DNA of 64,000 nucleotides, from assembly GCA_943330745.2 (NCBI GenBank), contig CALQIX020000010.1, positions 1 through 64,000 of the forward strand, in the 5' to 3' direction. The notes under the pieces are model-generated. The model was not told the DNA's origin. It did not search any database and saw only the letters and a program-made list of their open reading frames with translations. This document shows positions 1-64,000 of this stretch, piece by piece; the first letter of the stretch is position 1; every line of letters begins with the position of its first letter. The stretch is from Lishizhenia tianjinensis. GTDB taxonomy: Bacteria; Bacteroidota; Bacteroidia; Flavobacteriales_D; Crocinitomicaceae. The translations under genes were made by a program, and so were the position numbers.

Positions 1-438
1 ATACCATTAAAAACGGTTCAAGGTATATTGTGGGAAACAGCCTATAAAACAAGCGAAATCAAAGGACATGTTTTTGAAGATGTTCCGAGTAGATTAATGG
101 ATTGGAAAAATAACGGAATACGAATGGGCGTATTTTCCTCTGGGTCCATTGATGCACAACGATTGTTGTTTGGATATAGTGAAACGGGTGATTTAAATAA
201 GTACTTTTCGTTCAATTTCGATACCAATACTGGATCAAAAAGAGAGTCAGAAACCTATCAAAAAATTGCATCTATAATTAATTTGGAACCACAATCCATT
301 TTGTTTTTATCTGATATTGTTGAAGAATTGGAAGCCGCCGATAAAATAGGTTTTCAAACAATTCAGTTAGTGCGCGAAACAACCGTTGCTAATTGGCCAA
401 ATACGGTCACTGATTTTTTGGACATTAATCTTGAATGA
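1..438 (+). CDS. mtnC: Acireductone synthase (enolase-phosphatase E1), 5' end missing
   Basis: This is the C-terminal part of a HAD-superfamily enzyme of the methionine salvage pathway. The family enolises 2,3-diketo-5-methylthiopentyl-1-phosphate and then removes the phosphate, in the cytoplasm. The reading frame is open from base 1, so the gene enters from the left edge; an internal TTG at 28 is not the real start. Family landmarks visible are GILWETAY, KGHVFEDVP, the HAD motif II stretch VFSSGSIDAQ, the FDTNTGSKRE segment with the motif III Lys, and FLSDIVEELEAA carrying the motif IV acid. The end LVRETT matches the usual C-terminus. The N-terminal nucleophile Asp lies outside the window. 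The match to MtnC is strong along the whole visible part. Confidence 0.9.
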   Translation: MPLKTVQGILWETAYKTSEIKGHVFEDVPSRLMDWKNNGIRMGVFSSGSIDAQRLLFGYSETGDLNKYFSFNFDTNTGSKRESETYQKIASIINLEPQSILFLSDIVEELEAADKIGFQTIQLVRETTVANWPNTVTDFLDINLE

Positions 439-472
439 AACAAAAGTTACATTTCGATTATTTTGAGAAAAT

Positions 473-480
473 TACATTTG
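473..480 (+). promoter_or_regulatory. Putative -7 promoter element of the rhodanese gene
   Basis: TACATTTG is an exact match to the Bacteroidota -7 consensus TAnnTTTG. It lies 26 nt before the ATG at 507 and after the mtnC stop. No clear TTG -33 element is seen at the usual distance. Confidence 0.5.
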
Positions 481-506
481 TTGTATAATTAAATACTAGA
501 GAGTTT

Positions 507-881
507 ATGAGAACATTATTTATTGCATTCATTCTATTTTTTGTTACTGCTTGTACAACAACATCAAATAATGCCTTAGGTCAGGCGATCAATAAAAAGG
601 TTGAAAAGGCTGAATTTTCTAAATTGATGAAGAAATCTGGAGTCCAATTAATTGATGTTAGAACAACTCGTGAATTTTCAAATGGATTTATTGCAGGTGC
701 AAAAAACATCGATTATAATGGAGATTCATTTGAAAAACAAATCAAGAAATTGAATAAAAACAAACCCGTTTTAGTGTATTGTGCCGCTGGTGGTAGAAGC
801 GAAAATGCAGCTGAATTACTCAAAGAGTGGGGGTTCAAAGAAGTATATGACCTAATTGGTGGGTATAACAGCTGGAAATAA
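507..881 (+). CDS. Rhodanese-domain lipoprotein
   Basis: This is a 124-residue exported single-domain rhodanese. The N-terminus is a lipoprotein signal ending in the lipobox VTAC, so Cys16 is the likely lipidated residue and the protein is probably anchored in the envelope. The rhodanese fold follows: QLIDVRTTREFSNGFIAGAKNI holds the CH2A region, and the active loop CAAGGRS supplies the catalytic Cys92. Proteins of this family move sulfane sulfur or take part in thiol redox chemistry; the substrate here is not known. Its stop codon abuts the aroK start, so the two are likely co-transcribed, although no functional link is obvious. Confidence 0.85.
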   Translation: MRTLFIAFILFFVTACTTTSNNALGQAINKKVEKAEFSKLMKKSGVQLIDVRTTREFSNGFIAGAKNIDYNGDSFEKQIKKLNKNKPVLVYCAAGGRSENAAELLKEWGFKEVYDLIGGYNSWK

Positions 882-1397
882 TTGACTTTGAAAAAAGGGA
901 AACCGATTATTTTACTTGGGTTTATGGGGGTTGGAAAAACTTCCATAGGTAAGAAATTGTCCAAACAACTCAACTGGAAATTTGTAGATACAGATAAGCT
1001 AATTGAAAAAAAAATAGGTTTACCTATTCCCGAAATTTTTAATCAATTGGGCGAAGATTTTTTTCGTGAACAAGAAAAGGAAATTCTGAACGAAATCGCA
1101 TCTTTAGAAAATGTTGTTGTATCAGTTGGCGGAGGTTTACCCTGCTTTTTCGATAACATGGATCGGTTAAATAATATTGGTACAACCGTTTATTTGAAAC
1201 TAGAACCCGAATTTATTGTTCAACGTTTATTGGAATCCAAGATTAAAAGGCCGCTGATAGATAACTTATCCCAAACTCAATTAGAACAATTTGTCATTTC
1301 AACGCTAACGCAAAGAGCTTCATTTTATGACCGTTCCAATTATTCAATTCGGGCAGACCGTTTTGCGTGTCAACGAATTTGTGAAATAATTAGATAA
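882..1397 (+). CDS. aroK: Shikimate kinase
   Basis: Shikimate kinase phosphorylates shikimate with ATP at the fifth step of the chorismate pathway. The 171-residue protein has the P-loop GFMGVGKT near the N-terminus, the shikimate-binding segment FVDTDKLIE, the FREQE motif with the substrate Arg, the VSVGGGLPC loop (the usual GGG motif) and the lid arginine region KRPLI. Length is normal for the family. There is no ATG: translation must start at TTG 882, which directly follows the stop of the rhodanese gene, or at TTG 888. Either is unusual and suggests translational coupling. Confidence 0.9.
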   Translation: MTLKKGKPIILLGFMGVGKTSIGKKLSKQLNWKFVDTDKLIEKKIGLPIPEIFNQLGEDFFREQEKEILNEIASLENVVVSVGGGLPCFFDNMDRLNNIGTTVYLKLEPEFIVQRLLESKIKRPLIDNLSQTQLEQFVISTLTQRASFYDRSNYSIRADRFACQRICEIIR

Positions 1398-1631
1398 TAA
1401 TTGAGGTTCTTTTGGATAAAAAGCATTGATATTTCTCTATTTTTACTGAAATAAATGTTATTATCAAATCAATTTAGTTGATTGTTAATAAACTTTTCTT
1501 AATGTTTCTCATACTTTTCGCGAAATTAGTTATATTCGGACTGAAGTAAAATGTTGAGTTCAGAAACAACGTAAATAAACGGGGCGTAAACTGAAAAGCC
1601 AAAGAGTAAGTAAAATTTAAAATAAAATAAA

Positions 1632-2210
1632 ATGGATAACAAATTTTTTACATTCATTAAGCCCTATCTAACTTTCATTGACAACGGGAATCTTTATCGC
1701 AAACCATTCAGTTGGTTGTATTCACTCATAGCAGTTGTAAATCTCATTTTACCGATTTACATTTTTTATAATGCTGTTGACAATAATATTTTTGATTCAC
1801 CTGCAAAATTTGTTATTGTTTTTTTACTTGTATGGATAATAATTGCGTTTGCCTCTTGGGTAAGTTTTCAACTATGGTGGGACAGAAAAACTAAAGTAAC
1901 AACAACTTCGGTGGAAGGAGATGAATTTGTGGCAACACCTGTCTTTTCTCACTTAATCCAAACATTGGGAGAATGGCTCGGCACTTGGATAGGAATAGTA
2001 GGCTTCTCTGTGGCTCTTTTGACTACAATAATTTTAGGAGACGAAGCAAATTATTTATCTTATCAAATTGGAGTTCCTTTCCTTGAGACAGGTATTTTCT
2101 TCATAATTCTTATGCCAATTTATGGTTTTCTTGTTATAGTTGGCACAAGGTTTCTTGCCGAACAGTTTAGAGCTCTTTCTGCTATTGCAAATAATACAAG
2201 GAAGAATTAA
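1632..2210 (+). CDS. Uncharacterised four-helix membrane protein
   Basis: I do not recognise this 192-residue protein. It has four hydrophobic stretches suited to transmembrane helices, around residues 30-48, 58-80, 112-135 and 150-172, separated by short polar loops. A loop with WWDRKTKVTTTSVEGDEF lies between helices 2 and 3. There is no signal peptide, enzyme motif or family signature that I can name. The 234 bases upstream (1398-1631) hold no gene and no clear promoter; the 194 bases downstream (2211-2404) also hold nothing that I can identify. It appears monocistronic. Confidence 0.65.
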   Translation: MDNKFFTFIKPYLTFIDNGNLYRKPFSWLYSLIAVVNLILPIYIFYNAVDNNIFDSPAKFVIVFLLVWIIIAFASWVSFQLWWDRKTKVTTTSVEGDEFVATPVFSHLIQTLGEWLGTWIGIVGFSVALLTTIILGDEANYLSYQIGVPFLETGIFFIILMPIYGFLVIVGTRFLAEQFRALSAIANNTRKN

Positions 2211-2372
2211 AAACCAGGCCTAACCGAACTTAACCGCACGTAGGGCGTTTAAGGGTTAATTAAACATTTGTGCATCTGGCTAATTTTTTCAGCTTTCCTT
2301 TTGAGTGTTGTTAACATTTTATCTGTTGATAATTAAATAGTTAGTATTTAACTTGATTTCATAAAATTCTGA

Positions 2373-2380
2373 TATATTTA
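2373..2380 (+). promoter_or_regulatory. Possible promoter of the DUF5684 gene
   Basis: TATATTTA differs from TAnnTTTG only in the last base. A TTG lies 17 nt upstream at 2353-2355, a plausible -33 element. The ATG at 2405 is 24 nt downstream. Confidence 0.35.
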
Positions 2381-2404
2381 CAATTATTAATTAAAATTTA
2401 TATT

Positions 2405-2779
2405 ATGGATGATTCAATGGCTTTAGGTGGTTTATTAGCTTTATTAGGTGCTTATTTTGTTTTTGTTTTAGTAATTGCAGTAGTAATGCTAATTTCAATG
2501 TGGAAGATTTATTCCAAAGCGGGTCAACCAGGTTGGGCTATATTAGTGCCGATATATAACATGATAGTATTGTTAAATATAGTAAGAAAACCTGTTTGGT
2601 GGATTTTATTAATGTTGATTCCATTTGTTAGTTTTATTATAGTTATTTTGATTTACCTTGAATTAGCTAAAGTTTATGGGAAAAGTACTGGATTTGGATT
2701 AGGCATTATTTTTCTTCCGATCATTTTTCTTCCAATGCTTGCATTTGGAGATGCTCAATACGTTAAAATCGAAGAATAA
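2405..2779 (+). CDS. DUF5684-family small membrane protein
   Basis: This 124-residue integral membrane protein has the pattern of the DUF5684 family: a hydrophobic N-terminal helix (about residues 8-33), then the signature MWKIYSKAGQPGWAILVPIYN, two close helices with the IVRKPVWWILL segment, and a last helix ending in the short charged tail. The same fold unit occurs as an extension of some signal peptidase I proteins, but no protease residues are present here. Function is unknown. A good intrinsic terminator follows, so it is probably transcribed alone. Confidence 0.75.
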   Translation: MDDSMALGGLLALLGAYFVFVLVIAVVMLISMWKIYSKAGQPGWAILVPIYNMIVLLNIVRKPVWWILLMLIPFVSFIIVILIYLELAKVYGKSTGFGLGIIFLPIIFLPMLAFGDAQYVKIEE

Positions 2780-2801
2780 ATTCAATTCTTTCGTCAAATT
2801 T

Positions 2802-2832
2802 AAATGCTGTCAATTTTTGGCAGCATTTTTTG
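2802..2832 (+). terminator. Intrinsic terminator after the DUF5684 gene
   Basis: An 8-bp perfect stem, AAATGCTG (2802-2809) with CAGCATTT (2821-2828), closes an 11-nt loop and runs into a T tract at 2826-2831. Confidence 0.85.
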
Positions 2833-2861
2833 TTTCATAGAATCTATTTCTAAGTTTTTCT

Positions 2862-2869
2862 TACCTTTG
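2862..2869 (+). promoter_or_regulatory. Putative -7 promoter element of fabG
   Basis: TACCTTTG is an exact TAnnTTTG match, 22 nt before the fabG ATG and directly after the preceding terminator. It probably drives the fabG-hemB-4617-rocD cluster. Confidence 0.55.
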
Positions 2870-2891
2870 TTTAGTTATCAAAAAATGATTC

Positions 2892-3638
2892 ATGAAATTA
2901 CTGGAAAATAAAGTGGTTTTAATTACTGGAGCCTCACGTGGAATTGGAAAAGCAATTGCTGAAGAGTGTGTTAATCAAGGTGCGAAAGTTGTTTTTACTT
3001 ATGTGTCCTCTGATGAAAAAGCACGTGCGTTGGAGACTGAATTAACGCAACATGGAGGAATAGCCAAAGGATATAAATCGGATGCTTCGAAATTTGATGA
3101 TGCTCAAAAATTAGTGGATGATGTAGTTGCTGAATTCGGAACGATTGATGTTTTGGTGAATAACGCTGGAATTACTCGTGATACATTGTTGATGAGAATG
3201 TCCGAAGAACAATGGGATGAAGTGATTAATACGAACTTGAAGTCTGCATTTAACTTAACGAAAGCAGTTCAAAAACCGATGTTGAAAGCACGTGCTGGCT
3301 CAATTATCAATATGTCATCCGTCGTTGGTGTGAAAGGAAATGCTGGGCAATCGAATTATGCCGCGTCAAAAGCAGGGTTAATTGGTTTCACAAAATCTGT
3401 TGCTGCCGAATTAGGCTCTCGAAATATTCGTTGTAATGCAATTGCTCCTGGATTTATAGAAACGGAAATGACTGAAGTGCTCGATCAAAAAGTAGTACAA
3501 GAATGGCGAAATGCAATTCCTTTGAAACGCGGAGGAACACCATTGGATGTTGCCAATGTTACGGTTTTTCTAGCTTCTGATATGTCTGCATATGTTACTG
3601 GTCAAACGATTCATGTCTGTGGTGGAATGTTAATGTAA
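2892..3638 (+). CDS. fabG: 3-oxoacyl-[ACP] reductase
   Basis: This 248-residue short-chain dehydrogenase reduces 3-oxoacyl-ACP with NADPH in fatty-acid elongation. Visible landmarks are the cofactor loop TGASRGIG (residues 12-19), NNAG at about 90, the catalytic Ser in NMSSVVG, the YAASK motif near 155 with the catalytic Tyr and Lys, and the late segment IAPGFIETEM. The C-terminus TGQTIHVCGGM is typical of FabG. Length is exactly as expected. It begins a same-strand cluster with spacings of only 3, 3 and 15 nt to hemB, a secreted protein and the aminotransferase, so these are probably one operon, although the pathways differ. Confidence 0.9.
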   Translation: MKLLENKVVLITGASRGIGKAIAEECVNQGAKVVFTYVSSDEKARALETELTQHGGIAKGYKSDASKFDDAQKLVDDVVAEFGTIDVLVNNAGITRDTLLMRMSEEQWDEVINTNLKSAFNLTKAVQKPMLKARAGSIINMSSVVGVKGNAGQSNYAASKAGLIGFTKSVAAELGSRNIRCNAIAPGFIETEMTEVLDQKVVQEWRNAIPLKRGGTPLDVANVTVFLASDMSAYVTGQTIHVCGGMLM

Positions 3639-3641
3639 GCA

Positions 3642-4613
3642 ATGAATATTCGTCCAAGAAGAAATAGAAAATCTGCCGCCATTCGAAATATGGTCGAGGA
3701 AACACAATTAGGTGTTCAGCACTTGATTTATCCTATTTTTTTAAAGGATGGAGTTGGAATCAAGGAAGAAGTTTCTTCCTTACCCAATAATTTTCGTTGG
3801 TCCATTGATCAGTTGATTCCTGAAATAGAATCGTGTTTAAAATTAGGTATCACAACCTACGATATTTTCCCCGCTGTAGATGAAAAATTAAAAGATAAAA
3901 CCGCAACATATAGCTATGCTTCGGATAATTTTTACTTGAATGCTATTCGTAAGCTAAAAGAAACCTTTCCTGAAATCTGCATCATGAGCGATGTTGCCAT
4001 GGATCCATATTCCTCAGATGGTCACGATGGTTTGGTTGAAAATGGAAAAATTCTAAATGATGAAACGTTACCTATTCTCGTTGAAATGTCCATAGCACAA
4101 GCCCAGGCAGGTGTTGATATAATTGGGCCATCAGATATGATGGATGGTAGAGTAGGAGTTATACGTGATGCGCTAGATGCTGAAGGTTATACTGAAACGA
4201 GTATCATGTCTTATACAGCAAAATATGCCAGTGCTTTTTATGGGCCATTTAGAGATGCACTCAATTCAGCTCCCAAGTCAGGCGATAAAAAGACCTATCA
4301 AATGAATCCGGCCAATAAAAGAGAAGCATTATTAGAAGCTCAATTGGATTTTGAGGAAGGGGCTGATTTTTTAATGGTTAAGCCGGCATTATGTTACTTG
4401 GATATCATACATATATTGAGGGAGAATTTCAGTATTCCAATTACAGCTTATAATGTAAGTGGCGAATGTGCTATGATACATGCCGCTTCCCGAAATGGAT
4501 GGTTGGATTATGATCGAGCGGTATTGGAAACATTATTAAGTATTAGAAGGGCAGGTGCTGATGGAATTTTAACTTATTTCGCAAAAGATTTCGTACAAAT
4601 TATAAAAAAATAA
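3642..4613 (+). CDS. hemB: Delta-aminolevulinic acid dehydratase, zinc-cysteine-lacking type
   Basis: HemB (porphobilinogen synthase) condenses two 5-aminolevulinate molecules to porphobilinogen in haem synthesis. The 323-residue protein has the two Schiff-base lysines: Lys194 in SYTAKYASAFYGPF and Lys247 in FLMVKPAL. PSDMMDGRVG and the GDKKTYQMNPAN segment are also conserved. The metal-binding stretch at residues 117-130 reads DVAMDPYSSDGHDG: the three cysteines of zinc-dependent enzymes are Ala119, Asp121 and Asp129. This is the type known from magnesium-dependent enzymes such as that of Pseudomonas. The final motif reads AYNVSGEC where AYQVSGEY is usual. hemF lies in this window at 35972 but in another transcription unit. 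Confidence 0.93.
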   Translation: MNIRPRRNRKSAAIRNMVEETQLGVQHLIYPIFLKDGVGIKEEVSSLPNNFRWSIDQLIPEIESCLKLGITTYDIFPAVDEKLKDKTATYSYASDNFYLNAIRKLKETFPEICIMSDVAMDPYSSDGHDGLVENGKILNDETLPILVEMSIAQAQAGVDIIGPSDMMDGRVGVIRDALDAEGYTETSIMSYTAKYASAFYGPFRDALNSAPKSGDKKTYQMNPANKREALLEAQLDFEEGADFLMVKPALCYLDIIHILRENFSIPITAYNVSGECAMIHAASRNGWLDYDRAVLETLLSIRRAGADGILTYFAKDFVQIIKK

Positions 4614-4616
4614 ATT

Positions 4617-5342
4617 ATGAAAAAAGGGTCCGGTTTTTTAACAGCGTTGGTTATTTTTTTGTTTTCAACAGCTCAGGCACAAGAAACAAAAAATAAAGAT
4701 ATGGAATTTATTATCCAAAGTTTGAATCTGCAAGAATCCAAAGTTGATCTTGAAAATTCAATAGAGAAACCTTTGCGTTATCTTCCAGAAATTATGGGAT
4801 ATGCAATTATGGAAAAAACAAGTGATGAGCCTGGTTTAAGAAGTTATAATTGCCATGTAGTACTTTATAATGCTTCAAATAAAGAGATTACAAATAAATA
4901 TAGTTTTCCATTAAGTACCGATGTTATGGAGTTAACTGAGGTTAATTTCGACTTCGCTCCTTATACGGTAAAAAGTGCAACAAGGGCTTTTGGCCTTCGA
5001 TTTCATTTAGTTGGACCAAGTAAACCAAATCCATTGACTGAGGAGAAATTTTATTTGTTTGTACCAGAAAAAACAACCTTGATTCCTGTGCTTAAAGATT
5101 TTACGTCATATCAGTATTCAGGCGAGTGGGACATGAATTGTGCAGGTGAATTTAATGAATCAAACGCTTATTTTGTGATGCAGACAACTAGTACAAATGG
5201 CTACAATGATATTCAGGTAAATTGTAAAAAAATCAATACCATAAAAAAAATGGTGGCTGGTGAATGTGAAGCAAAAGAAATTGGTTCAAGAGAAATGCTT
5301 ACTCTTATCTTTCAAAACGGAATTTATACTGTAAAAAAATAA
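4617..5342 (+). CDS. Uncharacterised secreted protein
   Basis: I do not recognise this 241-residue protein. It starts with a clear Sec signal peptide (KKGSGFLTALVIFLFSTAQA, with AQA before the likely cleavage site). There is no lipobox. The mature part is mixed alpha/beta by composition, with four cysteines near CHVV, NCAGEF, VNCKK and GECEA that could form disulfides in the periplasm. No catalytic motif is evident. It sits 3 nt after hemB and 15 nt before the ornithine aminotransferase, so it is likely co-transcribed with both. Confidence 0.7.
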   Translation: MKKGSGFLTALVIFLFSTAQAQETKNKDMEFIIQSLNLQESKVDLENSIEKPLRYLPEIMGYAIMEKTSDEPGLRSYNCHVVLYNASNKEITNKYSFPLSTDVMELTEVNFDFAPYTVKSATRAFGLRFHLVGPSKPNPLTEEKFYLFVPEKTTLIPVLKDFTSYQYSGEWDMNCAGEFNESNAYFVMQTTSTNGYNDIQVNCKKINTIKKMVAGECEAKEIGSREMLTLIFQNGIYTVKK

Positions 5343-5357
5343 CACCTATTTCTAATA

Positions 5358-6644
5358 ATGCTTCCAATCACGGATATAATGCTTAACTCAGGACAACTAA
5401 TTGCTTTAGAAGAAAAATACGGTGCTCATAATTATCATCCTTTACCCGTTGTATTGAGCAGGGGTGAAGGGGTTTATTTATGGGATGTGGATGGAAAAAA
5501 GTATTTTGATTTTCTTTCTGCTTACTCAGCTGTAAATCAGGGTCACTGTCATCCGAGAATCATTCAAGCATTAATCAACCAAGCACAAACCTTAACACTA
5601 ACATCTCGTGCATTTTATAATGATTCACTTGGTGTTTATGAAAAATATGTTGCTGAGTTTTTTGGTTTTGATAAGGTTTTACCGATGAATACTGGAGCTG
5701 AAGCGGTTGAAACGGCTATAAAATTATGTAGAAAATGGGCTTATGAAGTAAAAGGAATTGCTGAAAATCAAGCGAAAATTATTGTTTGTGAAGGCAATTT
5801 TCATGGCCGAACAACTACAATTGTATCTTTTTCCAGCGATCCTAGTTCATATCAAAATTTCGGGCCCTTTCCTGCAGGATTTATTCAAATCCCATACAAT
5901 GATTTGGCTGCTTTGGAAAAGGCTTTACAAGAGGAAAATATAGCAGGATTTCTTGTTGAACCCATTCAAGGAGAGGCAGGTGTATATACACCCGAAGAAA
6001 ATTTTATTGCAGAATCTAGAAGATTGTGTTCTCAGTATAATGCATTGTTAATTTGTGATGAAGTGCAAACAGGTATTGCAAGAACCGGAAGTATTTTGGC
6101 TTCTTGTGGGAATTGTACCTGTGAATCAAAATGTGAACAACAAGAAACCTATAGTAAACCAGATATTTTGGTGCTTGGAAAAGCCTTATCAGGTGGGGTA
6201 TATCCTGTTTCCGCTGTTTTGGCCAATGACGAAATTATGCATGTAATTAAGCCGGGTCAACATGGTTCAACTTTTGGAGGTAATCCAATAGCGGCAAAGG
6301 TTGCAGTTGAATCATTAGAGGTAGTTGTTGATGAGAAATTGATGAAAAACGCACGGCATTTGGGTCATGTTTTCAGAAATGAAATGAATCGCATTAAAAC
6401 AACTTGTGATTTAATTACACTTGTTCGAGGAAAAGGATTATTGAACGCGATTGTTATCAATGATACCGAAGATAGCTCCACTGCGTGGGATATTTGCATG
6501 GCATTAAAAGATAATGGGTTATTGGCAAAACCAACCCATGGAAATATTATTCGATTTGCTCCACCTTTGGTGATGACTGAAGAAGAGTTAATGGAATGTG
6601 TATCCATTATTGAAAAAACGCTAACTTCTTTTAAGAAGAACTAA
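5358..6644 (+). CDS. rocD: Ornithine aminotransferase with a cysteine-rich insertion
   Basis: This 428-residue class III PLP aminotransferase matches ornithine--oxo-acid aminotransferase, which converts ornithine and 2-oxoglutarate to glutamate semialdehyde and glutamate. Landmarks: [24 protein letters not shown] near the N-terminus, [10 protein letters not shown], the [10 protein letters not shown] segment, [12 protein letters not shown] with the PLP Asp234, and Lys275 in LGKALSGG as the PLP lysine. Between ARTG and the PLP lysine, where the family normally has a short linker of the kind xxxHENVxPDI, there is a longer segment with four closely spaced cysteines (250, 253, 255, 259). The start at ATG 5358 is supported by length; a second ATG lies seven codons downstream. 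Related enzymes such as ArgD are less likely because of the N-terminal sequence. Confidence 0.88.
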
Positions 6645-6651
6645 AACGAGC

Positions 6652-7410
6652 TTAAAAATCAAAATTGTCAAAACCATTTTCGGTTAGTTCTCGATACCGT
6701 TCTTCGTTAAAAACAAAGAGTTGAGAAGGTTTGTGTGGAACTCCCCGCTGTTTTTCTTTCAAAGAAGTGACAATTTCTAAGTTTTGAATTTTTCGTCTGA
6801 AATTTCTTTTATCTAAGGGCTTTTCCAAAATTGATTCGTACAAACGATGTAATTGACTTAATGTAAATTTTTCGGGTAATAAATTAAATCCAATCGGTTG
6901 AATTTTAATTTTCTGCTTTAGTTTCTCTTTTGCGGCTTGCAATATTTCATAGTGATCAAAGGCCAATTCATTGATTTCAGTTACTGAAGTCCAACCTGCT
7001 CTTTTGGCAAATGAAGAAGCTTGTGGCAAATAATCGGGCATTTTTACTAAAGAAAAATAAGCAACAGTTATGACCCGCGCCTCTGGTTCCGCTCGAATTG
7101 ATTTAAGCCATTCACGGTCAGAGTCTTTACTAATTCTATCCGGGTTTCCAAAAGCTGCAACTTGTTCCAAATAAATATCTTTTAAACCCGTTAATTCATC
7201 CAAAACACGATTAGCTGCCTGATCTAGATTTTCATTATTATAGATTAAGTTTCCCGGTAATGCAAGCTTAATACCTTTGTCACTCTTATTTCTACCGCGG
7301 TCAATTAAAAGAACAGTTAATTTTTCCATATCAAATCCAAAAATCACACAATCGACGGAAACATGCGGATTTAGCTCGTTTTGATTGACTTTTTTTAGTT
7401 CTTTATCCAA
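6652..7410 (-). CDS. NUDIX-domain transcription regulator (NrtR/AraR-like)
   Basis: This 252-residue protein has an N-terminal NUDIX-like fold (about 15-140) and a C-terminal winged-helix segment (about 160-245: LLPEKFTLSQLHRLYESIL, then KRNFRRKIQNLEIV). That order is the architecture of NrtR-type regulators, several of which control sugar use in Bacteroidota. The NUDIX box is degenerate: where the family has REUxEExGU, this has RVLDELTGL, and the first Glu spacing is off. It therefore probably binds a nucleotide or sugar-derived ligand without hydrolysing it. No ATG lies near the start: the first usable codon is TTG 7410, so the start is uncertain. It diverges from the sugar kinase-like gene at 7482, with a palindrome between them. 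Confidence 0.82.
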   Translation of the reverse strand: MDKELKKVNQNELNPHVSVDCVIFGFDMEKLTVLLIDRGRNKSDKGIKLALPGNLIYNNENLDQAANRVLDELTGLKDIYLEQVAAFGNPDRISKDSDREWLKSIRAEPEARVITVAYFSLVKMPDYLPQASSFAKRAGWTSVTEINELAFDHYEILQAAKEKLKQKIKIQPIGFNLLPEKFTLSQLHRLYESILEKPLDKRNFRRKIQNLEIVTSLKEKQRGVPHKPSQLFVFNEERYRELTENGFDNFDF

Positions 7411-7427
7411 AGTTTCAGAGTTATTTG

Positions 7428-7435
7428 TATCTTTG
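7428..7435 (+). promoter_or_regulatory. Putative -7 promoter element of the kinase gene
   Basis: TATCTTTG matches TAnnTTTG exactly, 46 nt before the ATG at 7482. The predicted start of transcription falls inside the palindrome at 7439-7453. Confidence 0.55.
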
Positions 7436-7438
7436 AAA

Positions 7439-7453
7439 GTGTTAAATTGACAC
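7439..7453. promoter_or_regulatory. Candidate operator palindrome
   Basis: GTGTTAAATTGACAC is a 15-bp palindrome with one mismatched pair (T5/G11). It begins 3 nt after the -7 element of the divergent kinase gene and 29 nt before the regulator's first codon, so a bound protein would block the kinase promoter. A weaker inverted pair, TTTCAGAG (7413-7420) with CTTTGAAA (7431-7438), flanks the -7 element. Assignment to the adjacent NUDIX regulator is inference from position. Confidence 0.5.
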
Positions 7454-7481
7454 GATGTAAAAAAATACAGAAGTTTTAGAC

Positions 7482-8345
7482 ATGATATTCATAATTGAAA
7501 GCGGCTCAACCAAAAGTGATTGGGTGTTAATTGATGATAAAAGTAACCAAAGTTTTTTTTCTACCATAGGATTTAATCCATATTTTCATAGTGCTGAAAA
7601 TATAACTGAAGAAATTGGTAAGAATTTAGACCTTGTAGCAATCGCGGATTCTATAAATGCAATTTACTTTTATGGCGCTGGGTGTTCAAGTGAATATTTA
7701 AATAAAATAGTTCATGAAGGATTGAGTAGTATTTTTACTAAAGCACAAATTCATGTAGAGCATGATTTAACTGCTTGTGCGTATTCAACCTTTCAAGGAT
7801 CACCAGCGATTTCATGTATCATCGGTACCGGTTCAAATTCTTGTTTCTTTGATGGTCAAACAGTGACTGAGGTTGTGCCAGCATTGGGATATATTTTGGG
7901 CGACGAAGGAAGCGGAAGTTATTTTGGTAAAAAATTATTAGCTTCTTATTTATACAATAAATTACCCAAGCATGTTGAGGAAGATTTTGATAAAACATAC
8001 AATGTATCAAAAAGTCAAATAGTGGAGAATGTATATAAAAAGGTGAATGCTAATGTATACATCGCATCATTTATGCCTTTTATAGCAAAACATAAAGAGG
8101 AAGATTTTTTTAAGTTAATGGTTGAGGACGGAATGAGGAATTTTATGGAAGTCCATGTTTGTTGCTATGAAAATCATCAAAAAGTTCCTGTACATTTCGT
8201 TGGTTCTATTGCACAAATATTTGAGAAAGAAGTCTTGAAAGCTGCTATTTCACTAAATATTACAATCGGACAAATAATTCAAAAACCAATTCAAGGTTTA
8301 ATTTCTTATCATCATAATTATATTTTTGGCCACCAAACCACTTAA
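7482..8345 (+). CDS. BadF/BadG-family ATPase, N-acetylglucosamine kinase-like
   Basis: This 287-residue protein belongs to the BadF/BadG/BcrA/BcrD ATPase family, which in Bacteroidota is usually annotated as N-acetylglucosamine kinase. The phosphate-binding loops of the actin/hexokinase fold are visible: SGSTKSDW at residues 7-14, GTGSNSCFF in the middle and GDEGSGSYFGKKLL, a signature of the sugar kinases of this family. GAGC in the first half is also conserved. Length fits. A likely role is phosphorylating amino sugars recovered from the cell wall or environment. It diverges from the NUDIX regulator, which may control it. The exact sugar cannot be read from sequence. Confidence 0.8.
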   Translation: MIFIIESGSTKSDWVLIDDKSNQSFFSTIGFNPYFHSAENITEEIGKNLDLVAIADSINAIYFYGAGCSSEYLNKIVHEGLSSIFTKAQIHVEHDLTACAYSTFQGSPAISCIIGTGSNSCFFDGQTVTEVVPALGYILGDEGSGSYFGKKLLASYLYNKLPKHVEEDFDKTYNVSKSQIVENVYKKVNANVYIASFMPFIAKHKEEDFFKLMVEDGMRNFMEVHVCCYENHQKVPVHFVGSIAQIFEKEVLKAAISLNITIGQIIQKPIQGLISYHHNYIFGHQTT

Positions 8346-8358
8346 AATATAAATTAGG

Positions 8359-8895
8359 TTACACTTTCATACCAGGAAGAACTCTTCCTTTACTTCGTGC
8401 TTGTTTTGTGTTTTTCTTAATTAACAAATAAACAGAAGAACCGCTGCTTCTAACCATATCTAATTTATAGGTGTTTTTTCCGTATTTCACTGTTGGACCA
8501 CCAGATTGATTTGTATTTACATCTAAGTAATATCTTTTTCCATTCGGTTTAATATCAAACGTAAGTGTTTTTCCTTTTCCCTCCTCAAAACGAACCATGA
8601 TCTTATCTCTTTCGCCAAATTCATCAAATACACATTTGGTATTAGTAGGGATGATAATTCGTTCCTTCACTTTCGTACTACCATCGACTAATACTCCATT
8701 TTCATCTGTTTTCATTTCTCTATCGGATGTTAAAACTTGATCCAGAATAATTGTTCCAGATGTAAAGAATTGTAACCTCCTCATTTCGGCATCTGTATCA
8801 ATCGAGGATTGCTCTTTAATTTCTTTAGTATAAGGAACTTTTATGGCACAGCTCACAAGAATAGTTGCTGTTAGTAATAGGAATATATATTTCAT
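8359..8895 (-). CDS. Uncharacterised lipoprotein
   Basis: This is an unrecognised lipoprotein of 178 residues. The lipoprotein signal KYIFLLLTATILVSC ends in a good lipobox (LVSC). The mature part is rich in beta-forming residues and Lys. I place the start at ATG 8895. The frame stays open to an upstream ATG at 8925, but a promoter element lies at 8915-8922 between the two, so the longer form would begin inside its own promoter and would add ten residues before the signal peptide. The gene converges on the kinase gene, with 13 nt between the two stops. Confidence 0.7.
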   Translation of the reverse strand: MKYIFLLLTATILVSCAIKVPYTKEIKEQSSIDTDAEMRRLQFFTSGTIILDQVLTSDREMKTDENGVLVDGSTKVKERIIIPTNTKCVFDEFGERDKIMVRFEEGKGKTLTFDIKPNGKRYYLDVNTNQSGGPTVKYGKNTYKLDMVRSSGSSVYLLIKKNTKQARSKGRVLPGMKV

Positions 8896-8914
8896 AACGT
8901 TTAAATTTATCTTA

Positions 8915-8922
8915 CAAAAGTA
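8915..8922 (-). promoter_or_regulatory. Putative -7 promoter element of the lipoprotein gene
   Basis: On the minus strand this reads TACTTTTG, an exact TAnnTTTG match, 19 nt before the ATG at 8895. It supports that start over the one at 8925. Confidence 0.55.
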
Positions 8923-8934
8923 CATAATATGAAG

Positions 8935-8942
8935 TAAATTTG
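8935..8942 (+). promoter_or_regulatory. Putative -7 promoter element of the MBL-fold gene
   Basis: TAAATTTG is an exact consensus match, 19 nt before the ATG at 8962. Only 12 bp separate it from the divergent -7 element at 8915-8922, so the two promoters overlap and cannot easily be occupied together. Confidence 0.55.
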
Positions 8943-8961
8943 TTAGATAAAAAAAAGTTAA

Positions 8962-9603
8962 ATGTTAGTTAAGAAATTTACCTTTAATGGATTTCAAGAA
9001 AACACCTATATTGTTTATACGGAGACAGGAAATTGTGTTATTATTGATCCAGGATGTTTTACAAAAGAAGAAGAGCAAGAATTAGTAGATTTCATTATGG
9101 AAAATGAATTGAATCCGTTGGCTTTATTAAATACCCATGCACATATTGACCATGTTTTAGGAAATTCATTTGTGCTTTCTCAATTTAAGATTCCTTATTA
9201 TCTGCATACGGATGATTTGTTAACGCTAAAATCTGTTGATTCCTATGCTCATGTTTATGGTTTTACTAACTATAAAACTTCTCCTGAACCTACAGATTTT
9301 TTAGAGAATCATCAAAAACTAAAATTTGAGGATATTGAATTTGACGTGTTTCATACTCCCGGACATGCGCCAGGACATGTGATTTTTTATTCACCTGAAA
9401 ATGGATTTGTAATCAATGGGGATGTTTTATTTAAAGGAAGTTTTGGTAGAGTTGATTTACCGGGAGGAGATATAGATATTTTGAAAAAATCCATTCATGA
9501 AATAATGTTTAATTTACCTGAAGATACAATTGTTTATTGTGGGCACGGACCCGAAACTACCATTAAGGCAGAAAAACAAACGAATTACATCCTTCAATTT
9601 TAA
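8962..9603 (+). CDS. Metallo-beta-lactamase-fold hydrolase (glyoxalase II-like)
   Basis: This 213-residue cytoplasmic protein has the complete metal site of the MBL superfamily: THAHIDH at residues 58-64 (HxHxDH), HTPGHAPGH in the second half, INGDVLF with the bridging Asp, and YCGHGPETT with the last His. The size and the order of motifs match the small hydroxyacylglutathione hydrolase-like group, which hydrolyses thioesters. The true substrate is not known, since many members of this group do not act on glutathione derivatives. There is no signal peptide. It shares an overlapping divergent promoter region with the lipoprotein at 8359. Confidence 0.85.
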   Translation: MLVKKFTFNGFQENTYIVYTETGNCVIIDPGCFTKEEEQELVDFIMENELNPLALLNTHAHIDHVLGNSFVLSQFKIPYYLHTDDLLTLKSVDSYAHVYGFTNYKTSPEPTDFLENHQKLKFEDIEFDVFHTPGHAPGHVIFYSPENGFVINGDVLFKGSFGRVDLPGGDIDILKKSIHEIMFNLPEDTIVYCGHGPETTIKAEKQTNYILQF

Positions 9604-9629
9604 GAAAATAAAACAGAATTCAAAAATAC

Positions 9630-12074
9630 TCAGTAGAAAGAAGGATAAGTTGACGGATTAGCCTCGTGCATCATGGCATATACTTTTTCTACGATGTCGT
9701 CGATACTTGGTTTTGAAAAATAGTCACCATCCGTACCATAAGCCGGACGATGGTCTTTTGCACTCAATGTTTCAGGAGCAGTATCCAAATGATAATATGA
9801 TTTTTGTTCTACAAGTATCTTATCGAGTAGATAACCGGTTGCGCCACTGCTAACGTCTTCATCAACAATCAACAAACGGTTTGTTTTTTCAATTGATTTT
9901 GAAATGAGTTTGTTTATATCAAATGGAATTAGCGTTTGAACATCTATTAACTCAACATCAATTCCCAATTCCATTAATTGTTTTGCTGCGATTTCACATA
10001 AATTAAATGTAGAACCATAAGAAATAATCGTAACATCTGTTCCTTCTCGTACAATTTCAGGAATGCCTAATGGTTCTCTAAATTCTCCAATATTTACGGG
10101 CATTTTTTCTTTTGTTCGATAACCATTTAAAGGTTCAATTACCAAAGCAGGTTCGTCAGAAGCTAATAGTGTATTGTAAAAACCGGCTGCTTTGGTCATG
10201 TTTCTGGGTACACAAACATGAATTCCACGGATGGAATTGACTATCATTCCCATTGGTGAGCCACTATGCCAAATTCCTTCTAGACGGTGACCACGAGTTG
10301 AAACAATTAAAGGAGCTTTTTGTCCACCTTTTGTGCGGTATTGCACGGTTGCCAAATCATCTGACATAACTTGAATCGCGTAAAGCAAATAATCCAAATA
10401 TTGAATTTCAGCAATTGGACGTAAACCCCTCATTGCCATGCCAATACCTTGACCAATTATTGTGCATTCACGAATTCCCGTATCAAACACACGATTGATT
10501 CCAAATTGACTTTGAAGTCCTTCCAATGTTTGGTTTACTCCACCAATTCCACCAACATCTTCACCAAAAACAAGTACTTCAGGGCGTTCAGCTAATATTT
10601 TACGGTAATTTTCGCGCAAAATAATTCTACCATCTTCCATCGTCGATGTTTCATCATAGCATGCAGGGATTGGGGAAACCTTTAACGCCGCATGTTCAGA
10701 TTCAGAATGTAAATATGAACTATAGCGGTTAAAATTTATTGAAAATTGATGTTCAATCCACTTTGCTAATAATTTCTGTGTTTCATTGTTATCGTTAACA
10801 GCAAGACGCAAACATTTGCGGGCAATGGTTAAAATGTCTTTACGAACAGGTTCAAAAGCTTTTTCTAACAATTCAATTTCTTTCTCAATGAAAATGCGAT
10901 TTTTGGATTTTTCAGCAACTTGTTTTAACAGTGCTACGGCTTCAAGTTGATCTTTCTTAATTTCATCCGTGAATTGCTTCCAAGCTTTATTTTTGGCATC
11001 ACGCACTTTGTTTTTTGCTTCAGAGTGAATTTCATTTAATTCATCTTCAGTGGCTAATTTCAATCCTTTTTTGGAAAAATTTAAAATAAATTCCCGGAAC
11101 TTGTTTATGCAATCAAAATCGTTTTCCCATTGCAAACGTTCCTCTGATTTATACCGTTCATGAGATCCGGAAGTTGAATGTCCTTGGGGTTGATTTACTT
11201 CTTGTACATGCACTAAAACAGGAACATGTTCTTCTCTTGCAATTTTTGTTGCTCTTTCGTATGTTTCGCAAAGATGCGCGTAATCCCATCCTTTTGTAAG
11301 TAAAATTTCAAAACCTGTTTTTTCCTTTGTACGTTGCATTCCAGCTAGCGCTTCCGAAATACTTCCTTTTGTCGTTTGGAATTCACGTGGCACAGAAATC
11401 CCGTAACCATCGTCCCAAACAGACATAACCACTGGAACCTGCATTACACCAATTGCATTTATTGATTCCCAAAAAGGTCCTTCAGAAGTCGAAGCATCCC
11501 CAATTGTGCCAAAAACAACTTCATTTCCGGCATTGGTGAATTTGTTAAATTCTGTGTTGGAATGTAAATCCTTATTTGTTCGGTATACTTTTGAGGCCAT
11601 TGCCAATCCAACCAAACGCGGCATCTGACCAGCAGTTGGTGAAATATCAGAAGAACTGTTTTTTTGTTCCATCAAATTTTTCCAATTCCCTGAAGCATCT
11701 AAATTTCTAGTTGCAAAATGTCCACCCATTTGTCGACCGGCTGATTGAGGCTCAAAAGAAACATCAGTATGAGCGTATAAACCAGCAAAGTACTGTTCAA
11801 TCGTTAATTGATCTATGGCCATCATGAGTGTTTGATCGCGATAATATCCAGATCTAAAATCACCATCTTGAAACTGTTTAGCCAAAGCAATTTGGGCCAA
11901 TTCTTTCCCATCACCAAAAATTCCAAATTTGGCTTTCCCGGTCAACACCTCTTTTCTGCCCATTAGAGAAGTTTCCCTGGATTCGCACGCCAATCGAAAG
12001 TCAGCTAAAACTTGAGCTTTGAAGGTATCGAAATCAATTAATGGGGTTGTTTCCACTTTTGCTGCTTTTGCCAT
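9630..12074 (-). CDS. 2-oxoacid dehydrogenase E1, fused alpha and beta subunits
   Basis: This 814-residue protein joins both E1 subunits of a thiamine-diphosphate-dependent 2-oxoacid dehydrogenase, a layout common in Bacteroidota. Residues about 10-400 are the alpha part: GGHFATRN, the cofactor stretch GDASTSEGPFWES and the phosphorylation-loop-like region QPQGHSTSGSHERYKS. A charged linker follows. Residues about 480-814 are the beta part: LVFGEDVGG, DTGIRECTIIGQGIGMAM, RTKGGQKAPLIV and the final RPAYGTDGDYFSKPS. It probably acts on branched-chain oxoacids or pyruvate; partners E2 and E3 are not in the window. I start it at ATG 12074 because a promoter element at 12102-12109 overlaps the upstream ATG at 12104. 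Confidence 0.9.
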   Translation of the reverse strand: MAKAAKVETTPLIDFDTFKAQVLADFRLACESRETSLMGRKEVLTGKAKFGIFGDGKELAQIALAKQFQDGDFRSGYYRDQTLMMAIDQLTIEQYFAGLYAHTDVSFEPQSAGRQMGGHFATRNLDASGNWKNLMEQKNSSSDISPTAGQMPRLVGLAMASKVYRTNKDLHSNTEFNKFTNAGNEVVFGTIGDASTSEGPFWESINAIGVMQVPVVMSVWDDGYGISVPREFQTTKGSISEALAGMQRTKEKTGFEILLTKGWDYAHLCETYERATKIAREEHVPVLVHVQEVNQPQGHSTSGSHERYKSEERLQWENDFDCINKFREFILNFSKKGLKLATEDELNEIHSEAKNKVRDAKNKAWKQFTDEIKKDQLEAVALLKQVAEKSKNRIFIEKEIELLEKAFEPVRKDILTIARKCLRLAVNDNNETQKLLAKWIEHQFSINFNRYSSYLHSESEHAALKVSPIPACYDETSTMEDGRIILRENYRKILAERPEVLVFGEDVGGIGGVNQTLEGLQSQFGINRVFDTGIRECTIIGQGIGMAMRGLRPIAEIQYLDYLLYAIQVMSDDLATVQYRTKGGQKAPLIVSTRGHRLEGIWHSGSPMGMIVNSIRGIHVCVPRNMTKAAGFYNTLLASDEPALVIEPLNGYRTKEKMPVNIGEFREPLGIPEIVREGTDVTIISYGSTFNLCEIAAKQLMELGIDVELIDVQTLIPFDINKLISKSIEKTNRLLIVDEDVSSGATGYLLDKILVEQKSYYHLDTAPETLSAKDHRPAYGTDGDYFSKPSIDDIVEKVYAMMHEANPSTYPSFY

Positions 12075-12101
12075 AAAGAAATCTTTAAAATAGAATAGGT
12101 G

Positions 12102-12109
12102 CAAAGATA
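12102..12109 (-). promoter_or_regulatory. Putative -7 promoter element of the E1 fusion gene
   Basis: The minus strand reads TATCTTTG, an exact match, 27 nt before the ATG at 12074. It overlaps the alternative ATG at 12104, which argues against that start. Confidence 0.55.
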
Positions 12110-12130
12110 GAAAAATAGTAATAGAACTAT

Positions 12131-13507
12131 TTAATTTATAAGGATTGCAGATGCAAGATTTTTTGCTTGACTACGTAATTCATTCACGGCTGTACTTTCC
12201 CATAATTCACCGCGAAGTAGATTTCCAATAGCGAATATTTTCTCGTTTTCTTTTCCTGCTGCATTAATGGTTTCAAAAGTGTTGATATTTGTTGAAATCC
12301 CTAATTTCAAGTCATCTTGTTGAATGTATCCCTGTTTTAAACAATTCTGAAGTAAGCTTGAATTGGTTTTTGTTATATCAGATTCTGGTCCCGTACAGTT
12401 GATTAGTACCTCTGCCAAAATTGTTTGATTTTGTTTAGAAGTCTTATCAAAATAGGTTATTTGAATTCCATTCTCAACTGGCTTTGCAGAAATAACCTTA
12501 CCAGATTTGATGGATAATGAACCATTTATTCGTTCTTTTTGAATGATGTCATAGGTGACAAAGGGTAATCTATGTCTGGCTAATCCCCACAAATGACGGA
12601 AGTGTCTCATAAATCGTTTTTTTTCATACTGACTAAATCCTCTCCAAAAACGCTGTGTATGTGGACGAATAGAATCAATTAAAGGTTCCGCAGAAATTCC
12701 GTGTTTATGAAGTGCTTTAAATTGTCTGTTAATTGCTGAGACTAATTGCAATAATGTAGGAGACGGTGGTAATTCTGAAATCCAATCGGGTAGAGTATAG
12801 GTGAAATTGCGATGCGGCAAGATATGAAACCCATGGGGCGACAAAGAAATAATCTGATTCATACATTTCTGTTCTCTCAATTGCATAACCGTATCCACCA
12901 TAGTTAATCCATTTCCTAAAATAAAAATGGGTTTTTTAGGATCAACTGGATTGAGTGAATAATTCCATGGATTTTGAAAATATCGATTGGATAACATGGA
13001 ATCTCCAGTTAATTCTTTTGGATTTCCTGGCAATTGATTTCCTGTAGCAAGAATGACTTTGTCAACTAAAAATTCATTGTTTTTAGTATGAATATGAACC
13101 GTCTTTTCAGTGCAGAATAAATCCGTTATTTCAAGATTAAGTAACTCCAAATCGATCTTTTTCGTTTGGGCAATTTGCTTGGTTTCAATCCACAAATCTT
13201 GTAAATAATTACCATACATTGCACGAGAAACGAAAGAATTGGCCAATAGGTTCAAATCATCCTTCAAGAATTGAGTTTGCTTCGATAACCATTCTACGAA
13301 ATGGGTCGGATTATCTGGAAAAGCACTCATTTTTGCTGCGACTACGTTGAGTAATACTTTTTCAGATTGCGGGGAATAGGCAATGCCGCGACCAGGCTGA
13401 TGTTGTTTTTCAAAAATCGAAATGGACAAACTAGTATCACCTAAATCAATCAAATGACGAGCAACCATTAAACCACTAAATCCATTTCCGATGATCCCAA
13501 TATGCAT
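12131..13507 (-). CDS. FAD/NAD(P)-binding oxidoreductase
   Basis: This 458-residue protein belongs to the FAD-NAD(P)-binding family typified by Pfam NAD_binding_9. It begins directly with the dinucleotide-binding motif GIIGNGFSGLMVARHL (GxGxxG), followed by an acidic beta-2 end at FEKQHQPGRGIAYSP. A second Rossmann motif, ILGNGLTMVDTVMQL, lies near residue 200, and a late ATG-like GNLLRGELWESTAV segment resembles the FAD motif near the C-terminus. No substrate is known. Its upstream neighbour on the same strand, the TPR gene, ends with a terminator, so this gene probably has its own start signal. Confidence 0.82.
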   Translation of the reverse strand: MHIGIIGNGFSGLMVARHLIDLGDTSLSISIFEKQHQPGRGIAYSPQSEKVLLNVVAAKMSAFPDNPTHFVEWLSKQTQFLKDDLNLLANSFVSRAMYGNYLQDLWIETKQIAQTKKIDLELLNLEITDLFCTEKTVHIHTKNNEFLVDKVILATGNQLPGNPKELTGDSMLSNRYFQNPWNYSLNPVDPKKPIFILGNGLTMVDTVMQLREQKCMNQIISLSPHGFHILPHRNFTYTLPDWISELPPSPTLLQLVSAINRQFKALHKHGISAEPLIDSIRPHTQRFWRGFSQYEKKRFMRHFRHLWGLARHRLPFVTYDIIQKERINGSLSIKSGKVISAKPVENGIQITYFDKTSKQNQTILAEVLINCTGPESDITKTNSSLLQNCLKQGYIQQDDLKLGISTNINTFETINAAGKENEKIFAIGNLLRGELWESTAVNELRSQAKNLASAILIN

Positions 13508-13511
13508 GCTG

Positions 13512-13519
13512 TAAAAATA
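13512..13519 (-). promoter_or_regulatory. Possible promoter of the FAD oxidoreductase gene
   Basis: The minus strand reads TATTTTTA, one base from consensus, ending 4 nt before the ATG at 13507. It lies immediately after the T tract of the upstream gene's terminator. Confidence 0.3.
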
Positions 13520-13556
13520 AATAAAAAAAGCTGCCTGAAAATATCAAGCAGCTTTA
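13520..13556 (-). terminator. Intrinsic terminator after the TPR gene
   Basis: On the minus strand, AAAGCTGC (13555-13548) pairs with GCAGCTTT (13534-13527), with extra partial pairing of TTGA and TCAG inside the loop. A run of seven Ts follows. It lies 24 nt past the TPR stop codon. Confidence 0.85.
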
Positions 13557-13579
13557 AGTATTATTAAAATTAAAATAAT

Positions 13580-14710
13580 TTACTCTTTAGCATCAAAACG
13601 TGCTTTGTATTCTTTGCCTTTTTCAGCATTACCCAATTTGTAATAGGTTTTATAAATTATACCCAATACATCTTTATCCTTTGGATTTATTTCAATGTAT
13701 TTTTCCAAAACAACGATTGATTTTTTCAAAAGCTCGTCTGATTTATTTTCAAGATCAGATACTTTCGGATCATTAGAGTTTAATTGGCCTGCTTCTGCTT
13801 TCACTTCATTTGCCCAGTTGTATAGATGAGCACCCAATTGATATTGCGCATCTTTATATGCAGGATCAATTTCTAAGGCTTTGTTGAGAGACGCTTCTGC
13901 TTTTTCATTTAACCCTTGTGTCATGTAGGACGTACCTAAGTTATAATGTAAAACTTTATTATTAGGATCTAATGCAACCGCTTCACTCATGAATTTTTCC
14001 GCAGAAACTAAATCATTATTTCTTAAATGAATATTAATAAGACTTATAATCAATTCAATGTCTGTTGGGAAAGCAGTTCTAATTTGCTCAACTAAGGCGA
14101 TAGCAGATTTAAAATCAGGTGTTTCACCTTTTGTTAATTTTTCCACCACTTGATTTAAGCTGATGATAGCGTTATTCTTAGCTTCGCTAGCATCCATTTT
14201 CACCATGCTTTTTGCATCGTATGCTTGGAAAAACATCATTAACGCTTGTTCATATTGTTTCTCGTTGTATGCTTTTACACCCATTTCAAAAAACATCATG
14301 TATTTCATTTCAATCATTGACTTTACGTCACCTTGATATTTTTTCTTTGGTTCATTTAAACAGAACAAAAAGCTTGTAGCTGATGTGTTTTTGTACCCTT
14401 CTAATTTTGCTTCATCTGCTTTTCCAGATAACATTGCTTGTTGTGCGGCTGTTTCATACAAAGACATATAAATTTGAGCACGGTAAAAATGCATTTTTGG
14501 ATCTTCTTTCGTTTCTGCATTATCAGCGGCAGCATCAATAAACGTTTTAGCTTCTTCTAAAATACGTTGATTTTTTTCAGCATCATTTTTTGGAGAAACC
14601 AATTTGAATTTACTAAAAGCATCTTGAACATTTTTGGATTGTGCATTCACATCATTTCCAATTAAAAGTGCTGCAGTCACCAACCCAACACATACAAACA
14701 GTTTTTTCAT
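13580..14710 (-). CDS. Exported tetratricopeptide-repeat protein
   Basis: This 376-residue protein has a Sec signal peptide (KKLFVCVGLVTAALLIGNDVNAQ) with AQ at the likely cleavage site. The N-terminal half contains irregular helical repeats. Clear TPR units lie at about residues 215-295, where SAEKFMSEAVALDPNN, LHYNLGTSYMTQGLNEKAEAS and the next unit EIDPAYKDAQYQLGAHLY show the W/L-G-Y-A-F-A-P spacing. A final repeat is near 335-370. It is probably a periplasmic scaffold; partners are unknown. It has its own promoter and terminator between gyrA and the FAD gene. Confidence 0.8.
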   Translation of the reverse strand: MKKLFVCVGLVTAALLIGNDVNAQSKNVQDAFSKFKLVSPKNDAEKNQRILEEAKTFIDAAADNAETKEDPKMHFYRAQIYMSLYETAAQQAMLSGKADEAKLEGYKNTSATSFLFCLNEPKKKYQGDVKSMIEMKYMMFFEMGVKAYNEKQYEQALMMFFQAYDAKSMVKMDASEAKNNAIISLNQVVEKLTKGETPDFKSAIALVEQIRTAFPTDIELIISLINIHLRNNDLVSAEKFMSEAVALDPNNKVLHYNLGTSYMTQGLNEKAEASLNKALEIDPAYKDAQYQLGAHLYNWANEVKAEAGQLNSNDPKVSDLENKSDELLKKSIVVLEKYIEINPKDKDVLGIIYKTYYKLGNAEKGKEYKARFDAKE

Positions 14711-14727
14711 AAAATTAAGTTAAAATA

Positions 14728-14735
14728 CAAAAGTA
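14728..14735 (-). promoter_or_regulatory. Putative -7 promoter element of the TPR gene
   Basis: The minus strand reads TACTTTTG, an exact match, 17 nt before the ATG at 14710. It sits in the 32-nt space after the gyrA stop, so the TPR gene need not depend on gyrA transcription. Confidence 0.55.
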
Positions 14736-14742
14736 TAAATAA

Positions 14743-17298
14743 TTATTCGTCTGCACTATTTTCAATTACTGTGCCATTCCCTTCTTGTGAAGGATTATCA
14801 GTTGGAATTTCATCGATTTCACCTAATTCATCTTCATCCTCTGATCGTGGTACACGAGCAATGGCTGCAATTCCCGTATTTGCTTTCAAATTTATTAAAC
14901 GAACTCCTTGAGCTGCACGCCCCATTGTTCTAATTGTATCAATGTGCATACGGATAGTAATACCATTTCGCGTGATGATCATTAAATCTTCCTCATCTGA
15001 TACATTAAGTATTGAAAGAAGTTTTCCTGTTTTCTCGGTGATATTTAATGTTTTAACTCCTTTACCTCCACGGTTTGTGATGCGATAAACAGGCTCTTGA
15101 TCTTCTGGGTCATTCAGAAATGTTCGTTTACCATATCCTTTTTCAGAAACAACTAAAATTGTTGAATATACGTCTTCCACGCAAATCATACCAATTACGG
15201 CATCATCAGCACCCGCTAAAGAAACTCCTCGAACACCCGAAGCATTTCTTCCCATCGGTCGAACTGTTGATTCATTAAAGCGAATTGCTCTGCCAGAACT
15301 TGTTGCTAAAACGATTTCATTCGTACCATTGGTTAATTTTGCTTCTAATAATTCGTCGTTATCACGAATAGTAATTGCATTAATACCATTTGAACGTGGT
15401 CTAGAATATGCTTCCAATGAAGTTTTCTTGATCACTCCCTGTTTGGAACACATTACAATAAAGTTATTTTCAGCGTACTCTTTATCCGTCAAATCGTTTA
15501 CTTTAACGTATGCCTTCACTTTGTCGTCTTGCGGAATATTAATTAAATTCTGAATCGCTCTTCCTTTAGATGTTTTACTTCCCTCTGGGATTTCATAAAC
15601 ACGCATCCAGAAACATCTTCCTTTTTCGGTAAAGATTAATAAGTAATTATGATTAGTGGCAACAAACAAATGCTCTAAGAAATCTAGGTCGCGCGTTGCT
15701 GAACCTTTCGATCCCATTCCACCTCGATTTTGAACCTTGTATTCTGTTAAATTCGTACGTTTGATATATCCTGCATGAGAAATCGTAATAACAACCTCTT
15801 CATCAGCAATTAAATCCTCCATACGCATTTCACTGGCAGAATATTCGATTATTGATCGTCTAGCGTCACCATATTTTGAGCGAATATCCAATAATTCATT
15901 TTTGATTATTTCCATTCGTCTCGCTTCATTTGCCAAAATATCTTTTAAGTCAGTAATCAATTTAACAAGATCATCAAATTCAGCACGTAGTTTATCTTGC
16001 TCAAGTCCAGTTAATTGACGTAGTCGCATGTCAACTATAGCTCTTGTTTGAATTTCGGATAAACCGAAACGTTCTGATAATCTTTCTCTCGCTGCATCGG
16101 GGCTTGAAGATGTTTTGATTATTTCAATTACTTCATCAATGTTATCAGATGCTATTATTAATCCTTCTAGAATATGGGCTCTTTCCTCTGCTTTACGGAG
16201 ATCGAATTTAGTGCGGCGAATAACAACTTCATGACGGAATTCAACGAAATATTGAATCATGTCACGTAAATTCAATAACCGTGGCCTACCTTCAACTAAA
16301 CAAATGTTGTTGACTGAAAATGAGGTTTGTAAAGACGTGTACTTGTATAATTTATTTAAGACCACATTTGCGATTGCATCCCGTTTTATTTCATAAACGA
16401 TTCGCATCCCATTACGGTCAGATTCATCCCGCAAATCTGAAATTCCTTCGATTTTTTTATCATTGATTAAATCAGCTGTTTTTTTAATCATTTCAGCTTT
16501 GTTGATTTGATAAGGAATCTCGGTAACAATGATTTGCTCACGTCCATTATGTTCCTCAATCTCAGCCTTAGCACGCATGACAATTCTACCACGGCCAGTC
16601 AACAGTGCTTCACGCACCCCGTCATAGCCATAAATAATACCTCCCGTTGGGAAATCTGGTCCTTTTACAAAAGTTAAAAGTTCTTCAGCTTCAATATCTT
16701 TATTGTCCACATAGGCTATAACCCCGTCAATTACTTCCGTTAAATTGTGCGGAGCCATATTGGTCGCCATACCAACTGCGATACCTGAAGCTCCATTCAC
16801 TAATAGGTTTGGAATTTTTGTTGGCATTACTGATGGCTCAGTCAAACTGTCATCAAAATTCGGGGTGAAATCTACGGTTTCTTTATCAAGATCCTCAAGC
16901 ATTTCTTCTGCAATTTTCCGTAATCTTGCTTCCGTATAACGCATGGCAGCTGGGCTATCACCATCTACTGATCCAAAGTTACCTTGTCCATCCACAAGAG
17001 GATAGCGCAATGACCATTCTTGGGCCATACGAACCATCGTATCATAAACAGAGCTGTCTCCGTGCGGGTGATATTTACCTAAAACTTCTCCTACAATTCT
17101 AGCGGATTTTTTATGAGGTCTATTTGAAGATAATCCCAAATCTTGCATTCCATACAAAACCCTACGATGAACTGGTTTAAAACCATCTCTAACGTCAGGT
17201 AGTGCTCTCGAAACAATAACAGACATCGAATAATCGATGTAAGCTGATTTCATTTCATCCTCAATATTGATTTGAATTATTTTTTCTCCGTCTGCCAT
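14743..17298 (-). CDS. gyrA: DNA gyrase subunit A
   Basis: GyrA is the breakage-reunion subunit of gyrase, the topoisomerase that adds negative supercoils. The 851-residue protein starts with the winged-helix and tower domains, with the catalytic Tyr121 in [10 protein letters not shown]. The quinolone-determining region reads [18 protein letters not shown]: Ser82 and Asp86 correspond to E. coli Ser83 and Asp87, both in the susceptible state. The C-terminal beta-pinwheel follows from about residue 510. The GyrA box there reads QNRGGMG where QRRGGKG is standard. The tail is acidic. Presence of a GyrA-box-like motif and a six-bladed C-terminus favours GyrA over ParC. It diverges from clpC. Confidence 0.95.
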
Positions 17299-17336
17299 AT
17301 TTTCTTGTTGTTTATCTTAAATAAGTGTGCGAAGAA

Positions 17337-17344
17337 CAAAATTA
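17337..17344 (-). promoter_or_regulatory. Putative -7 promoter element of gyrA
   Basis: The minus strand reads TAATTTTG, an exact match, 38 nt before the gyrA ATG at 17298. Confidence 0.5.
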
Positions 17345-17444
17345 ATGATTTAAGCATCGATCGGCCTTTTGGACTGTACTTTTTACTAACAAAATTCAGT
17401 GGTAAAATGTGAATAAAATACAAGTGTTTGAAAAAATTAACTTG

Positions 17445-17452
17445 TATATTTG
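17445..17452 (+). promoter_or_regulatory. Putative -7 promoter element of clpC
   Basis: TATATTTG matches the consensus, 40 nt before the ATG at 17493. A TTTG at 17427-17430 lies somewhat too close to serve as a standard -33 element. No CIRCE-type heat-shock operator is visible. Confidence 0.5.
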
Positions 17453-17492
17453 TATTTGACCTATTTTGGAGATTATAAACTATATTTCACTT

Positions 17493-20009
17493 ATGGAAGC
17501 AAAATTTTCGCCGCGTGTTAAAGATGTTATATCAATGAGTAAGGATGAGGCAATTCGTTTAAAGAATGAATACATTACTGTTGAGCATATTTTGTTGGGT
17601 TTAATACGATTGAATGACGGGACAGCAATTCGATTAATAAATGAGTTTCAAATAGACTTAGCAATCATTCGCAAAGAACTGGAGTCTGTATTATCCAAAT
17701 CTTCTGTGGATTTCCCCTTGACTACGACCAATATACCATTGGTAAAACAAGCTGAACGAATTATTAAAATGACCTATTTAGAGGCGAAACAATTTAAAAG
17801 TCCAATCATTGGTACGCAACATTTGTTGTTGAGTATATTGAGGGATGAAAATAGTGTTTCGTGTTCTGTTTTGAATAAGTACGGAATATTGTATGAAAAT
17901 GTTAAAGATGAATATGAAGCTATGAGAGAAGAACAAATAAATCCACGGGCTGAATTTCCTGGTGGACAAGATGAGGAAGGAGAATCTTTTGCTGCACAAC
18001 GTAAATCAGCAGACCCTAAATCAAAAACCCCTGTACTAGATAATTTTGGTAGAGATTTAACTAAAATGGCTGAAATTGGAAAATTAGATCCAATTGTTGG
18101 CCGCGAAAAAGAAATTGAACGCGTTAGTCAAATACTATCTAGAAGGAAAAAAAATAATCCAATATTAATCGGTGAGCCTGGGGTTGGTAAAAGTGCAATT
18201 GCCGAAGGATTGGCTTTGCGCATTGTTCAACGAAAAGTTTCTCGTGTATTGTTCAATAAAAGAATAATATCATTGGATTTAGCTTCTTTGGTTGCTGGTA
18301 CAAAATACCGCGGTCAATTTGAAGAACGAATGAAAGCGGTAATGGCGGAGATTGAAAAAAATCCGGATATTATTTTATTTATAGATGAAATTCACACAAT
18401 TATTGGTGCTGGTGGCGCTAGTGGGTCTCTCGATGCGTCGAACATGTTTAAACCTGCTTTGGCGCGTGGTGAAATGCAAGCAATTGGAGCAACAACCTTG
18501 GATGAATATCGACAATACATTGAAAAAGATGGTGCTTTAGAACGCAGATTTCAAAAGGTTCTAATTGAACCAACTACAATCGATGAGACTATTCAAATTT
18601 TAAATAATATCAAGGAGCGGTATGAAGAACATCACTCTGTAACGTATACGGATGAGGCAATTGCTGCTTGTGTTAAATTAACGGAAAGATACATTACGGA
18701 TCGCCATTTACCCGATAAAGCAATTGATGCATTGGATGAAGTGGGTTCACGTGTTCATTTAACGAATATTAATGTTCCAAAGGAAATATTAGATGTTGAA
18801 GCCCAGATTGAAGCGCTTAAGGAACAGAAAAATGAGGTCATAAAATCGCAACAATATGAGAAAGCTGCTGAATTAAGAGATAATGAACGTAGGTTGCAGG
18901 AAGAATTAGAGGCGGCAAAGAAAAGATGGGAAGATGACTCTAAAGCAAATCGGGTTATTGTAACCGATGAGCATGTTGCTGAAGTTGTTTCTATGATGTG
19001 TGGCATACCTGTTACGCGTGTTTCTGAAAAAGAAACCGGTAGATTGGCGAAGATGGGTGAAGAATTACGCGGAAAAGTTATTGGTCAAGATGAGGCTGTA
19101 GGTAAAGTTGTTAAAGCCATTCAACGCAATAGGGCTGGATTAAAGGATCCAAATAAACCAATTGGCTCTTTCTTTTTTCTTGGACCAACAGGAGTAGGTA
19201 AGACTCAATTAGCCAAGGTGCTAGCAAAGTATTTGTTTGATACTGAAGATGCCTTGATTCGAATTGACATGTCTGAGTACATGGAGAAATTTTCAATTTC
19301 TCGTTTAGTTGGAGCACCTCCAGGGTACGTTGGATATGAAGAGGGTGGACAATTAACTGAAAAAGTGAGGAGAAAGCCTTATTCAATTATTTTATTAGAT
19401 GAAATTGAAAAGGCGCATCCAGATGTATTTAATCTTTTATTGCAAGCATTAGACGATGGACACATGACAGATGGGTTAGGTAGAAAAATTGATTTCAAAA
19501 ACGTTATTTTGATAATGACATCGAATATTGGTGCACGTCAATTGGCAGATTTTGGAACAGGAGTTGGGTTCGGAACAAAATCACAAGCTGCAGCCAAAGA
19601 TGAAAATTCTAAAACAGTAATTCAAAATGCATTGCGCAAAGCGTTTTCTCCTGAATTTTTGAATCGTGTTGATGATATCATTATGTTTAAATCGTTAGGC
19701 AGAGAGGAAATTCACAAAATCATTGATTTGGAACTTGCTAAATTATTCAGCCGAATCGAAGACTTGGGATATAAGCTGAACTTAACAGAAAAAGCAAAGG
19801 ATTTCATTGTTGACAAAGGATATGATGAGAAATATGGTGCTCGACCGTTAAAAAGAGCATTACAGAAGTTTATTGAAGATCCATTAGCGGAGGAAATTAT
19901 CCAATCGAATTTGCATGAAGGTGATACTATTCAAATGGATGTAAATGCGGCAGAAGATGACTTAGAAGTTGTTATTACAAAACCAAAATCTAAGGATAAA
20001 ACCAAGTAA
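17493..20009 (+). CDS. clpC: Clp protease ATPase subunit ClpC
   Basis: This 838-residue AAA+ unfoldase feeds substrates to the ClpP protease. The N-terminal Clp_N double repeat covers about residues 1-145 ([19 protein letters not shown], then [20 protein letters not shown]). The first AAA module has Walker A GEPGVGKS near 227 and [17 protein letters not shown]-type coiled segment ([20 protein letters not shown]) around 445-475 marks ClpC rather than ClpB. The second AAA module has GPTGVGKT near 565 and [13 protein letters not shown], and ends with the C-terminal D2-small domain. The frame extends upstream to a TTG at 17466, but the ATG at 17493 gives the standard ClpC N-terminus. A strong terminator follows. 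Confidence 0.94.
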
Positions 20010-20042
20010 TTCGGTTAAAATACCTTAAATATGATACTTTAG

Positions 20043-20077
20043 AACGTCGGTTATATTCAATAATCGACGTTTTTTTT
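20043..20077 (+). terminator. Intrinsic terminator after clpC
   Basis: AACGTCGGTTAT (20043-20054) pairs with ATAATCGACGTT (20060-20071), a 12-bp stem with one G-T pair and a 5-nt loop, followed by a run of Ts to 20077. Confidence 0.92.
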
Positions 20078-20104
20078 GTAAATTGATTTCTTTTTAATTA
20101 TTGA

Positions 20105-21694
20105 ATGAAATTAATATTCGTTTTTCTTTTTTTCTTTTTAGTGCTAACCGTCAAAGGGCAAATTAAATCCTTAGATTCTATTTCGATTATCAATCAAATT
20201 AGTTACTCCAAAAAACTGCCTTTTATTGATTATAATACAAATGAGATTGAGTATTACAATTTGAATGCAATTAAACCATTCTTTGATAAATTAAAATTAG
20301 CGAACGACCGAAAAGTAACCATTTTTCATTTTGGAGATTCCCATGTTCAATATGATCAAGCTCCAGGGATAATAAGAGAAAATTTCCAACAACTTTTTGG
20401 ATATTTGGGGCGTGGTTTTGTTTTTCCTTATGCAGCAGCCGGAACACATGCGGCATTTGATTATAAGACAAAAATGAATGGCAATTGGTCGAATTCCAAA
20501 AATATAAATAAGGAAATCAATCTCCCCATTGGGCTTTCTGGAGTAACAATCCGAACTACGGATTCGACAGCAGGTTTTCAACTGCAATTTTATTCAGCGA
20601 AAGAAGAGTTAAAGAAGGTAGATTTAATTACTTTATTTCTGAAAACAAGTGACTCAAGTTTTCAATTGAAATATCGTTTATCATCTTTAGATCCATGGAT
20701 TAATGTTGCTATATCTTCTATTTTAAATAATAAAATTGAGTTAAAATTGACGAGTGCGTTCAATACCACTTTTGAATTACAAGTAAACAAAACAGACACA
20801 ACGCAATGCGAATTTGAATTTTATGGAATGCAACTTTCATCAACTTCGAATAAGGGAATCTCTTATAATTCAGTTGGAATAAATGGAGCAAGTTTGTTGA
20901 GTTTTTTGAAACAAGATTTGTTTTCGGAACAAATAAAGCAAGTAAATCCCGATTTAATTATTTTAGATTATGGAACAAATGATTTAGCGGGCGGTAAATT
21001 TGATTCCATTTATTTCAAGAATAATCTTACAAAATCAATCAATCGAATTAAAGAAGTTTTACCTAATACATGTATCCTCATTCCAACAATTCAAGATTTT
21101 ACGGCGAATGGAAAAAATATAACCGCAACTGCTGAATATGCATTATTTCTTAGACGATTTGCTAAAAATAATAATATAATACTCTACGATTATTTTGCAA
21201 TTTCCGGAGGTAAGAAATCAATGAGAAAATGGTTGGGTAATGGGATAGCCAAAAGCGATCAAATTCATTTAACTCAGCAAGGATATGTAGCAAAAGGAGA
21301 ACTCTATGGGAACGCAATTCTTACCGGATTTGCACGCTATTTAGCTAATCCTAGGGAACAAGTTGTTTTGGATAGAAAACCACTTCAACCTATTCTGAAA
21401 GACACATTAATTATTTCGGATTCTTTAGCAGTTAATCAAACCAACAAACTACCAAAAGTTGATCTGATTCAACAAAATAAGAAAATCTCAACGGCTGAAT
21501 CACAAAAAAGCGCCTCAAAAAACTCGAAAGATGTTAATAATGTAAGTAAAAAATCAAAATTTCATGTCGTTAAAAAAGGGGAGACGCTTTCTGGAATTGC
21601 AGCCAAATATAGGACAAGTGTTACGCAAATTAAAAAGGTGAACAAACTCAAATCCGATAAATTACAAATTGGCCAAAAACTAATTTTACCTTGA
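20105..21694 (+). CDS. Secreted SGNH/GDSL-type hydrolase with C-terminal LysM
   Basis: This 529-residue exported protein starts with a Sec signal (KLIFVFLFFFLVLTVKGQ). The catalytic domain shows the SGNH blocks: FHFGDSHVQ (block I, Ser nucleophile) near residue 78, an NGAS block at about 260, LDYGTNDLAGG (block III, Asn) near 295, and DQIHLTQQGY (block V, Asp and His) near 390. A linker rich in Lys and Ser then leads to a LysM domain (FHVVKKGETLSGIAAKY to the end), which binds peptidoglycan. A role as a wall-bound esterase, for example removing acetyl groups, is inference. Its stop codon TGA overlaps the -33 TTG of the next gene. Confidence 0.82.
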   Translation: MKLIFVFLFFFLVLTVKGQIKSLDSISIINQISYSKKLPFIDYNTNEIEYYNLNAIKPFFDKLKLANDRKVTIFHFGDSHVQYDQAPGIIRENFQQLFGYLGRGFVFPYAAAGTHAAFDYKTKMNGNWSNSKNINKEINLPIGLSGVTIRTTDSTAGFQLQFYSAKEELKKVDLITLFLKTSDSSFQLKYRLSSLDPWINVAISSILNNKIELKLTSAFNTTFELQVNKTDTTQCEFEFYGMQLSSTSNKGISYNSVGINGASLLSFLKQDLFSEQIKQVNPDLIILDYGTNDLAGGKFDSIYFKNNLTKSINRIKEVLPNTCILIPTIQDFTANGKNITATAEYALFLRRFAKNNNIILYDYFAISGGKKSMRKWLGNGIAKSDQIHLTQQGYVAKGELYGNAILTGFARYLANPREQVVLDRKPLQPILKDTLIISDSLAVNQTNKLPKVDLIQQNKKISTAESQKSASKNSKDVNNVSKKSKFHVVKKGETLSGIAAKYRTSVTQIKKVNKLKSDKLQIGQKLILP

Positions 21695-21720
21695 TAATAA
21701 TTGAATTCCTATTAACTTTG
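21691..21720 (+). promoter_or_regulatory. Promoter of the ferredoxin gene, leaderless layout
   Basis: TTG (21691-21693), a 19-nt spacer and TAACTTTG (21713-21720) form a complete Bacteroidota promoter. The -7 element ends only 4 nt before the ATG at 21725, so the mRNA probably starts at or beside the start codon. The TTG overlaps the stop of the upstream gene. Confidence 0.7.
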
Positions 21721-21724
21721 CGGA

Positions 21725-22045
21725 ATGGAAAACGAAATAAAAGTAACAATTATAGATCGAGAAGGTGAGTCCCACGAATTGGTTGGACCAACAGATATGA
21801 GTATGAATATCATGGAGCTTTGTAAAGCTTATGACCTCCCTGTTCTTGGTGAATGCGGTGGAATGGCTTTGTGTGCAACGTGTCAGTGTTACTTAGAGTC
21901 TGAAACTGAATTATCGGAACAAAGTGACGCTGAGTTAGATATGTTAGATCAAGCGTTTCATGTAAAATCAAATAGTAGATTAGGATGTCAAATCCACTTA
22001 GATCAGTCTATAGATGGAATTGTTCTTAGATTGGCTCCAGAATAG
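21725..22045 (+). CDS. [2Fe-2S] ferredoxin, adrenodoxin type
   Basis: This 106-residue cytoplasmic electron carrier has the cluster ligands Cys44, Cys50, Cys53 (C-x5-C-x2-C in GECGGMALCATC) and Cys88 in SRLGCQIHL, the spacing of adrenodoxin and ISC-type ferredoxins rather than plant type. The acidic stretch between 57 and 76 is typical of the partner-binding face. An extra Cys55 lies beside the cluster. No assembly (isc) genes or obvious reductase partner are adjacent, so its electron acceptor is unknown. It converges on ffh with only 5 nt between stops. Confidence 0.88.
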   Translation: MENEIKVTIIDREGESHELVGPTDMSMNIMELCKAYDLPVLGECGGMALCATCQCYLESETELSEQSDAELDMLDQAFHVKSNSRLGCQIHLDQSIDGIVLRLAPE

Positions 22046-22050
22046 AATTT

Positions 22051-23400
22051 TTACATTCCAGGCATTCCGCCTTTCATCCCTTTCATTTGGCTCATCATGC
22101 TCGCCATATTTCTAGGATTGCTCATTAGCTTCATCATCTTTTTCATATCGTCAAATTGTTTGATTAATTTGTTGACTTCTTGAAGATTGGTTCCACTTCC
22201 ATTGGCTAATCTCAATCTTCTTGAGTTGTTCAACAAACCAGGATTTGAACGTTCTTTGGGAGTCATACTTTGAATTATTGCTTCAACATGTTTAAAAGCA
22301 TCATCTTGTATATCAACATCCTTTATCGCTTTACCCATTCCAGGAATCATACCCATCAAATCTTTCATGTTTCCCATTTTCTTGATTTGTTGTAATTGAG
22401 CTAAGAAATCATTAAAATCAAATTGATCTTTCATGATTTTTTTCTGTAGCTTTCTCGCTTCCTCCTCGTCAAATTGTTCTTGGGCACGCTCAACTAATGA
22501 AACGACATCACCCATTCCAAGAATACGGTCTGCCATTCGAGATGGGTAGAATACATCAAGTGCATCCATTTTTTCCCCTGTACCAACAAATTTAATTGGT
22601 TTATCAACAATTGCTTTAATGGTTAATGCTGCACCACCTCGTGTATCGCCATCAAGTTTCGTGAGTACAACACCATCAAAATTTATTTTTTCATTGAAGG
22701 CTTTAGCCGTATTAACAGCATCTTGACCTGTCATAGAATCTACGACAAATAGCGTTTCAGAAGGTTGAATAGTATCTTTAATCTTTGCAATTTCATCCAT
22801 CATGAGTTCATCGATTGCCAAACGACCGGCTGTATCGACTAAAACAACATTAAACGATTTACTACGTGCAAATTGGATTGCGTCTTGCGCAATTTTAACG
22901 GGATTTTTTTCCTCCTTATTCGAAAATACTTCAATTCCAAGTTGTTCACCTAAAACGTGCAACTGATCAATTGCTGCAGGTCTGTACACATCACAAGCGA
23001 CTAAAAGAACTTGCTTTCCTTTTTTAGTTTTTAAATAATTACCAAGTTTACCGGTAAATGTGGTCTTTCCCGATCCTTGCAAACCAGACATTAAAATGAT
23101 TGCAGGATTTCCTTTCAGATTGATTTCACTTTCATTTCCACCCATTAATTCTACCAATTCTTCGTGGCAGATTTTAATCATTAATTGTCCGGGAGAAACT
23201 GCTGTCAGCACATTGCGTCCTAACGCTTTTTCTTTAACCGTATTTGTGAAATTCTTTGCAGTGGTGAAATTAACATCGGCATCCAATAAAGCCCTGCGCA
23301 CTTCTTTTAATGTTTCTGCAACATTGATTTCTGTGATTTGACCTTGGCCTTTTAAAACTTTAAATGCTCTTTCAAACTTATCGGTAAGATTTTCAAACAT
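22051..23400 (-). CDS. ffh: Signal recognition particle GTPase
   Basis: Ffh is the SRP54 homologue that binds signal sequences on nascent chains and docks them with FtsY at the membrane. The 449-residue protein has the N-domain helical bundle, then the G-domain with the P-loop GLQGSGKTT near 108, DVYRPAAIDQL, DTAGRLAIDELMM and TKLDGDTRGGAAL. The C-terminal M domain (from about 325) is rich in Met, ending in repeated MSNPRNMASMMSQMKGM-type sequence for binding signal peptides and 4.5S RNA. Length is normal. A near-consensus -7 element (TACTTTTA on the minus strand) lies about 20 nt upstream. Confidence 0.95.
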   Translation of the reverse strand: MFENLTDKFERAFKVLKGQGQITEINVAETLKEVRRALLDADVNFTTAKNFTNTVKEKALGRNVLTAVSPGQLMIKICHEELVELMGGNESEINLKGNPAIILMSGLQGSGKTTFTGKLGNYLKTKKGKQVLLVACDVYRPAAIDQLHVLGEQLGIEVFSNKEEKNPVKIAQDAIQFARSKSFNVVLVDTAGRLAIDELMMDEIAKIKDTIQPSETLFVVDSMTGQDAVNTAKAFNEKINFDGVVLTKLDGDTRGGAALTIKAIVDKPIKFVGTGEKMDALDVFYPSRMADRILGMGDVVSLVERAQEQFDEEEARKLQKKIMKDQFDFNDFLAQLQQIKKMGNMKDLMGMIPGMGKAIKDVDIQDDAFKHVEAIIQSMTPKERSNPGLLNNSRRLRLANGSGTNLQEVNKLIKQFDDMKKMMKLMSNPRNMASMMSQMKGMKGGMPGM

Positions 23401-23455
23401 GGAATTGAATTTTTGGATTGTAAAAGTAGTTAAAAAATGCGTTTATTCAACTGAA

Positions 23456-25402
23456 TTATTCCGCTTTGTTATGTAGTTTAGAGTGTTTAGCACTATATCC
23501 AAAATAGATAATCAGGCCAATTAATAACCATCCCGAAAAATAAATCCAATTTTTTAATTCCAATTGGCTCATCATGTACAAGCAAGATAATAAGCCCAGA
23601 ATTGGAATTAGCGATAAATTATTTTTAACAGCCATGATAGAAATGAACAAGGTGAAAACGATGAAAATCCAAAATGGTATTTTATGTGCAAAATGACTAA
23701 ATCCTTCTTTGTAAAAGAAAGAATCTGATTTAACATATTGATTCTGCTTCAATTCTCTTGTTAATTGATTTCTATTTGAATCTGTAAAAAATGTATAAAT
23801 GTCGTTATTACAAATTTTCATTTGTACGGGATCGGCTTTCATATGGCTTGAGCGCAGGGAAGCAATTTCTGTAGGTGTTAATTCATTTAAAATTTCCTCT
23901 GTTGATTTTAACTCTTTTTTATTGGAAATGAAATCAATTGTTTCTGTTTTATACTTGCTAAAGAGAATTACCAATGAAAGAATTACTAACGGAGGCATTA
24001 CATATTTGCCATTAACATAAGGCGTTTTGAATTTTCCTCGGGGTATATCTTTTTTATTCTGTAAAACTAAAACTCCACCGCAAACAAGTACAAAAGCGAA
24101 GAGAGTTCCAATACTGCAAAGGTCTGTAACCATTTTTAAGTTCATAAACAATGCAGGGATGGCCACAATAAAACCTACAACGATTGTTGCAAAAGAGGGA
24201 GTCTTGTACTTCGGATGTATTTTTGAGAATTTTTTAGGAAGTAAGCCATCTCTACTCATACTCATCCAAATACGAGGTTGCCCCATTTGAAATACGAGAA
24301 GTACGGAAGCCATTGCAACGACGGCACTGACAGCAATTATTCCCGACATCCATTTTAAGTTTAGCTTCTCAAAAACATATGCTAAAGGATCTCCAACAGC
24401 CAACTCTTTGTAACTCACCATTCCTGTTAGTATCAATGCAATAATGATATAAAGAATAGTACAAATAATTATTGCCCACATCATTCCACGTGGAAGGTCG
24501 CGTTGTGGATTTTCACACTCCTCAGCAGTTGTAGATATTGCATCAAACCCAATGTAGGCAAAAAATACAGCTGACACACCTTTTAAAACCCCTGACACAC
24601 CATTTGGTGCAAAAGGATTCCAATTATCGGTATCCACATAGAAAATCCCAACGGCGATTACCAATAGAATAATAGCTAGTTTGATAATTACCATTACATT
24701 GGAGGCGTTTCTACTTTCTTTCATTCCGCGATAAACCAACCAAGTAATAAGTACGATTATAAATAAAGCAGGTAGATCAAAAACGATGTGTAAACCAAAA
24801 AGAGTAGGGGAGTTAACCCATGCAGTATAAGCGTCTTGTATGGAAGCATCCAAAGTAACGAATGATTTTCCGGCTTCCATCATAGATATTGCACTCGAAT
24901 ATCCATTTGAAGCAGTAACGAAATCCATTTGAATCCAAGCAGGTAGATGAATCCCATTTAAACCAATAGATTTGATTTGGATACTTTCTAATAGTGTGGT
25001 AAAATAATCACTCCATGAAATGGCTACAGTAATATTTCCAATTGCGTATTCCATGATTAATGCCCAACCAATTATCCAAGCTACTATTTCTCCAAATGCA
25101 ACGTATGAATAAGTATAGGCGCTTCCGGAGACAGGAACCATTGATGCAAATTCTGCATAGGCAAAGGCAGCAAAACCACATGCTATCGCAGTAAAAAGAA
25201 AAAGAAATATAACAGCTGGACCACCTTGATTACTGGCTTGGCCAATTGTGCTAAATATTCCAGCTCCAATAATTGCGGCAATACCAAATGCAGCTAAGTC
25301 CCTCGTTTTTAAATGCTTTCCTAAAGATTCGTGTGTGTCACTTTTACCCGCTTCTATTTGTTTATGAATATCGAGAATGCTTTTCTTTCTAAAATAGTTC
25401 AT
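23456..25402 (-). CDS. APC-family amino-acid permease (cationic amino-acid transporter type)
   Basis: This 648-residue inner-membrane transporter belongs to the APC superfamily. The N-terminal cytoplasmic tail leads into the first helix with AAIIGAGIFSTIGQ, the unwound GxG segment that contacts substrate, and then SGSAYTYSYVAFGEIVAWIIGWALI, a motif of the cationic amino-acid transporter subgroup. About twelve to fourteen helices are apparent. An unusual polar stretch (about 495-560, with KKELKSTEEILNELT and several charged residues) interrupts the last third before two or three more helices. The substrate cannot be fixed from sequence. It is divergent from the O-antigen-ligase-like gene. Confidence 0.85.
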   Translation of the reverse strand: MNYFRKKSILDIHKQIEAGKSDTHESLGKHLKTRDLAAFGIAAIIGAGIFSTIGQASNQGGPAVIFLFLFTAIACGFAAFAYAEFASMVPVSGSAYTYSYVAFGEIVAWIIGWALIMEYAIGNITVAISWSDYFTTLLESIQIKSIGLNGIHLPAWIQMDFVTASNGYSSAISMMEAGKSFVTLDASIQDAYTAWVNSPTLFGLHIVFDLPALFIIVLITWLVYRGMKESRNASNVMVIIKLAIILLVIAVGIFYVDTDNWNPFAPNGVSGVLKGVSAVFFAYIGFDAISTTAEECENPQRDLPRGMMWAIIICTILYIIIALILTGMVSYKELAVGDPLAYVFEKLNLKWMSGIIAVSAVVAMASVLLVFQMGQPRIWMSMSRDGLLPKKFSKIHPKYKTPSFATIVVGFIVAIPALFMNLKMVTDLCSIGTLFAFVLVCGGVLVLQNKKDIPRGKFKTPYVNGKYVMPPLVILSLVILFSKYKTETIDFISNKKELKSTEEILNELTPTEIASLRSSHMKADPVQMKICNNDIYTFFTDSNRNQLTRELKQNQYVKSDSFFYKEGFSHFAHKIPFWIFIVFTLFISIMAVKNNLSLIPILGLLSCLYMMSQLELKNWIYFSGWLLIGLIIYFGYSAKHSKLHNKAE

Positions 25403-25495
25403 TTTATTTAGGCTTTTGTCGATAAAAATAGTTAAAATTCGTTTCGTATCCTAGAAGAAAATGTGTCTTTCCTTTTCGCACGTTGATTCTAAGTG

Positions 25496-25503
25496 TATAT
25501 TTG
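25496..25503 (+). promoter_or_regulatory. Putative -7 promoter element of the O-antigen-ligase-like gene, leaderless layout
   Basis: TATATTTG is an exact match ending 3 nt before the ATG at 25507. This supports ATG 25507 over the TTG at 25483, which would lie upstream of the promoter core. Confidence 0.55.
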
Positions 25504-25506
25504 TGT

Positions 25507-26772
25507 ATGAACAGCCTAGAGTTAATGGAACAATCAAAATACGCCATGTGGATAGACCGCATCTTATGGATATTAGCAGCAGTGCTTCCAGTGGTCATTA
25601 TACCGATTGATGTGGTTGACATTTTTGACACCATAAAAGGACCAATTCTCGTAATAGCTGGTATTTCAATCCTTATTTTACTAATTCTTGAAAAAAAATG
25701 GGACAATAGTTTAATAAGTTGGTTGTTGCTGGTATATGTTTTTATTCAATTTCTTTCTTCTGTATTTGCCTACAATCCTTTGCTTGCATTTGCAGGTGAA
25801 ACGGCTAAATCAGGAAGGTTTGAAGGGCTTGCCACATTGATTATTTATGCTATTTTGTTTTATTCGGCTAAGAATTTTATGATGCCTACGCAAAAGAAAG
25901 TAATCGTCACATTTTCAGCACTTTCAATTGTTTCAATTTATGCTTTGATTCAATATTATCAATTTGATCCTTTGGTTATTTATAAACATTATCGGTCAAT
26001 GATATTTTCTACGGTTGGGAATCAAAACTTCTTGGGGTCGTTGGTTTTAATGTTAACCGTTTTGGCACTGGGTTTATTTTTACATTTTAAAAAGTGGTAT
26101 TTTGCCTTATTTTTCTCCTTATTTTTTTCAACATTATTAGTGGCTCAAACAAGAAGTTGTTGGCTATCATTTGCAGTGATATTGTTTTTTATTGCGATTT
26201 CAGTTTTAGTGTTTAATCGATCGAAATGGGATTCTTTTTTGGTTTCCATTTTATTAATGGTTTCAATAACCTTTGTATTGAATAAAACGAAAAAAAACGC
26301 GCTAAGTACTCGTTCAGGAACGATTAAAAAGGAGATGGCAATGAAAGATGAGTATGGTGGATCAGGTCGATTAAAAATATGGGAGATTACAGGTATTGTA
26401 ATTCAAGATCATCCTTTTTTGGGAACCGGACCAGAAAATTTAAAAAGTGTTATTCATGCAGAACACAAAAAAGAAATAAATGAGTATTATCGAGTAAAAA
26501 AAACTTCTATAGATAAAGCACACAATGAATACTTGCATATTGCGGCTGTAACCGGTATCCCTTCATTGATTCTATATCTAATGATACTTAGTTTGATTCT
26601 TTTTCAAAATGCCAAACATATTTTTCAAGCCAATTTAAAAACACTACTTTTATTAACGATAATAGCGTATCTTATTCAAGCTTTTTTTAACATTAGTGTA
26701 ATTGCAGTGGCTCCAATTTATTGGATTGTTCTGGGTTTTCTATCCCAAAAAACTAAGGAAGCTTACTTGTAA
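25507..26772 (+). CDS. O-antigen ligase/polymerase-like membrane protein
   Basis: This 421-residue membrane protein has about ten to twelve hydrophobic helices and a large periplasmic loop, the pattern of the Wzy_C / WaaL family. Landmarks are GRFEGLATLIIY, TVGNQNFLGSLVLML, the QTRSCWLSFAVI segment (usually with R-x3-L), and the periplasmic part SGRLKIWEITGIVIQDHPFLGTGPENL followed by DKAHNEYLHIAAVTGIP, the most conserved stretch in the family. Members join or polymerise surface glycans; some glycosylate proteins. No glycan-synthesis genes are adjacent, so the acceptor is unknown. The 3' end overlaps the convergent M48 gene by 20 bp. Confidence 0.8.
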   Translation: MNSLELMEQSKYAMWIDRILWILAAVLPVVIIPIDVVDIFDTIKGPILVIAGISILILLILEKKWDNSLISWLLLVYVFIQFLSSVFAYNPLLAFAGETAKSGRFEGLATLIIYAILFYSAKNFMMPTQKKVIVTFSALSIVSIYALIQYYQFDPLVIYKHYRSMIFSTVGNQNFLGSLVLMLTVLALGLFLHFKKWYFALFFSLFFSTLLVAQTRSCWLSFAVILFFIAISVLVFNRSKWDSFLVSILLMVSITFVLNKTKKNALSTRSGTIKKEMAMKDEYGGSGRLKIWEITGIVIQDHPFLGTGPENLKSVIHAEHKKEINEYYRVKKTSIDKAHNEYLHIAAVTGIPSLILYLMILSLILFQNAKHIFQANLKTLLLLTIIAYLIQAFFNISVIAVAPIYWIVLGFLSQKTKEAYL

Positions 26773-27529
26773 TTCGTTTGAATTCTGATGCGTACGTTTC
26801 TTTTCCTGTGCACCCTTTTTCAGCTTTTATTGAGTTAAATTTCTCTACTCTGTTTCCTGGATCTGGATGAGTACTTAAAAAGACAGGTGGATTATTTGAA
26901 TCGCCCTCTTTAATTAACTTTTCAAAAAAACCGGCGCCTCCTGCTGCATTATACTTCGTGGGGCAAAGGTAATTTACAGATTGTTCATCAGCTTCTTTTT
27001 CATGGGAACGAGAAAAGGTTAATCCGATTAATCCTGAGGTAATTTCTTTGACACTTTTCGAATCCCCCGCTATCAATTCTAAAATTAATTGGATACCAAA
27101 CATTTCAGTCATTTGTCGGGTGGAATGCCTCAAATCTGCATGCGCAATTTCATGTCCCATCACTCCAGCAAGTTGATCTTCAGAATCTAAAAATTTCAAA
27201 ATTCCTGTGTATATATAGATATAACCGCCTGGTGTACAAAAAGCATTTAAGGTGGAATCATCCTGAATAATACGAATGCGCCAATCAAAGTTTTCTTTGT
27301 GTTTCACATTTCCTGATTCTAAAATTTCATTTCTGATTTTATAGATGTATGAATAAACTTCTTGATATTGAACGCTATCCAATAATTTGAATTTTGGATC
27401 TGATTCAATTTCAGCAGCGACTTTTTTTCCAAATTCTTTGTCCTCTTCAATGGAAAACAAATTAAGGTTTACACCTGAACTACAACCTAAAAGTATAAAC
27501 GATACTATGAAAATGAAAAAATAGTTCAT
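26753..27529 (-). CDS. M48-family metalloprotease lipoprotein
   Basis: This 258-residue lipoprotein (signal NYFFIFIVSFILLGC, lipobox LLGC) has the zinc site HEIAHADLRH (HExxH) and a downstream EKEADEQSVNYL that supplies the third ligand Glu. This is the M48 arrangement found in periplasmic proteases such as BepA/LoiP-type quality-control enzymes. The segment before it, GGYIYIYTGIL, is also typical. It is probably anchored in the outer membrane and acts on misfolded envelope proteins, by family analogy. It is the last gene of a minus-strand operon with isoaspartyl peptidase (2 nt away) and cyanophycinase. Its end overlaps the convergent O-antigen-ligase-like gene. Confidence 0.87.
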   Translation of the reverse strand: MNYFFIFIVSFILLGCSSGVNLNLFSIEEDKEFGKKVAAEIESDPKFKLLDSVQYQEVYSYIYKIRNEILESGNVKHKENFDWRIRIIQDDSTLNAFCTPGGYIYIYTGILKFLDSEDQLAGVMGHEIAHADLRHSTRQMTEMFGIQLILELIAGDSKSVKEITSGLIGLTFSRSHEKEADEQSVNYLCPTKYNAAGGAGFFEKLIKEGDSNNPPVFLSTHPDPGNRVEKFNSIKAEKGCTGKETYASEFKRITSKLP

Positions 27530-27531
27530 AT

Positions 27532-28374
27532 CTAATTAAATACATTAAAATTCGTTCCGTCAAAGGATGCAAAAACTACTTTGGGGTGCGACTGCTCCAC
27601 AGCAAAATTCCCCTCTTTGTCTAAAGCAATTGCTCCTGCAAAGCCATCAAATTCGGCTAATTCTGAAAAAGTTTTTTCGAAGGCCTTGGTCAACGTCATG
27701 CCATCTGTAACGCGCGTTACAATTTTAGTTGCAAGCGCCGAACTCACAATATCTTCTCCAACACCCGTACAACTAACTCCACAAAAATCATTCGCATAAT
27801 TTCCAGCTACAGTTGCTGAATCAGAAACACGTCCGGGCAATTCAAATCCTTTTCCGCCTGTTGAAGTTCCAGCGGCAATATTCCCATTTTTATCTAAAAC
27901 AACACAGCCAACAGTGCTCGTTCGCGAAGATTTCAATTTTTCTTCATAATCTTTTCTTCGTTCAGCTGTTTCGGTTGAAAAAACGGGGATTTCAATTTTC
28001 TCTGCATAAAGATTAGCTCCTTCACCTCCAAGAACTCGATCTTCTTCTTTCATCAACACAGCTGCTAGTTGAATCGGGTTTTGAATGTTTTGAACATTTA
28101 TAACACCACTAAACTTTTTGTTTTTACCGTTCATGAGTGATGCACTCATCCTAATTTTGCCATCACTTTGAATTTGAGAACCAATACCTGCATTAAAAAG
28201 CGGATCATTTTCTAGTTGCTCAATGGCAAAAACAACTGTTTGTTCTGCAGTATGATTTTGCAAGTAATCATAAGAACTTTTAGAGATTCTTTCCAATGCA
28301 TTTTGTTTGGCATTTTTTACTTCATCAGATTGTGATGATTCACTAAAAAAACCACCGTGAATGATAAGTTTCAT
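27532..28374 (-). CDS. Isoaspartyl peptidase / type 2 asparaginase (Ntn hydrolase)
   Basis: This 280-residue protein is a plant-type asparaginase of the N-terminal-nucleophile family, which cleaves itself and then hydrolyses beta-aspartyl dipeptides or asparagine. The large-subunit start IIHGG, FNAGIGSQIQSDG and the nucleophile region TSTVGCVVLDKNGNIAAGTSTGG are clear; Thr154 is the predicted nucleophile. The residue before it is Ser153 where Gly is usual at the autocleavage site. RVSDSATVAGNYAN and CTGVGEDI complete the signature. It lies directly after cyanophycinase, whose product, beta-Asp-Arg, is a natural substrate for this family; together they could degrade cyanophycin to Asp and Arg. 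Confidence 0.88.
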   Translation of the reverse strand: MKLIIHGGFFSESSQSDEVKNAKQNALERISKSSYDYLQNHTAEQTVVFAIEQLENDPLFNAGIGSQIQSDGKIRMSASLMNGKNKKFSGVINVQNIQNPIQLAAVLMKEEDRVLGGEGANLYAEKIEIPVFSTETAERRKDYEEKLKSSRTSTVGCVVLDKNGNIAAGTSTGGKGFELPGRVSDSATVAGNYANDFCGVSCTGVGEDIVSSALATKIVTRVTDGMTLTKAFEKTFSELAEFDGFAGAIALDKEGNFAVEQSHPKVVFASFDGTNFNVFN

Positions 28375-28380
28375 ATGTGT

Positions 28381-29247
28381 TTATTTGGATGCGTGTATTG
28401 TCATTTCATGATTGGATAAAAGATAAATATCACCTTTATTCATTACGTGAACAACTAAATTTTTAATTGAAATTGCTTCTCCTAAATTGACATCCGTAAT
28501 ATTTGTATCTGTAATTTTTCGCCCATCCACGAGTATCACTAAACCTGTTCCAAGTGCTTCCATGTGCTCACCTTCAGTTACTAACAATCCTGTGTCCTCA
28601 CCTAAACCTATTCCAAGAGCCTTTGGATTACTAACTACCGCTTGAAACAAACGACCAATTCTTCCTCTTTTTACAAAATGTGTATCAATTACAACATGAT
28701 CTATTAATCCTAATCCACTCGTGATTTTTATTTCACCTTTCAATAGTGCCTCTTGGCTAGAACCTTGATAAATCATGCTTTTGGATGCAGAATGCGCTCC
28801 TGCTGAAGTTCCTACGTAAATAAAATCTTCGTTTTGATATTTTTCGAGAATTTTGTCATGGATAGGTGTTCCACCAATAATTGATGTTAATCGAAGTTGA
28901 TCGCCTCCCGTAAAGAATACAACATCGGCATTTATTATTCTTGTCAAGTTTTCGTCAGCGGTAGCATCTTCCCTTTTTTGAATATTTAAGACTTCAACAT
29001 TTTCAGCGCCGAGAAAACTAAACGCTTTCGCATATTCGGGACCAACTATTTCAGGTATTTTTGATGCGGTTGGAATAATTTCAATCCTCGAGTTAACTCC
29101 TTTGAGCGATTCATTAATGATCCGTTTTAAAATTCCTTTTTCAAAGAAATTCAAATTATTTTCAACCTGAGATTCAAAATTACTTTCTGTAAAACTTCCT
29201 TTATCTACAGCCCCCCCGATAATAATAAGCTTTCCTTTTGGTTTCAT
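28381..29247 (-). CDS. cphB: Cyanophycinase (peptidase S51)
   Basis: This 288-residue protein matches cyanophycinase, a serine exopeptidase that cuts the storage polymer cyanophycin into beta-Asp-Arg dipeptides. The beginning KLIIIGGAVDKG, the FFTGGDQLRLT segment and the nucleophile elbow YVGTSAGAHSAS (Ser in GTSAGA) are diagnostic, as is the later TGLGLIDHVVIDTHFVKRGR with the catalytic His and the GLGEDTGLLV segment. No secretion signal is visible, so it is probably cytoplasmic. No cyanophycin synthetase lies in the window. It leads an operon with isoaspartyl peptidase (6 nt) and an M48 lipoprotein. Confidence 0.9.
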   Translation of the reverse strand: MKPKGKLIIIGGAVDKGSFTESNFESQVENNLNFFEKGILKRIINESLKGVNSRIEIIPTASKIPEIVGPEYAKAFSFLGAENVEVLNIQKREDATADENLTRIINADVVFFTGGDQLRLTSIIGGTPIHDKILEKYQNEDFIYVGTSAGAHSASKSMIYQGSSQEALLKGEIKITSGLGLIDHVVIDTHFVKRGRIGRLFQAVVSNPKALGIGLGEDTGLLVTEGEHMEALGTGLVILVDGRKITDTNITDVNLGEAISIKNLVVHVMNKGDIYLLSNHEMTIHASK

Positions 29248-29252
29248 AGAAA

Positions 29253-29260
29253 CAAAAATA
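29253..29260 (-). promoter_or_regulatory. Putative -7 promoter element of the cyanophycinase operon, leaderless layout
   Basis: The minus strand reads TATTTTTG, an exact match ending 5 nt before the cyanophycinase ATG at 29247. Confidence 0.55.
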
Positions 29261-29483
29261 AAGTTATTTACTTTTCATTATTTTGAGAGAGGAATTGACT
29301 TATTAACAATTTAATAATAAAGCTCAAAAAATTAAATAATAGATCACATTAAACATAACCTTTTCAAAATCATTTTCTTACAAAAAATAACAGGAGTCTA
29401 AACCTTATTTTATTCAAAATTGTTTCAACAATAATATAAATTTTATTGGCAATTATGTAATTTAACACCCTAAACTTTAAACT

Positions 29484-32400
29484 ATGAGAAAAATTTTTAC
29501 TTTTTCCTTTTTATTGGGTTCTTTTGCCTTGTTTGGGCAGGAATCTCAATTCATGGGATATGTTACTCCAACTGTGAGTAATTTGATTCCTGCTTCAAAA
29601 AATCAAGTAGAACCAAAGAATCAGGTTATTAAACCTAATTTTAAAGGAAGAGACTTGATTGAAGTCGATAACACGAATACTCACAACCCAGATTGGGTTT
29701 GGCAACAACACCAAAACACTGAAAAAATCGCAGCTGCAACTGTTGTTTGGCAATTTCAAGGACTTGGAACTAATTTATCTCCTCCTGACCCTACAGTGGA
29801 TGCAGATAGCAATGTCGTTATTCAATCTACAAATTCCAATGGGGGCGCTGTTTATCGAATATTCAACAAGAATACTGGTGCAACAATTGCGAGTTCTTTA
29901 ACTATGCAAACACTTGGTGGGGCTGCTGGATTGGGAGATCCAATTGTTTTATATTATAAGCCTGCACGTCGTTGGTTCTTGATGGAGTTTTCAAGTACTG
30001 GGAATAAATTATTAGTTCATGTTTCTCAAACAAGTAATCCACAAGGGGCATATTACACATACTCTTTTACGTGTACTCAGTTTCCAGATTATCCAAAATG
30101 GAGTTTTTGTCAAGCATCTGATGCATTTTTAGTAACTACTAATGAAGGTGGACCGCCTACAACGTATGCAATGAAATTAAGTACTCTTTTAACAGGAGGT
30201 ACTTCTCCTTTTATCAAAATTGCTATTGGTTATTCATTAAATGGATTTGGTTTTCAATCAATTACACCCGTTGACCTAGAAGGAGATAATGCTGCACCTG
30301 CAGGAATGAAACCATTATTTGTTCGACACAGAGATGATGAGTCTCATACAAATGGCACCCCTGATAGTGGAACAAATGACTGGATTGAATTATGGGAAAT
30401 GACCATCAATTGGACGAATAATACAGCTACAGTTGCGAAGATACAAGATATTTCAATTGCTGAAATCGACTCTAAACTATGTGGTTTAACAAGTTTCGCA
30501 TGTATCAAACAACCAGGAACAACAACTACCTTGGATCCATTAAGAGAACCTGTAATGTACAAAGCTCCAATGCGGGTATTTGGCACACATCAAGCAATGG
30601 TTTTAGCACTAGCAACTGATGTTGATGGAGCAGATAGAGCAGGGGTGAGATGGATTGAGTTAAGAAGAGCTACAGGAGTTACAACAGCAACTTGGACAAA
30701 ATATCAAGAGGGGACATTTGCTCCGGGAACAGGTACTAGTCGTTGGATGCCAGCTATTAATATTGATAAAAATGGAAATATAATTATGGCATATTCTACA
30801 TCAAGTAATACAGCAGGTGATTTTCCTTCCATTAAAATGACAGGAAGAAAACCATGTGACCCCCTTGGAACAATGACAGTTCCTGAAACAACAATTATTG
30901 CTGGTACATCCTCGAAAGCAGGCGGGGGAGATACACGCTGGGGAGATTATCACCATATGTCAATTGATGATTTTGACGGAGTAACATTCTATTACACAGG
31001 GGTGTATCACAACACAAGTACAAAAACAAATGTCAGTGCAATCCGCATGAATCCAGATGCAAAAGACGCTTCCATTTTTGATATTTTCCAAGTAACTCCG
31101 GGTGGAATTTGTGGATCATCCACTCAATTGGGCGTTGTGGTTCAAAATATGGGAACAGCTGCAATTACTAGTGGTGTGATACAATGGCAAATTGGTTCAG
31201 GTGCACTAACAAATGTGAATTATACATCCAATCAATTAACAAGTGTTGGTGCATTAGATACAATCTTTGTTACAGTAACTGGTTTAGTAAATGGATCAAA
31301 TAGTGTTACAATAAATTCAACCACAGTAAATGGTACATCACCGGATGATAATATTTGTAATGATACTAAAACATATACTTTAACTGTTGGAGCTGGTGGT
31401 TTCACTGTAAACTCTACTGTTAATGCACAACCAACCTGTACTACGAATTCTGGTCAGGTAACTTTAGTACCAACTGGTGGAACGTCACCTTTTACTTATG
31501 CTTTGAATAATGGAACTCCACAAAGTTCTGCAACGTTTTCAAATTTAGCTGCTGGAACTTATTCTTACACTATTACTGATAATACAGGATGTTCTGGAAC
31601 GGGTTCTGTAACGCTTTCTCAACCGGCATCAATTACAGCCACATCAACTCAGTCAGCTCAAATTACATGTAACGGAGCACAAAATGCGTCAATTACTGCT
31701 TCAGCGTCAGGTGGACAAGCTTCTTATACGTATTCTATTGATGGAACAACATATCAAGCTGGAGCAAGTTTTTCTGGTTTAGGTGCAGGTACTTATACGG
31801 TCTATGCAAAAGATGCAAACGGATGTGTGGGTCAAACTTCAATAACAATTTCGCAACCTGCTGTATTGAATTTAAACGCAGTTCCAACAATGATCAGTTG
31901 TTTTGGAAATACTAACGGATCTATTTCAGCCGTTGGTTCAGGTGGAACTTCACCTTACGTTTATAGCATCGATGGAACAACTTTTTCTTCTCAAAGTGTA
32001 GTGAATAATTTATCTGCTGGTAACTACACCGTTACTGTAAAAGATGCAAATGGTTGCTTACAAACATTTAATACAACCATTACTGAACCAACTCAAGTAG
32101 GAGTTTCTGGTGTATCAACAGGAACAGCTACAGCTACGACCAATGGAACAATTACATTGACAGGAAATGGAGGATTAACACCTTATACATACAGTATAAA
32201 TGGTACTAACTATTATTCTGGTTCATTGTTCTCAAATTTAGCGCCTGGAACATATACTTGCTATGTGAAGGACAATAATGGATGTATCAGTACAACCACT
32301 GTAATTGTTGAAGAATTGGTAGGGTTAGAGGAAAATGGTATAAATATAATTCAACTTTATCCGAATCCAAATAATGGAATTTTTGAATTATCAGTTGAAG

Positions 32401-32594
32401 GACTAACTGGAGATAAACTTGCATGTAAATTATTCAATGTTCAAGGCCAATTAGTTTCAGATTTCACTTTAGATGTTGTTAACGGAAAAGCAGCTAGAAC
32501 AATTGAAATGAGTAAAAAACTTTCTGCGGGAGTATATTACTTAGGATTGTACAACGCTGAAAAAGCAATAGTTCGACAATTTATTAAAGAATAA
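29484..32594 (+). CDS. Secreted SprB-repeat protein with T9SS sorting domain
   Basis: This 1036-residue exported protein starts with a Sec signal (RKIFTFSFLLGSFALFGQ). Residues about 60-530 form an uncharacterised beta-rich domain that contains GDYHHMSIDDFDG and looks like a propeller. Residues about 540-636 resemble a CARDB-type Ig domain. Four SprB-type repeats then run to about residue 945. The C-terminus from about 953 (LYPNPNNGIFELSVEG to VRQFIKE) is a type A sorting domain recognised by the type IX secretion system, so it is exported across the outer membrane and anchored or released. SprB repeats are known from gliding adhesins, but no gliding genes are adjacent. A terminator follows, so it is probably transcribed alone. 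Confidence 0.87.
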   Translation: MRKIFTFSFLLGSFALFGQESQFMGYVTPTVSNLIPASKNQVEPKNQVIKPNFKGRDLIEVDNTNTHNPDWVWQQHQNTEKIAAATVVWQFQGLGTNLSPPDPTVDADSNVVIQSTNSNGGAVYRIFNKNTGATIASSLTMQTLGGAAGLGDPIVLYYKPARRWFLMEFSSTGNKLLVHVSQTSNPQGAYYTYSFTCTQFPDYPKWSFCQASDAFLVTTNEGGPPTTYAMKLSTLLTGGTSPFIKIAIGYSLNGFGFQSITPVDLEGDNAAPAGMKPLFVRHRDDESHTNGTPDSGTNDWIELWEMTINWTNNTATVAKIQDISIAEIDSKLCGLTSFACIKQPGTTTTLDPLREPVMYKAPMRVFGTHQAMVLALATDVDGADRAGVRWIELRRATGVTTATWTKYQEGTFAPGTGTSRWMPAINIDKNGNIIMAYSTSSNTAGDFPSIKMTGRKPCDPLGTMTVPETTIIAGTSSKAGGGDTRWGDYHHMSIDDFDGVTFYYTGVYHNTSTKTNVSAIRMNPDAKDASIFDIFQVTPGGICGSSTQLGVVVQNMGTAAITSGVIQWQIGSGALTNVNYTSNQLTSVGALDTIFVTVTGLVNGSNSVTINSTTVNGTSPDDNICNDTKTYTLTVGAGGFTVNSTVNAQPTCTTNSGQVTLVPTGGTSPFTYALNNGTPQSSATFSNLAAGTYSYTITDNTGCSGTGSVTLSQPASITATSTQSAQITCNGAQNASITASASGGQASYTYSIDGTTYQAGASFSGLGAGTYTVYAKDANGCVGQTSITISQPAVLNLNAVPTMISCFGNTNGSISAVGSGGTSPYVYSIDGTTFSSQSVVNNLSAGNYTVTVKDANGCLQTFNTTITEPTQVGVSGVSTGTATATTNGTITLTGNGGLTPYTYSINGTNYYSGSLFSNLAPGTYTCYVKDNNGCISTTTVIVEELVGLEENGINIIQLYPNPNNGIFELSVEGLTGDKLACKLFNVQGQLVSDFTLDVVNGKAARTIEMSKKLSAGVYYLGLYNAEKAIVRQFIKE
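31400..32310 (+). repeat. Four tandem SprB-type repeats (protein level)
   Basis: Four units of about 75-80 codons each begin near 31400, 31625, 31865 and 32095. Each has the pattern C-N/S-G..G...PY.YSIDG..F....F.NL.AGTYT..VKD.NGC. The repeat is seen in protein sequence; DNA identity between units is partial, which points to old duplication rather than recent slippage. Confidence 0.82.
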
Positions 32595-32612
32595 TACAAT
32601 TTTTAAACGATT

Positions 32613-32645
32613 AAAAGGCGATCAATTTTTGGTCGCCTTTTTTTG
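32613..32645 (+). terminator. Intrinsic terminator after the SprB-repeat gene
   Basis: AAAAGGCGA (32613-32621) pairs with TCGCCTTTT (32633-32641), a 9-bp stem with an 11-nt loop, followed by further Ts. Confidence 0.9.
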
Positions 32646-32720
32646 TTTTATGCTAGTTATAAACAATGTTAAATGGAATAAAATTCTAAAGGCTCAATTC
32701 AATAAATCAAATATTCAAGT

Positions 32721-32728
32721 TAACTTTG
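32721..32728 (+). promoter_or_regulatory. Putative -7 promoter element of guaA, leaderless layout
   Basis: TAACTTTG is an exact match ending 3 nt before the ATG at 32732. A purine-responsive motif is not evident. Confidence 0.55.
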
Positions 32729-32731
32729 GAC

Positions 32732-34264
32732 ATGCATGAGAAATTACTGATTTTAGATTTTGGATCCCAATATACTCAGTTAATTGCACGAAGAGTAAGG
32801 GAATTAAATGTTTATTGTGAAATTCATCCATGGGATAAAATACCCGAAATAGGTACTGCCGTCAAAGGCGTTATTCTTTCCGGTAGCCCATTTTCTACCT
32901 TGGATTCGAGGGCGCCGAAACCTGATTTGTCGCAAATTAAGGGTGTAATACCTTTATTAGGTGTTTGTTATGGTGCTCAGTTATTAGTGAATCAATTTGG
33001 TGGCCAAGTTCTTCCTTCAAAAATTCGTGAATATGGAAGAGCTCAAATCGAAATCATTAAGAATAATTCTCGTTTATTTAAAAATATGTCGCTTCAATCT
33101 CAAGTATGGATGTCACACGGAGATACAATTGTTGATGTACCAAATGATTATGAAGTTATTTGCAGCACAGAAGATGTTCGTGTTGCAGGATTTCAGATTG
33201 AAAATGAACTTACGTACGGAATTCAGTTTCATCCAGAGGTTTATCATTCTACAGAAGGAACGCAACTAATTTCCAATTTCTTAATTGATATCTGCAGATT
33301 TTCACAGGATTGGACACCAAATTCGTTTGTGGAAGAAACAATAGCAATTTTAAAAGCGCAAATAGGAGAGGATAAAGTTATTATGGGATTGTCCGGAGGG
33401 GTTGATTCAACAGTTGCTGCTGTACTTTTGCATAAAGCCATTGGGAATAATTTGCATTGCATATTTGTAAATAATGGATTATTGCGAAAAAATGAATACC
33501 AATCTGTTCTTGAATCCTATGAAGGAATGGGGTTAAATGTAAAAGGGGTTGATGCTTCATCCCTTTTTTACGCCGAATTAGATGGAAAAACCGATCCAGA
33601 AGCCAAACGTAAAGCAATTGGCAAGGTTTTTATAGATGTATTTGATGCTGAATCTAAAAAAGTGGAAAATGCAGTGTGGTTAGGACAAGGAACTATTTAT
33701 CCGGATGTGATTGAGTCTGTTTCTGCAACGGGTGGACCCTCGCAAACAATTAAATCTCATCACAATGTGGGGGGATTACCTGATTATATGAAACTTCAAG
33801 TGGTTGAACCTTTGCGCTTATTATTTAAAGATGAAGTGCGCCGGATTGGGAATGCTTTGAAAATAGAACCATCAATTTTGGCAAGACATCCTTTTCCAGG
33901 TCCAGGTTTGGGTATTCGAATTTTAGGGGAGGTTACGGCTGAAAAAGTCGCGATTTTGCAAGAAGTGGATGCTATTTTTATTGATGGATTGAAAGAAGAT
34001 GGATTATATAACGAGGTTTGGCAAGCTGGAGCCATATTTTTACCCATTCAATCGGTTGGAGTAATGGGGGATGAGCGAACTTATGAAAATGCAGTAGCTT
34101 TAAGGGCTGTTTCATCAACAGACGGTATGACGGCTGATTGGTGTCATCTTCCTTACGAATTTTTGGCTAAAATTTCCAATCGTATTATTAATCAGGTAAA
34201 AGGAATTAATCGAGTTACCTATGATATTAGTTCAAAACCTCCCGCTACCATTGAATGGGAGTAA
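32732..34264 (+). CDS. guaA: GMP synthase (glutamine-hydrolysing)
   Basis: GuaA converts XMP to GMP, using ammonia from glutamine. The 510-residue protein has the N-terminal class I amidotransferase domain ([17 protein letters not shown]; nucleophile Cys in [11 protein letters not shown] near 78; FHPEV with the catalytic His), followed by the ATP-pyrophosphatase domain with the PP-loop GLSGGVDST near 219 and the C-terminal dimerisation domain ending in PPATIEWE, as in nearly all GuaA. I use ATG 32732; the frame extends to a TTG at 32726, but that codon is part of the promoter element. Length is normal. Confidence 0.96.
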
Positions 34265-34288
34265 TTTGAAATTATTAAAAAAAGAATT

Positions 34289-35968
34289 ATGAAGCAATTA
34301 TTGTTTTTTCTGTTTTTTGTTCAAGTACTTAATTTTCACGCTCAAGATTTCGTCAAAATTGAAAACCTAAATGGAAAGAAGTACTATGTATACTTGATTG
34401 ATGAAGGTGTTACGCTTGAGTCTATAGCATCCGATTTCAATGTTTCTAAGGAGATTATTGTATCTGCAAATCAAGGGATTGACAAGAATTTTACAATTGG
34501 TAAAAAACTACTTATTCCTGCAGTCTCAAAAAACATCGTTCATGAAGTTAAAGAATCTGAAACCTTGTATTCGCTGTGCAGAAAATATGGTGTTTCCGTT
34601 GAAACGTTTAAAACTGATTCAACAGTTGTTAATGGAGTAATAAAAGTTGGACAACAATTAACCTTTGTAAATGCCTGTGAGCCTATTTCCTATAGTTCAA
34701 TTTCAAAAGGACAAGTTGTTCCACCAATTAACAAAGAAACCGATTCTGATACTATTTTACTATATACCGTCAAACAAGGAGAAACGCTTTATAGTTTGTC
34801 AAAACGATACATGGTGCCTTCTGATAAGTTACAAAAATTAAATAATATCACACCGGTTCAATTGAAAACAGGAATGATTATTAAAATCCCCTTAAAAAGA
34901 GAGGATTTAGATAAAGAAATTTTGATAAAACCGGTTCTTACTGATAACAAACCATTAATTGATTCTACGCTATTGTTTCCAGCCAAAAAAGGTCCATGGA
35001 AAATAGCCATGTTTTTACCTTTTTATTTAGGTAATGGTAAAAAAGCTCCAGCTTCAATTGTTTCAGCATCTACTGAATTTTACATGGGAGCAAAAATGGC
35101 AATTGATGAAATAGGTTCTTCTACCGAATTGTACGTTTATGATTATATGAATGATACGGTAGATATTGCTGGTATTTTAAAACGCCCAGAGTTTTCTACA
35201 ATGGATTTAATCTTCGCTCCGTTGGATGTTGGTGAAGCATTATTAGTGGCAAATTGGTGTCAAGAAAATCAAGTTCCCTTCGTAACGACTGTTCCAAAAG
35301 CAAATCGATTAATTTCAAATAATCCAATGGCGCACTTTGGAATTCCTTCCGATGCTAACATGCTTAAAATATTGGCGAAATACTCCATAGATAATTATTC
35401 ATCTAAACAAGTTATTTTAGTGAAGTCAAATGATAAGGTGGACATGACTAATTATGAGGCTTTTAGAAGTGTCTATTATTCGAATGACAATCCAACGAAT
35501 ATTAAATTAATTGAAGCTACAACAAAAGACTTTGGTCAATATCTTCAAAAAAATCCTTCAAGTATTGTTGTCTATGCATCCAATGAAAAATCGGAGGTGC
35601 TTGATTTTATGAATTTATTGAAACCTTATTCCGGATTGACTTTATTTGGTCACAAAGATTGGCTAAAATTTGGAGAGGCTGTTACAAGTGTTCGATCTAA
35701 ATATAATATGCACTTTGTAAATTATAAGTCTCCTTTTCCTTCCTTTAGTTACCATGATGCAGGGGTAAAGTCTTTACATAGAAAGTATCGAGATTATTAC
35801 AATGCAGATATTACTGGAATGGTGATTTATGGATATGATGTAGCCAAATATTTCACTTCTTATGTTTTATTGAGAAAAGAGGCGAATGGAGTAATCATGG
35901 ATTTTGATTTGAAACCTAATTTTGAAACCGGAGGTTTTGAGAATGTAAAATGTTACATTGATAATTAA
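34289..35968 (+). CDS. Exported LysM-repeat protein with periplasmic-binding-like domain
   Basis: This 559-residue protein has a Sec signal (KQLLFFLFFVQVLNFHAQ) and then three LysM-like units at about residues 30-75, 85-125 and 157-200; the clearest is YTVKQGETLYSLSKRYMVPSDKL, and the first is weak. From about 235 to the end (KIAMFLPFYLGNGKK onward) it looks like a type 1 periplasmic-binding fold: the AAMFLPF/YMGAKMAIDE start, DLIFAPLDVGEALL and VPFVTTVPKA. This combination is often annotated in Bacteroidota as LysM peptidoglycan-binding protein; it may bind the wall and sense or hold a ligand. Function is unknown. It lies 24 nt after guaA and 3 nt before hemF. Confidence 0.78.
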   Translation: MKQLLFFLFFVQVLNFHAQDFVKIENLNGKKYYVYLIDEGVTLESIASDFNVSKEIIVSANQGIDKNFTIGKKLLIPAVSKNIVHEVKESETLYSLCRKYGVSVETFKTDSTVVNGVIKVGQQLTFVNACEPISYSSISKGQVVPPINKETDSDTILLYTVKQGETLYSLSKRYMVPSDKLQKLNNITPVQLKTGMIIKIPLKREDLDKEILIKPVLTDNKPLIDSTLLFPAKKGPWKIAMFLPFYLGNGKKAPASIVSASTEFYMGAKMAIDEIGSSTELYVYDYMNDTVDIAGILKRPEFSTMDLIFAPLDVGEALLVANWCQENQVPFVTTVPKANRLISNNPMAHFGIPSDANMLKILAKYSIDNYSSKQVILVKSNDKVDMTNYEAFRSVYYSNDNPTNIKLIEATTKDFGQYLQKNPSSIVVYASNEKSEVLDFMNLLKPYSGLTLFGHKDWLKFGEAVTSVRSKYNMHFVNYKSPFPSFSYHDAGVKSLHRKYRDYYNADITGMVIYGYDVAKYFTSYVLLRKEANGVIMDFDLKPNFETGGFENVKCYIDN

Positions 35969-35971
35969 ATC

Positions 35972-36874
35972 ATGCGAGAGTTAATTCAATCGGAATTTAA
36001 GCAACTTCAGGAATTTATTTGTACGCAATTAGAAATTTCTGATGGCAAGGGTAAGTTTCACATGGATGAATGGAGTCGAGAAGAAGGGGGAGGAGGCAGA
36101 ACCAATACTATTTCACACGGAAACATAATTGAAAAAGGTGGTGTTGCCTTTTCAGCAGTTCATGGAGCGGTTACTGATGATATGAAAAAACAGTTGGGAA
36201 CGAATGGAAATAGTTTTTTTGCCACAGGAGTATCAATTGTACTACATCCAAATTCACCGCACATTCCAATTATTCACATGAACGTCCGTTATTTTGAACT
36301 GGATAATGGAACCTATTGGTTTGGCGGAGGAATTGATTTAACTCCACATTACATTACACCTGATCGAGCTGCTATTTTTCATTTGAAGCTCAAAGAAATT
36401 TGTGATTCTTTTGATGAATCGTTTTATCCAACCTTTAAAAAGTGGGCTGATGATTATTTCTTCATTGGTCATAGAAATGAAACACGTGGGGTTGGAGGAA
36501 TCTTTTTTGATCATCAATCACATGAAAATAGTGCATTAACAAAGGAACAAATTTTTGATTTTTGTTTAACGTTAGGTAAGGCATTTCCCTTTATTTATCA
36601 GATCCAGATGGAATTGGGTAAAGATGATCAAATAACAGAAAATCAAAGAAAATGGCAGATGCTTAGAAGAGGTCGATATGTTGAATTCAACTTGGTTCAC
36701 GACCGTGGAACAAAGTTCGGACTCGTATCAGGAGGTAGAACCGAATCAATTTTACTTAGTATGCCTCCTGTTGCAAACTGGGAATATGATTTTAAACCTG
36801 AAAAAGAGAGTCCAGAGGAATTTACACTCAATCATCTAAAAAAAGGAATTGAATGGTTATCAGTTGGAAATTAA
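35972..36874 (+). CDS. hemF: Oxygen-dependent coproporphyrinogen III oxidase
   Basis: HemF decarboxylates coproporphyrinogen III to protoporphyrinogen IX using molecular oxygen, so it indicates aerobic haem synthesis. The 300-residue protein has the family blocks HMNVRYFEL, WFGGGIDLTPHY, GHRNETRGVGGIFFDH and YVEFNLVHDRGTKFGL near the C-terminus, with the conserved Asp and Arg residues in place. It begins 3 nt after the LysM protein and has no visible promoter of its own, so it is probably co-transcribed from guaA or from inside the upstream gene. The NTP pyrophosphohydrolase follows 23 nt later. Confidence 0.95.
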   Translation: MRELIQSEFKQLQEFICTQLEISDGKGKFHMDEWSREEGGGGRTNTISHGNIIEKGGVAFSAVHGAVTDDMKKQLGTNGNSFFATGVSIVLHPNSPHIPIIHMNVRYFELDNGTYWFGGGIDLTPHYITPDRAAIFHLKLKEICDSFDESFYPTFKKWADDYFFIGHRNETRGVGGIFFDHQSHENSALTKEQIFDFCLTLGKAFPFIYQIQMELGKDDQITENQRKWQMLRRGRYVEFNLVHDRGTKFGLVSGGRTESILLSMPPVANWEYDFKPEKESPEEFTLNHLKKGIEWLSVGN

Positions 36875-36897
36875 TAGTTTAATTAGGTATAAGCGAT

Positions 36898-37287
36898 ATG
36901 GAATTTAAAGAAATAATTAGTCATGTTGAACTCTTCCATAATTCATTTGGCATTAAAAATCATTATGAACCAACAAGTCAATTAACCAATTCTGAAGTAG
37001 AGTTGCGTTATAATTTAATGAAGGAGGAAAATGAAGAATATTTGGAAGCAGCAAAAAATAATGATTTAGTTGAGATTGCCGATGCCTTAGGTGATCAATT
37101 GTATATTTTGTGCGGAACTATATTGCGCCATGGATTACAGCATAAAATAGAAGAGGTATTTTCCGAAATTCAACGTTCTAACATGAGTAAATTGGATGCA
37201 GATGGTCAACCAATTTATCGGGAAGATGGCAAGGTAATGAAATCAGAATTGTATTTCCGGCCGAATATTCAAAAAATTCTAGAATAA
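36898..37287 (+). CDS. MazG-like NTP pyrophosphohydrolase
   Basis: This 129-residue cytoplasmic protein fits the all-alpha NTP pyrophosphatase superfamily (MazG / PRA-PH type). The metal-binding helix pair is visible: LMKEENEEYLEAA (ExxEE) at about residues 40-53 and LVEIADALGDQLYIL (ExxD) at about 59-73. A single domain of this size is common in Bacteroidota, and many members hydrolyse nucleoside triphosphates; the exact nucleotide cannot be read here. It is not HisE, since no histidine genes are adjacent and the surface sequence differs. It converges with the minus-strand EEP gene with 3 nt between stops. Confidence 0.78.
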   Translation: MEFKEIISHVELFHNSFGIKNHYEPTSQLTNSEVELRYNLMKEENEEYLEAAKNNDLVEIADALGDQLYILCGTILRHGLQHKIEEVFSEIQRSNMSKLDADGQPIYREDGKVMKSELYFRPNIQKILE

Positions 37288-37290
37288 AAA

Positions 37291-38235
37291 TTAATCGGTG
37301 TCTTTTCCTGTTATTAGTTGAAAAACAACAGGTAAATGATCGGAGTATTTCGCTCTGAAATCATCGTGATCGTAAGGTTCAATAACATTCGTTGGATTAA
37401 ATGTCTTAGCTGCTTTTTGTAAGTCAATAGCACTAAATGAATTCAATATTAAATCCTCTTTTGAATGAGAATTATAAAAAATATGATCGTATGGTTTTCC
37501 TTTTTCCTTCGTTTCATAAATTTTAGTATTCGTGAATTTACATTTCTCGTTTAAACTAAAAAAATCTAAACTTTTGAAATGTAAGAATTCACTAGATTCG
37601 TAAATGTTGCAATCTCCCAAGATCAAGAAATCTTTATTTTTTTCAGGTTGTTTTTTAGTCCAATTAAACAAATAGCTGAACTCAGTTTGCCTTCTTGCAT
37701 AATCTTCTTTTGTGTCTCCCGGATTTAAATGAACAGGAATAACCGAAAATGTTGAATTTCCTTTTACGGTTTTAAATGGGAAAACATAAGATACTCTATC
37801 CTGATTGGGATTAGCTACCAAAGGTTCACTCACAAAACCAAAATAGCGCGAGGAATCACAATGAATTTTATTTCGTTTGTAAAAAACAATCCACCATTCA
37901 CTTGCTGTTGAGTTTACATGATTTTTAGTTGGCCCAGTATCTTCTGCAGAAAGCCAAAACGAAAAACCTGCTTTTTTCATTTCGGTTAAAAAAGCTTTAC
38001 TTTCTTCGTCAATTTTATAAGGTGTTTTATCCCCAAAAAATCCAGCAACAGGCGGAGCAACTAATTCTTGAATGATAACCATATCATAAGGCTTCATTAT
38101 TTTACTAATTGTGGCGTTGTCCTTATTTTTAAAATTACCCAAGAATTGAATGTTAAAAGAACAAATATTTAATGTGTCTTGACAAAATAAAATCGGTCCA
38201 CAGAGAATAAAATAAAGAATAAATGTATTTTTCAT
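37291..38235 (-). CDS. Secreted endonuclease/exonuclease/phosphatase-fold protein
   Basis: This 314-residue exported protein has the DNase I-like fold. It has a Sec signal (KNTFILYFILCGPILFCQ). The catalytic blocks are CSFNIQFLG with the Asn, IIQELV with the metal Glu, the His region near VIPVHLNPGDTKED, LILGDCNIY with the Asp and Asn, and SDHLPVVF near the C-terminus with the Asp-His pair. Family members cleave DNA or RNA, or act as phosphatases; an extracellular or periplasmic nuclease is likely. I use ATG 38235, since the upstream TTG 38241 falls in the promoter element. Confidence 0.83.
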   Translation of the reverse strand: MKNTFILYFILCGPILFCQDTLNICSFNIQFLGNFKNKDNATISKIMKPYDMVIIQELVAPPVAGFFGDKTPYKIDEESKAFLTEMKKAGFSFWLSAEDTGPTKNHVNSTASEWWIVFYKRNKIHCDSSRYFGFVSEPLVANPNQDRVSYVFPFKTVKGNSTFSVIPVHLNPGDTKEDYARRQTEFSYLFNWTKKQPEKNKDFLILGDCNIYESSEFLHFKSLDFFSLNEKCKFTNTKIYETKEKGKPYDHIFYNSHSKEDLILNSFSAIDLQKAAKTFNPTNVIEPYDHDDFRAKYSDHLPVVFQLITGKDTD

Positions 38236-38238
38236 ATA

Positions 38239-38246
38239 CAAATATA
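38239..38246 (-). promoter_or_regulatory. Putative -7 promoter element of the EEP nuclease gene, leaderless layout
   Basis: The minus strand reads TATATTTG, an exact match ending 3 nt before the ATG at 38235. Confidence 0.55.
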
Positions 38247-38277
38247 CATTTAGTTAACGAAAAAAATATATTAAAAC

Positions 38278-38313
38278 AAAAAGAGGAACAAGATTGTGCT
38301 TGTTCCTCTTTTT
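38278..38313 (-). terminator. Intrinsic terminator after mnmD
   Basis: AAAAAGAGGAACAAG (38278-38292) and its exact complement (38299-38313) form a perfect 15-bp hairpin with a 6-nt loop. On the minus strand it ends mnmD about 105 nt past the stop, and T runs flank both sides. It also separates mnmD from the promoter of the EEP gene. Confidence 0.88.
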
Positions 38314-38418
38314 GCTAAACCATGCTAAAACTATAAACTCGAATTACCACTATGAAAAGTAATTCGATGCAAATTTACTTTCTTTTTACAAACCTGATAT
38401 TACTGAAATGTTAATTAA

Positions 38419-39093
38419 TCAAAATCTTTTCCATGCTAGCGTCATTTCTCGTTTTCCTGGTGGGCCAGGTTTCGATTCAATTGAGAAGCCAACAGCTTTT
38501 AAATCTCGTTTAACTTGTCCTTTGGCGCAATAAGTTACAAACAAGCCATTTTCCTTGAGGGCATTGAAAAGTTTAGTAAATAGTTCGATCGTCCACATGT
38601 TTGCCTGCGCCCTTGGACCGAAAGCATCATAAAAAACAATATCGAAATAATCGGAAGTCAGGTCAAACTCTTCGATTTTACTATTTATTTTCGTTAAATG
38701 AAATTTTGAATGTATTACTTGGTTTTCATTCCAAGGAGAATGATTGATTTTTTTTTGAATTTCAATGCTCGAAGGAAAGGATAAGAGTTTTGCATAATTC
38801 ATTTTACTTTGTTCTAGATCTGAAAGCGGAAAGGCTTCAATTCCGGCGTAATCAATAGTTCCTTTCTCTTTTTCGATACAAGAAATCGCAGCAAGTAAAG
38901 CATTCAAACCACTACCAAATCCAATTTCGAGAATAGCTATATTCTCTTTATGGATAAATTCATTTAATCCATTCAAAATAAATACATGTTTTGCTTCTTG
39001 AATAGCACCATGTATGGAATGATAATGCTCATTTAGATCTGGTAAATAGATTGTTGGGCTACCATCTTTTGTAATAATAATTTCTCTTTTCAT
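38419..39093 (-). CDS. mnmD: tRNA 5-aminomethyl-2-thiouridine methyltransferase
   Basis: This 224-residue protein matches stand-alone MnmD, which makes the last step of mnm5s2U34 in the tRNA wobble position using SAM; in E. coli the activity is one half of the fused MnmC. The SAM-binding loop ILEIGFGSGLNALLA is at about 53-67. The fingerprint FYDAFGPRAQANMW near 150 and KPGPPGKREMTLAWKRF at the C-terminus are characteristic. The oxidase half of MnmC is absent, as expected for this group. It has a near-consensus -7 element (TAAACTTG) 8 nt upstream and a strong terminator. Confidence 0.88.
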   Translation of the reverse strand: MKREIIITKDGSPTIYLPDLNEHYHSIHGAIQEAKHVFILNGLNEFIHKENIAILEIGFGSGLNALLAAISCIEKEKGTIDYAGIEAFPLSDLEQSKMNYAKLLSFPSSIEIQKKINHSPWNENQVIHSKFHLTKINSKIEEFDLTSDYFDIVFYDAFGPRAQANMWTIELFTKLFNALKENGLFVTYCAKGQVKRDLKAVGFSIESKPGPPGKREMTLAWKRF

Positions 39094-39197
39094 TTGCTGT
39101 ACAAGTTTACGAGCTTTTTAACAATTGTTAATAGCAAACATGAATATCTTTTCCGAAAGATTCAGACGAACGCTTCGTTAGAGCGGCTAGAATTCGC

Positions 39198-39205
39198 TAT
39201 ATTTG
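39198..39205 (+). promoter_or_regulatory. Putative -7 promoter element of dnaB, leaderless layout
   Basis: TATATTTG is an exact match ending 4 nt before the dnaB ATG at 39210. It probably serves the whole dnaB to 43670 cluster. Confidence 0.55.
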
Positions 39206-39209
39206 TTCT

Positions 39210-40760
39210 ATGGATATGAATACAGAAAATGGCAGAAAAGCAGGAAATAGGATAAAACAAGCTTCTAATGTCTTATTGAGTGATATTGGTAAAGTTCCGC
39301 CACAAGCTGTTGATATTGAGCAAATTGTACTTGGTGCCATGATGTTGGAAAAAAATGCAGTTTCCAAAACCATTGACATTCTCAAACCAGCTAGTTTTTA
39401 TGATCCGAAACATCAATATATTTATGCTGCAATTCGCGAATTATTCGCAAGTACAAATCCGATTGATTTAATTACTGTTTCTACACTGTTAAAACAGCGA
39501 GGTGAATTAGAAGCGTCTGGTGGAGCTGCTTATTTGTCTCAATTGACCAATCGTGTTGCATCTGCCGCACATATAGAATTCCACGCCCGCGTAATTTCGG
39601 AAAAGCACATTAAAAGAGAATTGATTCGAATGAGTAGCGATATTATTCGAGATTCATACGACGATACGAAAGATGTATTTGATGTGATGGGTAGTGCAGA
39701 AGGGGAGTTATTTCAAATTGCTGAAAATAATATGGGCAAGCAAGTGCAAAACTTACAAAGTGTTGTTCTTGAGGCGATTGAAGAAATCGAAAAGGCTTCT
39801 CAAAATTCAGATGGTATTTCTGGAATACCCACGGGATTCTTTGATTTGGATAAACTTACGTCTGGTTGGCAACGTTCTGATATGATCGTTATAGCCGCAA
39901 GACCTGCAATGGGTAAAACAGCTTTTGTTTTGTCTATGGCCCGAAACACAGCCGTTGATTATGGGAAAGCAGTTGCCCTTTTTTCGTTAGAAATGTCGTC
40001 TGTTCAGTTGGTGAAACGATTGATTTCTAGCGAGGCGCGAATTCATGCTGAAAAATTGAGAAAGGGAAATCTTAGAGAAGATGAATTTCAACAACTTCAT
40101 TCGCGGATAACGAAATTAGCTACGGCTCCGATTTTCATTGACGATACGGCTGGATTAAGTGTTTTTGATTTACGGGCCAAGTGTAGACGCCTTAAAATGC
40201 AACACAATATTGAATTAGTAATTATTGATTACTTGCAGTTAATGTCGGCAAAAGATGGAAAAGGTGGTGGAAATAGAGAGCAAGAAATATCCACTATTTC
40301 AAGATCGATTAAAGAAATTGCTAAAGAATTAAACATTCCAATTATTGCACTTTCTCAGTTGAGTCGTTCAGTTGAGCAAAGAGGAGGCGATAAACGTCCT
40401 ATATTGTCTGATCTTCGTGAATCGGGAGCTATTGAGCAAGATGCTGATATCGTCGGTTTTATTTATCGTCCTGATTATTATGGTTTCCTGGAAGATGAGG
40501 AGGGTAATCCAAATAATGGTATTGGAGAAATTATAATAGCGAAACATAGAAATGGTGCAACGGATCGCGTTCGTTTGCGTTTTGTTCAGGAATATGCTCG
40601 TTTTGAAAATATTGAATCATTTGAAGGAAATAGTATGAATAATACATTTAAAAATGCTAAAAATGAATCCTATACCATTACGGTTCCTAGTAATTTTGAT
40701 AATGTACAAGATTCTTCTCAAGATATTGATCTAGAAGGTGGAGAATCCGCTCCTTTTTAA
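39210..40760 (+). CDS. dnaB: Replicative DNA helicase
   Basis: DnaB is the ring helicase that unwinds DNA at the replication fork. The 516-residue protein has the N-terminal DnaB collar domain (PPQAVDIEQIVLGAMMLE, at about 28-135) and the RecA-like C-terminal domain from about 205: GIPTGFFDLDKLTSGWQ, Walker A ARPAMGKTAF near 230, FSLEMSS, Walker B with VIIDYLQLM and LSQLSRSVEQR, and DADIVGFIYRP. A longer acidic Asn-rich tail follows the core. No intein is present. It leads a compact run of five genes with overlaps or gaps of at most 10 nt. Confidence 0.95.
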   Translation: MDMNTENGRKAGNRIKQASNVLLSDIGKVPPQAVDIEQIVLGAMMLEKNAVSKTIDILKPASFYDPKHQYIYAAIRELFASTNPIDLITVSTLLKQRGELEASGGAAYLSQLTNRVASAAHIEFHARVISEKHIKRELIRMSSDIIRDSYDDTKDVFDVMGSAEGELFQIAENNMGKQVQNLQSVVLEAIEEIEKASQNSDGISGIPTGFFDLDKLTSGWQRSDMIVIAARPAMGKTAFVLSMARNTAVDYGKAVALFSLEMSSVQLVKRLISSEARIHAEKLRKGNLREDEFQQLHSRITKLATAPIFIDDTAGLSVFDLRAKCRRLKMQHNIELVIIDYLQLMSAKDGKGGGNREQEISTISRSIKEIAKELNIPIIALSQLSRSVEQRGGDKRPILSDLRESGAIEQDADIVGFIYRPDYYGFLEDEEGNPNNGIGEIIIAKHRNGATDRVRLRFVQEYARFENIESFEGNSMNNTFKNAKNESYTITVPSNFDNVQDSSQDIDLEGGESAPF

Positions 40761-40769
40761 TTATCAAAC

Positions 40770-42035
40770 ATGAAAAAATATTGCTGTCTATTACTTTTAC
40801 TTTTTTTAACCAAATTTTCGTGGTCAACTAAGTTGTTGGTTCCCATGGACGATAGTCAGTCTAATCATTTAAAGGCATATGGTCTGTCGTTTTGGGCTTT
40901 GGAAAAAGGTGTTGTCATTGAATGGTTACTCAATTATAAAGGAGGTTCATTTTTGTTTCCTCATTTAGTGAATCTGGAGGAAGAACTAATTATTCGTGGA
41001 ATTAAATACCAAGTCTTGACAGATGGTCAGGTAAATCAAATTAAAAATCAAATAGCTGATCCAGAGGTGAATATGGAGTTGATTCAATTGGAAAAAGCGC
41101 CAAAAATTGCAGTGTATTCTCCTCCAGGAACCCAACCTTGGGATGATGCTGTGACAATGGTTTTAAAATATGCAGAAATTCCCTATGATCAGATATATGA
41201 TTCGGCGATTGTAATGGGAGTTTTGCCCAAATACGATTGGCTGCATTTGCACCATGAAGATTTTACAGGGCAATATGGAAAATTCTATGCAAGTTTTAGA
41301 AATGCTCCGTGGTATAGAGAACAACAAGCATTGGCTGAGCGTGACGCAAAAATGTTAGGATTTGATAAAGTTTCAAAAATGAAATTAGCTGTCGCACTAA
41401 ACCTTAAGAATTTTGTGATTGGTGGTGGTTATTTGTTTACGATGTGTAGCGGTACAGATAGCTTTGATATTGCTCTCGCTGCTGAAAATACAGATATTTG
41501 CGAGTCCATGTACGATGGTGATCCAGCAGATCAAAAAGCACAAAATAAATTGGATTTCACACAAACTTTTGCCTTTAAAGATTTTATTTTAGAGAGAGAT
41601 CCCATGGTATATGAATATTCTAATATTGATGGTACGGATTTACACAGAATGGGAGTTGTGACGGAAGAAACGGATGTTTTTACTCTATTTGATTTTTCTG
41701 CTAAATGGGACGTTGTTCCAACTATGCTTACCCAATGCCACACCGATGAAGTGAAAGGATTTATGGGGCAGACAACCGATTTTAAAAAGGATTACATTAA
41801 AAATAATGTATTGATTCTCGGAGAAAACAAGGCGCTTGGTACTGCTAAGTATATTCATGGTGAATTTGGTCAAGGAACTTGGACGTTTTATGCTGGACAT
41901 GATCCAGAGGATTACGAGCACCGTGTGGGAGATCCTCACACAGATTTAAATTTACATTCCAATTCACCAGGTTATCGATTGATTTTGAATAACATTCTTT
42001 TTCCGGCAGCTAAAAAGAAAAAAAGAAAAACCTAA
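40770..42035 (+). CDS. Conserved secreted protein of Bacteroidota, often misnamed asparagine synthetase B
   Basis: This 421-residue exported protein (signal KKYCCLLLLLFLTKFSWS) belongs to a conserved family of Bacteroidota that is often labelled asparagine synthetase B, but I see neither the N-terminal glutaminase Cys nor the PP-loop SGGxDS of that enzyme. Conserved stretches are PMDDSQSNHLKAYG, YKGGSFLFPH, HLHHEDFTGQYGKFYASFR, FTMCSGTDSFDIALAA and IHGEFGQGTWTFYAGHDPEDY. The fold may be related to ThuA or class I amidotransferase-like domains, given FTMCSG and the late GHDPED. The tail ends in KKKKRKT. Its role is unknown. Placed between dnaB and tsaE with 9 nt and 2 nt gaps. Confidence 0.72.
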   Translation: MKKYCCLLLLLFLTKFSWSTKLLVPMDDSQSNHLKAYGLSFWALEKGVVIEWLLNYKGGSFLFPHLVNLEEELIIRGIKYQVLTDGQVNQIKNQIADPEVNMELIQLEKAPKIAVYSPPGTQPWDDAVTMVLKYAEIPYDQIYDSAIVMGVLPKYDWLHLHHEDFTGQYGKFYASFRNAPWYREQQALAERDAKMLGFDKVSKMKLAVALNLKNFVIGGGYLFTMCSGTDSFDIALAAENTDICESMYDGDPADQKAQNKLDFTQTFAFKDFILERDPMVYEYSNIDGTDLHRMGVVTEETDVFTLFDFSAKWDVVPTMLTQCHTDEVKGFMGQTTDFKKDYIKNNVLILGENKALGTAKYIHGEFGQGTWTFYAGHDPEDYEHRVGDPHTDLNLHSNSPGYRLILNNILFPAAKKKKRKT

Positions 42036-42037
42036 AA

Positions 42038-42466
42038 ATGGATTGGAAAGTTGAAAATGAATCAAGTATTCCGGATATAGCTGCTGAAATCAGTAAGTTT
42101 CTACCTCAAAAGGGGCTTGTTTTATTCGATGCTGAAATGGGTTCTGGTAAAACGACTTTAATTCGTTCACTTTTATCGATTTTCACCACTGAAGAATTTC
42201 AAGGTTCTCCCACTTATTCTTTGGTCAATCAATATACCTCGAAGCAAAATGCACCCATCTATCATTTTGATTTATATAGACTTAAGGACGAAAAAGAATT
42301 GTTTGATATTGGATTTGAAGATTATCTAACCGATAACGCGCTGTTATTCATTGAATGGCCTGAAAAAAGTTTAAAATTCCTTCCAGATAACATTTATTGG
42401 GTGTATATTCGTGTTAATGATAAGAATCACCGCTTAATTGAATTGAAACATGATAACAGATCCTGA
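42038..42466 (+). CDS. tsaE: tRNA threonylcarbamoyladenosine biosynthesis ATPase
   Basis: TsaE is the P-loop ATPase that works with TsaB and TsaD to form t6A at tRNA position 37. The 142-residue protein has Walker A EMGSGKTT (residues 33-40), the FQGSPTYSLVNQY stretch with the conserved Ser/Thr, YHFDLYRLKDEKEL and FIEWPEKS, all standard TsaE blocks. Length is typical. It follows the secreted protein by 2 nt, and its last 17 bases overlap the start of ald, so translation of the two is probably coupled. Confidence 0.93.
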   Translation: MDWKVENESSIPDIAAEISKFLPQKGLVLFDAEMGSGKTTLIRSLLSIFTTEEFQGSPTYSLVNQYTSKQNAPIYHFDLYRLKDEKELFDIGFEDYLTDNALLFIEWPEKSLKFLPDNIYWVYIRVNDKNHRLIELKHDNRS

Positions 42467-43670
42467 AGTATTAAAAGGTTTGATGCAGCAAGGAAACTTG
42501 CTACCACAAGAGGAAATGCTTGAAATTAAAAAGAGAAAGGGAAGTCTGTTCATTGGTATCCCAAAAGAAATCTCATTTCAAGAAAGGAGAGTGGGCTTGG
42601 TGCCAGAGGCTGTTCATTTATTAGTTGCAAATGGCCATCGTGTGCGCGTTGAAGCAGGTTGTGGCATTGGAGCAAATTTTTCGGACAACGATTATAGTGA
42701 AGCGGGTGCTGAAATTTGTTCAGATCGTAAAGAAATTTATGCGTGTGATATTATATTTAAAGTAACACCTCCTTCCGAAGAAGAAGCTGATTTAATGGTT
42801 GGTAATCAAACATTTATTTCAGCATTACAAATCGCTACTCAACCGAAAGAAATTCTTAAAAAATTAATCGCAAAGAAAATCACTGCTGTTGCTTGGGATT
42901 ATATTAAAGATGAGGAAGGCGTTTTCTCCGTTGTTCGTACCTTGGGCGAAATTGCGGGTACAACCTCTATTTTAATTGCAGGTGAATTACTTTCTTCTTA
43001 TTCGTCTGGAAAAGGAATGATGCTTGGTGGAATTGCTGGTGTGCAGCCTACAGAGGTCGTAGTAATTGGTGCAGGAACTGTGGGTGAATTTGCGACGCGC
43101 TCCGCAATTGGATTAGGAGCGTCAGTTAAGGTTTTTGATAATTCTCTTTCTAAATTACGTCGCTTGCAAAACAACATAGGATCAAGAGTTTATACCTCTA
43201 TAATTCAACCAAAGGTTTTGGCAAAAGCTATTCGTAGAGCTGATGTTGTAATCGGAGCACTTAGATCTCCATTGGGAAGAACTCCTTGTGTGGTTACTGA
43301 AACCATGATTGAATCAATGAAATTGGGTTCAGTTGCTGTGGACGTGAGTATTGACCAAGGCGGCTGTTTTGAAACAAGTAGAATCACCAATCACATTGAT
43401 CCCACGTTTGTGAAACATGGTGTAATTCATTATTGTGTTCCGAATATTGCATCAAGAGTTTCTAGAACGGCATCTTTTGCGCTTTCCAATATTTTTTCTC
43501 CTCTAATTCTCGAAATGGGAAATAACGGTGGTTCAGTTGAATTAATTCGCAGAAACGAAGGTTTTAGAAATGGTGTTTATATCTACAAAGGCGTATTAAC
43601 GAGTGAAGTTTTGGGAAAAGTATTTGATCTTAAATATAAAAATATAGAATTACTATTGCCCAGATTGTAA
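42450..43670 (+). CDS. ald: Alanine dehydrogenase
   Basis: Ald reversibly deaminates alanine to pyruvate with NAD. The 406-residue protein has IGIPKEISFQERRVGLVPEAV with the substrate Arg and Lys region, a GHRVRVEAGCGIGANF segment, the NAD-binding motif VVIGAGTVGEFA near 205, and VDVSIDQGGCFETS and HYCVPNIAS with the conserved residues near the C-terminus. It is slightly longer at the N-terminus than classical Ald (about 370), with a 30-residue lead MITDPEVLKGLMQQGN, which is common in Bacteroidota. It overlaps tsaE by 17 bases and shares one base with the next gene. Confidence 0.9.
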   Translation: MITDPEVLKGLMQQGNLLPQEEMLEIKKRKGSLFIGIPKEISFQERRVGLVPEAVHLLVANGHRVRVEAGCGIGANFSDNDYSEAGAEICSDRKEIYACDIIFKVTPPSEEEADLMVGNQTFISALQIATQPKEILKKLIAKKITAVAWDYIKDEEGVFSVVRTLGEIAGTTSILIAGELLSSYSSGKGMMLGGIAGVQPTEVVVIGAGTVGEFATRSAIGLGASVKVFDNSLSKLRRLQNNIGSRVYTSIIQPKVLAKAIRRADVVIGALRSPLGRTPCVVTETMIESMKLGSVAVDVSIDQGGCFETSRITNHIDPTFVKHGVIHYCVPNIASRVSRTASFALSNIFSPLILEMGNNGGSVELIRRNEGFRNGVYIYKGVLTSEVLGKVFDLKYKNIELLLPRL

Positions 43671-44110
43671 TGTTCAGTCAACTCAATTTACCGCAAGCGC
43701 AATTACAAATTTCAAAAAGAGAAAATCAGTTCTTTGTTACTTGTTTGGTTAGAAAGAAAAAGATTTTGTTAACTCCTGAAGAATGGGTTAGACAGCATTT
43801 AATTCATTATCTTGTTGTTTCCAAAGGTTTTGCTCTTGGTAGGTTAGGTGTTGAGGTTTCCTTGAAATTTAATGGATTAGCAAAAAGGGCAGATTTGGTT
43901 TATTTTAATCATGATTTGGAACCAACGCATGTTTTTGAATGTAAAGCTGCTACTGTCCAGCTAACAACTGAAACCATCTTTCAAATCGCAACTTATAATA
44001 GTAAAATAAAAGCCAATTTTTTGATGATTTCAAATGGATTAGATCATTATATTTTTGAAAATAAGGACTCAAATCTAATTCCAATAGCTGATTTTCCAGT
44101 GTTAAATTAA
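43670..44110 (+). CDS. HsdR_N-like restriction-nuclease-fold protein
   Basis: This 146-residue protein matches the HsdR_N_2 family (type I restriction enzyme R subunit, N-terminal-like), a small stand-alone nuclease-like fold. The PD-(D/E)xK-type core is visible as KRADLVYF (Asp) and HVFECKAA (ExK), with TTETIFQIATYN following. It lacks the helicase motor and any methyltransferase or specificity partner nearby, so it is probably not a working restriction system. Function is unknown. Its ATG overlaps the last base of ald (TAATG), so it is the last gene of the dnaB cluster. Confidence 0.8.
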   Translation: MFSQLNLPQAQLQISKRENQFFVTCLVRKKKILLTPEEWVRQHLIHYLVVSKGFALGRLGVEVSLKFNGLAKRADLVYFNHDLEPTHVFECKAATVQLTTETIFQIATYNSKIKANFLMISNGLDHYIFENKDSNLIPIADFPVLN

Positions 44111-44205
44111 GTCCATTGACGTTGTGAAAGTTACAGAATAAAAAAGCACTAAATAGTTATTGAATAAAAATCTGATCGTTCTTGAAGAAAAATACGTTTT
44201 TATAT

Positions 44206-46089
44206 ATGAATAATGTCCGCCTTTGTTATTTGATATTAACTTTAATTTCACCTGTTGCATTTGGACAAAAAGTAAAGTTTACGCATGTTGAGCCCATGAA
44301 CTGGTGGGTAGGGATGAAGCACCACCAAGTAGAGATTTTACTTCACGGAGATGCTATTTCAAAGTACCAAGTGGAAGTACAAGGGCTGCCTATTTTAGGC
44401 CTTGTGAAAACTGAAAACCCAAATTATATTTTTGTCACAGTTGAAACAGAGGGAAGAAATTCTGGAAAGTATCCCATTCGCTTATTGGACAAAGGAAAAG
44501 AATTGACGCATTTTGATTTTGAGTTGAAGGAACGCGAATATTTATCAGCAAACCGAAAGGGTTTTTCTTCTGCTGATGTGATTTATTTACTCATGCCTGA
44601 TCGATTTGCTAATACCTATCCAGGCGGCGACACACATCCCGAAACGATTGAAAAAGCAGATCGCTCCAATCCGAATGGGAGACATGGCGGAGATATTTCA
44701 GGAATTATCGACCATTTGAACTACATTAAAGAGCTGGGAGCTACTACCATCTGGACCACACCCTTGTTGGAGGATAATGAAGAAACATATTCCTATCACG
44801 GCTACGCACAATCTGATTTGTATAAAGTAGATCCACGATACGGAAACAATTACTATTTCCAATTTTTAGTGCAAGAAGCACATCGTCAAGGTTTGAAAGT
44901 GATTAAGGATGAAGTGCCGAATCATTGGTCCAGTAAACATTGGATGATAAAGGATTTACCTACAAAAACGTGGATACATGAATTTCCTTCATTCACTCGA
45001 TCTTCTTATCGTACAAGTACGCAAATGGATCCATATGCGAGCCAAAAAGATAAATCAGCTTCTGAAGATGGATGGTTTGATACGTCCATGCCGGATATGA
45101 ATCAATCGAACCCGCTTTTACTGAATTACCTCATACAAAATACCATTTGGTGGGTTGAATTCGCTGAATTGGACGGTCTTCGCGTGGACAAATATTCATA
45201 CAACGACAAGAAAGCAATTTCACTATGGACAAAAGCAATCATGGAAGAATATCCCAACTTGAACATGGTGGGGGAGGTTTGGTTGCACAATCAGGCACAA
45301 ATATCCTATTGGCAAAAAAATAGTCCGGTTGGCGCAATCGATTCCTACAACAGTAACTTACCTAGCGTGATGGATTTCACCCTGCATGATGCAATTAGCC
45401 AAGCATTCAAGGAAGAAAATCAGGGGTGGGACCAAGGAATGGTGCGTGTTTACGAGAATTTTGTGAATGACTTTTTATATGCAGATCCGAACAATTTACT
45501 GGTATTCATGGAAAATCACTATACACAACGTTTCAACGAATATTGCCCTTCACTTGCCGATTATAAAATGGCACTCACATTAATTGCAACAACACGCGGA
45601 ATTCCACAAATCTATTACGGAAGTGAAGTTGGAATGAAAGGCAGTAAGGAAAAAGGAGATGCAGACATTCGACAAGATTTTCCAGGTGGATGGAAAACCG
45701 AAGACAAACATTCGGCTTTTTACTCGAACCAAGAAGCAAATAAAAACTTAGGTATTCCAGGAAGAACGGAAACAGAAGAAGCTTATTTTCAATTTACAAA
45801 AACACTCTTGAATTGGCGCAAAAATCAGCCAGTGATTCATACGGGTAAATTCAAACAATTTGTGCCGGAAAACAATGTGTATGTGTATTTCAGATACGAC
45901 GAACAGGAAACTATTATGGTCATACTCAACAATTCCACCAAGGAAGAATCCATTAATTTGAACCGATTTAAAGAAGTGCTGAAGAGTAAGAAAATCTTCA
46001 AAAATGTCTTTACCAATGAAATGGTTAATGTTGATAATTCGATTATGATCCTAGGTCCTAAAACAGCGACTATTTTTAGGGTTAATTAA
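44206..46089 (+). CDS. GH13 amylase/neopullulanase-like protein with altered catalytic triad
   Basis: This 627-residue exported protein resembles SusA-type neopullulanases: a Sec signal ending at AFGQ, a beta-sandwich N-domain (VEPMNWWVGMKHHQVEILLHG), then the GH13 barrel. Region I is DEVPNHW, region II DGLRVDKYS (nucleophile Asp, codon 45187-45189) and region III GEVWLHN (acid/base Glu, codon 45274-45276). Region IV should read NHD but reads ENHYTQRF: the third catalytic residue is Tyr (45520-45522). TTRGIPQIYYGSEVGM follows, and a C-terminal beta domain ends the protein. Activity is therefore doubtful. By eye, codons here end in C or G more often than in the neighbours. The start at ATG 44206 is preferred over TTG 44182. 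A near-consensus TACGTTTT lies 5 nt upstream. Confidence 0.85.
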   Translation: MNNVRLCYLILTLISPVAFGQKVKFTHVEPMNWWVGMKHHQVEILLHGDAISKYQVEVQGLPILGLVKTENPNYIFVTVETEGRNSGKYPIRLLDKGKELTHFDFELKEREYLSANRKGFSSADVIYLLMPDRFANTYPGGDTHPETIEKADRSNPNGRHGGDISGIIDHLNYIKELGATTIWTTPLLEDNEETYSYHGYAQSDLYKVDPRYGNNYYFQFLVQEAHRQGLKVIKDEVPNHWSSKHWMIKDLPTKTWIHEFPSFTRSSYRTSTQMDPYASQKDKSASEDGWFDTSMPDMNQSNPLLLNYLIQNTIWWVEFAELDGLRVDKYSYNDKKAISLWTKAIMEEYPNLNMVGEVWLHNQAQISYWQKNSPVGAIDSYNSNLPSVMDFTLHDAISQAFKEENQGWDQGMVRVYENFVNDFLYADPNNLLVFMENHYTQRFNEYCPSLADYKMALTLIATTRGIPQIYYGSEVGMKGSKEKGDADIRQDFPGGWKTEDKHSAFYSNQEANKNLGIPGRTETEEAYFQFTKTLLNWRKNQPVIHTGKFKQFVPENNVYVYFRYDEQETIMVILNNSTKEESINLNRFKEVLKSKKIFKNVFTNEMVNVDNSIMILGPKTATIFRVN

Positions 46090-46109
46090 TGTAATTATTG
46101 CGAAAATTC

Positions 46110-46117
46110 TATATTTG
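46110..46117 (+). promoter_or_regulatory. Putative -7 promoter element of the Asp-box gene
   Basis: TATATTTG is an exact match, 18 nt before the ATG at 46136. It overlaps the alternative TTG start at 46115, which argues against that start. Confidence 0.55.
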
Positions 46118-46135
46118 ATACAAAATTTCTTTTGT

Positions 46136-49100
46136 ATGAAAATTGTTCGTTTGATTTCCTTACTGCTTTTTGTTTCTTCCTCAGTAGTTTATGGTCAAAA
46201 TTTATCCAAGCCTTCGGTTGTTGAAATTAGCACTTTACCTGAATGGGCTCAGAAAATGTATGGTGTTAATCCCTCCATTTATGAAGTGGATTTGCTTTAC
46301 AATGAATATTTTACTTCGCATTCCTTTGAAAAATCATACCATACACAATATTACAAACGTTGGAGAAGAAAGAATCTATCATTTGCGGATAATGCAGGTT
46401 ATATTCACCTCCCAACAGAAGCCGAAAACAAGCAAATTGAGCTAGAATATAGATCAAAAAATCAAGTAGAAAAATCATCGAATTGGTCCATTCTTGGGCC
46501 GATTACTAATTTCCAAGAGGGTGGAAATCCGGGCTCTGGACAAACCAATGTGTATAGCGTTGATCAATGTTTAGGGAACCCTTCAATCGTTTATTGTGGA
46601 ACAGAACCAGGAGAAGTTTATAAGAGTAACGACGGAGGACTAAATTGGGGCTTAGTCTCTAAAAATGAAGATTTTGGGAGTGGTGTCACCGCCGTAGAAG
46701 TTCACGTTTCCAATCCTGATATTGTGTTTGCAGGAGGAAATAAAGGTGTTTTTAGATCGTTAAACGGTGGTACAAACTGGATAAATGTATTACCGAATTC
46801 AAATTTTGGTGTAAATGAGATTTTAATTCACCCTGCCAATGATCAATTGGTATTTGCATGTACAGATAAAGGATTATATCGATCCTCGGATGGTGGAACA
46901 ACGTGGTCTTTACTTTTTGCAAATAAAACCTATGACATCAAGTTAAATACTGCGAATAATGCGATTTTGTATATAGTACGCAATAACCCTGCAACCAGTA
47001 TGTGTGAGTTTTATACCTCAAATGACTTTGGTTTGACATGGACAATTCAATCAACCGGTTGGCACACTTCCACGGATGCAGCTCGTAATGATGGTGGTGC
47101 GCGTATTGCAGTAACTCCAGCAGATCCCAATCGAATCTATGCTTATTTAATTGGAGAGTCAAAAGCAAATGATTTTGGCTATATCGGAGTATACCGAAGT
47201 GATGATGGCGGGATTACGTGGACATTACCTAATGGTCCGGCTGGTGGTCCATACACAACAGATCATGTTAACTTAGCTATTGGTTGGGCAACGTGGACCT
47301 ATCATCAAGGATTTTATAATTGTGCGTTGGCAGCATCCACAACAAATGCAGATGAAATTCTAATTGGTGGATTAAACTTATATCGTTCCACAGATGGTGG
47401 TGCTACTTTTACATCCGTTGCAGGCTATGTGGGTGGACCATTAAGCATGCATGTGGATATGCAAGATTTTAGAACAATTGGTTCCACAACGTGGATTTCA
47501 ACAGATGGTGGAATATATCGATCTACCGATTTTTTTACTTCCAACTTTGAATTTCGCATGTCTGGTGTTCATGGTTCTGATTATTGGGGATTTGGTAGTG
47601 GCTGGAACGAAGATGTTTTGGTTGGAGGCTTGTATCACAACGGAAATTTAGTATATCATGAAAATTACGGCACTGGAAATTTTTTAGAATTAGGCGGTGG
47701 AGAAGCACCGACAGGTTATGTGAACCCTGGACAAAATCGAAAAACCTATTTCTCGGATATTTCTGGTAAGGTTATACCGGTAAACCTAAATGATCCCATC
47801 GCTGGAGCGGCTTTTGGAATGGCTCCTAATGAAAGTTATTACGCCGCTGAGTCAAGTGAAATGGAATTTCATCCGAACTGTTATTCCATTGCTTATATCG
47901 GAAAGGATAATGCCATATGGAAAACAACTGATGGAGGAGCTTCTTTCAATCTATTATATGCTTTTGGAACCAATCCGGCTGATCAAGTTAAATACATCGA
48001 AGTTTCAAGTTCCAATCCGAATGTCATTTATTTAAATCAACAACCTGCTTCTGGATCAAATGGAACCCTTTGGAAAACAAGTGATGGCGGAGCTAGTTGG
48101 ACCTCGGTAAATAAACCCAATGGAAATAGTCGCAGAATGTTATTAGCCATAAATCCACTTGATGAAAATCAATTATGGATTGCTTATCCTGATGGATCAA
48201 ATGGATTTAAAGTATATAAAACAACTAATTCTGGTCAAAACTGGGAAAATTGGACTTCTTCCATTTTTAATAATGAATCGGTGCAGTCGATAATCTATGT
48301 TGCTGGAACAGATGGTGGAGTTTATATTGCAACCAATAAAGCGGTTTACTACCGAAACAATTCCAATCAATTTCAACTAGAAAATGCAGGTTTGCCCTTG
48401 TTTACGAGTGGTAATATTTTACATCCATTTTATAGAGACAATAAAGTAAGGTTGGCTACCTATGGAAAAGGAATTTGGGAAAGTGCCTTGTCTGAAACGC
48501 CAACCATTCCAATTGCTCGAGCGATGGTTGATAAATTAGATCAGGTTGTGGTTTGTGCCATTGATTCATTTTATTTTGAGGATCATTCCTTTTTGAATCA
48601 CACCAATGCTTCATGGAGTTGGTCTTTTCCAACTGGAAATCCAAGTGTTTCTAATCAACGTAATCCGGTGATTTATTTTAATCAACCCGGAAATCACCAA
48701 GCTATTTTGACGATTACGGATGGAAATGGAAACACGGATTCAGATACATTGATGGTTTCGGTAAACTTTTTTACCTTACCCACATCGGTTTCTGAGGGGT
48801 TTGAAAATGGGTTTGTGCCAACAGGATTCGAAATTAATAATCCGGCAAACAATGCACAATGGTCGTTGTCTTCTACTGCTGGAGCATATGGAAATTCAAC
48901 CCATTCTGCCATTTTCGATAATTACAACAACGATTCACAAGGAGGAATTGATGATTTAATTATGCATTTTGATGCCACAGCGATTCAATCCAGTCCGTTT
49001 TTAAAATTTGATGTGGCCTATGCCCGTTGGGGAGCAGGTTACAGTGATACATTGGAAGTATTGGTATCAACTGATTGTGGAACTACGTATCAATCTCTTT

Positions 49101-49549
49101 ATCTCAAAGGAGGTACAACATTAGCTACTTCTCCCGATTTTCAAGAATTCTTTACGCCAACGGCTGAACAATGGTGCACGGATTCTGTAGATTTAGCACT
49201 ATTTTCAGGACAAACCAATGTACAGGTCGCATTTCGAAACAGAGGTTATTTTGGAAATACGATTTATCTAGACAACATCAATATTGGAAGTTCTGTTTCT
49301 GTGGAGGAGGTTTATACCAATGAAATTCATGTGTATCCGAATCCAGTGGGAACAGGACAAGAACTTGTCATTAGCTATCCAGGAGATGCTACCATACAAT
49401 TATTGGATGCTAAAGGATCTCTTATTTATAGTGCCAAAGGCTCAAAAGAAACGCATTTTAGTATTGACAAGTCAATTGCTTCAGGGGTCTATATGGTTCA
49501 GGTATCAACTCCAACAAAAATTTGGAATAAGCGAGTTATTATTCAATAA
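46136..49549 (+). CDS. Secreted Asp-box/VPS10-like beta-propeller protein with PKD and T9SS sorting domains
   Basis: This 1137-residue exported protein begins with a Sec signal (KIVRLISLLLFVSSSVVYGQ). At least eight Asp-box (BNR) motifs of the form SxDGGxTW occur between about residues 160 and 700, for example SSDGGTTW, SDDGGITW, TSDGGASW and TTNSGQNW, which suggests one or two propellers of the sortilin/sialidase kind. Residues about 801-878 form a PKD domain (WSWSFPTGNPSVSNQ, then AILTITDGNGN). A jelly-roll-like part follows. The end from about 1058 (IHVYPNPVGTG to NKRVIIQ) is a T9SS type A sorting domain. No catalytic triad is evident, so binding or adhesion is as likely as hydrolysis. Confidence 0.87.
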   Translation: MKIVRLISLLLFVSSSVVYGQNLSKPSVVEISTLPEWAQKMYGVNPSIYEVDLLYNEYFTSHSFEKSYHTQYYKRWRRKNLSFADNAGYIHLPTEAENKQIELEYRSKNQVEKSSNWSILGPITNFQEGGNPGSGQTNVYSVDQCLGNPSIVYCGTEPGEVYKSNDGGLNWGLVSKNEDFGSGVTAVEVHVSNPDIVFAGGNKGVFRSLNGGTNWINVLPNSNFGVNEILIHPANDQLVFACTDKGLYRSSDGGTTWSLLFANKTYDIKLNTANNAILYIVRNNPATSMCEFYTSNDFGLTWTIQSTGWHTSTDAARNDGGARIAVTPADPNRIYAYLIGESKANDFGYIGVYRSDDGGITWTLPNGPAGGPYTTDHVNLAIGWATWTYHQGFYNCALAASTTNADEILIGGLNLYRSTDGGATFTSVAGYVGGPLSMHVDMQDFRTIGSTTWISTDGGIYRSTDFFTSNFEFRMSGVHGSDYWGFGSGWNEDVLVGGLYHNGNLVYHENYGTGNFLELGGGEAPTGYVNPGQNRKTYFSDISGKVIPVNLNDPIAGAAFGMAPNESYYAAESSEMEFHPNCYSIAYIGKDNAIWKTTDGGASFNLLYAFGTNPADQVKYIEVSSSNPNVIYLNQQPASGSNGTLWKTSDGGASWTSVNKPNGNSRRMLLAINPLDENQLWIAYPDGSNGFKVYKTTNSGQNWENWTSSIFNNESVQSIIYVAGTDGGVYIATNKAVYYRNNSNQFQLENAGLPLFTSGNILHPFYRDNKVRLATYGKGIWESALSETPTIPIARAMVDKLDQVVVCAIDSFYFEDHSFLNHTNASWSWSFPTGNPSVSNQRNPVIYFNQPGNHQAILTITDGNGNTDSDTLMVSVNFFTLPTSVSEGFENGFVPTGFEINNPANNAQWSLSSTAGAYGNSTHSAIFDNYNNDSQGGIDDLIMHFDATAIQSSPFLKFDVAYARWGAGYSDTLEVLVSTDCGTTYQSLYLKGGTTLATSPDFQEFFTPTAEQWCTDSVDLALFSGQTNVQVAFRNRGYFGNTIYLDNINIGSSVSVEEVYTNEIHVYPNPVGTGQELVISYPGDATIQLLDAKGSLIYSAKGSKETHFSIDKSIASGVYMVQVSTPTKIWNKRVIIQ

Positions 49550-49633
49550 AGCCCATTCTTAAAGCGAGAAAAATCAAGCTGTTCATGTGTTATTATAGAT
49601 AGGGGAAAATAGGGGAATCACGCAATATTTCAG

Positions 49634-49651
49634 AAAGCACCACGCTTTTTT
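49634..49651 (+). terminator. Weak candidate terminator after the Asp-box gene
   Basis: AAAGC (49634-49638) pairs with GCTTT (49644-49648) across a 5-nt loop and continues into a T run to 49651. The stem is short. The rest of 49550-49697 holds only a 10-bp tandem pair (ATAGGGGAAA, ATAGGGGAAT at 49599-49618). Confidence 0.35.
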
Positions 49652-49697
49652 CTGTTAACTGGGTTATGAGTTGTAAATATTTTGCACAACTCGTGCC

Positions 49698-49868
49698 ATG
49701 CCGCCCATTTTGGTTAAGGCACACAACGAGCTAGACAAAGCCGTAGATTTGGCCTATCGCCCCCAAGCGTTCACCTCCGATGCTAATCGCATGGAGTTTT
49801 TGTTTGATTTGTATGAGAAATACACGGCAGGGTTGTTTGCGGTGGAGAAAAAATCCAAAAAACGATAA
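49698..49868 (+). pseudogene. C-terminal remnant of a DNA methyltransferase
   Basis: This short frame encodes 56 residues that match the tail of the large class I SAM-dependent DNA methyltransferases of the type IIG / MmeI-like kind: PPILVKAHNELDKAVDLAY, then RMEFLFDLYEKY and a Lys-rich end. In complete enzymes this tail follows an ADLYDPxxM segment; here a stop codon at 49674 in the same frame cuts the homology off just before MPPIL. The catalytic and target-recognition domains are missing. It looks like the 3' stump of a lost restriction-modification gene, and base composition is richer in G+C than the flanks. A 16-bp palindrome (49868-49883) overlaps the stop codon. Confidence 0.6.
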
Positions 49869-49903
49869 ACCATTAAAATGGTTAGGAGAAATGGTTGTTG
49901 GAT

Positions 49904-49944
49904 CACCCCATAGGTGCAGGATTAATCCCGCACCTATGGGGGTG
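49904..49944. repeat. 41-bp near-perfect palindrome (REP-like hairpin)
   Basis: CACCCCATAGGTGC (49904-49917) pairs with GCACCTATGGGGGTG (49930-49944) with one extra G, and the centre GGATTAATCC is itself palindromic, so nearly the whole element can form one hairpin. It is G+C rich. It lies 14 nt past the stop of the minus-strand ORF6N gene and may act as its 3' hairpin, but no T tract follows. I found no second copy in the window. Confidence 0.7.
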
Positions 49945-49958
49945 TTATGGGAATTATT

Positions 49959-50828
49959 TTAGGAATTATTCAATTTCGAAAGAAGTTCCGGTAAGAATTC
50001 ATTGAGTCTAGAAAAAGCAAACCATTTCTTACCTAGGTCTTTAATAGAAGCGCCAAAATGATACAATTCTTTTTGGTCAATTATTAGAAATCGGTCATGT
50101 GCAAGTTTCAAGTGTTTGATCTCAACGGTTGGATATTGCTCGTTGTATTTGGCTACATCTAAGTGCAATTGGGCATTTATTTTATGTGTGTATATCATTG
50201 CTTGACAATTCTTATTTCGTTTGCTGAGCATTAAAAGCGTTGTTTCATCTACATAATTATCAATTAATGTTATCGATTTTTTCGCTGTTTTAATAAGATC
50301 AACTGTAAAGACATAGGCATCAAATAGTTGTCCTTCGAAGAAAATTCCTTTTGAAGGTAATAATGTGTTTTCATCAAATGATTGCAGAATTTTATTTACG
50401 TTTTTATTTGTCTCAACTAGTTTGTTTTCAAGGACTAGCAATCGGTTAAACATTTCGGCATTGGAACCAATCTCATTACGCATTTCCACAAAAGTTTCCA
50501 TGATTTGAATACTTACTTGAATAGCCGTTTCACTTCGAAGGATGGCTGAAAGCATGGCAACTCCTTGTTCTGTAAAAACAAATGGGTTTACTGATGCATG
50601 TTTTAAATTTGTTAACCGGTCACAATTTGTGACCAGTTCATACTTCTCGCTTAGCGTTAATTGAAAACTAAAATTCTCAGGAAATCGTTCTTTATTTCGC
50701 TTAACTGCTTGGTTAAGTACTTTTGTTTGAACATCGTACAAAACAGCCAAATCTCGATCGAGCATTACCTGTTTTCCTCTAATCGTAAAGATTTTTGAAT
50801 GTATTTCCTCCCTTTTTAAAAGATTCAT
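49959..50828 (-). CDS. ORF6N-domain protein with C-terminal PLD-like half site
   Basis: This 289-residue protein begins with an ORF6N DNA-binding domain (about 8-95): IFTIRGKQVMLDRDLAVLYDVQTKVLNQAVKRN, then RFPENFSFQLT, which is typical of phage antirepressor-type proteins that are also widespread as chromosomal genes in Bacteroidota. A helical linker with a coiled-coil character spans about 115-160. The C-terminal part (about 165-285) resembles a phospholipase-D-like fold with one half motif HDRFLIIDQKELYHFGASIKDLGKKW; a single HxD site would need a dimer for activity. It is a likely accessory gene. Function is unknown. Confidence 0.82.
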   Translation of the reverse strand: MNLLKREEIHSKIFTIRGKQVMLDRDLAVLYDVQTKVLNQAVKRNKERFPENFSFQLTLSEKYELVTNCDRLTNLKHASVNPFVFTEQGVAMLSAILRSETAIQVSIQIMETFVEMRNEIGSNAEMFNRLLVLENKLVETNKNVNKILQSFDENTLLPSKGIFFEGQLFDAYVFTVDLIKTAKKSITLIDNYVDETTLLMLSKRNKNCQAMIYTHKINAQLHLDVAKYNEQYPTVEIKHLKLAHDRFLIIDQKELYHFGASIKDLGKKWFAFSRLNEFLPELLSKLNNS

Positions 50829-50965
50829 TGGTTGCTGGTATTAACATTTTTACTTTAAGTTAGTGAAAAATGCCTTTTATTGCAATCGATTATTTTATAA
50901 AAATTGACCAACCAGCAAATTCATTTTTATTAATTAGTTGAATTTAGGCAATAGTTTCAAAAAAA

Positions 50966-51733
50966 TCATTTATGCCTAAACCAGCAATCTTGTCGTTCGT
51001 TTTCGTACATTTTAAAGACCGTATTTACAGGCGATCCGTACTTCAACTGGCTGTTAAATTGGGTTCTTGCCAAATAATTAAATGCACCCATGTCGCCAGT
51101 ATAAGCTGTTTGGTTGTCGCTGTTAGCTTGCTTATGAATAGCACATAACTTTTGAATAAAATCAAAGAATAATGGCGCTCGTCCCCCTATTATACCGCAG
51201 TTTAAGAGTGTTTCATTGCCAAACTTACTTTCATATTCGACAAAATCCACAATGTTGTTACGCAGCGTAGTAGAATGAGCCATCATCCACTCATTATTGA
51301 GCTTTTTGGGCTCTTCACCACAGAAAATAGCCATTGGATTTTCAATAAAAAAAGGGTCAATAAATGGATCTTTTGCAAGCGTAACGTCCGTTATATCGGT
51401 TACGAAAATACTATTGAAGCAATGGATATGGTTTTGGAGAAAATCTTGGTATACAAAATAACGGTAGACGTTTGGATTAAATTGATTATCGTAATTTATT
51501 TTAATGAATGTTATGTATTCATTTTTGAATTTTTCACAGGTTGCTAACGAGAAGTTGTTATGAAAAATAATTCCATGTATTTTTTTTGCCGCAACGGATT
51601 CTGCCCAATCACGCACCAATTCATACGTATCATTATCCAGCGTTGTATTCCGATTTACGTCATAAACGCCAGTGATATGGCATGCCATAATGAGATTGGT
51701 ATTTGGGAGAAAACGGGGAGTCTCTAAGTCCAT
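50966..51733 (-). CDS. Putative GT-A-fold glycosyltransferase
   Basis: This 255-residue protein is not a family that I can name with certainty. The middle contains FVTDITDVTLAKDPF, similar to the DxD metal-binding region of GT-A glycosyltransferases that use nucleotide sugars, and LLNCGIIGGRAPLFFDFI, which resembles the NCGxxGG stretch of several such families. A late stretch TGDMGAFNYLA fits too. No membrane segments or signal are visible. It lies 3 nt after a GT2 gene on the same strand, so the two probably form an operon and may modify the same glycan. Confidence 0.55.
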   Translation of the reverse strand: MDLETPRFLPNTNLIMACHITGVYDVNRNTTLDNDTYELVRDWAESVAAKKIHGIIFHNNFSLATCEKFKNEYITFIKINYDNQFNPNVYRYFVYQDFLQNHIHCFNSIFVTDITDVTLAKDPFIDPFFIENPMAIFCGEEPKKLNNEWMMAHSTTLRNNIVDFVEYESKFGNETLLNCGIIGGRAPLFFDFIQKLCAIHKQANSDNQTAYTGDMGAFNYLARTQFNSQLKYGSPVNTVFKMYENERQDCWFRHK

Positions 51734-51736
51734 TAA

Positions 51737-52387
51737 TCAAGCATTGATCATATTCACCTTTTTCATCGTTGAACAAATGCTACCCGGAATATTTCTGTGG
51801 TAAATATACGTTCTTAGGTCCACTTTTTTCACCCGAAATTGACCTTTTGCCCGTTCGAAAAAATCAGCATCGGCAGCGAATCCACTTTTGAACAAAATAC
51901 TTGAAAACACTTTTTTTAGTCCGAATAATGTACCAAAAAGGATTGTTTCATCAATGTGGATGAGTTTGGTAATATCATTTTTATCTGGGACATAATAATC
52001 GTCATTGGTATCCACGATTGTTTCTGTTGTAGAACAAATCAAATCTACATTTTGTACCTCACGAAGACATGCGCTCAAATGACAGGATTTATATTCGTCG
52101 TCACCATCAATAATGGTTATAAATTCACCGATACTATTTAAAACACCGCGGTTGATTGATTCAGATTGCCCTCGATTACTGTGACGGATATACACTATTT
52201 TATCTTCGTGTTTTTCAACATATTGCAATAGGGATTCTCGATTAGTAACGTTACTACCATCGTCAATAATAATGAGTTCAAAATCTTGAAAATCCTGATT
52301 TAAAACCGAATCAATTGCTCTTTTTATATAATTAAAATCTGTGTTATAAACAGCCATTAATACCGATATTTTTACTTGTTTTAACAT
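51737..52387 (-). CDS. Glycosyltransferase family 2
   Basis: This 216-residue protein has the N-terminal GT2 nucleotide-sugar domain: VLMAVYNTDFNYIKRAIDSVLNQDFQDFELIIIDDGS at about 9-45, SNRGQSESINRG at about 75-86 and the metal motif IDGDDE near 95. The usual second half of GT2 enzymes is short here; it continues through FGLKKVFSSILFKSG and ends at about residue 216 with little beyond a YHRNIPGS motif. It is probably cytoplasmic and transfers a sugar to a surface glycan. No other cell-surface polysaccharide genes are adjacent. The catalytic core is clear; the acceptor is not. Confidence 0.82.
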   Translation of the reverse strand: MLKQVKISVLMAVYNTDFNYIKRAIDSVLNQDFQDFELIIIDDGSNVTNRESLLQYVEKHEDKIVYIRHSNRGQSESINRGVLNSIGEFITIIDGDDEYKSCHLSACLREVQNVDLICSTTETIVDTNDDYYVPDKNDITKLIHIDETILFGTLFGLKKVFSSILFKSGFAADADFFERAKGQFRVKKVDLRTYIYHRNIPGSICSTMKKVNMINA

Positions 52388-52713
52388 ATTTGTATGGTAT
52401 TATGGTTACTGTACAATGATCGAAAAATGTAATTACTTTTTATCCTCTAAATTAACGATCACGACCATGCTTTTGTCTGTTGGAGTCACTTGTTTTATCT
52501 CAGTTCAACCTCTACTTAGTACTAATTAATTTCTTAGTTATGGAAGATCTGATAGAAATAAAATGATTCATTCAAATTGTTTCGCTCAGGTATCATTTTA
52601 GCCTAAATGCAAATCAACTAAGAGTAAAATTAACTCTTTTTAATCAAGTTTATGTTAAGTCATTTTTAAAAACACCCTCCCGAGTACTTAAAAAGCTGGA
52701 TGACTTTTAAAAA
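52388..52713. other. 326-bp gap with no clear gene
   Basis: No convincing gene fills this stretch. A 37-codon plus-strand frame (52416-52529) encodes a peptide with a hydrophobic middle (TTMLLSVGVTCFISVQ) but has no consensus promoter. A 9-bp inverted pair TAAAATGAT / ATCATTTTA lies at 52559-52567 and 52592-52600, and a weak hairpin AAGAGT / ACTCTT with a T run lies near 52620-52645. These may serve transcript ends, but none is strong. Confidence 0.5.
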
Positions 52714-53361
52714 TTAGTTTAACCCTTTCAAATCAGCAATAGTTTTGCTTGGGTCGACTGAGTTAAAAACAAAACTTCCGGCTACTAAGGCATCAGCACC
52801 AGCATCAGCGAGTAGTTTTCCTGTTTCTAAATTTACTCCTCCATCAATTTCGATTAAGGCAGAAGATCCACTTTCTTGAATCATTTTTTTGAGTTTTCTC
52901 ACTTTTTCAACGGCTTGCGGAATAAATTTTTGTCCACCAAAGCCCGGATTTACGGACATGATCAAAACCAAATCAAGATCACAAATAATTTCGGACAATA
53001 CTTCAACCGGTGTATGAGGATTCAGAGCAACTCCAGCTTTCATCTCGTGTTGATGAATCAATTGAATTGTCCTATGCAAATGCGTGCATGCCTCGTAATG
53101 AACGGTGAGGTAATCAGCTCCTACTTTTTTAAAATCTGCCACATATTGATCTGGATTTACAATCATTAAATGAACATCCAGCGGTTTTTTAGCATGTCGA
53201 TTCATTGCCTCAATAACGGGTAGTCCAAAAGAAATATTGGGTACAAAAACACCGTCCATCACATCAATGTGTAACCAATCCGCTGAGGAGTTATTTAACA
53301 TTTCTACATCACGTTGAATGTTTGCAAAATCACAAGAAAGAAGAGAGGGAGAAATAATCAT
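52714..53361 (-). CDS. rpe: Ribulose-phosphate 3-epimerase
   Basis: Rpe interconverts ribulose 5-phosphate and xylulose 5-phosphate in the pentose phosphate pathway. The 215-residue TIM-barrel protein has the family blocks SPSLLSCDFANIQ at the start, LHIDVMDGVFVPNISFG with the metal His and Asp, DVHLMIVNPDQY, MSVNPGFGGQKFIPQ, and IEIDGGVNLETG with the second catalytic Asp. The late ADALVAGSFVFN supplies the phosphate loop. Length is normal. It diverges from the rhomboid gene, with its promoter 15-22 nt upstream of the start. Confidence 0.95.
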   Translation of the reverse strand: MIISPSLLSCDFANIQRDVEMLNNSSADWLHIDVMDGVFVPNISFGLPVIEAMNRHAKKPLDVHLMIVNPDQYVADFKKVGADYLTVHYEACTHLHRTIQLIHQHEMKAGVALNPHTPVEVLSEIICDLDLVLIMSVNPGFGGQKFIPQAVEKVRKLKKMIQESGSSALIEIDGGVNLETGKLLADAGADALVAGSFVFNSVDPSKTIADLKGLN

Positions 53362-53375
53362 ACAAATGTTTTTTG

Positions 53376-53383
53376 CAAATGTA
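53376..53383 (-). promoter_or_regulatory. Putative -7 promoter element of rpe
   Basis: The minus strand reads TACATTTG, an exact match, 14 nt before the rpe ATG at 53361. Confidence 0.55.
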
Positions 53384-53431
53384 AGTAGAATGCAGTAAAA
53401 TTCAGTAATTTCGAAAAAACTATACTTTTAG

Positions 53432-54049
53432 ATGTTTTCTGTACTATATCTTATTATTGCTGCAACGGTTTTGATCTCAGCAGCGGCTTTCCAAAATCAG
53501 GAATTCCTCTCCAAATCGCTCTTTTATCCGTATCGGGTGAAACACAATAATGAATTATACCGCATGGTCAGTCATATGTTTATTCATGCAGATTGGGCTC
53601 ACCTTATTTTTAATATGTTTTCACTTTATTTTTTAGGTCAAATATTAGTATATTCCTTTTACAATTCGTTTGGTGAGGTAGGCGGGATGATTCATTTTTC
53701 AATTTTGTATTTCGTTGGTGGAATTTTCGCCTCTTTATTTCCATACATTCGAAACCATGAAAACCCAAACTATACATCTTTGGGTGCTTCTGGAGCTGTT
53801 TCAGCAATCGTTTTTGCAGCAATTATTTGGAATCCAACCATGAAATTAGCGTTACTTTTCCTTCCTATTCCTATTCCGGCATATATTTTTGGTCCCTTGT
53901 ATTTAGCTTTTGAATATTTTGCTTTGCGCAAAGGAAAAGGGAATATTGCACACGATGCTCATATTGGTGGGGCTCTATTTGGGATTCTTTACGTGATTTT
54001 AATTGAACGAAACAAAGCACAAGAATTTATTCATTTGATTTTTAATTAA
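53432..54049 (+). CDS. Rhomboid-family intramembrane serine protease
   Basis: This 205-residue protein has about six transmembrane helices. The rhomboid active site is complete: nucleophile Ser120 in LGASGAVS and His177 in HDAHIGGALFG, with the conserved HLIFN (His57 to Asn61) in the second helix that forms the oxyanion region. The L1-loop-type segment lies before it. Rhomboids cut membrane proteins inside the bilayer; the substrate is unknown. It is followed after 2 nt by a class IV aminotransferase, and a near-consensus element TACTTTTA ends 1 nt before its ATG. Confidence 0.92.
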   Translation: MFSVLYLIIAATVLISAAAFQNQEFLSKSLFYPYRVKHNNELYRMVSHMFIHADWAHLIFNMFSLYFLGQILVYSFYNSFGEVGGMIHFSILYFVGGIFASLFPYIRNHENPNYTSLGASGAVSAIVFAAIIWNPTMKLALLFLPIPIPAYIFGPLYLAFEYFALRKGKGNIAHDAHIGGALFGILYVILIERNKAQEFIHLIFN

Positions 54050-54051
54050 GT

Positions 54052-54912
54052 ATGTCGTTGTTGTATGTAAATAATAATGGTCAGGTAACCCCCAATAATT
54101 TACCTACCATTAATTTTGGAAATAGAGGTCATTTGTACGGAGATGGAGTTTTTGAAAGTATCCGGATCATAAATGGTAAAATCACTAACTTAGAAAATCA
54201 TTGGTTGCGATTGACGGAAGGTGCTAAAGCGTTAAAAATGATTGCAAATCCAGATTGGACAACCTCTTTTTTTGATCAAAAAATTTGTGAGCTGATTCAG
54301 AAATCGGGTATCAAAGAAGGAGCCAAATGCCGCATTTCTTTTGATAGAACTCCAGGTGGTGCTTATTTACCCGCAAACAATGAAGCGCAATACTACATAG
54401 ATATCGTTCCTGAACAAACCAACTACTATGAACTAAATAGTAAAGGATTGGAGATGGATATTTATATGGAACTGAAGTTAGAAAAAACCATGTTGTCTAA
54501 ATTCAAAACAAAAAATGGGTTGAAATACATAATGGCTTCTTTAACCGCTCAAGAAAAGGGATTAGACGATGTTTTTATGACCAACGATCGCGGGCAGGTG
54601 CTTGAAACTTCGAATAGTAACTTATTTGTTGTGCACAATGGGGTTCTTTATACGCCAAGTATTGAGGATGGCTGTATTGCTGGGACAATGCGTATGCAAA
54701 TCATTAACTTAGCATTGGCAAATAATATCAAAGTGTATGAATGTCCAATTCTACCTCAAAATATGTTGTCTGCTGATGAATTGTTTTTAACCAATGCAAT
54801 CAAAGGTGTTAAATGGGTAGGTGCATTTAGAACGAAAAAGTATACCAATACGATGGCGCGTAGATTTGTGGTCTTATTAAATGAATTTTGGGAAAGAAAA
54901 CAGGTTCGTTAA
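54052..54912 (+). CDS. Class IV PLP aminotransferase (BCAT / aminodeoxychorismate-lyase family)
   Basis: This 286-residue enzyme is a fold-type IV PLP protein: YGDGVFESIRIINGKI near the N-terminus, the lysine-bearing segment TKNGLKYIMASLTAQEKG near 155-170, and LETSNSNLFVVHNGVLYTPSIEDGCIAGTMR with the PLP-phosphate residues. The family includes branched-chain aminotransferase, D-alanine aminotransferase and 4-amino-4-deoxychorismate lyase; the sequence does not decide among them. The two-residue spacing to the rhomboid gene and the 1-base overlap with the CPBP protease suggest co-transcription. No folate or branched-chain genes are adjacent. Confidence 0.82.
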   Translation: MSLLYVNNNGQVTPNNLPTINFGNRGHLYGDGVFESIRIINGKITNLENHWLRLTEGAKALKMIANPDWTTSFFDQKICELIQKSGIKEGAKCRISFDRTPGGAYLPANNEAQYYIDIVPEQTNYYELNSKGLEMDIYMELKLEKTMLSKFKTKNGLKYIMASLTAQEKGLDDVFMTNDRGQVLETSNSNLFVVHNGVLYTPSIEDGCIAGTMRMQIINLALANNIKVYECPILPQNMLSADELFLTNAIKGVKWVGAFRTKKYTNTMARRFVVLLNEFWERKQVR

Positions 54913-55469
54913 TGCAAAATCGATTGCGATTTCGAATGCTTTTATTAGGTTTTGTTACGCTTTTAGTTTTTCCAATACCCACTTTTTTGTATTTCGGATG
55001 GAAGAGCAATGGTTCTTTAATTACTCTTTTTCAATTTGAAAATGTTTCAATTCTCAAGATCGGTCTTGGTCTCGAATTTGGATTCGTGTTTGGTATTTTG
55101 GCTTTATTACTCCTTAAAGCTCCGGTTTTTGATAAACTTCCAAATAAAATTGAAGATTTAGTACGCTCCATGAATTTAAATTGGGGTGACGCCTTGTTTC
55201 TTTCTTTTTGTGCGGGTTTTGGTGAAGAACTATTATTCCGTTCTGGGGTGCAATATTTTCTTGGAGTTCCAATAACATCAGTAGTTTTCGTAGCCATTCA
55301 TGGCTATTTAAACCCTTGGAATTGGAGGTATTCGTTATATGGATTAATTGTTTTACCTTTTATCATTTTGCTTTCATATGGTTTTCTCACCTTCGGACTT
55401 TGGTTTGCCATAGCGGCTCACTTTGCTTACGATGCCGTTTTATTTGCATCCATGATTAAGCAGAAATAA
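54912..55469 (+). CDS. CPBP-family intramembrane metalloprotease
   Basis: This 185-residue membrane protein belongs to the CPBP (CAAX protease and bacteriocin-processing) family. About five to six helices are seen. Motif 1 is GEELLFRSG (Glu105, Glu106 and Arg109), motif 2 is VAIHGYLNP with the His, and the third block is AAHFAYDAVL with the late His and Asp. Members cleave prenylated or peptide substrates, or act in bacteriocin immunity; the target here is unknown. The ATG at 54912 overlaps the stop of the aminotransferase gene (TAATG), and the frame extends to TTG 54888, which is unlikely. Confidence 0.85.
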   Translation: MQNRLRFRMLLLGFVTLLVFPIPTFLYFGWKSNGSLITLFQFENVSILKIGLGLEFGFVFGILALLLLKAPVFDKLPNKIEDLVRSMNLNWGDALFLSFCAGFGEELLFRSGVQYFLGVPITSVVFVAIHGYLNPWNWRYSLYGLIVLPFIILLSYGFLTFGLWFAIAAHFAYDAVLFASMIKQK

Positions 55470-55475
55470 ACACAA

Positions 55476-56147
55476 TTACCAATTGATTTCTTCTCCACCT
55501 TTTGAAAGCAAATAGTGATTCGCTTTACTAAAATGCTTACATCCAAAAAAACCTCGGTAAGCTGACAAAGGAGAAGGATGGGGAGCGGTTAAAACTAAAT
55601 TTAGTTGAGGATTAACTTGTTGTACTTTTTGTTGTGCCTTGGCTCCCCAGAGCATGTAAACACATGAGTCTTTTTGGCTTGCTAGCGCTGAAATAACAGC
55701 ATCCGTAAAGATTTCCCAGCCTTTATGAGCATGGCTTTCTGGCTTACCTTCTTGAACAGTCAAGGTAGCATTTAACAGCAAAACTCCTTGTTGAGCCCAT
55801 CGCATTAAGTTTCCATTTTCTGGAAACGGTTTTTCTACGTCTGATTGTATTTCTTTGAAAATATTGGTTAGACTCTTCGGATAAGGCTTTACCTCCTCAT
55901 GAACAGAAAAGCATAATCCATGAGCATGACCGCGAGTTGGGTAGGGGTCTTGGCCTAAAATCACAACACGAACTTCATCGAATGGGCAGGCCGAAAAGGC
56001 GACGAAAAATTCATGCTCATCCGGAAAAATTTGTGTTGGATATTTTGTTTTTTCTTCCTCCAAAAATTGAATAAGCGCTTTAAAATAAGGCCTATCGAAT
56101 TCATTTGAAAGAATAGCTTTCCAACCAGTTTCAAGTTCCAAATTCAT
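55476..56147 (-). CDS. ung: Uracil-DNA glycosylase
   Basis: Ung removes uracil from DNA in base-excision repair. The 223-residue protein has the water-activating GQDPYPTRGHAHGLCFS motif (Asp and the uracil-binding His nearby), LLLNATLTV, the VYMLWGAKAQ strand and the minor-groove loop HPSPLSAYRGFFGC. Length is typical. I start it at ATG 56147 (NLELETGWKAIL, a standard Ung N-terminus). The frame is open to an ATG at 56174, but a promoter core at 56151-56158 lies between the two. The mRNA is probably leaderless. Confidence 0.95.
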   Translation of the reverse strand: MNLELETGWKAILSNEFDRPYFKALIQFLEEEKTKYPTQIFPDEHEFFVAFSACPFDEVRVVILGQDPYPTRGHAHGLCFSVHEEVKPYPKSLTNIFKEIQSDVEKPFPENGNLMRWAQQGVLLLNATLTVQEGKPESHAHKGWEIFTDAVISALASQKDSCVYMLWGAKAQQKVQQVNPQLNLVLTAPHPSPLSAYRGFFGCKHFSKANHYLLSKGGEEINW

Positions 56148-56150
56148 AAT

Positions 56151-56158
56151 CAAAGGTA
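56151..56158 (-). promoter_or_regulatory. Putative -7 promoter element of ung, leaderless layout
   Basis: The minus strand reads TACCTTTG, an exact match ending 3 nt before the ATG at 56147. Confidence 0.6.
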
Positions 56159-56193
56159 AAAAGTATTCCCTCAAAAAAATAAAAATAAAACAC

Positions 56194-56201
56194 TAAATTT
56201 G
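56194..56201 (+). promoter_or_regulatory. Putative -7 promoter element of the carbonic-anhydrase-like gene, leaderless layout
   Basis: TAAATTTG is an exact match ending 4 nt before the ATG at 56206. Only 35 bp separate it from the divergent ung element. Confidence 0.6.
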
Positions 56202-56205
56202 CTTT

Positions 56206-56808
56206 ATGGCTATTTATTCATTTAATGGTTTTATTCCTGTTATTAAACCATCTTCATTTGTACATCCGCAAGCTTCGATAATTGGTGATGTTATTATTGG
56301 AGAGAATGTCTATATCGGCCCAGGAGCGGCTATTCGCGGAGATTGGGGAACAATTATTATTGAAGATGGGTGCAACGTCCAAGAAAACTGTGTAATTCAC
56401 ATGTTTCCGGGTACAACTGTTCATCTAAAAAAAGGAGCTCATGTTGGTCATGGAGCCATTATTCACGGTGGAACGATTGGCGAAAACTCATTAATTGGAA
56501 TGAATGCCGTTTTAATGGATGATGTGGAGATTGGAGCCGAAAGTATCATTGGAGCTTTGTGTTTTGTTCCTGCCAAAATGAAGATCCCAACAAGAAGTTT
56601 GGTAGTCGGTAATCCCGCAAAAATTATACGAGAAGTGAGTGATGAAATGATTGCCTGGAAAACAGAAGGCACAGCCTTATATCAACAATTACCAAGTCAA
56701 TGTGTTGAAACTATGCGCGCTTGCGAACCACTTACACAATTGGAGGAAAATAGACCTACGCATCAGCAAAATTATTCCATTTGGAAAGATAAATCGATTG
56801 AAAAATGA
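56206..56808 (+). CDS. Gamma-carbonic-anhydrase-like hexapeptide-repeat protein (PaaY-like)
   Basis: This 200-residue protein forms a left-handed beta-helix: repeated [LIV]-G-x4 steps such as ASIIGDVIIGENVYIGPGAAIRGDWG. The metal-site histidines are visible in CVIHMFPG and GAHVGHGAIIHGG. The stretch near the start and the end with a helical tail (CVETMRACEPLTQLEENRP) match PaaY of phenylacetate degradation, which is a thioesterase; related gamma-class proteins are carbonic anhydrases. No paa genes are adjacent, so a general role is possible. It overlaps the next gene by 4 bases (ATGA). Confidence 0.85.
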   Translation: MAIYSFNGFIPVIKPSSFVHPQASIIGDVIIGENVYIGPGAAIRGDWGTIIIEDGCNVQENCVIHMFPGTTVHLKKGAHVGHGAIIHGGTIGENSLIGMNAVLMDDVEIGAESIIGALCFVPAKMKIPTRSLVVGNPAKIIREVSDEMIAWKTEGTALYQQLPSQCVETMRACEPLTQLEENRPTHQQNYSIWKDKSIEK

Positions 56809-57452
56809 AACATTCCATACTGTTAAAATTCATCGGAATCATTTTGGTAATGAGCACTTTAACTAGCATCACCTCTTGTAAAAGAGGAGTGGCAAGTTTT
56901 ACGCTTAGAGGTACAATTTTGGATGAAACTTTTTCAACACCTTTATCCGGAGCAACGCTGAAATTCTATAAAGTGCTAATCGCAACAGGAGAGGAAATTT
57001 TAGTAGATACCAAGGTTCTTGGAGCAGATGGTAAGTATGAATTTACTTTTCCAAGGGAAAAAATTGAAAAATACATCATTCGTGTTTCCAAGCCGCTCTA
57101 TTTTGATATCGAAGAGGAAATTCAGTTCTCTTCACTAGTGCCGTCAGCTGTTAATACCAGAAATTATTCCTCCAAAGCAAAATCATGGGTAGAATTACGA
57201 TTCGTTAATACGAGTGTTCAATCCTCCGATCATTTTAGGTATATTAAGTTTAGCGGAAAAGAAAATTGTACTGAATGTTGTACTGCTGATCAAGTAGATT
57301 TGTATGGAACAGCTTATTATTCCAGAACATGTATTAACGATGCATTGACACCATATTCAATTTATTATCAGGTAATTGGAACAACCACTCAAAATGTAGT
57401 GGAGGTGATTACTCAACCATTTGACACAACATTACTTTTGGTAAATTATTAA
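56805..57452 (+). CDS. Uncharacterised lipoprotein with carboxypeptidase-regulatory-like domain
   Basis: This 215-residue lipoprotein has a signal with the lipobox ITSC (Cys25 about). The first part of the mature protein (FTLRGTILDETFSTPLSGATLKFYK to YEFTFPREKIEKYIIRVSKP) looks like a carboxypeptidase-regulatory/transthyretin-like beta sandwich. The second half has a CTECC pair and a Cys near YYSRTCI. Function is unknown. It overlaps the hexapeptide-repeat gene by 4 bases and precedes the TonB receptor, which carries a similar N-terminal domain, so the three may be linked. Confidence 0.7.
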   Translation: MKHSILLKFIGIILVMSTLTSITSCKRGVASFTLRGTILDETFSTPLSGATLKFYKVLIATGEEILVDTKVLGADGKYEFTFPREKIEKYIIRVSKPLYFDIEEEIQFSSLVPSAVNTRNYSSKAKSWVELRFVNTSVQSSDHFRYIKFSGKENCTECCTADQVDLYGTAYYSRTCINDALTPYSIYYQVIGTTTQNVVEVITQPFDTTLLLVNY

Positions 57453-57516
57453 TGATTTAAAAAAAATCCTACACGTATTTAAATTAATTGTAATTTCGGT
57501 ACGCTAAGCAAAAACT

Positions 57517-59865
57517 ATGAAAAATCGTATTCTTATTTCCTTTTGTCTCTTATTTATCAATTATTATTCTTATTCTCAGGATGTTATTATCCGTGGAACA
57601 CTCATCGAGAAATCAAACGGTGAAGCAATTTTAAATCAAAAGGTTAAATTACTGCGCGGAACAGACAGTTCTGTTATTTCAGGTGCATATACAGACGAAA
57701 ATGGATTCTTTTCCATTCCTAAGGTTCCACGCGGAAAAGTAATCATCAAAATTGAAAGTGAACAATATTCGAATACAACCTATCCGGTAGATATTGTGGA
57801 GGCTAGGGGGATTTTGAATTTCAAATTTGAGATGAAAAAAGCTAGTAACATGAAGAATTTAGAGGAGTTCACGGTTAATTCAGGAGAGAAACAAAAGAAA
57901 AATGAAGTATTGACGGGGACGTTTAAACTGGACCCAAAAATGTTATCTACAATTCCTAATACTACCGCTGAAAGTGATTTAATTGGTTCGATAAGTGTTG
58001 TCCCTGGTGTTGTAACAACGGGCGATCAAGGAGGTCAATTGTATGTAAGGGGTGGCACACCCATTCAAAATAAAACCATTCTTGATGGAATGACCGTTTA
58101 TAATCCATTTCATTCGATTGGTTTTTTCTCCATTTTCGAAACGGAATTAATCAAGAATGTTGATGTTTACACCGGCGGATTTGATGCTCAATACGGTGGA
58201 AGAATTTCATCGATCATGGATGTTTCTTATAGAGACGGGGATCGAGTTAAATTTGGCGGAAAAGTATCTACGTCTCCTTTTTTAGCTAAACTAATTTTAG
58301 AAGGCCCACTGCAACGATCAAAAGACGGTAAACCAGGAGCTGGTTCGTATGTATTCTCGGCGAAACATAGTTTACTGGATTATACCTCCAAATCGCTTTA
58401 TCCTCGTGTAAATGGCGGAAACGGACTTCCATTCAACTTTACCGATTTATATGGGAAAATTACATTTAATGGGAATGGTGGATCCAAATTTAGCGCGTTT
58501 GGATTTCACAACCGAGACAGCGTAAACTACAATGTTGCAGATTTAAATTGGACAGCCTCGGGATTAGGTATCAATTTCGTTTTAGTTCCTAATAGTTCTG
58601 CTGTATTAATAAAAGGCCATGTTAACGGAAGTAACTATCAAACCTCTTTTACAGAAGCCAACTCACAACCAAGGACAAGTAAAATTGGCGGTTTTGATAT
58701 GGGTTTTGACTTTACCTATTTCTTGCCCAATGAAAGTGAAATTAACTACGGATTTAACTTAAACGGTTTTAACACTGAATTCAAAACCTACAATGAGCTT
58801 CAACGAAAAATAGAGTTGATAAATTTCACAACTGAAATTGGCACATATATAAATTGGAGAAAGAAAATTGGTGATAAATGGGTGATTCAACCGAGCATGC
58901 GCATTCAAGTGTATTCTTCGTTGGGCACAGTTTCACCTGAGCCTAGAATAGGTTTGAAATACAATGCAACAGACAAATGGAGACTTAAATTGTCAGGTGG
59001 TAGATTTTCTCAAAACTTTACTTCAGCATCTTCAGACAAAGACATTGTGAATCTATTTAATGGTTTACTTTCCGCACCCACCAACGTACAAGAAACTTTT
59101 GTGAATGAATTTCAACAAGTGAAAAAAACGAAGAACGGTTTGCAATATGCTTGGCACGCCATCGTTGGAACCGAGTATGATTTAGGCAAAAGGATCACAA
59201 TAAATCTTGAAGGTTACTATAAGTACTTTTCACAATTAAGTAATATCAATCAAAATAAATTGTACGATGATGTTGCGCAGTTTTCTCAAATTGACGATGT
59301 GTTTAAAAAAGATTTTATTCTTGAATCGGGTCAAACGTACGGTGGAGATCTACTGGTGAAATATAATTACAAAGGATTATTTATTTGGACGGGATATTCT
59401 TACAGTGTATCAACACGTTGGGATGGATTTAATTCTTATTTCCCAGTTTTTGACAGAAGACACAACCTAAACTTTGTTGCGTCTTATGCTTTTGGTAAGA
59501 ATAAATCATGGGAAATTAACGGTCGTTGGAATTTAGGTTCTGGTCTTCCTTTTACTCCAACTTCAGGTTACTACCAAAATGAAAATTTCCAAAATGGAGT
59601 CACAACCGATTACGTTACCAATAATTCATCATCAGTAACCACAATGCTAGGTGGGTTCAATAGCCAACGTTTACCGTATTATCATCGATTAGATATTACC
59701 ATGAAAAAACGTGTGAAGTTTAAGAATCAATCTGAATTAGAAATTGTTGGGAGTATTACGAATGTCTACAATCGGAAAAATATTTTCTACGTTAATCGTG
59801 TGACAAATGAAGAAATTTATCAGTTTCCAATTCTTCCAAGTTTTGGTGTGAGTTATAATTTCTAA
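57517..59865 (+). CDS. TonB-dependent outer-membrane receptor
   Basis: This 782-residue outer-membrane protein has a signal peptide (KNRILISFCLLFINYYSYSQ), a carboxypeptidase-regulatory-like domain (about 22-110) and then a plug domain with LIGSISVVPGVVTTGDQGGQLYVRGGTPIQNKTILDGM at about 150-190 and the VYTGGFDAQYGGRISSIMDV segment. The remaining part is a beta barrel that ends in aromatic Phe (FGVSYNF), as required for barrel assembly. No TonB box or SusD partner is seen next to it, so it is not a typical polysaccharide-utilisation SusC. Its ligand is unknown. A TAATTTCG element, one base off consensus, lies at 57491-57498. The M14 peptidase starts 9 nt downstream. Confidence 0.9.
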   Translation: MKNRILISFCLLFINYYSYSQDVIIRGTLIEKSNGEAILNQKVKLLRGTDSSVISGAYTDENGFFSIPKVPRGKVIIKIESEQYSNTTYPVDIVEARGILNFKFEMKKASNMKNLEEFTVNSGEKQKKNEVLTGTFKLDPKMLSTIPNTTAESDLIGSISVVPGVVTTGDQGGQLYVRGGTPIQNKTILDGMTVYNPFHSIGFFSIFETELIKNVDVYTGGFDAQYGGRISSIMDVSYRDGDRVKFGGKVSTSPFLAKLILEGPLQRSKDGKPGAGSYVFSAKHSLLDYTSKSLYPRVNGGNGLPFNFTDLYGKITFNGNGGSKFSAFGFHNRDSVNYNVADLNWTASGLGINFVLVPNSSAVLIKGHVNGSNYQTSFTEANSQPRTSKIGGFDMGFDFTYFLPNESEINYGFNLNGFNTEFKTYNELQRKIELINFTTEIGTYINWRKKIGDKWVIQPSMRIQVYSSLGTVSPEPRIGLKYNATDKWRLKLSGGRFSQNFTSASSDKDIVNLFNGLLSAPTNVQETFVNEFQQVKKTKNGLQYAWHAIVGTEYDLGKRITINLEGYYKYFSQLSNINQNKLYDDVAQFSQIDDVFKKDFILESGQTYGGDLLVKYNYKGLFIWTGYSYSVSTRWDGFNSYFPVFDRRHNLNFVASYAFGKNKSWEINGRWNLGSGLPFTPTSGYYQNENFQNGVTTDYVTNNSSSVTTMLGGFNSQRLPYYHRLDITMKKRVKFKNQSELEIVGSITNVYNRKNIFYVNRVTNEEIYQFPILPSFGVSYNF

Positions 59866-59874
59866 CTGGAGCGA

Positions 59875-61587
59875 ATGCGTTTTGCTTGTTTAATTGTTGG
59901 ATTATTCACCTTCTTCCAATGCCAATGTCAATGGCGAGAAAACACTTCCCCAAGTTATCTAGAATTAATTGGCTACCTTCAAAAAATTGACAAGGAACAT
60001 AAAGAAATAAAGCTTTTCAATATGGGTAACTCAGACTTTGGATTACCTATCTACTTACTCGTTATCAATGCTGAAAAAGATTCCCTAAAAACATTTCAAA
60101 AAGCAAGAAAAAGCACTACAATTTTAATAAATAACGCCATTCATCCCGGAGAACCAGATGGGATAAATGCTTCTTTGATCTGGATAGATGAATGGATAAG
60201 GCAAGGTAAGCCAAACAAAACAAAAAATGGAGAATCTCTTCCAGTAATTGCTTTCATTCCGGCATATAATATAGGTGGAATGATGAATCGCTCATCGACA
60301 AGTCGAGCTAATCAAAACGGACCGGAAGAATATGGATTTAGAGGGAATGCGCGGAATTTGGATTTGAATAGAGATTTCATTAAAATGGATTCTGAAAATG
60401 CATTTACCTTCGCAAGAATATTTCATTCGCTTGATCCCGATGTTTTTGTAGATAATCATGTTTCAAATGGAGCGGATTATCAATACACATTAACCTATAT
60501 TTCTTCTATGAAAGAGCGAATGTCGCCGGCATTACAGCAACTTACCTATTCGAATTGTATTCCAAATTTGACTAAAAATCTCGCTTCAAAAGGGATCGAT
60601 TTATTTCCCTATGTTGAATTAAAAAATCAAACTCCTGAAGGAGGCATTGTTGCTTTTAATGATTTACCAAGATATGCCATGGGGTATTCAAGTTTATTCC
60701 ATGCTTTGAGTTTCACTGTTGAAACACACATGTTAAAACCTTTTCCCGAAAGAGTTGAGGCCACCTATCAATTTCTGGATGAATTAATTTCTTGGACAAC
60801 CAATCACAGTTTAGAAATAGAATCGAGTAGGAGCGAAGCGATTCAATGGAGTATGAATCAAAAAGAGTTTCGTTATAACTATACATTAAGTGACGACGAA
60901 GATTCCATCTTGTTTAAAGGTTTTGAATCTACCAATCCCATCGATTCAACAACGGGATTAAAAAGATTGTTTTACGATCGTTCAAAATCATATTTCAAGA
61001 AAGTTCCTTATTACCAGACACATGTTTCAAAATCTGAAGTGAAAATTCCAAGCTATTTCATCATTGGAAGTCAAGAAAAAGAAGTGATTGAACGATTGAA
61101 AATGAATCAGGTCATGTATCAAACGATTACTAAAGATTCCACAGTTGAGGTGAATCGATACAGAATTGAAAAATTTAAAAGTTTAGATAAACCCTATGAG
61201 GGACATTTCAAGCATCATTCTGTTCAGTTCGAAAAATTTAAAGTAACTCAATCACTTAAAAAGGGAGACATCCTAATTCCAACCAAGCAAAAAGCAATGT
61301 TTTATCTGCTTTCTACCTTGATTCCAGATGCTGAAGACTCTTATTTTTCCTGGAATTTCTTTGATTCTTATTTGCAACAAAAGGAATATTTTTCATCCTA
61401 TGTATTTATTGATCAAGCAAAATTTATTTTGGAAAACAACCCAAAGCTAAAAGTAGAATTCGATAAACGGAAAAATGAGAATGAGCAATTTAGAAATTCA
61501 GAGTGGGAGCAATTATATTTTATCTACAAAAACAGTGAGTTCTTTGAGAAATCTTTTATGATTCTCCCTGTTTATTCAATTGATTAA
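59875..61587 (+). CDS. Exported M14-family zinc carboxypeptidase
   Basis: This 570-residue protein has a signal peptide and the M14 zinc site: His90 and Glu93 in NAIHPGEPDGINA, with His195 in DVFVDNHVSNG as the third ligand. The conserved NLDLNRDF is present, and the FTVETHML segment may supply the catalytic Glu. The N-terminal half (to about 300) is the peptidase; the rest is uncharacterised. It trims peptides in the periplasm or outside the cell, by family analogy. It follows the TonB receptor after 9 nt and may feed peptides to it, which is inference from position. Confidence 0.85.
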   Translation: MRFACLIVGLFTFFQCQCQWRENTSPSYLELIGYLQKIDKEHKEIKLFNMGNSDFGLPIYLLVINAEKDSLKTFQKARKSTTILINNAIHPGEPDGINASLIWIDEWIRQGKPNKTKNGESLPVIAFIPAYNIGGMMNRSSTSRANQNGPEEYGFRGNARNLDLNRDFIKMDSENAFTFARIFHSLDPDVFVDNHVSNGADYQYTLTYISSMKERMSPALQQLTYSNCIPNLTKNLASKGIDLFPYVELKNQTPEGGIVAFNDLPRYAMGYSSLFHALSFTVETHMLKPFPERVEATYQFLDELISWTTNHSLEIESSRSEAIQWSMNQKEFRYNYTLSDDEDSILFKGFESTNPIDSTTGLKRLFYDRSKSYFKKVPYYQTHVSKSEVKIPSYFIIGSQEKEVIERLKMNQVMYQTITKDSTVEVNRYRIEKFKSLDKPYEGHFKHHSVQFEKFKVTQSLKKGDILIPTKQKAMFYLLSTLIPDAEDSYFSWNFFDSYLQQKEYFSSYVFIDQAKFILENNPKLKVEFDKRKNENEQFRNSEWEQLYFIYKNSEFFEKSFMILPVYSID

Positions 61588-61634
61588 TGTTTTTATCATT
61601 CCAATTTCAAAGTTGATACTTGGGTAAAATCTAT

Positions 61635-61642
61635 TACTTTTG
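61635..61642 (+). promoter_or_regulatory. Putative -7 promoter element of serS
   Basis: TACTTTTG is an exact match, 17 nt before the serS ATG at 61660. Confidence 0.55.
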
Positions 61643-61659
61643 TAATTCATTAAGTACAT

Positions 61660-62931
61660 ATGTTAGAAATCAATCGAATAAGACACGAAAAAGAGGCTGT
61701 AATTGCTGGTTTATCTAAGAGAAACTTGGATGTTAGAGAAACAGTAGATCAACTATTGGCGTTGGATTCCAATTGGAGAAATGTGAAAACTGAAATGGAA
61801 ACTATTTCAGCTGAATTAAATCAAATCGCAAAAACAATAGGTGAATTATTTAAATCAGGGAAACACAGTGAGGCAACTGAATTAAAAGCAAAAACAGCAA
61901 TCTTGAAATCAAAGGAGGCTGAATTAAAAATTTCAGTTGATGAATTAGAGCTTCAAATTTCAACCTTGATGTATACCCTTCCAAATGTCCCAAATGAACT
62001 TGTAAAGCAGGGCAAAAGCGCAGAAGATAATGAAACTGTTTTTGAAAAAGGAGAGGCTCCTGACTATACTTTTGAAGCATTACCACATTGGGATTTAGCT
62101 AAGAAATTTAATCTAATTGATTTTGAATTAGGAGTTAAAGTGACAGGCGCTGGATTTCCTTTTTATATTGGAAAAGGAGCTAAATTACAACGAGCGTTGA
62201 TTCAATTTTTTCTTGATGAAGCAGATAAGGTAGGTTATACGGAATATATTGCACCTTTTTTGGTCAACGAGGCGAGTGCCATTGGAACTGGACAATTACC
62301 TGACAAGGAAGGGCAAATGTATCATACACCAACAGATGATTTTTATTTGATACCAACAGCAGAAGTCCCTTTGACAAATATTTACAGAGATGTTGTACTT
62401 CCATCCGAGGATTTTTCAATTAAATTGACTGGTTACACACCTTGTTTTAGACGAGAGGCAGGTTCTTATGGTAAAGATGTCCGTGGATTGAATCGTTTGC
62501 ATCAGTTTGATAAAGTAGAAATTGTTCGTCTTGAGCATCCTTCCAATTCAGCAAAAGCATTGGATGAAATGGTGGAGCACGTGAAAGGATTACTTGATAA
62601 ATTAGGATTGCAATTTAGAATTTTACGTCTCTGTGGTGGAGATATGGGATTTGCATCAGCCATGACCTATGATTTTGAGGTGTTTTCTGCAGCACAAGAA
62701 AAGTGGCTAGAAGTGAGTTCAGTATCCCGTTTTGATACATTTCAATCGAATCGTTTAAAATTGCGCTTTAAAACGGAAGATAAAAAAACTCAATTATGCC
62801 ACACCTTAAATGGCTCTGCACTTGCATTACCGCGAATTATGGCTTCAATAATGGAGAATTTTCAAGATGAATCTGGAATATTAATACCGGAAGTATTACA
62901 CCCATATACGCGTTTCACACGAATAGATTAA
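61660..62931 (+). CDS. serS: Seryl-tRNA synthetase
   Basis: SerS charges tRNA-Ser. The 423-residue class II enzyme has the N-terminal coiled-coil arm (about 30-105, with alternating Leu and Lys/Glu residues) that reaches the long variable arm of the tRNA. The catalytic core follows: LIPTAEVPLTN, motif 2 FRREAGSYGKDVRGLNRLHQF, and motif 3 in LNGSALALPRIMASIMEN with the catalytic Arg. EVSSVSRFDTFQSNR is the Ser-binding part. Length is standard. It starts a run with a lipoprotein and a TPR protein, 2 nt and 0 nt apart. Confidence 0.96.
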   Translation: MLEINRIRHEKEAVIAGLSKRNLDVRETVDQLLALDSNWRNVKTEMETISAELNQIAKTIGELFKSGKHSEATELKAKTAILKSKEAELKISVDELELQISTLMYTLPNVPNELVKQGKSAEDNETVFEKGEAPDYTFEALPHWDLAKKFNLIDFELGVKVTGAGFPFYIGKGAKLQRALIQFFLDEADKVGYTEYIAPFLVNEASAIGTGQLPDKEGQMYHTPTDDFYLIPTAEVPLTNIYRDVVLPSEDFSIKLTGYTPCFRREAGSYGKDVRGLNRLHQFDKVEIVRLEHPSNSAKALDEMVEHVKGLLDKLGLQFRILRLCGGDMGFASAMTYDFEVFSAAQEKWLEVSSVSRFDTFQSNRLKLRFKTEDKKTQLCHTLNGSALALPRIMASIMENFQDESGILIPEVLHPYTRFTRID

Positions 62932-62933
62932 TC

Positions 62934-63473
62934 ATGAAATATACACTTCTATTATTTTTGTCTGTTTTATTAGTTTCCTCGTGTACGGATATTGATAAAA
63001 CGAACCGATTATCAAAAATTGACAAAATGATTCATGGGTTGGATAGCATTTCTGCTCAATTGAAAAAAGAAAAAATAGATACTTTAGCAGAAATGCAACT
63101 AGCAGCGCAAGGGGTAGAATACAGAATTAGAGGCAATTTTGTTGCGGATACAATCGATTTAGAATTAGGAAAAAAAATGGATAGTTACAAGCGAATGCGG
63201 CGTGCAATTCCAAAATTGAGAAGCAATATTGTTAAATTGGAGAAAGGTATTATCGAACTCAGAAAATCCTTGTCATTACTTCAAAAAGATATTGAAAATA
63301 ATAGCGGGGCACGTGCTAAATATGATGAATATATCAAGTTTGAAAAAAGTAAATTCGATCAAATTAACATCTTGTTCAAAGAGTATCAAAAGAATCAAAA
63401 GAAAATTTTAGATACCTATTCAGCATTGCACGTTGAATTGTATAATTTTTCCATGCAATTAATAGCTAAATAA
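62934..63473 (+). CDS. Coiled-coil lipoprotein
   Basis: This 179-residue lipoprotein has a signal with the lipobox VSSC (Cys17) and a mature part that is almost wholly helical. Heptad patterns of Leu/Ile with Lys and Glu run through about 25-55 and 85-175, which suggests a long coiled coil in the periplasm. I see no catalytic motif. It follows serS by 2 nt and its stop abuts the start of the TPR protein, so the two envelope genes probably work together. The function is not known. Confidence 0.72.
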   Translation: MKYTLLLFLSVLLVSSCTDIDKTNRLSKIDKMIHGLDSISAQLKKEKIDTLAEMQLAAQGVEYRIRGNFVADTIDLELGKKMDSYKRMRRAIPKLRSNIVKLEKGIIELRKSLSLLQKDIENNSGARAKYDEYIKFEKSKFDQINILFKEYQKNQKKILDTYSALHVELYNFSMQLIAK

Positions 63474-64000
63474 ATGACTTTAAGATCCTTGATATTTGTT
63501 TGGTTTTCGTTTTTCGCATTAACTGCTTATGCTCAAACTGATACAGATCTTCAATTAGCTCAATATTATTATAACAACGGGGAATTTGATAAGGCCGTAA
63601 CGTATTATCAAGGGTTGTATGCGAAAAGCCCCACAAAAGTGTATTTTGTTCGCTATTTCGATTGTCTAATCAAAGTAAAAAACCGAAAAGAAGCGGAGAA
63701 AATATTAAAACGTCAAATAAATTCGAACAGAAAAGATGTAGAATTGAAAATTATGTTGGGGCAATTTTATGAGGAAGAGAAAGATACAAAGTCTGCAGAT
63801 AAAATCTATGCGGATTTAATTGCTGATCTTATGCCAAATCCGAATCAAATTATAGAATTAACGAATGCTTTTCGGTCAAAAAACAAAAATGATTTAGCAT
63901 TGAAATCCCTCGAAAAAGGCAGGAAATTACTAAAAGATTCGTATCCACTTCATGTTCAATTTGCTGAAATTTTTGCTTCGAAAGGAGATTTTGAAAATAT
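63474..64000 (+). CDS. Exported TPR protein, 3' end outside the window
   Basis: The frame starts at ATG 63474, directly after the TAA of the preceding gene, and stays open to the last base, so the gene continues beyond the right edge. The first about 20 residues are a signal peptide (TLRSLIFVWFSFFALTAYA, then QTDTD). The visible part then shows TPR-like repeats: AQYYYNNGEFDKAVTYYQGLYAKSP, VKNRKEAEKILKRQI, then MLGQFYEEEKDTKSADKIYADL and SKNKNDLALKSLEKGRKLL. It probably acts as a periplasmic scaffold. It forms an operon with the coiled-coil lipoprotein. Confidence 0.78.
   Translation, partial: MTLRSLIFVWFSFFALTAYAQTDTDLQLAQYYYNNGEFDKAVTYYQGLYAKSPTKVYFVRYFDCLIKVKNRKEAEKILKRQINSNRKDVELKIMLGQFYEEEKDTKSADKIYADLIADLMPNPNQIIELTNAFRSKNKNDLALKSLEKGRKLLKDSYPLHVQFAEIFASKGDFEN

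Follow-up and report, generated by a model that had tools for sequence, protein, structure and literature searches.

What does a GH13 gene encode when two residues of its catalytic triad are kept and the third has changed? The question is raised by a gene on the forward strand of the window, the whole 64,000-nucleotide stretch of Lishizhenia tianjinensis DNA that was analysed here. Based on its open reading frame and on Pfam matches to PF09087, PF00128 and PF10438, all above cut-off, the gene (44182–46089, +) belongs to the SusA/cyclomaltodextrinase-like group GH13_46 and encodes 635 amino acids if read from the TTG codon at 44182. In our judgement the ATG at 44206 is the likelier start; residue numbers are counted from the TTG and would each be 8 lower from the ATG. 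The best solved relatives by sequence were SusA (9fyz), BcGH13A (9dcq) and the cyclomaltodextrinase of Flavobacterium sp. 92 (1h3g). An AlphaFold model of the window protein, with a mean pLDDT of 88.1, matched the fold of 1h3g with a Z score of 46.6 (589 residues, 1.8 Å) and that of SusA with a Z score of 46.4 (584 residues).

A preliminary description of this locus had pointed to the replacement of the catalytic Asp of region IV by Tyr. Positions 45511–45522 read GAAAATCACTAT, four codons for E N H Y (GAA AAT CAC TAT) in the frame of the 44182–46089 ORF, and region IV of the protein is ENHYTQRF, with Tyr447 (TAT, 45520–45522, +) standing where the third catalytic Asp is expected. Homologues were collected from 60 related genomes, 39 of which had a match; loci were obtained for 30 matches, the window's own included, and a further 79 loci were found in genome contigs through six short peptide patterns. 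A homologous ORF with E ≤ 1e-60 was obtained from 109 of the 110 loci (L001–L110), L110 being a short piece that was dropped. Exclusion of the window's own copies (L001 and L002) left 107 loci, or 85 distinct sequences, in which some genomes are present twice; more distant relatives in the 60-genome match list lie outside the alignment. All 104 loci that cover position 447 have Asp there, the other three not covering it, and Tyr occurs in no aligned homologue, which is the comparison that had been proposed as a check. Counted as distinct sequences, the position is Asp in 83 and not covered in two.

The nucleophile Asp336 of region II (45187–45189, +) and the acid/base Glu365 of region III (45274–45276, +) are both retained, as had been reported, and each is identical in 107 of 107 homologous loci. 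Missed at that stage were a second change in the active site, T337K, and the loss of neighbouring starch genes. Lys337 (AAA, 45190–45192, +) stands directly after the nucleophile, where all 107 homologous loci have Thr. In a set of 82 sequences thinned to below 97% identity, and counting columns filled in 80% or more of them, 64 columns were invariant; the window protein breaks just two of these, at positions 337 and 447. The nearest relative (L003) breaks none of its 62 invariant columns, and its protein on contig L032, 92% identical to the window protein, keeps Thr and Asp at the two positions. In one homologous sequence, present twice (L022 and L062), region III reads NIVNEVW rather than NIVGEVW, the conserved Gly beside the acid/base Glu being Asn.

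Two further interpretations of Tyr447 were considered and rejected. An aligned Asp supplied from a neighbouring position, raised beforehand as something that might speak against the replacement, was not found: no covering sequence is gapped in region IV, and Asn445, His446 and Arg450, invariant in a 25-sequence alignment, are in register, so no shifted Asp substitutes for Asp447. The second was that Tyr447 is a trait of a clade. An exact degenerate DNA pattern for NHYTxRF, which is blind to other region IV variants, was searched in 399 genomes of the order and occurred in 25 of them, at 28 places; 20 of these were available as loci, and among the 20 only that of the window gene is similar to the window protein. 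No aligned homologue shares the Tyr.

Another reading is that one of the two codons, or both, reflects an error of sequencing or assembly. The change from GAT to TAT is a single base, and the genome collections contain one genome per species. However, the changes affect two invariant active-site codons, separated by 330 bases, which makes a single sequencing error less likely, and the assembly error that had been suggested at the Tyr codon loses ground for the same reason. The Lys codon AAA is one base from the ACA of two homologues (L034 and L040) and two from the ACT of the nearest relative. Moreover, residues 31–635 are 95.0% identical to the relative without a frameshift, the window's genome (G000) is rated 99.94% complete and 0.13% contaminated, and the missing neighbours described below are an independent reason to expect such changes. 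We therefore regard an error as very improbable.

According to the available text of PMC9781549, GH13_46 proteins are characterized by an MPDLN motif in region V, by two adjacent Trp residues, and by a Tyr-(Gly/Ser/Pro)-Tyr motif that ends region II. The window protein has MPDMN at 303–307, with Met in place of Leu, WW at 323–324, and YSY at 338–340 as the aromatic end of region II, which fits the pattern. The same source describes a Glu immediately after the proton donor of region III as well conserved for the subfamily. This Glu is absent from the window protein, in which region III has GEV; the aligned homologues vary here between Val, Ile, Thr, Ala and Glu, and hence the published feature fails for the genus as well. 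An intact Asp-Glu-Asp triad was used as a selection criterion in that work (PMC9781549). Since its third Asp is Tyr447, the window protein is a GH13_46 descendant by homology and not a triad-complete member.

The surroundings of the gene differ from those in related genomes. In the window the order is dnaB, a gene for a 421-aa protein, tsaE, ald, a gene for a 146-aa protein, and then directly the GH13_46 gene; Pfam gave labels for all the flanking genes except that of the 421-aa protein. In the nearest relative (G014, rated 85% complete with 3% contamination), contig L127 carries dnaB, the 421-aa gene, tsaE and ald, contig L126 carries ald, the 146-aa HSDR_N_2 gene and a gene for a secreted protein with a T9SS tail, and contig L032 carries a T9SS alpha-amylase, CotH, GH13_46 and a 1144-aa T9SS protein. 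Contigs L126 and L032 overlap by approximately 350 bases, inexactly, and the adjacency across this break in the relative was inferred with the help of the gene order in L033, from a more distant species, where the secreted T9SS protein, the alpha-amylase, CotH and GH13_46 follow each other as in the relative. Pfam finds only the tail of the secreted protein of L126, and its repeats appear SusE/F-like by eye.

In the window, none of the secreted T9SS protein, the T9SS alpha-amylase and CotH is present at the relative's position before GH13_46. The left flank of the gap is the gene for the 146-aa HSDR_N_2-type protein (43670–44110, +), whose orthologue in the relative precedes the secreted T9SS protein. 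The right flank, shared with L032, includes the gene for the 1144-aa T9SS-sorted sortilin/BNR-type protein (46115–49549, +), and nucleotide identity to L032 (90.6%) extends from 44266 to 49291. The junction between them lies at 44108–44266 (+), with approximate ends; at this place the relative has the three genes with a promoter-like site before them. Because L033 carries the relative's gene order, the state in the window is best read as a deletion, and the comparison of gene orders suggests that the window most likely lost the three genes before GH13_46. An alignment revealed nothing convincing as a CotH remnant in the 95 bases that precede the window gene. Nor has the lost secreted T9SS protein a copy at another place in G000, where a search gave 8 matches, all to the tail only, from residue 262 onward.

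The promoter-like site was affected too. The motif TTG-N18-21-TAnnTTTG, a shortened form of the Bacteroides −33/−7 pattern (PMC2483708), occurs before the first gene of the row at 1219 in L126 and also in L033, and was found in 0.8% of simple shuffles of the relative's 185-base stretch. It is absent from the 95 bases preceding the window gene, for which 0.3% of shuffles have one. These are pattern matches in short stretches and not proof of a promoter. The window gene could be transcribed by read-through, as it is immediately preceded by genes of the same orientation.

Next to the local loss, we considered the starch genes in the genome and in the genus. The search covered GH13, GH31, SusD (PF07980), GH77 and GH97. 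The window gene is the one GH13 gene in G000, and neither a GH31 match nor a SusD (PF07980) match was found in this genome. Both were found in five of the six relatives tested beside it; in the sixth, G003, neither was found, and this genome is also without a GH13. All seven genomes were negative for GH77 and GH97, which are for this reason not discriminating. Each of the seven has CotH proteins at other loci. GH13 was searched in 25 of the 37 same-genus genomes (own included), with 18 positive and 7 without a match; G000 had 1 match and the other 17 positive genomes had 2 to 8, counts that include split genes. As an observation on the genus, 7 of 24 same-genus relatives (G003, G006, G012, G017, G026, G027 and G032) had no GH13 match, and hence alpha-glucan use is patchy in the genus.

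We consider that the gene is probably a former GH13_46 maltodextrin- or cyclodextrin-cleaving enzyme in decay, that is, a pseudogenisation so recent that the reading frame has not yet been interrupted. Changed invariant functional residues combined with missing pathway partners are one of the marks of a pseudogene in decay, and both were found here. In GH13 enzymes an Asp acts as nucleophile and a Glu as acid/base, while the role of the third Asp is to hold the subsite −1 sugar and to favour the transition state. The gene losses would have come first; the missing substrate supply, and perhaps weak expression, may then have relaxed selection on the enzyme. Replacement of Asp447 would remove the carboxylate that holds the subsite −1 sugar and favours the transition state, as Tyr has no carboxylate and is larger than Asp, and Lys337 in place of Thr beside the nucleophile may disturb the same place. 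Taken together, the two substitutions would be expected to abolish hydrolysis or to reduce it strongly. The preliminary description had held that loss of this Asp normally abolishes hydrolysis, which is a fair rule and makes lost hydrolysis likely here; as a rule it has a published exception in BmaN1 (PMC5347038), discussed below.

Several observations count against decay. The ORF is open through 635 codons with no internal stop or frameshift, and a signal-peptide-like start, judged by eye, persists. The pairwise dN/dS between the window GH13_46 gene and its L032 counterpart is 0.089 (0.057–0.138), similar to that of the neighbouring 146-aa gene (0.092) and 1144-aa gene (0.115), which indicates that since the split the gene has for the most part evolved under purifying selection; the values were 0.009–0.136 for dnaB, tsaE, the 421-aa gene and two pieces of ald. 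Branch models, which like the other selection tests were chosen after the active-site changes had been seen, gave a different picture for the window branch. With 16 taxa its dN/dS was 0.49 versus 0.044 elsewhere (p = 0.003), a value compatible with 1, with a lower limit between 0.04 and 0.1 and no upper limit up to 2. When the branches were fitted separately, the values were 0.37 for the window and 0.047 for the relative, a difference that was not significant (p = 0.17). With 8 taxa, the window branch was at 0.52 (p = 0.003) and its contrast to the relative's branch had p = 0.26; the relative's branch, freed alone, was also raised (0.108, p = 0.03), which again counts against decay.

When the differences were assigned by outgroup majority, the 25 nonsynonymous ones were divided into 12 on the window branch and 8 on the relative's branch, and the 70 synonymous ones into 27 and 31, the rest being tied; there is no strong contrast between the two branches. 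In favour of decay, 3 of the 5 single-sequence states of the window protein fell in invariant columns, versus 40 of 538 in 42 others (Fisher p = 0.004), and in 2 of 4 versus 40 of 538 without D447Y (p = 0.03), in a test that left out sequences shorter than 580 residues or at least 97% identical to another. Overall, the gene was under strong constraint for most of its history, and a few recent changes are concentrated in the active site.

The dS values to the relative were 0.70 for dnaB, 0.86 for the 421-aa gene, 0.24 and 0.43 for the ald pieces, 0.27 for the GH13 gene and 0.67 for the 1144-aa gene; the variation between 39210–44110 and 44266–46089 may hint at recombination or at codon constraint that differs between genes. 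The 1144-aa T9SS gene contains, in its N-terminal part, approximately 900 bases (46282–47182) that are 76–79% identical to the relative, versus 87–98% in the surrounding 300-base steps, and the C-terminal sorting domain of the protein also differs by eye. This mosaic suggests recombination. Further downstream, an ORF6N-domain protein (PF10543) is encoded at 49959–50828 (−); the ORF6N domain often occurs in phage-derived regulators.

The gene might instead encode a retained pseudoenzyme that no longer cuts alpha-glucan and still binds it with the N-terminal domain and the cleft, serving for instance to sense or capture sugars. The open frame and the pairwise dN/dS of 0.089 agree with this, as do N- and C-terminal domains above the Pfam cut-offs and the fit of the model to 1h3g and SusA, though a single model cannot tell whether the substitutions matter. 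On the other hand, the genome is without a PF07980 SusD, a GH31 and a second GH13, the promoter-like site is gone, and Tyr and Lys occur in no aligned homologue, so that no lineage is seen keeping such a form. We consider a retained pseudoenzyme unlikely. A starch-binding pseudoenzyme had been among the readings proposed for the Tyr, and T337K together with the loss of the neighbouring starch genes favours decay over such a dedicated binding role.

If decay is the correct reading, the locus gives a clear snapshot of one way in which a pathway for polysaccharide degradation may be lost, with the neighbours and the promoter-like site gone and the active site of the last GH13 damaged while the frame is open. 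If genes were annotated from homology only, this bacterium would be assigned a neopullulanase/cyclomaltodextrinase activity, which it probably does not have. The interpretation given in the preliminary description is partly supported.

Among known systems, the closest in sequence and fold are the Flavobacterium sp. 92 cyclomaltodextrinase (1h3g) and the Bacteroides thetaiotaomicron neopullulanase SusA (9fyz), with which the window protein shares the three Pfam domains, 40–42% identity over 584–589 residues at Z scores of about 46, an MPDxN region V, the paired Trp and the two Tyr ending region II. Unlike both, it has Tyr in place of the third catalytic Asp and Lys rather than Thr after the nucleophile. 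A different comparison is offered by BmaN1 of Bacillus megaterium, a GH13_45 enzyme with Lys202-Asp203 and His294 that was reported to convert starch to glucose and maltose at 8.4 U/mg (PMC5347038), and for which kinetic constants are given in PMC11448133. This enzyme, which lacks the third Asp and in which a Lys adjoins the presumed nucleophile, an Asp, was reported active (PMC5347038), and lends some weight to the idea that Asp336-Lys337, Glu365 and Tyr447 support slow hydrolysis or another reaction. However, the aberrant triad of BmaN1 is common to 27 listed, almost identical sequences, whereas the change here was found in one genome; the Lys-Asp order is reversed; Tyr is unable to supply a carboxylate; and the genome lacks most of the pathway genes that were searched for. 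An active enzyme with a changed triad is thus highly unlikely. There is a faint chance that Asp336-Lys337 and Tyr447 form a changed but working site, perhaps shifted to transfer or tight binding, which would be a second independent route, after BmaN1, to a GH13 enzyme that has a Lys next to the nucleophile and has lost the transition-state Asp.

The window protein resembles the BmaN1 group, described as having an 'aberrant catalytic triad' (PMC5347038), in the replaced third Asp and in a Lys adjacent to the nucleophile Asp, which is a curious parallel between the two. BmaN1-type GH13_45 sequences have Lys at the nucleophile column followed by Asp, His at the third column and LPDlx in region V (PMC5347038, PMC11239784), in contrast to the Asp-Lys, Tyr and MPDMN of the window protein: its Lys follows the Asp where that of BmaN1 precedes it, its third residue is Tyr where BmaN1 has His, and the two belong to different GH13 subfamilies. 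In BmaN1, unlike here, the change is common to a group and activity was shown (PMC5347038). A literature search of sources open without subscription found no paper joining GH13, pseudoenzyme and catalytic residues. A study of GH13_48 and GH13_49 removed 17 of 364 sequences that lacked the full catalytic machinery, as likely sequencing errors or ongoing pseudogenisation (PMC11239784). With these sequences, which belong to other subfamilies, decay of the window gene shares the missing catalytic residues, and in the window, unlike in the available text of that study, the loss of neighbouring pathway genes is documented. The window gene is an ordinary instance of a GH13 without its full triad, unusually well explained by its surroundings.
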